20,281 nt of DNA from a virus, in IMG/VR virus record IMGVR_UViG_3300025070_000312, positions 1-20,281 of that record. One strand, given 5' to 3'. The notes below the pieces were generated by a model. The model saw nothing but the letters and a program-made list of their open reading frames with translations. It made no database searches and was not told the origin of the DNA. The position numbers and the translations under genes were made by a program. This document shows positions 1-20,281 of this stretch, in pieces (the stretch's first letter is position 1; each line of letters opens with the position of its first letter).

Positions 1-717
1 GGTGTTGTTTCTACCGACAGAATGTATTTTTCAACTGCTGACGGTCTTGGTCTACAGCTTGACAAAGACAATAACAGAATTGTTCCTGTTGGCGCAGATG
101 GCTCAACTTACAACAATAACGTGAGTCTAGGTGGATCTAGCTTAGAGTTCAAAAATTTCTACCTGTCAGGCAATGCAACTCACGGCACAACTCCAAGCTC
201 CTCTGACGCAGGAGTATTTACTGAAGCGGTTGGCAGAACTACATACTCAAGAGGAAGTGGCACTGGCGGCTTTTCGCATTTAAAATTTATAAACGGCAAT
301 GGAACTGTTGGAACTGTAAGCTCTTCAGGTTCAGCAACAGCCTACAACACCTCCTCCGACTACCGTTTAAAAGAAAACGTAGTAGCCATGTCAGGCGCTA
401 CAGAACGCCTTAAACAACTGAATCCTTCACGCTTCAATTTCATTACAGACCCCGACAAAACTGTTGATGGCTTCTTAGCACACGAAGTTCAAGACGTTGT
501 GCCAGAGGCAATCACTGGGACTAAAGACGCTATGCGTGATGAGGATTATGAAGTTACTCCAGCAGTGCTAGATGATGACGGCAATGTTGTAACTGAAGCA
601 GTTATGGGGACACGTTCTGTTCCAGACTACCAAGGCATTGACCAAAGCAAACTTGTCCCTTTGCTTGTAGCAACCATACAAGAACTTGAAGCCCGTATCG
701 CGGCACTAGAATCTTAA
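1..717 (+). CDS. Tail fibre/spike C-terminus with S74 self-cleaving chaperone (5' partial)
   Basis: The reading frame is open from base 1, so the gene begins upstream of the window; an internal ATG lies at 22. The visible part is a beta-rich, Gly/Ser/Thr/Asn-rich fibre shaft followed by a peptidase S74 intramolecular chaperone. The hallmark SSDYRLKENV sits at bases 352-381. The second Ser (355-357) and the Lys five residues later match the Ser-Lys dyad of this family, which trimerises the fibre and then cuts itself off just before the Ser. Downstream, DGFLAHEVQDVVPEA is the usual family core, and the end (LVATIQELEARIAALES) is a short coiled coil. The released chaperone would be about 120 residues. 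The fold is seen directly; assignment to a host-binding fibre or spike is inferred from family and position. Confidence 0.9.
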   Translation, partial: GVVSTDRMYFSTADGLGLQLDKDNNRIVPVGADGSTYNNNVSLGGSSLEFKNFYLSGNATHGTTPSSSDAGVFTEAVGRTTYSRGSGTGGFSHLKFINGNGTVGTVSSSGSATAYNTSSDYRLKENVVAMSGATERLKQLNPSRFNFITDPDKTVDGFLAHEVQDVVPEAITGTKDAMRDEDYEVTPAVLDDDGNVVTEAVMGTRSVPDYQGIDQSKLVPLLVATIQELEARIAALES

Positions 718-729
718 TAGGAGACAAAC

Positions 730-1026
730 ATGACAACTTGGACAATCTCAACTTTAGAACGTGAGTTATCAGACGGTGGCGTAGTAGTAGCCCACTGGCG
801 AGCTACAGCGGTAGACGGTGACTTCTCTGCGTCGTCCTACGGCACTTGTGGGTTCACGCCTGATCCTTCTAGTGCAGACTGGGTAGCTTACGACAGCATC
901 ACTGAAGAAATGGCTTTGGGTTGGTGCTGGGCTGACGGAGTAGACAAAGACGCTATTGAGGCGTCACTAGCTGCTCAGATTGAAGCAGACAAGAACCCAA
1001 CGCAAGCAGCAGGAGTACCATGGTAA
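730..1026 (+). CDS. Small conserved hypothetical protein next to the tail fibre
   Basis: A 98-residue protein. Its AGGAG ribosome-binding site lies just after the fibre stop codon, 12 bases separating the two genes. It is soluble, with no signal peptide or membrane segment. The N-terminal half looks like a small beta domain (TWTISTLERELSDGGVVVAHWRAT without the final residue is the opening strand pair), and the C-terminal half is helical (DAIEASLAAQIEADKNP). From memory, similar short proteins accompany fibre genes in marine phages, but no function is established. It could be a fibre-associated or chaperone-like protein. Its 3' end overlaps the start of the next small membrane gene. Confidence 0.7.
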   Translation: MTTWTISTLERELSDGGVVVAHWRATAVDGDFSASSYGTCGFTPDPSSADWVAYDSITEEMALGWCWADGVDKDAIEASLAAQIEADKNPTQAAGVPW

Positions 1027-1184
1027 TGGACTTGATGGGCATAGTATCCATTGTAACAACCATAGTCACTGTCGCAAGTATTATCGCAGCAGTAACTCCG
1101 ACACCTAAAGACGACGAGTGGATTGCAAAGCTGTACAAGTTTGTAGACCTCCTAGCTGTCAACATTGGTAAGGCAAAACAATAA
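1020..1184 (+). CDS. Small single-span membrane protein, possible holin-like
   Basis: A 54-residue reading frame starting at ATG 1020, seven bases before the end of the previous gene, with GGAG six bases upstream of the ATG. Residues about 7-25 (GIVSIVTTIVTVASIIAAV) form one hydrophobic helix. A short charged linker (TPTPKDDEW) and an amphipathic helix ending in Lys residues follow. The arrangement of one span plus a basic tail is common in small phage membrane proteins near lysis genes. The stop overlaps the next start as TAATG. The frame is supported by the RBS, the tight overlaps and protein-like composition. The lysis role is inferred from neighbours only. Confidence 0.65.
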   Translation: MVMDLMGIVSIVTTIVTVASIIAAVTPTPKDDEWIAKLYKFVDLLAVNIGKAKQ

Positions 1185-1351
1185 TGCAAGAAGAAGCAAA
1201 AGCCGCAGTAGACGTTGTAGCAGTAACAACAACAGTGTCAGCCCTGATGGGCTGGCTTCCTGCTGTGGCTGCTGCTTTGAGCATTGTATGGACTGTAATT
1301 AGGATCTTTGAGACTGACACTGTAAAAGGTTGGTTCAAGTTTAGAAAGTAA
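1184..1351 (+). CDS. Small membrane protein, holin candidate
   Basis: A 55-residue reading frame whose ATG shares a base with the previous stop codon (TAATG), suggesting translational coupling. The N-terminus is charged (MQEEAKAAVDVVAV). One long hydrophobic stretch covers residues about 18-41 (SALMGWLPAVAAALSIVWTV and onward), followed by a basic aromatic tail (KGWFKFRK). The size and the membrane-span/basic-tail pattern resemble class II-type phage holins, but no diagnostic motif is present. It sits among three other small membrane proteins, which supports a lysis or envelope role by context. Confidence 0.65.
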   Translation: MQEEAKAAVDVVAVTTTVSALMGWLPAVAAALSIVWTVIRIFETDTVKGWFKFRK

Positions 1352-1368
1352 GATAGGCTAGTGTAACA

Positions 1369-1521
1369 ATGGAGTACGTTAATCTCATTGGTTCAATCTG
1401 GCCCATCTTTGTGGGTTTCATTGTCCTTGTGTTGACACTAGGTAGACTCATGTCCCGTATGGACGTAGTGGAAGAAAAGGTTAAAACTTTGTTTGAGTTA
1501 TGGAACAAGAAGAATGATTGA
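1369..1521 (+). CDS. Small membrane-anchored protein with charged helical tail
   Basis: A 50-residue reading frame. Residues about 5-25 are one hydrophobic span (NLIGSIWPIFVGFIVLVLTL); the remainder is a charged helix (MDVVEEKVKTLFELWNKKND) with heptad-like spacing. The upstream sequence has only a weak ribosome-binding site, which lowers certainty. The final 8 bases overlap the start of the holin gene. An N-terminal anchor followed by a helix is reminiscent of an inner-membrane spanin, but at 50 residues it is far too short to cross the periplasm, so I leave the role open. It might regulate or partner the adjacent holin. Confidence 0.55.
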   Translation: MEYVNLIGSIWPIFVGFIVLVLTLGRLMSRMDVVEEKVKTLFELWNKKND

Positions 1522-1906
1522 TAAGCTCATAGGGCCTGTGACTGGTCTCTTAGACAAGTTTATACCTGATGCTGACACTAAGGCTAAGTTAGCCCATGAA
1601 GTCGCTACGATGGCTGAGGAACACGCTCAGGAGCTTGCTAAGGGTCAGATGGAGATCAATGCTGTGGAAGCAGCTAACTCCAACGTGTTCGTAAGCGGCT
1701 GGAGGCCCTTCATTGGCTGGACATGTGGCTTAGGTATGTTTGGAAACTTTATTACCATCCCGTTTAGTAACTTTGTTTTGGCTTTATTTGGTATAGATAT
1801 AATTATACCTCTGGTACCTCTGGAAACTATGATGCCAGTGTTGATGGGTATGTTAGGCTTAGGTGCAATGAGAACTTACGAGAAGAAATCTGGAGTGTCT
1901 AAGTAA
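1514..1906 (+). CDS. Holin of the three-transmembrane GTA type
   Basis: A 130-residue protein starting at ATG 1514 (MIDKLIGPV). A longer form from a TTG at 1493 is possible but would put most of its extension inside the previous gene. Residues 1-55 are a soluble amphipathic region (DADTKAKLAHEVATMAEEHA). The signature SGWRPFIGW at residues 61-69 leads into about three hydrophobic segments (roughly 64-82, 84-100 and 104-119) and a basic tail (RTYEKKSGVSK). This order matches the 'holin of 3TMs' family first described for gene-transfer-agent release. Such proteins permeabilise the inner membrane so that a lytic enzyme can reach the wall. No endolysin gene is adjacent. The stop overlaps the next start as TAATG. 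Confidence 0.85.
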   Translation: MIDKLIGPVTGLLDKFIPDADTKAKLAHEVATMAEEHAQELAKGQMEINAVEAANSNVFVSGWRPFIGWTCGLGMFGNFITIPFSNFVLALFGIDIIIPLVPLETMMPVLMGMLGLGAMRTYEKKSGVSK

Positions 1907-3996
1907 TGAGTGAAAGAAGATTTCTCAGTGATTTATATCACGGACAACCTGACCAAGATACTTTTGAAGGTTTCTGGCAGCGAAAAGCTAACGAAACAAC
2001 CGCTACTCTTCAACGATTGCTTGACAACGACGCAGCAACTTTTTTAAACTTAGCTTTAAAGGAGATTGAAACTCAGCTACTAAGCGGCGCTGAAGTCATA
2101 AACAATCCTCTTAAAGTAGGTGTTTTAAGTCAATTAGGCTTTGACATTTCTTCAGGTAAAATACCAGAGTTTTTCACAGAAATATTTGGAGACAACGACA
2201 CACTTCCTTCTTTAGACGTTGCTACTTTTTTTGGCTTAACTGAAGACCAGTTTAACTCTATACCTGCTCAAGCAGAAAGACTTGAAGCATCTGAAGATCC
2301 TTCTGCTGAAACAGAAGTTACACCTGAAGAAGGCGACACATTTACTTTTGACCAGTTAGTTGATCGTTATAATGATGCTCCAGCAGCACAAGAGTACGGA
2401 CTGTCAGTAACGTATGATCCAGAGACTAATACTTTTGTAGAAGACGTAAGCGGTTTTGGTTTTGAAGGAGACGCTGCAACTAACACGTACACTCCCGAAG
2501 AATTTATGGAGCGTCTTGGGGTAGAAGGAAGTTTTGAAGAAACACAAGTTGAGACAGAAGTTGCTAGACCAGAAGGCACTGTAAACTTAGAAGACCTTAC
2601 TGAAGAACAGGTAGGCACGTTTTGGCCTGAGATTCAAGAGTCTTTAGAAAGTTTAGGAGGCGCAGTAAAACAAGCTGTTTTTGGTCCCGGCGGTGTACCT
2701 AAGACTCCAGACGAGTTACTAGAAGCTATTGAAACAGGAGTTATGGAAGGTCTTAAGGGGCCTATTGCTGTTACGTTTGATCCAGAAGTTGGAGTAACAC
2801 TAGACCTCAAAATACCCGTAGGTTTTGAAATAAATGGTACTTCTTTACAGCTACCTGTTTTTAATGAAGACGGTCAGTTTGTTTTAGGTCAATCTATAGA
2901 AACTGCTATAAACCAAGCTGGCGAGCTTATAACAGCAACCGGTGACAAAATAGGAGACATCTTTACTGATGGTCAAGGCAACATTGTTCTTGATGTTATA
3001 GACGCAGGACAAGTTGTTCTTGAAGGTTTAGGAGTAACAGAAAGCGGTAATATTATAGGCACTCTAGCTGAAAACGCTATAGGCGACTTTATTTTTAACC
3101 AGAATACGGGGCAGCCTGAGCTTACAGAAGAAGTAGACATTACTACAGACGACACTACTGACGATGACACTACTGTTGACGGTGGTGACGACGTAGTAGA
3201 CAGAGATGATCCAAAAGTAGTTCCATTAACAGGCCCGGAAGATCCAGAAGAGCTAACCGAAGAACCCATAAAACCACCTAAAGGTTCTCAGTACATTGAT
3301 GACAAAGCAGGAAACATTGTTGGTGCAATAGGCCCAGACGGTACTGTTTACAACGTAGACGAAAACGGTGAGTGGTCAGTATCTACTTCAGACGTAGTAA
3401 CAGAAGGAGGAACAACAGTCCTTCCCGGTGAAACTACAATAGGTGACGGTGTTTCTGGTGATAACACTCCTGTTAGTGGCCGTGGTGACGACGTAGTAGA
3501 CATAGATGATCCAAAAGTAATTCCATTAACAGACCCGGACGATCCAATAGAACTACAACTAACAGAAGATACTGATGATGACGGAGGTGGCGACGGAGGT
3601 GGCGACGGAGGTGGCGACGGAGGTGGCGACGGAGGTGGAAATGGACAACCTCCTTTAAGCGGAGGTGGCGACAATGGTGGCAATGGACAACCTCCTTTAG
3701 ACGGAGGTGGCGACAATGGTGGCAATGGACAACCTCCTTTAGACGGTGGTGGCGACGGAGGTGGCGACGACGATCCTCCAGAAGAACCACCTTTAGTCGG
3801 ACCAGCAGGGCCAACAGGACCGACAGGTGCAACAGGTGCAGCAGGAGCAGCAGGTGCACCGGGGTCCCGTGGTGGATACATGGGTGGATTAAGTTATCAG
3901 TTGCCGCAGTTTGTAGGAGTACAGTACCAGCCTAAAGACTACACTGTTGAGTTGGACCGTATTATTAACGAAAGTTTGTTTAAAGGGATGATCTAA
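1906..3996 (+). CDS. Acidic virion protein with glycine-rich and collagen-like repeats
   Basis: A 696-residue, strongly acidic protein. Residues 1-110 are helical, and residues 225-420 look globular. Two near-identical segments (GDDVVDxDDPKVxPLT) start near residues 427 and 527. Residues 559-578 are GGGD tandem repeats, residues 581-622 are three 14-residue GQPPLxGGGD units, and residues 632-655 are eight collagen-type G-X-Y triplets. A conserved-looking tail follows (GLSYQLPQFVGVQYQPKDY). Collagen-like repeats in phages occur in fibres and surface appendages. The setting between holin and tail adaptor suggests a structural protein, perhaps an appendage or tail component. Codon use is A/T-rich. 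I cannot name a specific homologue. The start is coupled to the upstream stop (TAATG), and the stop is coupled to the next gene in the same way. Confidence 0.85.
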   Translation: MSERRFLSDLYHGQPDQDTFEGFWQRKANETTATLQRLLDNDAATFLNLALKEIETQLLSGAEVINNPLKVGVLSQLGFDISSGKIPEFFTEIFGDNDTLPSLDVATFFGLTEDQFNSIPAQAERLEASEDPSAETEVTPEEGDTFTFDQLVDRYNDAPAAQEYGLSVTYDPETNTFVEDVSGFGFEGDAATNTYTPEEFMERLGVEGSFEETQVETEVARPEGTVNLEDLTEEQVGTFWPEIQESLESLGGAVKQAVFGPGGVPKTPDELLEAIETGVMEGLKGPIAVTFDPEVGVTLDLKIPVGFEINGTSLQLPVFNEDGQFVLGQSIETAINQAGELITATGDKIGDIFTDGQGNIVLDVIDAGQVVLEGLGVTESGNIIGTLAENAIGDFIFNQNTGQPELTEEVDITTDDTTDDDTTVDGGDDVVDRDDPKVVPLTGPEDPEELTEEPIKPPKGSQYIDDKAGNIVGAIGPDGTVYNVDENGEWSVSTSDVVTEGGTTVLPGETTIGDGVSGDNTPVSGRGDDVVDIDDPKVIPLTDPDDPIELQLTEDTDDDGGGDGGGDGGGDGGGDGGGNGQPPLSGGGDNGGNGQPPLDGGGDNGGNGQPPLDGGGDGGGDDDPPEEPPLVGPAGPTGPTGATGAAGAAGAPGSRGGYMGGLSYQLPQFVGVQYQPKDYTVELDRIINESLFKGMI
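3182..3546 (+). repeat. 65-bp imperfect direct repeat, copies exactly 300 bp apart
   Basis: Bases 3182-3246 and 3482-3546 align with four mismatches over 65 bases and no gaps. Both copies are in frame within the collagen-like protein, giving two copies of an acidic DDPKV module exactly 100 residues apart. This indicates an internal duplication. Confidence 0.9.
3580..3639 (+). repeat. 12-bp tandem repeat (GGGD units)
   Basis: Four perfect copies of GACGGAGGTGGC and a fifth differing at the last base, all in frame, encode D-G-G-G repeats. A purine-rich array like this could vary in length by replication slippage without shifting the frame. Confidence 0.95.
3646..3771 (+). repeat. 42-bp tandem repeat, three units (GQPPL modules)
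   Basis: Units at 3646-3687, 3688-3729 and 3730-3771 each begin CAACCTCCTTTA. The first two differ only by AGC versus GAC after that opening; the third diverges near its end. They encode 14-residue PPL-GGGD-NGGN modules between the GGGD array and the collagen-like segment. Confidence 0.95.
3799..3870 (+). repeat. Collagen-like G-X-Y segment
   Basis: Eight consecutive Gly-X-Y triplets are encoded (GPAGPTGPTGATGAAGAAG, then GAP and GSR). Short collagen-like stretches trimerise in phage structural proteins. The segment lies close to the C-terminus, just ahead of the final conserved-looking domain. Confidence 0.85.
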
Positions 3997-4643
3997 TGAC
4001 TTACAAAGATCTAGTCAACAATGTACTTAGGAGGCTTAGGGAAACAGAAGTTTCTTCTGTGCAAACCAATTCCTACAGTAAGCTCGTAGGTGACCTTGTG
4101 AATGACGCAAAGGACCTTGTGGAAAACTCATGGGACTGGTCTGCACTTAGGACTACACTTACGATTACTACTACGGCTGACGTCTTCAATTACTCCTTGA
4201 CTGGTAGCCAGAATAACATTAAGGAACTAAACGTGTTAAACGACACGTCTAACTTCGTGATGCACTATCAGACCAACAACTGGTTTGACTCACAGTTCCT
4301 GTTGTCAGCACCGGAAACAGGGTCACCAATGTACTACACGTACAACGGTGTTGACTCTGACGGTGACACTTTGATCGACGTTTACCCAAAGCCTGACGGA
4401 GTTTATTCCTTACGTTTTAACTGTGCGTTACGTAATCCTGACTTGAGTGCAGACACTGACACTCTGAAGATACCAGCGATGCCTGTGGTACACCTTGCGG
4501 TAGCCTTTGCTGCTCGTGAGCGTGGAGAAACTGGCGGTACTTCGACTCAAGAGTACTTTGCTATGGCTAACAAGTACCTGTCAGACGCTATTGCACAGGA
4601 CGCTGGTAGACACCCAGAAGAAACTATCTTCTACACGCCTTAA
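3996..4643 (+). CDS. Tail adaptor (head-to-tail connector), gp11-like
   Basis: A 215-residue protein with coupled start (TAATG). The N-terminus is helical (TYKDLVNNVLRRLRETEVSS) and contains the WDWSALR motif often seen at the end of the first helical part of podovirus adaptors. The middle is beta-rich (YNGVDSDGDTLIDVYPKPDG), and a long C-terminal helix closes it (LAVAFAARERGETGG, then EYFAMANKYLSDAI). This organisation fits the T7 gp11/P22 gp4 adaptor family (gp11 is 196 residues), whose rings sit between portal and tail tube. The next gene fits the tail-tube protein that normally follows gp11, which strengthens the call. Codons favour C/G at third positions, unlike the gene before it. Confidence 0.75.
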   Translation: MTYKDLVNNVLRRLRETEVSSVQTNSYSKLVGDLVNDAKDLVENSWDWSALRTTLTITTTADVFNYSLTGSQNNIKELNVLNDTSNFVMHYQTNNWFDSQFLLSAPETGSPMYYTYNGVDSDGDTLIDVYPKPDGVYSLRFNCALRNPDLSADTDTLKIPAMPVVHLAVAFAARERGETGGTSTQEYFAMANKYLSDAIAQDAGRHPEETIFYTP

Positions 4644-4655
4644 GGTACACACTAT

Positions 4656-6233
4656 ATGGCACAAGAACTAAAAAGTATTAATCTTGTAGCTCCGGGCTTC
4701 AAGGGTATCAACACTGAGGACTCACCGTTGTCTCAGGACCCTTCTTTTGCTGAAGTTGCTGACAACGCAGTGATTGACAAAAGAGGGCGTATAGCAGCAC
4801 GTAAGGGCTACAACGTAACGACTACTAACAAGACGGAGTTAGGTAGCGACAACCTGAGTGCTATTAAGGAGTTCAGAGACGCTAACGGCAACACTAAGAT
4901 CTTCTCCGTGGGCAACAACAAGATACTCAGCGGTACAACCACGTTGGCTGACGAGACTCCGGGTAGCTACACAATCACTGCTGACGACTGGAAGATGGTC
5001 AACTTTAACGACAGTATCTACTTCTTTCAGCGTGGGTATCAGCCTCTGATATACAACGTAACTGCTTCAGGCAGCCCCGGAGGCGCTAACAGCAACGTAG
5101 TGACACTAGGCTCTGTCAACAGTGCAGCAGGTGTTGCTTCAACGATGTACGGCAATGAAGTCTTGGCGGCTTACGGTAGACTCTGGACTGCCGACTTCGC
5201 TACAGACAAGTCAACTGTTTATTGGTCTGACCTTTTGATAGGACATGACTGGTCCGGTGGAACCTCTGGGTCCATCGACATAGCTAAAGTATGGCCTGAT
5301 GGTTTTGACGAGATTGTTGCACTGGCTGCACATAACAATCTTTTGATTATCTTTGGCAAGCGTAGTATCGTAGTTTACTCAGGTGCTGACGCTCCTGCTA
5401 CTATGGCTTTGTCCGACACTATTTCCGGTGTTGGCTGCGTAGGCAGAGACACGGTACAGTACACTGGTGTAGACGTAATCTTTCTTTCTCAGTCTGGCTT
5501 AAAAAGCTTCGGAAGAACGATACAAGAAAAGTCCATGCCAATAAGCAGTTTGTCCGGAACGATTACCACGGACATCATTCAGCTAGTCAATGAAGCAAAC
5601 GAAGTTTACAAGTCTGTGTATTACCCAGAAGCAAACTTCTACCTACTAACTTTTACAAACCAAAACATGACTTATTGTTTTGACATTAGAGGAACTTTGG
5701 AAAACGGGTCATACAGAGTTACACGCTGGCCCGGCACTAGTTTCACTTGTTATGAACGCAAGGACAACGGAGACTTAATCATAGGAAGCGCACAGGGCAT
5801 AGGGCAGTACACAGGTTTCCAAGACAACGGTAGTGCCTACAACTTTAAGTACTTTAGCCCTGAGTTGTCTTTTGGCGATCCTTCTAAACTTAAGTTTCTC
5901 AAAAAAATTAGGCCGACGATAGTAGGCGGTAGTGGGCTTGACATTCTACTAAAGTGGGACTACGACTTTGGAGCTTCTTACAACACAAGTATTATTACTT
6001 TAAAAGACGAAGCAAAAGCAGAGTTTGGTTTAAAAGAAACTCCAAACGGTGTTGAGTCAGTAAATGAGTACACCGTAGCACAGTATTCTGACGGTGTTTT
6101 AACGTCTAAAGATTCTGTAAACACTAATGGCAGTGGAGGAACCTTGACCATAGGTATGGAAACAAGCATCAATGGTGACGAACTGTCAATACAAGAAATC
6201 AATGTACTTGCACTAGTAGGTAAAACAATATGA
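4656..6233 (+). CDS. Tail tube/nozzle protein, gp12-like
   Basis: A 525-residue, almost entirely beta-rich protein. Its N-terminus (GFKGINTEDSPLSQDPSFAE, followed by a GRIAARKGY segment) is typical of podovirus tail tubular B/nozzle proteins, in which an 'undecorated start plus R-x-G' opening precedes a beta-propeller-like body. Repeated strand motifs such as KMVNFNDSIYFFQRGYQPLI and SVYYPEANFYLLTF fit that body. It is shorter than T7 gp12 (794 residues). It follows the adaptor by 12 bases with a weak AAGG ribosome-binding site. Its last bases overlap the next start (ATGA). The first half uses C/G-ending codons and the last part A/T-ending codons, hinting at a mosaic origin. The function is inferred from fold, size and neighbour. 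Confidence 0.72.
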   Translation: MAQELKSINLVAPGFKGINTEDSPLSQDPSFAEVADNAVIDKRGRIAARKGYNVTTTNKTELGSDNLSAIKEFRDANGNTKIFSVGNNKILSGTTTLADETPGSYTITADDWKMVNFNDSIYFFQRGYQPLIYNVTASGSPGGANSNVVTLGSVNSAAGVASTMYGNEVLAAYGRLWTADFATDKSTVYWSDLLIGHDWSGGTSGSIDIAKVWPDGFDEIVALAAHNNLLIIFGKRSIVVYSGADAPATMALSDTISGVGCVGRDTVQYTGVDVIFLSQSGLKSFGRTIQEKSMPISSLSGTITTDIIQLVNEANEVYKSVYYPEANFYLLTFTNQNMTYCFDIRGTLENGSYRVTRWPGTSFTCYERKDNGDLIIGSAQGIGQYTGFQDNGSAYNFKYFSPELSFGDPSKLKFLKKIRPTIVGGSGLDILLKWDYDFGASYNTSIITLKDEAKAEFGLKETPNGVESVNEYTVAQYSDGVLTSKDSVNTNGSGGTLTIGMETSINGDELSIQEINVLALVGKTI

Positions 6234-6463
6234 GTAATTATACTAAAGAAACGCAGTTTGGTGACAAAGACACTCTGTCTGCTGGTGACCCTAACAAGAT
6301 TGTTAGAGGGTCTGAGTTTGAAACTGAGTTTAACAACATTGCAACCGCAATAGCTACAAAGGCAGACACTGCTGGACCTACGTTCACAGGGACTGTCACG
6401 ATACCTGCCCTGACTTTCACGGGTACGTTGTCAACGGGAACGATTAGCGGAGGAACCTACTAA
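6230..6463 (+). CDS. Short fibre-N-terminus-like structural protein
   Basis: A 77-residue protein whose start overlaps the tail-tube stop by four bases. Residues 10-46 (DKDTLSAGDPNKIVRGSEF, then FETEFNNIATAIATKAD) match the virion-anchoring opening that commonly begins long phage tail fibres. Residues 48-77 are a short run of Thr/Gly beta repeats (TFTGTVTIPALTFTGTLSTG). It ends there with its own stop, coupled to the next gene (TAATG). It could be a stand-alone adaptor to which a separate fibre binds, or a remnant of a fibre gene whose receptor-binding part now lies elsewhere (the S74 fibre at the left edge is a candidate partner). The motif is seen; the role is inferred. Confidence 0.7.
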   Translation: MSNYTKETQFGDKDTLSAGDPNKIVRGSEFETEFNNIATAIATKADTAGPTFTGTVTIPALTFTGTLSTGTISGGTY

Positions 6464-7533
6464 TGGCTGATGAAGATACAGGATCTAAATTCTGGGAAAA
6501 CTTATTCGGTGCCGGTATTACTGCCGGTGGTTTAGCACTGGGTGCAAAAGCCTACGAACAACTGGGTGAAACAGGCAGAAGAGGCTACGAAGAACTAGCT
6601 GGTACGTATGACGAAGCAGGTAACTTAATAAGGCCGGGACTAGCACAGACACTTTCAGGTATGCTGGAGTTTCAACCGTACACTGTGACTTCTGCTACTG
6701 GCGGTCAGTTTGGAATGACACGAGATCCTGATACGGGTCAAATGACTTACCAACTAGCTACTTCTCCTGAAGAACAAGCCATGCAACAAACTTTGTTTGG
6801 TGGTGCAAGTCAGTTAGCACAACAAGCCGCTGCTCCTTATGATCCTAGATACGAAGAACTAGCTGAACAAGCATACGGTGGTGTTAGTGGTTTGCTTACA
6901 CAAGCACAGCAAGCTGCTATGGATGCTGGAGCAATGGACAGAGCAGCTAGAGAAGAACAAGTCTATGGACAGCTTAGGGCTTTACAGTCTCCTGAAGAAG
7001 AACGTCAGCGTTTAGCTTTAGAACAGCGTTTAGCGGCCCAAGGACGTTCAGGTGTACGTACGGCTCAATTTGGAGGTACTCCTGAGCAGCTCGCAAGAGC
7101 TAAAGCTCAAGCAGAGGCTCAAAACCAAGCGTCTCTTATGGCTATGCAGCAGTCAGGCGCTGAACAACAATTAGCTCTTCAAAGGGCTGCTAATTTACAA
7201 GGTCTTGCTTCCGGTATGTTTGGTATGGGAACTCAAGCCAGAATGACTCCTAGACAGTTGCAGGGAGTAGATCTACAAAATATGTCGGGAATGATGGCTG
7301 CTGGTTACGTACCACAGGCACAATTGCTTGGTGCATTGCAACCCGGTATGACTGCTGCAGAACGCCAGAGACAAGCTATGTCGGAACAAGCCGGTGCTTA
7401 TGGAGAAACTTATGTTTCTGGTTTACAAGCGTTGCTTCAGTCTGGCCTAGGACAAGCTGATTTAGCTGGTTCTTTAGGAAGCTCAATTGCTAAGACAGGC
7501 GTTGAAGGTTTGTTGGGCGGTTTGTTTAGCTAA
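6463..7533 (+). CDS. Putative internal virion/DNA-ejection protein, Gln/Ala-rich (356 aa)
   Basis: A 356-residue protein, mainly helical. The N-terminus holds a Gly/Ala hydrophobic segment (residues about 13-27, NLFGAGITAGGLALGAK), and the centre is rich in Gln, Ala and Glu, consistent with coiled coil (residues about 145-245). The motif LAAQGRSGV near residue 190 and a Gly-rich C-terminus (GLLGGLFS) stand out. It is the first of three consecutive large helical proteins after the tail genes, the place where podoviruses encode the proteins ejected into the cell ahead of DNA (T7 gp14-gp16 order). No enzymatic motif is visible. The ejection role is inferred from position and composition. Confidence 0.68.
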   Translation: MADEDTGSKFWENLFGAGITAGGLALGAKAYEQLGETGRRGYEELAGTYDEAGNLIRPGLAQTLSGMLEFQPYTVTSATGGQFGMTRDPDTGQMTYQLATSPEEQAMQQTLFGGASQLAQQAAAPYDPRYEELAEQAYGGVSGLLTQAQQAAMDAGAMDRAAREEQVYGQLRALQSPEEERQRLALEQRLAAQGRSGVRTAQFGGTPEQLARAKAQAEAQNQASLMAMQQSGAEQQLALQRAANLQGLASGMFGMGTQARMTPRQLQGVDLQNMSGMMAAGYVPQAQLLGALQPGMTAAERQRQAMSEQAGAYGETYVSGLQALLQSGLGQADLAGSLGSSIAKTGVEGLLGGLFS

Positions 7534-7545
7534 GGAGAATATATA

Positions 7546-9102
7546 ATGGCTAGGTTTGGAGAAAGTTTTTTACAGCAGTTAGGTAGACCCGGCTGGGCAC
7601 AAGGTATGTTTGGCCTTGGTGAAGCTATTGGTGGCGTACAAGGTCAACTGCAGCAAAAAAGAAAGGAGCAGGAACAACTAAAGCGTTATGACCAGATCGC
7701 ACAAATGAGCGAGCAGGGCTATGCATCAGCACAGTCAGGCGACGTTGCAAATTTAACTTCAAGGATAGACCAGCTACAACAAGCTAGAGAAAATGCTAAA
7801 ACTTTGGAAGAAAAACAAGCTATAGGACAGTCTATTTTAAAGCTTCAAGGACTTTTACCCGGAGCAGAAAAAGTTTCTATAGGTAACAACGCCAGAGAAC
7901 TTGTTAATATTGACCAATCTCTACAACAACCGGGTTTAACTGAGACTGCTAAACAAACTTTACGACAAAAACGTGAAGATTTAATGAAAGATCCTAGGAC
8001 TGTGCAGCAGTACCAAGCTTACCAAATGTCTCAGTGGAATTTTGAACAAGCAGAAGACGACGTAAAAGCAGAGCAGTATCTTGATGAAAATTCACGAGCT
8101 ATTAATCAAGCAATACAAGACAACGATTCTGAAGCTCTTGAAAAAATTGTTTCTAATTCTGGAGAATACTCTGAAGCTGTTCAAGGTTTTATAAGATCTG
8201 CTTCTGAAAATAACAGAGTACTAGAAACACTTAGAGAAAAAAGAATAGAGCTAACAACTGCTCCTGATATAGAAACACATACGAAAGCAATTGAAGCTCT
8301 TCCTGAAGAACTTAGAAACCAAGTTCAACCTTTGTTAGATGCTTATACAAAAGTTTCAAAAGAAGGTTGGAACCCTAAAACCGGAACATGGTCAGAAGGG
8401 TCTTTAACTCGTGCAAAAGCACTACAGAAAAAACTTACAGATACTGTCTTTAGTTTAGGTAACCAAGCTGCTTCTAATATGTATTACTCTAGGTTAGCTG
8501 AAGAAAAAACCGTAAGAAAACAGATTAAACAAATAGAGTTAGAATTAGAAGCTCCTATGAGTTCTGAGTATCTTAAACAAGGGCGTATTATGCTCCAAGC
8601 TACGTTGCCGCGCGGGGAAGTACCCTCATTAGCTGATATAGAAACACAAGCTAAAGCTTTATTTGAACGTGACCGTAATCAGCTTATACAAAAGCTTGCT
8701 TCTTTAAAAGGAGAAGAACCCGTTGAAGAAGTAGAAGAAGAACTAGAAAAAGGTTCTTTTGTTGTGGTAGGAGGAGAAAATACAACTGTAGCCATGTTTA
8801 AAGAATCTGTTTCTAAACTAGGTGAAGAAGAAACAATACGGAGATTAAAAAAACAGGGGGCAACCGAAGCAGACATTAATTTTTTAAGGGGGGGAAAAGC
8901 TCCTGAACCGACTGAAAGAGAAAAACGCATGGAAGCTTTTGGAACTAGGGATGAACGTGTAAGCGCCCTTGGTAGAGGTTTTGTTGCACGTACAGACGCT
9001 TTAGGAACTAGAGAAGAACGTATGAAATCTTTAGGGTCTAGGGCTGAACGTATGAAAGCTTTAGGATCTAGGGAAGAACGTACATCTTCTTTGTTTAATT
9101 AA
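7546..9102 (+). CDS. Putative internal virion protein with C-terminal decapeptide repeats (518 aa)
   Basis: A 518-residue protein with a good ribosome-binding site (AGGAG, 7 bases before the ATG). After a short Gly-rich start (GWAQGMFGLGEAIGGVQGQL), nearly the whole protein is charged helix or coiled coil, including QLQQKRKEQEQLKRYDQ and KRIELTTAPDIETHTKAIEA. A lysine/glutamate hinge lies near residues 390-405. The last 58 residues are a run of roughly 10-residue units ending in an arginine (for example LGTREERMKSLGSRAER). Codons are strongly A/T-ending. It sits second of three internal-protein candidates. No catalytic motif is seen. T7 gp15 is the positional counterpart, but I cannot claim homology. 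Confidence 0.7.
   Translation: MARFGESFLQQLGRPGWAQGMFGLGEAIGGVQGQLQQKRKEQEQLKRYDQIAQMSEQGYASAQSGDVANLTSRIDQLQQARENAKTLEEKQAIGQSILKLQGLLPGAEKVSIGNNARELVNIDQSLQQPGLTETAKQTLRQKREDLMKDPRTVQQYQAYQMSQWNFEQAEDDVKAEQYLDENSRAINQAIQDNDSEALEKIVSNSGEYSEAVQGFIRSASENNRVLETLREKRIELTTAPDIETHTKAIEALPEELRNQVQPLLDAYTKVSKEGWNPKTGTWSEGSLTRAKALQKKLTDTVFSLGNQAASNMYYSRLAEEKTVRKQIKQIELELEAPMSSEYLKQGRIMLQATLPRGEVPSLADIETQAKALFERDRNQLIQKLASLKGEEPVEEVEEELEKGSFVVVGGENTTVAMFKESVSKLGEEETIRRLKKQGATEADINFLRGGKAPEPTEREKRMEAFGTRDERVSALGRGFVARTDALGTREERMKSLGSRAERMKALGSREERTSSLFN
8929..9081 (+). repeat. 30-bp repeats encoding decapeptide units
   Basis: Units lie at 8929-8958, 8959-8991 (33 bp, with one extra codon), 8992-9021, 9022-9051 and 9052-9081. 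Each encodes about ten residues of the form xxxLG(T/S)R(E/A/D)ER. The copies differ at many bases but keep the Leu/Phe-Gly and terminal Arg, so the peptide pattern has been retained beyond simple recent copying. Confidence 0.85.
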
Positions 9103-9111
9103 GGAATGTAA

Positions 9112-11691
9112 ATGTCTAATTGGTTATTAGAAGATGAACCTAAAAGCAGTAACTGGCTTCTTGACGAAGAAGACACAGAGTACAATGTCTTAAGATCTGC
9201 AACAGTAGACTTCCTTGAGTCTGCTATTGGTGCTGGCGATGAGCTTGACGCAACAGTACGTGTTCTTTCGGGAGAAGCTGCTGGATGGTCTGAAGCTATA
9301 GAGCAGTCTCGTGCGGAGCTACGTGCGTTCGAAAAAGAAAACCCTAATGCGTCTAGGGCACTTAGTGTGGCCGGTTTTGGGGCAGGTCTGTTTATCCCCG
9401 GTATTGGTGTTGCTAAGATTGCACAAGCTGGCACAAAGCTTGACAGAGCGTTGAAGGTAGGCGGCTTAGGCGCTGCTGAAGGTGCGGTATACGGTTTCCT
9501 GAGTGGTGAAGGAGAAGGTAGACTAACAGAGGCAGGTATTGGTGCTGTTGCTGGCGGAGCTTTAGGTGGACTCGCTGGCGGCTTCTTAACGAAGAATGTT
9601 GATGAAATCAAAGAAGCTACACGTAAGCTTGATGCACAAACTTACAAAGGCAAAGGAAGTTTTATAGGAGGTCAAGACGGTTTTGTTAATGTAGGAAAAA
9701 CTAAAGAGCCTAGTCGAACAGGAATAACTCGTGACACTAGCGGTGCCCCACGAAAAGTTACTTCTGTTGTTTCTGATGCTGCTCGTTTAGAAAAGAAAGG
9801 AGGAGAAAGTAGCACAGTAGGTAACATCTTTTTAAGCACTAGGGACTGGCTTGTTAAAAACGTAGGAGAAAGAGCAGCTAAACTTGCTGAAGATGCTGAA
9901 ATAATGATACGTCATGACCAGCGTGAAATAGACGAAATTTTCGACACGACTTTTTTGAACGCTGCTAAGTTGTTTGACGAGAAGCCAGCATTTAAACTAC
10001 TAGCTTTAAACATGAACAAGACTATAAAAGAAGATAGTCGAGTATCTTGGAAAGACTTTAACAACGCCGCTAGAACTCCTGAAGAAAAAGCAATGGTTAA
10101 GAACCTTGAAGACCAGATTAAAACTCTTCAAGGGATAGACTTTGTTAAACAAGGGGACGTAGACTACTTTCCTACAATAGCTTTAAGAGAAACTCCACAA
10201 ACAGCTAATCCAGAAGACTACGATAATCCTATTAAAGCGTTAAAACAGTACGCTGAAGATGTATCAGCAGCAAGGGCATTGGCTGCTCGTTTTGACATAG
10301 ACGTTAGGGACTTAAGGCCGCCTGAAAATGTTAAGGCAGACATTACCCGCAAAGAAAGCCGTGTAAATGTTGTTATTGAAGCTATCGAAGAAGAGGCAAA
10401 AAAACAAGGAGCCTCTAAAGAAGTAGCAGCTAACCTAGCTAACGGCTTGCGGTCACAGCTAATAGCGTCTAAGCAGGGAGGAAACACAGCAGGTGCTGTA
10501 GCTAGGCGAGTAACTTCTGCTTCTCTTTTAGCTAACCCTATGAACGCCATTCTAAACTTAGCTGAAGGAGTAACTGCTCCTATCTATCAAAACGGTGTTG
10601 TCGCTTGGGCTAAAACATTACCTAAAGCTGTTCTGTCCACACTTAATGAAAACCTAGGTGTTAAGAACAAAGGCTGGTTATCCAACAGGGAACTAGGTCT
10701 AGACAAAGACTTTATGGGCGAGGTCAGCAACGCTGGTAAAAAAGCAATGAATGATGCTGCAGATTCCGTAAACTTTTTTAAACTTGGTCCAACTGCTGTA
10801 GAAACAATAGACGTGGCAGGAAAAACTCTTTATAAGTTATCAGGTGTCCAGACTGTCAACAGGATGGGTCAAGAGATCTTAAGTAACTCTGCTGTTCAAC
10901 GTGGTTTTGATCTTGCTAATGACGGTTCTGAAAAAGCCTTAGCTAAACTCAGAAAGCATGACGGTATGCGCGGCTTAACAGAGGCTGAGTTTAAAGCTAC
11001 AGTAAGCGCCTTGAAAGATAAAAACTTAAAAAACCCTTGGGTTATTAACTTTGCTGGGTCTGCGATGAACAAGTGGCAGCCTGTTAGTGCAAGTACAATG
11101 CCCAAGGCTTTTCATGACAACCCCAATGGACGAATGGCGTACAGCATGTTGTCCTACATGAACAAGCAAATGAACAGCGTTAGGAATGACGTTGGTATTA
11201 ATCTTTTAAAGATACAGTCTAAAGGCTTAAACACTAAAGAAGGAGCAGAAGCAGCCAAAGAAGCTATGCTTAACTCTGCTAAGTACGCAGGTATCTTTGG
11301 CGTTGCGGCAGGTGTCTGGGACGACTTCAGAAAAACTCTTGACTTGTCTAACGACAAAACACTTGAGGACTTGATGACTCCTGAAGGCATAAGTTCTTCT
11401 ATGTGGAATCAACTCTGGTCTAACATGTCAAGCGGTGTTATTAACATCAGAGCAGAAGAATACGGTGGAAAACCTTTTGAGCCTATACCTGCTCCTATAT
11501 CTGCTGGCTTTAGGTTAGGCAGTGGGTTGTTTACAGCAGGTGAAAGAGCAGTCACAGGTGAGCCTGAGCCTCTTACTCCGTTATTACGTGGGGCACAAAC
11601 GTACCTCCCCGGTGTTGCCAACGTAGACAGAGTGCTACGTATGACAACAGGGGAACGCTTGTTTGAAAAGTTAGGTTTACTAGAGGACTAG
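9112..11691 (+). CDS. Large internal virion/DNA-ejection protein with Gly-zipper membrane region (859 aa)
   Basis: An 859-residue protein with AGGA upstream of its ATG. Residues 2-6 and 13-17 repeat the peptide SNWLL in an acidic setting. Residues about 84-160 are hydrophobic and Gly/Ala-rich (SVAGFGAGLFIPGIGVAKIA and AGIGAVAGGALGGLAGGFL), with GxxxG spacings typical of membrane-inserting segments. The rest is mainly charged helix (for example KTIKEDSRVSWKDFNNAART), without a recognisable lysozyme or transglycosylase motif. The size, order and membrane-active look match the last and largest ejection protein of podoviruses (T7 gp16 has 1,318 residues). Its stop codon lies inside a CTAG shared with the convergent reductase gene. 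Function is inferred; only composition and position support it. Confidence 0.72.
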   Translation: MSNWLLEDEPKSSNWLLDEEDTEYNVLRSATVDFLESAIGAGDELDATVRVLSGEAAGWSEAIEQSRAELRAFEKENPNASRALSVAGFGAGLFIPGIGVAKIAQAGTKLDRALKVGGLGAAEGAVYGFLSGEGEGRLTEAGIGAVAGGALGGLAGGFLTKNVDEIKEATRKLDAQTYKGKGSFIGGQDGFVNVGKTKEPSRTGITRDTSGAPRKVTSVVSDAARLEKKGGESSTVGNIFLSTRDWLVKNVGERAAKLAEDAEIMIRHDQREIDEIFDTTFLNAAKLFDEKPAFKLLALNMNKTIKEDSRVSWKDFNNAARTPEEKAMVKNLEDQIKTLQGIDFVKQGDVDYFPTIALRETPQTANPEDYDNPIKALKQYAEDVSAARALAARFDIDVRDLRPPENVKADITRKESRVNVVIEAIEEEAKKQGASKEVAANLANGLRSQLIASKQGGNTAGAVARRVTSASLLANPMNAILNLAEGVTAPIYQNGVVAWAKTLPKAVLSTLNENLGVKNKGWLSNRELGLDKDFMGEVSNAGKKAMNDAADSVNFFKLGPTAVETIDVAGKTLYKLSGVQTVNRMGQEILSNSAVQRGFDLANDGSEKALAKLRKHDGMRGLTEAEFKATVSALKDKNLKNPWVINFAGSAMNKWQPVSASTMPKAFHDNPNGRMAYSMLSYMNKQMNSVRNDVGINLLKIQSKGLNTKEGAEAAKEAMLNSAKYAGIFGVAAGVWDDFRKTLDLSNDKTLEDLMTPEGISSSMWNQLWSNMSSGVINIRAEEYGGKPFEPIPAPISAGFRLGSGLFTAGERAVTGEPEPLTPLLRGAQTYLPGVANVDRVLRMTTGERLFEKLGLLED
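11621..11640. other. Short inverted repeat near the convergence point
   Basis: ACGTAG (11621-11626) and CTACGT (11635-11640) are perfect inverted copies around an 8-base loop, inside the 3' end of the 859-residue gene. It could fold in transcripts of either strand, including read-through from the reductase. There is no U-tract, so it is not a standard terminator and may be chance. Confidence 0.25.
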
Positions 11692-13559
11692 ATCTCGCAA
11701 CTGTTGCCAACACAGGCCAACTGTTGTGACCCTTCGGTCATGTCTGTTTCCTCAACGATGTCCCACTCGATAGTCTTAGGAAACTCCTTGACTAGCTTCT
11801 GGTACGTCTCCAGATCCACAGGCTCATAGGGTGCTTGCTGGTACGTGTGTTCTGAGTAAGGCAGGAAGCTGATGCCACTAACCTTGTCGAACTTGTTGTA
11901 CAACCACTGACCCACCTCTAGGAACTCGTCGTCTCTGTAGTAGCAAGTCATGGAAGGCTTGTGTTCACACCAGTAGTCCTGATACAGCTCCCACAGACAC
12001 AACTGCTCCATGGCACCCATGTCAGTCGCTACTACAGCCTTCTTAGGAGACTTTATAGGGAACGAGAAGACCTTAGTAGTAGGAGAAGTCACGTCTATCT
12101 CCACAGGCACTCCAGCAGCCTCTAAGACAGCACACAAGGGATCTCGTGCGTCTGCTCTTACTCGTCGTACGTACTGCTCCGCGTATCTAGGGTGTATGCC
12201 AGACGCGCTATCCACCAACTGAGACACAGTACCGGAAGGCTTAACAGCAGTAATGGCAGTGCTAACATTGATGCCAAGGCGTACAGCCCATGTACGATTA
12301 GTCTTAATAGCTTCCTTCTTAAGCTCCGTGAGCCACTCCTGTAGTTCTGCACGACTTTTCCTCCCTGACATAACTGGATGATCCATGATGCCTGTCAGTG
12401 ACACACCCAAGAGTGCTTCCTCTTCAGTGTTGTCCTTCCAGATCTTACGCAAGTACCTGAAGTCAGTCAGAGTCGCCTGTAGCGTCCCTAGGATGGCTGC
12501 AGACCTTACCTTCGTACGTAACGTGTCCAGTGTGTCCTCTGCCCTGACTACTACTTCAGACAGGTTACAGAACTGGTACGGACGTAGGATAATCTCTGAG
12601 CATGGGTTAGTACCGAAGTCAAAGCTGGCGTCTCTACGTCCATTCTTCTCTGCCTGACGCTGACTTGCGACACGACTGAAGACACCTCTTTCGCCTGACC
12701 GTGACTCGTACAGAGACTTCCACTCGTTTAAAAAGGCTTCAAAGTCAGGCTTCTCTGTGTAGCAAGCTGAGTTGTTAGCCAAGCCACGCTGAGGATTATC
12801 TACCCACCACTGCCCTGACTTAGCTCGTCTTATCCTGTCGTCGGTAAGATTACTGAGACTGATGAGGGCGCTACGTCTGACTCCTCCGACGACAACGATC
12901 TGTGCAATCTTACAGCAGAGATCGTGACACTCGATGGAACTAAGCTTTCGTCCAGCAGATGCTCGAAAGACGTCAACGGTGAAGCTAAAGAGGTCAACAA
13001 GAGGTTCTGGACCAGACGCTCTACCTCCGAAGGTCTTAAGGGCTGACCCTGCAGGTCTAACTCCAGAAACGTCCCACTTGGGTACTTGACCACTAAAGAG
13101 CATTGCGATAAGTTCCCGGTACGCTTTAGCCCACCCAATTTTGCTGTCAGCGACGTGTATAACTGTATCTGTGTCATGGAACTTCTCTGCAACCTCCGGT
13201 AGTTTACTGATGTACTGTCGTTCCACGCTGAAGCCAACTCCAGTGCCACACATGAGGACGTACATCATCTCGTCAAAGGCTTTAGGATGGTCTATAGGCA
13301 GATAGGAGCAGTTAAACCCAGCTACATTGTCCCTGTCCAGAGCTTCTCCTGCAGTCATGAGTGCCCTCATGCTGGGCATTACGTCCAGATTGTAGATACC
13401 GTCGTAGAGGCTCTTGGCTTCCTTTGCTGACAACTTCTCGCTGCTAGTCCAGAAGTTCAGGTAGCGGTCCACAGTTTCCTTCCATGTTTCCCTGCGCTGC
13501 TCCTCTGGTAAGTAACGTGCGTAGCGACTCTTGTGTATGTATTCTTGATATGCGTCCAT
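11688..13559 (-). CDS. nrdJ: Adenosylcobalamin-dependent (class II, monomeric) ribonucleotide reductase
   Basis: This enzyme converts ribonucleotides (triphosphates in the best-known monomeric members) to deoxyribonucleotides using vitamin B12 coenzyme to make the thiyl radical, so it needs no oxygen and no second subunit. The 623-residue protein retains the key residues of the Lactobacillus leichmannii enzyme: the first redox Cys at C84 (FNCSY), the radical-site motif NPCSEI at 318-323 (N318, C320, E322), the partner C331, the KPSGT loop at 440-444, and the C-terminal shuttle pair C616-x4-C621. It is about 115 residues shorter than the 739-residue L. leichmannii protein, with a reduced region after residue 115. 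It is last in the replication operon, its ATG overlapping the previous stop (TAATG), and its stop shares CTAG with the convergent virion gene. Confidence 0.95.
   Translation of the reverse strand: MDAYQEYIHKSRYARYLPEEQRRETWKETVDRYLNFWTSSEKLSAKEAKSLYDGIYNLDVMPSMRALMTAGEALDRDNVAGFNCSYLPIDHPKAFDEMMYVLMCGTGVGFSVERQYISKLPEVAEKFHDTDTVIHVADSKIGWAKAYRELIAMLFSGQVPKWDVSGVRPAGSALKTFGGRASGPEPLVDLFSFTVDVFRASAGRKLSSIECHDLCCKIAQIVVVGGVRRSALISLSNLTDDRIRRAKSGQWWVDNPQRGLANNSACYTEKPDFEAFLNEWKSLYESRSGERGVFSRVASQRQAEKNGRRDASFDFGTNPCSEIILRPYQFCNLSEVVVRAEDTLDTLRTKVRSAAILGTLQATLTDFRYLRKIWKDNTEEEALLGVSLTGIMDHPVMSGRKSRAELQEWLTELKKEAIKTNRTWAVRLGINVSTAITAVKPSGTVSQLVDSASGIHPRYAEQYVRRVRADARDPLCAVLEAAGVPVEIDVTSPTTKVFSFPIKSPKKAVVATDMGAMEQLCLWELYQDYWCEHKPSMTCYYRDDEFLEVGQWLYNKFDKVSGISFLPYSEHTYQQAPYEPVDLETYQKLVKEFPKTIEWDIVEETDMTEGSQQLACVGNSCEI
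11727..11740. terminator. Weak hairpin beyond the end of the structural arm
   Basis: TGACC (11727-11731), a 4-base loop and GGTCA (11736-11740) form a 5-bp perfect stem, followed on the plus strand by a short T-containing run (TGTCTGTTTCC). It lies 36 bases after the plus-strand stop, inside the reductase gene. It could slow plus-strand transcription, but the stem is short and the U-tract poor. Confidence 0.2.
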
Positions 13560-13789
13560 TATAGTTCGTATTCTCCTCCAGTTAATAGTGACATCTTAAG
13601 TTGGTCCAACACAAAGTAAAGCTCTAGTGGGTCAATGTTTGTCGAGACTACTACAAACTCCTCCGACTTGATTATGCAAAAGGCGTCTTTGTAGTCCTCT
13701 AGTTTCTCCACCGACATAATTGCGTCAAATACTTTAGGTACAGGTATCTTCTCGTCTTTTCCATTAAAGTTTCCCTCGATTACTTTCAT
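13559..13789 (-). CDS. Small hypothetical protein in the replication operon (76 aa)
   Basis: I choose ATG 13789 (MKVIEGNFNGKDEK), which overlaps the preceding stop as TAATG; an in-frame upstream extension would lie within the DUF3310 gene. The 76-residue product looks like a small alpha/beta domain with strands such as AFCIIKSEEFVVVSTN and a helix DPLELYFVLDQLKMSLL. There are no metal ligands, signal peptide or catalytic motif. Its stop is coupled to the reductase start in the same TAATG way, so it is co-translated with the reductase; a link to nucleotide metabolism is only suggested by this position. Confidence 0.7.
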   Translation of the reverse strand: MKVIEGNFNGKDEKIPVPKVFDAIMSVEKLEDYKDAFCIIKSEEFVVVSTNIDPLELYFVLDQLKMSLLTGGEYEL

Positions 13790-14049
13790 TAGATGAGTTC
13801 CTTGATTAGTCTGTCTACGTACCACCTGCACTTACGAAGGTCCTCTACGGGTTTGCCTTTGTAGTGAAAGCGCCACAGGTACTTCATGGCGTTACCTTTG
13901 AGGTAGCCGTGGAAGTCTTCTCTAGGCATACTTGCTTTGATTGCTTCGATAGCCTCAATACCACCTTGATTGTAGTGCGGAGGCTGCTCCACAGGGTCAG
14001 AAGTTTTGACCTTGTTCCACTCTTCAGGTGTCGCTAGGTCAATACTCAT
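13789..14049 (-). CDS. DUF3310 family protein (86 aa)
   Basis: The start at ATG 14049 is set by GAGGAG 7 bases upstream; a longer form beginning with GTG at 14067 would have to swallow that site. The product holds the DUF3310 signature: VEQPPHYNQGGIEAIEAI, then GYLKGNAMKYLWRFHYKGK and DLRKCRWYVDRLI. The family is widespread in phages of many hosts and is sometimes labelled 'nucleotide kinase', but no kinase motif (P-loop) is present here and the function is not established. It sits with replication and nucleotide genes, as in many phages. Its start lies 11 bases inside the previous gene, and its stop overlaps the next start. Confidence 0.88.
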   Translation of the reverse strand: MSIDLATPEEWNKVKTSDPVEQPPHYNQGGIEAIEAIKASMPREDFHGYLKGNAMKYLWRFHYKGKPVEDLRKCRWYVDRLIKELI

Positions 14050-14224
14050 CTTCGTTCTCCTCTTCACCTTCTAACTCCTCTGCAAACTTTTCTAGTCTAT
14101 TGATTAACTTGTCTTCAAACCTGTCCAGCAGTTCCTCCGAAGTTATTTCTAAACTTTCCAGAAAGTCGTCAGGATCGTAAGCCCGTAGTAGTCGTTCCTT
14201 AATTTCTTCCATAGTCAGAGACAT
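14039..14224 (-). CDS. Small acidic helical protein (61 aa)
   Basis: A 61-residue acidic protein made of helices (MEEIKERLLRAYDPDDFLES, EELLDRFEDKLINRLEKFAE) with a highly acidic end (EGEEENEDEY). A GAGGAG about 10 bases upstream supports ATG 14224; a second in-frame ATG at 14212 is possible. The gene begins inside the end of the endonuclease gene and ends inside the DUF3310 gene. Similar EELLDRFED proteins occur, from memory, in diverse phage replication operons, without known function. The acidic tail could mimic DNA or contact a basic protein, but that is speculation. Confidence 0.7.
   Translation of the reverse strand: MSLTMEEIKERLLRAYDPDDFLESLEITSEELLDRFEDKLINRLEKFAEELEGEEENEDEY
14057..14062 (-). 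promoter_or_regulatory. Ribosome-binding site fixing the DUF3310 start
   Basis: GAGGAG on the minus strand, 7 bases before ATG 14049, inside the acidic tail codons of the upstream gene. It argues against the longer GTG-initiated form. Confidence 0.7.
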
Positions 14225-14588
14225 CTTCCATCAACTCCTCTACTGTGTCTAATGTGTACCACGCAAGTCCTTCCTTGTCGCACCATTGGGCCATCGTCAT
14301 CGTAGCTCCTTTTCTTATCTTCTTGTTTGGGTTCATGAGTACAAACACCAGTGTCTGACCTTCTTCCAAACTGTCCCTGACACTCTTGTACTTCTTGGTG
14401 TCTCCTTCTCTGAAGAAACCCTTACATTCGACTAGTGTATTACTAGCGATGTGTACGAAGTCAGGTCTATAGTTTCTGTGTATTGTGTAAGGAATCGTAA
14501 ACGGTTCGTACTCAAAACCCTTCAGTACTTCCGCTGTGTGTTCCTCAAAAACACTACGAAACTTCGATTTCTTGGACCTTCGGCTCAT
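14199..14588 (-). CDS. T7 endonuclease I-like Holliday junction resolvase
   Basis: This enzyme cuts branched DNA, resolving recombination and replication intermediates before packaging. The 129-residue protein keeps the T7 gp3 active site in order: FRSVFEE near residues 10-16 (E15 aligns with T7 Glu20), YRPDF at 40-44 (D43 aligns with Asp55) and VECKG at 53-57 (E54 and K56 align with Glu65 and Lys67). T7 gp3 has 149 residues, so the length is close, with a shorter C-terminus. It overlaps the exonuclease gene by 35 bases. In T7, this enzyme together with the gp6 exonuclease also breaks down host DNA for nucleotides; the pairing here suggests the same use. Confidence 0.9.
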   Translation of the reverse strand: MSRRSKKSKFRSVFEEHTAEVLKGFEYEPFTIPYTIHRNYRPDFVHIASNTLVECKGFFREGDTKKYKSVRDSLEEGQTLVFVLMNPNKKIRKGATMTMAQWCDKEGLAWYTLDTVEELMEDVSDYGRN

Positions 14589-15420
14589 TGTGTACCTCTA
14601 CTAAATAACGTGGACCTGATGAATATGCGAACCCTCTGACCGAAGGCCAACATTCCTTTTTGTAAGAGCAGTAAGAACATCCTACGGCGAGTTTCTGGTT
14701 GCCACTCTTTCCATCTGCGATAGGTTCGTAGCATACCTCTGGTGGCTCCTCCTGCTCTACCATCTTTTTTATGTGTTCAATCCTGTCCCTAATGTCGTAA
14801 GAAATCAGGTCATGGATAGGAGCCTGAGTGTCCTCTGTATCGTACAGTAGGTACGTCAGGTGTCCATTCTGTTTGTCCATTGCCAGCCAACCAAACTTAG
14901 TTTCTCCTTCGGAGTGCGCGTATCCTTTGATCTGCGCCACGTACCCAAAAGGATCGTCATAAGCCAGTGTGCCTTCTTTGAACTTCTTGAAGGCAAAGGT
15001 GGACGCAGACTTCACGTCAGTCACAACTCCGTCAATCCTGCAGTCCATGGACCCTTTGATACCGTTGACCTCACACTTCTTCTGCTCGTCTGTCACCTCG
15101 TGACCTGCAGCTCTTGTGAGGAACAGTAGTAGTTCTTCAATGATGTGTCCGTAGAGGAACTTGACGTACGTGTGTGGCTGTATGTCTTCACCTTTGTCCA
15201 CATCGTTGTACACGTTCCACAGGAAGCGATCCTCACGCCCTATGTTGGACATACGTAGCTTACGTGAGTCGTCCCTCTTCTGTGTGAACTCTTGTCGCAT
15301 GAGTACCTTCACGGCTTCACCGAACTGGTCTATACATGCTTCAATGTCCACTCCTTCTGCTACTTCTTTGGACTCCACAAGTTTATATATGTCACTAACT
15401 AGGTTGTAAGTGCTTTTCAT
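14554..15420 (-). CDS. PD-(D/E)XK (RecB/Cas4-like) exonuclease with probable Fe-S cluster
   Basis: A 288-residue nuclease. Motifs in order: GHIIEEL at 91-97 (H92, E95/E96), SMDCRIDGVVTDVKSAS at 124-140 with D126 or D130 and the D135-V-K137 pair, then QIKGY at 163-167, the usual QxxxY helix. Four cysteines in the C-terminal part (C230, and C248-x2-C251-x5-C257) resemble the cluster ligands of Cas4/AddB-type nucleases. It probably degrades one strand of duplex DNA and is the likely functional counterpart of the T7 gp6 exonuclease, which is not related in sequence. Its start overlaps the stop of the GIY-YIG gene (ATGA). The nuclease fold is well supported; polarity and the metal cluster are inferred. 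Confidence 0.87.
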   Translation of the reverse strand: MKSTYNLVSDIYKLVESKEVAEGVDIEACIDQFGEAVKVLMRQEFTQKRDDSRKLRMSNIGREDRFLWNVYNDVDKGEDIQPHTYVKFLYGHIIEELLLFLTRAAGHEVTDEQKKCEVNGIKGSMDCRIDGVVTDVKSASTFAFKKFKEGTLAYDDPFGYVAQIKGYAHSEGETKFGWLAMDKQNGHLTYLLYDTEDTQAPIHDLISYDIRDRIEHIKKMVEQEEPPEVCYEPIADGKSGNQKLAVGCSYCSYKKECWPSVRGFAYSSGPRYLVEVHNEPKVQEIEVS

Positions 15421-15884
15421 TTGTACTCTTCCGCTGTACTAGAGACGACAACTCTGGCCTCCTCCGGTGTGCATTTGAACCACTCGCCTTTACGTTCGTA
15501 GGACTTCTGTAGCTCTGTGTGTGCCTGTGATTCTGCTTCTCTTCGATTGTTTACATCATAGTAATATTGTAACACATAATCCCTAAAAGGTGAAGAAGTT
15601 TGGTAGTTATTTAGGCGGTCCTCAGCGTCAATAGCCATCCCTACTTTCACCCAGTCAGGGAAGTTAGGGTTGGTAATGACGTACACCTGACCCTCGACAC
15701 TGCTTTCGTACTTCTCTAGGCTGCTGAAGGCTGCTTGTTCAAAGTTCTTGTAGCGTCCGGGTTTGTGTAAAGGGTGATGCTTAGAGATGTATTTACCGTT
15801 TACGTACATCTGTAAATCGTTTTCCCTACGCTTAACTTCGGGGTTGTCCTTGTAGTATTTCCCGTCTACTTTTTGATAAGACAT
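15417..15884 (-). CDS. GIY-YIG-type nuclease, T5orf172-like
   Basis: The start at ATG 15884 is set by AAGGAG 7 bases upstream; an upstream in-frame extension would overlap the polymerase stop. In the 155-residue product, residues 66-137 carry a degenerate GIY-YIG pattern: GQVYVIT (Y69), then VKVG at 79-82, RLNNY at 90-94, E118 with H122, and GEWFK at 133-137. This order is typical of the T5orf172/MUG113 branch. Residues 1-60 are basic (VKRRENDLQMYVNGKYISKH) and may bind DNA. Such proteins can be free-standing homing endonucleases or phage DNA-processing enzymes. Codon use matches the neighbours, so it is not a recent arrival by that measure. Substrate unknown. Confidence 0.82.
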   Translation of the reverse strand: MSYQKVDGKYYKDNPEVKRRENDLQMYVNGKYISKHHPLHKPGRYKNFEQAAFSSLEKYESSVEGQVYVITNPNFPDWVKVGMAIDAEDRLNNYQTSSPFRDYVLQYYYDVNNRREAESQAHTELQKSYERKGEWFKCTPEEARVVVSSTAEEYK

Positions 15885-15891
15885 GATAAAA

Positions 15892-15897
15892 CTCCTT
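15892..15897 (-). promoter_or_regulatory. Ribosome-binding site fixing the GIY-YIG gene start
   Basis: AAGGAG on the minus strand, 7 bases before ATG 15884. It overlaps the polymerase stop codon, so ribosomes finishing the polymerase can re-initiate here. Confidence 0.75.
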
Positions 15898-17527
15898 AGT
15901 GTGTCTCTGCCCATGTTGTTCCAACTTTGTACTCACCGTCCAGAGGACACCTCAAGTTAAACTCAATACCTGCAGCCTTGAGGCACTCCACTGCTAACCA
16001 GCCAAACTTCTCTGCGTCTTTCTCTACTACTTCTGTCTGCACTTCATCATGTATGTTCCCTATGATCTTGTAGTCCAGATTCCATAGCTTTGCGTAGTCG
16101 TCCAAGATCACCAGAGCTTTCTTCATTACGATAGCTCCTGCTGCTTGCAACAACGTGTTCAACGCTGAGTGTTCTGATCTGACTAGGAGTCTCCTTCCGT
16201 CGAGTCCTGTGAGGTATCCTCTTGCTGAAGCGTTTGAAACTCTCTCCTTAAGAGCTGCGAATGATGGCAGATTATGTAGGAAAGATTCTCTAAGGTTTTT
16301 GCCAGCTTTTCTACCTCCTCCAGCCACAGACCCAAGCTTTTCATCTCCGGCTCCGTATAAGAGTGCATAGATGAAAGTCTTAGCCTGATTTCTTGATTCA
16401 AGTCCAGCAAGTCGTTGATTTGTTGTGTGGATATCACCGTTAATGATTTCATTTGTATAGTCCTCGTCCTTCATGTAGTGTGCCAGCATACGCAACTCAA
16501 GACCACTGGCGTCGAAACCCACTAGCTTCTTACCTTCAGGCACAGTCCAGCAGGAACGACACTCGTGTCCGTACGGGCTGTGACTTGCGGGTACTTGGGC
16601 CATGTTGGGTGACTGGTGTGTCATGCGTCCTGTGACTGCTCCGTTGCTGATGACCCTGCCATGGACTCTACCGTCTTCCTTGACATGCTCCAGCCATGAG
16701 TTTACCTGTGCATATCTTTTTTGTAGCATCAAGTACTCACTCACAACTTTTGCTTCCGGTAGATCAATGGTGTCTAGGACTGCTTCATCAACTATTGGGT
16801 TACCCTTCTCCGTGAGTTTGTCAAAGCTAACCCCAAGGCTCGAAAGCCTCTTCGCAATCTGCTGCCTAGACCCTACATTGAAGACCTCAACCTTGTCCTT
16901 GAGTCGCTTCCCAGTCTTCTCTGACCATCTTTCGTGGATGATAGGTGGAAACTTCTTCTGCAACTCTTCCTCAATGTCATTCATCTTCTCCTTAAATGTG
17001 GAACACAAGTCTCTAGCCAAAGACTGATCCAGAACCCAACCGTTTTTCTCTTGCTGCTGCACTGCTACTTGTACTTTATGCTCTAGCTCAATGCTTGCAG
17101 GTGAGAAGCAGGTCATCTCCTCCATCAACTTCTGGTGTACTGCTTCCGTTACTTCTACGTCTCTGATACAGTAGTCAATCATCTCTTGTGACAACTGCGA
17201 CCAGTCACTGTGGTCACCCTTTGGGAACCCTAATTCATTACCCCAGTTCCTCAGTGAGTGTCCTCCTGACTTGCTAGGCTCACACAAACGTGACAAAACC
17301 AGTGTATCGACGACCCTATCAGAAGCCACTGAGACGCCCCAGAGACGCTCTAGGACAGGGATGTCGTATCCTATTAGGTTGTGCCCAACGACGCTCTGTG
17401 AGCCTCTGAGGGCCTCTGACAGGCTATCTGGGTCCACATGTACCAGTGTTGCGTCGTCTTCCTTGGTTACAACGCACCAAATGGTGTCAGGAGTCAAACC
17501 ATTGGCCTCAAGATCAAGATAAATCAT
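15896..17527 (-). CDS. polA: Family A DNA polymerase with proofreading exonuclease (T7 gp5-like)
   Basis: The replicative polymerase, 543 residues from ATG 17527, chosen for GAGGAG 11 bases upstream. The alternative start nine codons earlier would include that site. Proofreading 3'-5' exonuclease: D5 and E7 (YLDLEA), D55 (HNLIGYD), Y119-x3-D123. Polymerase: motif A FDASGLELR with D339, motif B R379-x3-K383-x3-Y387 followed by YGAG, motif C HDE at 493-495. The last residues (RCPLDGEYKVGTTWAETH) also match T7 gp5. Compared with T7 gp5 (704 residues) it is compact: the region between about 190 and 216 replaces the roughly 80-residue thioredoxin-binding insertion and its flanks. Y387 corresponds to E. 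coli Pol I position 762, as in T7. It starts 2 bases after the PP-loop gene. Confidence 0.96.
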   Translation of the reverse strand: MIYLDLEANGLTPDTIWCVVTKEDDATLVHVDPDSLSEALRGSQSVVGHNLIGYDIPVLERLWGVSVASDRVVDTLVLSRLCEPSKSGGHSLRNWGNELGFPKGDHSDWSQLSQEMIDYCIRDVEVTEAVHQKLMEEMTCFSPASIELEHKVQVAVQQQEKNGWVLDQSLARDLCSTFKEKMNDIEEELQKKFPPIIHERWSEKTGKRLKDKVEVFNVGSRQQIAKRLSSLGVSFDKLTEKGNPIVDEAVLDTIDLPEAKVVSEYLMLQKRYAQVNSWLEHVKEDGRVHGRVISNGAVTGRMTHQSPNMAQVPASHSPYGHECRSCWTVPEGKKLVGFDASGLELRMLAHYMKDEDYTNEIINGDIHTTNQRLAGLESRNQAKTFIYALLYGAGDEKLGSVAGGGRKAGKNLRESFLHNLPSFAALKERVSNASARGYLTGLDGRRLLVRSEHSALNTLLQAAGAIVMKKALVILDDYAKLWNLDYKIIGNIHDEVQTEVVEKDAEKFGWLAVECLKAAGIEFNLRCPLDGEYKVGTTWAETH

Positions 17528-17529
17528 TA

Positions 17530-18279
17530 TTAAAATAACTCCTCTTGTTTCCACTCACAGGAGAATCCACAGTCTGCTGGCATGTCCCTTTTAAAGTTTC
17601 CTCTGAAAGGATCTAGCTCGTCCAAAAACACAGGACCTTTAACATCTTTTAGAAGAGCGTGACCAAGCTTTCTTTCAAGTTTAGCCATCCTATTAAAAGA
17701 ATCTGGGAAGTCTACTCTAATAGCGTTCCAATACCCCATACCTCCTTTTACACACCCGACACAATTGTTATTAGAATAGCCTAGCTTGTACATTGTAGGA
17801 AGGTCTATCCCCATATCTTGAACAAACTCTAAACATTCTTTTTTAGTTATATCTTTCTCTAAAAGAACAAACCAAGTATACACATCGTTGTTGGAGTCAA
17901 TGAACCTATTAGCTCTGTCCTCTTCTTCGACAGTGTATCCAAATACTTGAACATCTTTTGGTCTTTGGTATTCTTGTCTGACTTGTTTTTTTAGAAGTCT
18001 TGTGCAAGGTGCCCCGGTAGGACCTTTAATAAACTTAGTTTTCTCAAACACCTCATATATAGATCCTGAGTACTTGTCGTTTATTATGGTTTTAACGTCT
18101 ATCCCTGTTATTTCAGAAAACTGGTTTAGTAGTTTTTTGTTGTCGCTATGCTCTTCAACAACCTCGCAATAAACAGCCTCAAACTCAAAAGAATCTGAAT
18201 ACTCTTTATTAGCTAGATATGTTGCATAAGCACTAGCGGCTCCGCAGCTAAACCAACTTATTACTCTAGGCTTTGTCAA
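17530..18279 (-). CDS. PP-loop protein of the PAPS reductase family
   Basis: A 249-residue protein. The PP-loop is at residues 9-16 (WFSCGAAS, a variant of SGGxxS), which binds the alpha/beta phosphates of ATP-type nucleotides. Other family-typical blocks are EEHSDNKKLL, the GPTGAPCTRLLKK stretch, VQVFGYTVEEEDRANRF, and the cysteine motif NNNCVGCVKGGMGYW. A final CGFSC pair follows. It matches a phage and mobile-element clade usually named phosphoadenosine phosphosulfate reductase family; the true substrate is unknown. The start is a TTG overlapping the helicase stop (TTGA) with GGAG 7 bases upstream, and no ATG exists before the PP-loop. Third-position G/C is low (11 of the first 40 codons by hand count), unlike the neighbouring genes, suggesting later acquisition. 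DNA or RNA sulfur chemistry is possible but unproven. Confidence 0.85.
   Translation of the reverse strand: MTKPRVISWFSCGAASAYATYLANKEYSDSFEFEAVYCEVVEEHSDNKKLLNQFSEITGIDVKTIINDKYSGSIYEVFEKTKFIKGPTGAPCTRLLKKQVRQEYQRPKDVQVFGYTVEEEDRANRFIDSNNDVYTWFVLLEKDITKKECLEFVQDMGIDLPTMYKLGYSNNNCVGCVKGGMGYWNAIRVDFPDSFNRMAKLERKLGHALLKDVKGPVFLDELDPFRGNFKRDMPADCGFSCEWKQEELF
17539..17544 (-). promoter_or_regulatory. Ribosome-binding site fixing the DNA polymerase start
   Basis: GAGGAG on the minus strand, inside the last codons of the PP-loop gene, 11 bases before ATG 17527. It favours MIYLDLEANG as the true N-terminus, which places the exonuclease D5 and E7 at the same positions as in T7 gp5. Confidence 0.7.
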
Positions 18280-19886
18280 AAGTCGTCTCCAACGTGAGGG
18301 TTAGGTACTTCACTCAGCCTACCGGTAGACCTGTCGTAAGAAAGGTAGCAAGCAGGGCCAGTTTCGCCAGTGTAACGATTCTTGAGGACACGTACTGTTG
18401 TTGTGTTCCTGATGTCTTCGTTCTCATGTTGCTGATCTCGCTCCATACCTATAACTATGTCGGACAGTTGTGCAATCGCCTGTGACCCTCTGAGTTCACC
18501 TAGACTGATCTGGGCACCGTCTTCATGTGCTTTGCCCTGTGAACGTCGTAGGTGTGACACGAGGAACAAGCAGATGCCTGTCTCTGCCACGAGTGTCCTG
18601 AGTTTAGTCATGATCTCGTCGATTGCCTTACGCTCGTCACCGGACTCCTGAGAAGAAACAACGATACTCAGGTGGTCCAAGATCACAAACCGGCAGTCCA
18701 GAGCCTTAGCCATGTACCGCACACGTCCCAGAAGGTTGTCAGCAGAAGTAGAACCCCAGTGGTCAAACAAGTAGTACCGTCCTGTACCCATGGTTGATTC
18801 CCAGAAGGGTCTGAGGTCCTCCACGGGTGTGTCCTCTTCCAGATGTAGAGGTCTGTTGGCGGCTACTGACATGATGCCCAGTGTCGTCCGTGACAAGTCC
18901 TCTTCCAACGCTAGGACACCAATGTTACCTTCGCAACGCTTGAGTAAGTCGTACTCGATCTCACGTATGAATTGAGACTTACCCATGCCACTGCCACTGG
19001 TGATGGTCACGAGTTCGTAGGGACGATGGCCTCTAGTGATGTGATTCAGGCCGTCCCATGGGTAAGGGATCGACTTGACATTACGTTTTTCAACTAAATT
19101 TTCCCATGTGTCCGTACCAGCGACGATACCGTCGGGTCTGTAGGTCTTGGCATTCCACCATGCTTGCGTAAAGTCCTTGACTCTGTTAGCCATGAGCATG
19201 TCGCCAGCGTCCTTGAGTGGTAGCTTGACGATCTTGAGCTTGTTGGGGCTAAAGAGGTCCTTGACTTGATCTACTGCAGAGTCACCTGCTTTGTCGTTGT
19301 CAAAACACACGACGACATTCTCGTAGGACTCAAGCCACTCCAGTTGTTCCTTGACTTCCTTTGCCGCATTAGAAGCCCCGGACCGAAGTGAAACCACGTC
19401 CCACTGTCTGCCTGACATCTCGTACACTGCCAAGGCGTCCAACTCACCTTCAGTGATGGTGATGTACTTGTTTGTTTTACATTGGTGTTGACCAAAGAAC
19501 CCAACTCCGGTTACGTCACCGCTAGTGTGGAAGTTCTTGGTCTTCACCTCACGTACTTTTGCTGAGGCTACTTCACCTGTGTCTAGGTTGTAGTACGGGT
19601 AGTAGTGCCTCACGATGTCGCCTGTAGTCGAGTACTCCACAGTCACACCAAACTTACCACAAGTGTCCTGTGACAGACGTCTGTGTGGTATTGCTGCTAC
19701 GACTCCAAACATGTTCAGAGGTTTCGCAGTTGTTACTTTTGTTGCTTGTGTAGTCATACCTGTAAGGCCATTGTAGTGGTAGTTACAACCGGCGCTGAAA
19801 CAATGTGCGCCGTCGTCGTCATAGATAGCTAGGGAGTCCGAAGAACCACACTTCGGACAACCCTCATGTCTAATGAATTTAGCCAT
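18276..19886 (-). CDS. Primase-helicase (T7 gp4-like)
   Basis: A bifunctional replication protein of 536 residues (T7 gp4 has 566) that makes RNA primers and unwinds DNA 5'-3' as a hexamer. Zinc-binding primase domain: C10, C13, C29, C34. TOPRIM primase core: TEGELDALA at 145-153 and CFDNDKAG at 194-201. RecA-type helicase: Walker A GSGMGKS at 298-304, Walker B VILDH at 401-405, SHLRR at 444-448, and LKNRYTG with R504 as the probable arginine finger. The first zinc-binding Cys is 10 residues from the start, so the N-terminus is intact. The C-terminus is acidic and ends GDDF; in T7 gp4 an acidic, Phe-ended tail contacts the polymerase. The start follows the SSB stop by 2 bases. Confidence 0.96.
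   Translation of the reverse strand: MAKFIRHEGCPKCGSSDSLAIYDDDGAHCFSAGCNYHYNGLTGMTTQATKVTTAKPLNMFGVVAAIPHRRLSQDTCGKFGVTVEYSTTGDIVRHYYPYYNLDTGEVASAKVREVKTKNFHTSGDVTGVGFFGQHQCKTNKYITITEGELDALAVYEMSGRQWDVVSLRSGASNAAKEVKEQLEWLESYENVVVCFDNDKAGDSAVDQVKDLFSPNKLKIVKLPLKDAGDMLMANRVKDFTQAWWNAKTYRPDGIVAGTDTWENLVEKRNVKSIPYPWDGLNHITRGHRPYELVTITSGSGMGKSQFIREIEYDLLKRCEGNIGVLALEEDLSRTTLGIMSVAANRPLHLEEDTPVEDLRPFWESTMGTGRYYLFDHWGSTSADNLLGRVRYMAKALDCRFVILDHLSIVVSSQESGDERKAIDEIMTKLRTLVAETGICLFLVSHLRRSQGKAHEDGAQISLGELRGSQAIAQLSDIVIGMERDQQHENEDIRNTTTVRVLKNRYTGETGPACYLSYDRSTGRLSEVPNPHVGDDF
18287..18290 (-). promoter_or_regulatory. Ribosome-binding site supporting a TTG start
   Basis: GGAG on the minus strand 7 bases before TTG 18279. 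Together with the TTGA overlap with the helicase stop it supports TTG as the initiator of the PP-loop gene, because no ATG precedes the PP-loop motif. Confidence 0.65.
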
Positions 19887-19888
19887 CT

Positions 19889-20272
19889 TTAGAAGTCCGA
19901 AGCGTCACCTTCGGTCATCTCTGCTTCCTCCAAGACCTTCACAGCTTCGAGGTAAGTCGCAACACCGTGTACAGGATGAGGCTGACCCAGCTTGAACTTC
20001 AGGCGCACCTTAGAATTGTAAGGTACTTCTCCGTTGTACTGGTTACCTTCAGAATCAAACCGTTTGATGTCGTACTTTGACTTAAACTTGCGCTGTTTGT
20101 TGCCTTGGTAGTCCTTGATCTTCACACCTTGTGCTGCCAGTGTTGAAGCATCGTCTTCGGACAGAGTGATGGTCATTGAGAATGCTCCGGTGTCCTGACC
20201 GTTGTACACGTCGTGCTGAGTCAGGTTGCTGAAGTTTACAATGCCTTCGATAGTAGTAGCTGCTGCTGCCAT
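19889..20272 (-). CDS. Single-stranded DNA-binding protein
   Basis: A 127-residue protein, first visible gene of the minus-strand operon. The body is beta-rich with basic and aromatic residues suited to an OB-fold (FSMTITLSEDD, then QGNKQRKFKSKYDIKRFD, then SKVRLKFKLGQPHPV). The C-terminus is acidic and ends in Phe (EEAEMTEGDASDF), the pattern by which phage SSBs such as T7 gp2.5 bind the polymerase and primase-helicase. It is much shorter than gp2.5 (232 residues). Sequence identity to any SSB is not obvious by eye; the call rests on the tail, size and position directly before the primase-helicase. Only 9 bases of upstream sequence are in the window, so the operon promoter is not visible. 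Confidence 0.8.
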   Translation of the reverse strand: MAAAATTIEGIVNFSNLTQHDVYNGQDTGAFSMTITLSEDDASTLAAQGVKIKDYQGNKQRKFKSKYDIKRFDSEGNQYNGEVPYNSKVRLKFKLGQPHPVHGVATYLEAVKVLEEAEMTEGDASDF

Positions 20273-20281
20273 AGGGAATAA

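Follow-up and report, generated by a model that had tools for sequence, protein, structure and literature searches.

A PptA-type PP-loop gene at the helicase/polymerase junction of a T7-like marine phage

Described relatives of the PP-loop protein and its family assignment

The described proteins with which the PP-loop protein studied here can be compared are SspD, DndC and CysH, and the phage proteins PptA and NinC. The partner of SspD is the desulfurase SspA, and in DndC a [4Fe-4S] cluster accepts the sulfur (PMC7188994). Those nin genes of phage lambda that have been tested by CRISPRi were dispensable if Q was supplied (PMC10695390). Viral cysH and PAPS reductase annotations have been reported as sulfur-assimilation auxiliary genes, leading to the argument that viruses steer the sulfur cycle (PMC11041744). 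PptA is chain C of PDB entry 21fy, which is identical to a protein of Vibrio phage vB_VhaP_VH-5 (QGH73774.1); a literature search found no paper on PptA or explaining its name, and none of the three neighboring VH-5 proteins searched in the PDB matched entry 21fy.

The DNA analyzed here, referred to as the window, is a stretch of 20,281 nucleotides (IMG/VR record IMGVR_UViG_3300025070_000312) and represents part of a T7-like marine phage genome. Its plus strand carries structural genes. Its minus strand carries the replication genes, namely those for SSB, a primase-helicase, the PP-loop protein, a family A polymerase, a T5orf172-domain protein, a Cas4-type exonuclease, endonuclease I, DUF3310 and a ribonucleotide reductase. 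No PHROG matched the 696-aa protein encoded at 1906–3996, in which low-complexity GDGGG repeats and collagen-like GPTGATG repeats occur. The features of the locus are as follows.

17530..18279, minus strand: PptA-type PP-loop protein (PHROG 424), 249 aa, TTG start (ORF and profile match)
17530..18279, minus strand: variant PP-loop S11-C-G-A-A-S16 and conserved cysteines C92, C173, C176, C237 and C241 (alignment of relatives)
18276..19886, minus strand: T7-type primase-helicase, the stop of which overlaps the TTG start of the PP-loop gene (ORF and domain match)
15896..17527, minus strand: family A DNA polymerase (ORF and domain match, sister comparison)
17527..18275, minus strand: segment missing in sister phages, net insert ~752 bp, TGA at both edges (sister-contig DNA matches)

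The window protein matched PHROG 424 over its full length (6.3e-43, residues 2–246). The only PDB relative detectable by sequence was PptA (phmmer, 2.7e-74), an end-to-end homologue with ~49% identity and the same motifs and cysteines; pptA sits between the RNA polymerase and head genes in VH-5, whereas the window gene lies between the helicase and polymerase genes. In PADLOC, the window protein matched SspD (1.2e-10), and all 37 family members (37/37) matched SspD and no other PADLOC family. When a profile of the 37 relatives was compared with those of described proteins, SspD aligned over 215 columns (hhalign 98.6%, E 6.5e-16), followed by lambda NinC (E 9e-10), CysH (E 2.6e-4) and DndC (E 0.39); these E-values are a rough ranking only, the compared alignments differing in depth. 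The best match of the SspD profile in the PDB was 21fy PptA (3.7e-11). The initial annotation had proposed kinship with sulfur-inserting PP-loop enzymes, and this held for SspD, which is much nearer than CysH by profile, but not for DndC, for which the profile E-value was not significant and no PADLOC match to the window protein was obtained at E ≤ 1. Judged by these profiles, the nearest characterized family of the window protein is SspD, of the Ssp DNA phosphorothioation system.

The variant PP-loop and the CVGC and CGFSC cysteine clusters, which had been noted from the sequence at the outset, were confirmed, and in an alignment of 37 diverse relatives the serines and glycine of the loop and the four cysteines (C173 and C176; C237 and C241) were invariant. 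The residues invariant in 37/37 relatives were S11, G13, S16, D46, G89, C92, K97, G114, E119, R122, N172, C173, C176, K178, C237 and C241, and the window protein carries the whole family signature: an S-x-G-x-x-S loop, C-T-x-x-LK, NC-x-GC and a C-x3-C tail. SspD shares with it, across the 215-column alignment, the C-T-x-x-x-K and CxxC cysteine triad, with C92, C173 and C176 aligning with the invariant C85, C170 and C173 of SspD. In contrast, SspD has SGGKDS, DTG and RWCT, of which the window protein has lost the first two: the SGGKDS of SspD and DndC is replaced by SCGAAS, and DTG by EEHxDN. DndC is similar in its PP-loop fold and its C-T-x-x-x-K and CxxC motifs, but is larger and has SGGKDS. 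With the Lys-Asp of SGGKDS missing from the PP-loop and DTG changed to EEHxDN, ordinary ATP pyrophosphatase activity is doubtful.

These motifs also bear on the possibility that the protein is an assimilatory PAPS or APS reductase, i.e., the product of an auxiliary metabolic gene that raises the cysteine supply during infection, which the initial annotation had called the dull alternative. The database name of PHROG 424 is "PAPS reductase," and at a threshold of E ≤ 1, PF01507 was matched by 29 of the 38 close relatives, the best E-value being 1.8e-6, but the window protein itself had no significant Pfam match and no match to the CysH or APS reductase models of NCBIfam. The likeness to CysH comprises the fold, a partial match to the APS-type Fe-S cysteines and the tail; the [DE]C[GS][ILF]xC tail of the family is reminiscent of ECGLH in CysH as well as of CSESCE in NinC. 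However, CysH has invariant D46 T47 G48, G123 and R125, and the window protein lacks DTG, has Thr in place of the G-x-R arginine (G-Y-T; Thr, Asp or Glu in relatives), and ends in DCGFSC, which keeps the Cys and Gly of ECGLH without the His. SspD is far nearer by profile, and no further gene for sulfate assimilation was noticed in the window. By its motifs, the window protein is not a PAPS reductase, and we regard an assimilatory role as quite improbable. Because the family lacks several of the motifs that define PAPS reductases and is nearer to SspD, the sulfate-assimilation label calls for caution, and this family, which is widespread in marine phages, should be counted as sulfate assimilation only after testing.

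The AlphaFold2 model has a PP-loop fold (pLDDT 87), with the last residues poorly defined. In fold comparisons, PAPS/APS reductases scored Z 11–12 and gave the best VIA-align rows (up to 11.8), which favors a reductase, and LarE, NcsA and TtuA scored ~10–10.6 and GMP synthetases ~10; entry 21fy was absent among the Foldseek and VIA-align rows listed (copy up to 8 April 2026). LarE, NcsA and TtuA use [4Fe-4S]. On the predicted model, the fold scores fail to tell sulfur-transfer enzymes apart from reductases or GMP synthetases, and leave the function undecided.

A clean insertion at the helicase/polymerase junction

The ORF on the minus strand was confirmed, with a TTG start that overlaps the helicase stop by the 4 bp TTGA (junction DNA ...GAC GAC TTT TGA, read as TTG ACA for the PP-loop gene), and GGAG is found 7 bases upstream of the TTG by direct reading of the sequence. 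The start of the window polymerase is most likely the ATG 2 bases past the stop of the PP-loop gene (ATGATTTATCTT), and its sisters use TTGATTTATCTT; the longer polymerase proposed by the ORF caller, with a GTG start at 17554, begins within the PP-loop gene.

That the gene had been inserted late, between two core replication genes, had been suspected from the window, and close sister phages, in which the site is precisely empty, bore this out. A helicase-based scan of IMG/VR returned 79 further contigs with a helicase identity of 82–100%, none of which (0/79) contained the PP-loop gene. Helicase and polymerase were directly joined in 64 of the 79, and the other 15 had another small gene in the slot. 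In the empty-site sisters, the polymerase starts at the same TTG that starts the PP-loop gene in the window. Seven empty-site contigs (L157–L162 and L170) have flanking DNA that is ~96–99% identical to the window on both sides; their matches stop at 18276 and restart at 17526, with a 3-base overlap in the sister contigs. The PP-loop gene is thus a clean accessory insertion exactly at the helicase/polymerase junction. Such pairs of nearly identical phages would allow the effect of the gene to be tested once isolates exist.

The gene occupies the same slot in L002, which is the same phage, and in the more distant L004 (helicase, 88%). In L003 (helicase, ~47–49%), it also lies between helicase and polymerase, together with two more small ORFs, and in the cultured relative Pelagibacter phage HTVC115P, primase and polymerase nearly abut. 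The small genes found in the slot in other sisters were HNH-type genes in five (L174, L176, L178, L207 and L214) and other genes in 10, some of them common to several contigs (L173, L197 and L206). Elsewhere in the window, the T5orf172/MUG113-domain gene (15417–15914), which lies between the polymerase and the exonuclease, was not found in some near-identical sisters (e.g., L158), and its position may be a second variable slot.

Composition, exchange and selection

The initial annotation had also regarded the gene as compositionally foreign. Its count of 11 codons with G or C in the third position (GC3) among the first 40 was reproduced, and the GC3 of the whole gene is 0.332, compared with 0.43–0.58 in the other minus-strand genes, in which no 250-codon stretch falls below 0.444. 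The plus-strand structural genes of the window have GC3 values of 0.22–0.49, several being as low as that of the PP-loop gene or lower, so its GC3 lies within the range of this genome. Furthermore, the gene was below its own neighbors in GC3 at 44 of the 47 related loci where helicase or polymerase is present and at 110 of 128 viral loci, and its GC3 followed the composition of its carrier (r 0.92). Since the same trend is seen in most carriers, we consider the low GC3 to be a habit of the family and no sign of recent arrival. The low value is therefore real, but the claim of foreignness did not stand: the same AT-richness relative to neighbors in most carrier phages rules out GC3 as evidence of a foreign origin.

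Helicase distances agreed with polymerase distances among 17 non-redundant phages (r 0.88), and the distances of the PP-loop gene correlated less well with those of helicase (r 0.46) and polymerase (r 0.51). Between the window and L003, the PP-loop gene is 84% identical and the helicase 47%. This pattern of sequence distances fits an exchange of the gene between phage lineages, although slow evolution of the PP-loop gene may also lower the correlation. The gene is under purifying selection: dN/dS was 0.03–0.16 in close, unsaturated pairs, and 0.035 in the window–L003 pair, in which synonymous sites are near saturation.

These results bear on two alternatives. The gene might be a selfish passenger of no benefit in an insertion hotspot where HNH genes are found too, as the HNH-type genes (5 sisters) and other small genes (10 sisters) found in the slot would suggest; however, no nuclease domain was detected in the window protein, dN/dS is far below 1 and the cysteines are invariant, and we judge this explanation very unlikely. 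Alternatively, the protein could serve counter-defence, as a degenerate SspD/DndC-like subunit or a nucleotide-binding decoy that poisons a host defence based on phosphorothioation or nucleotide signaling. Its degenerate PP-loop in an otherwise SspD-like body, its patchy presence in an accessory slot and its exchange between phage lineages would agree with such a role. Nevertheless, five cysteines and several catalytic-type residues are strictly kept across phages of very different hosts, which suggests chemistry rather than mimicry; the fast evolution of an arms race is not seen (dN/dS 0.03–0.16), and the gene is absent from the nearest sister phages. We consider counter-defence unlikely, but it deserves mention.

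The PptA-type family gave more than 500 candidate stretches in each of two IMG/VR scans, and its relatives were located mainly in replication and nin-type regions; the surroundings of bacterial homologues were inspected by ORF. Clustering of the ORFs around 129 loci revealed no universal partner gene, only lineage-specific replication neighbors. A C5 methyltransferase cluster occurred in 17 loci, a count that stands without a control and was not judged significant. In Synechococcus phage S-SRP01 (MW015080.1; L280 4001–4755), the match to the homologue falls into two pieces, and the annotation covers only part of it, which suggests a frameshift or a sequencing error.

A candidate sulfur-relay role and lambda NinC

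We tentatively favor the reading that this is a mobile accessory ("moron") gene, encoding a putative standalone sulfur-relay protein of the PP-loop type that is a distant relative of SspD, and hold this reading to be plausible, if just short of probable. The target of such a phage-borne enzyme would most likely be a nucleotide or nucleic acid. In the proposed mechanism, C92, C173 and C176, the cysteines aligned with those of SspD, would hold a putative [4Fe-4S] cluster, which, by analogy with the published work on SspD and DndC, could be loaded with sulfur by a cysteine desulfurase of the host, for example IscS. The CxxxC motif of the flexible C-terminal tail (C237 and C241) may then pass the sulfur on or resolve the reaction, and the SCGAAS pocket may accommodate a substrate that is adenylated or linked to a nucleotide in another way, instead of splitting ATP in the usual manner. 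The predicted product is a nucleotide or nucleic acid thiolated in the course of phage replication. The degenerate PP-loop speaks against this reading, as does the lack of a desulfurase among the window proteins scanned, which come from an incomplete contig.

A more specific possibility is that the single gene, using sulfur donors of the host, brings about phosphorothioation of the phage's own DNA. The kinship with SspD and the location inside the replication block speak for it, but the Ssp and Dnd systems need several further proteins (PMC7188994, PMC10853773), and the PP-loop is degenerate. SspD works with SspA, SspB and SspC, whereas no such partner was found beside the window gene; neither sspA, sspB or sspC nor a desulfurase or other phosphorothioation partner was present among the window proteins scanned, the contig being an incomplete fragment. 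We regard this possibility as distinctly unlikely.

Returning to the sulfur-relay reading, a further comparison is offered by lambda NinC (NP_040635.1; L281 582–1454), which belongs to the same PHROG 424 over nearly its full length, has C-T-x-x-L-K, CxxC, a C-x3-C-E tail and the other conserved cysteines seen in the family, and also has SspD as its nearest PADLOC family (1.8e-14). It differs in its PP-loop, SGGRTS, and in keeping DTG, and represents a distinct subfamily. It would be a long shot, but a single phage gene might place sulfur on nucleotides or DNA of the phage with host donors only, without the Dnd or Ssp machinery, with its relative NinC performing the same kind of chemistry; the kinship with NinC provides a laboratory system that is at hand now. 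The PptA-type (SCGAAS) and NinC-type (SGGRTS) subfamilies occur together in L060 (5662–7768, adjacent) and L144 (860–3425), and because they coexist there, they are unlikely to be redundant.
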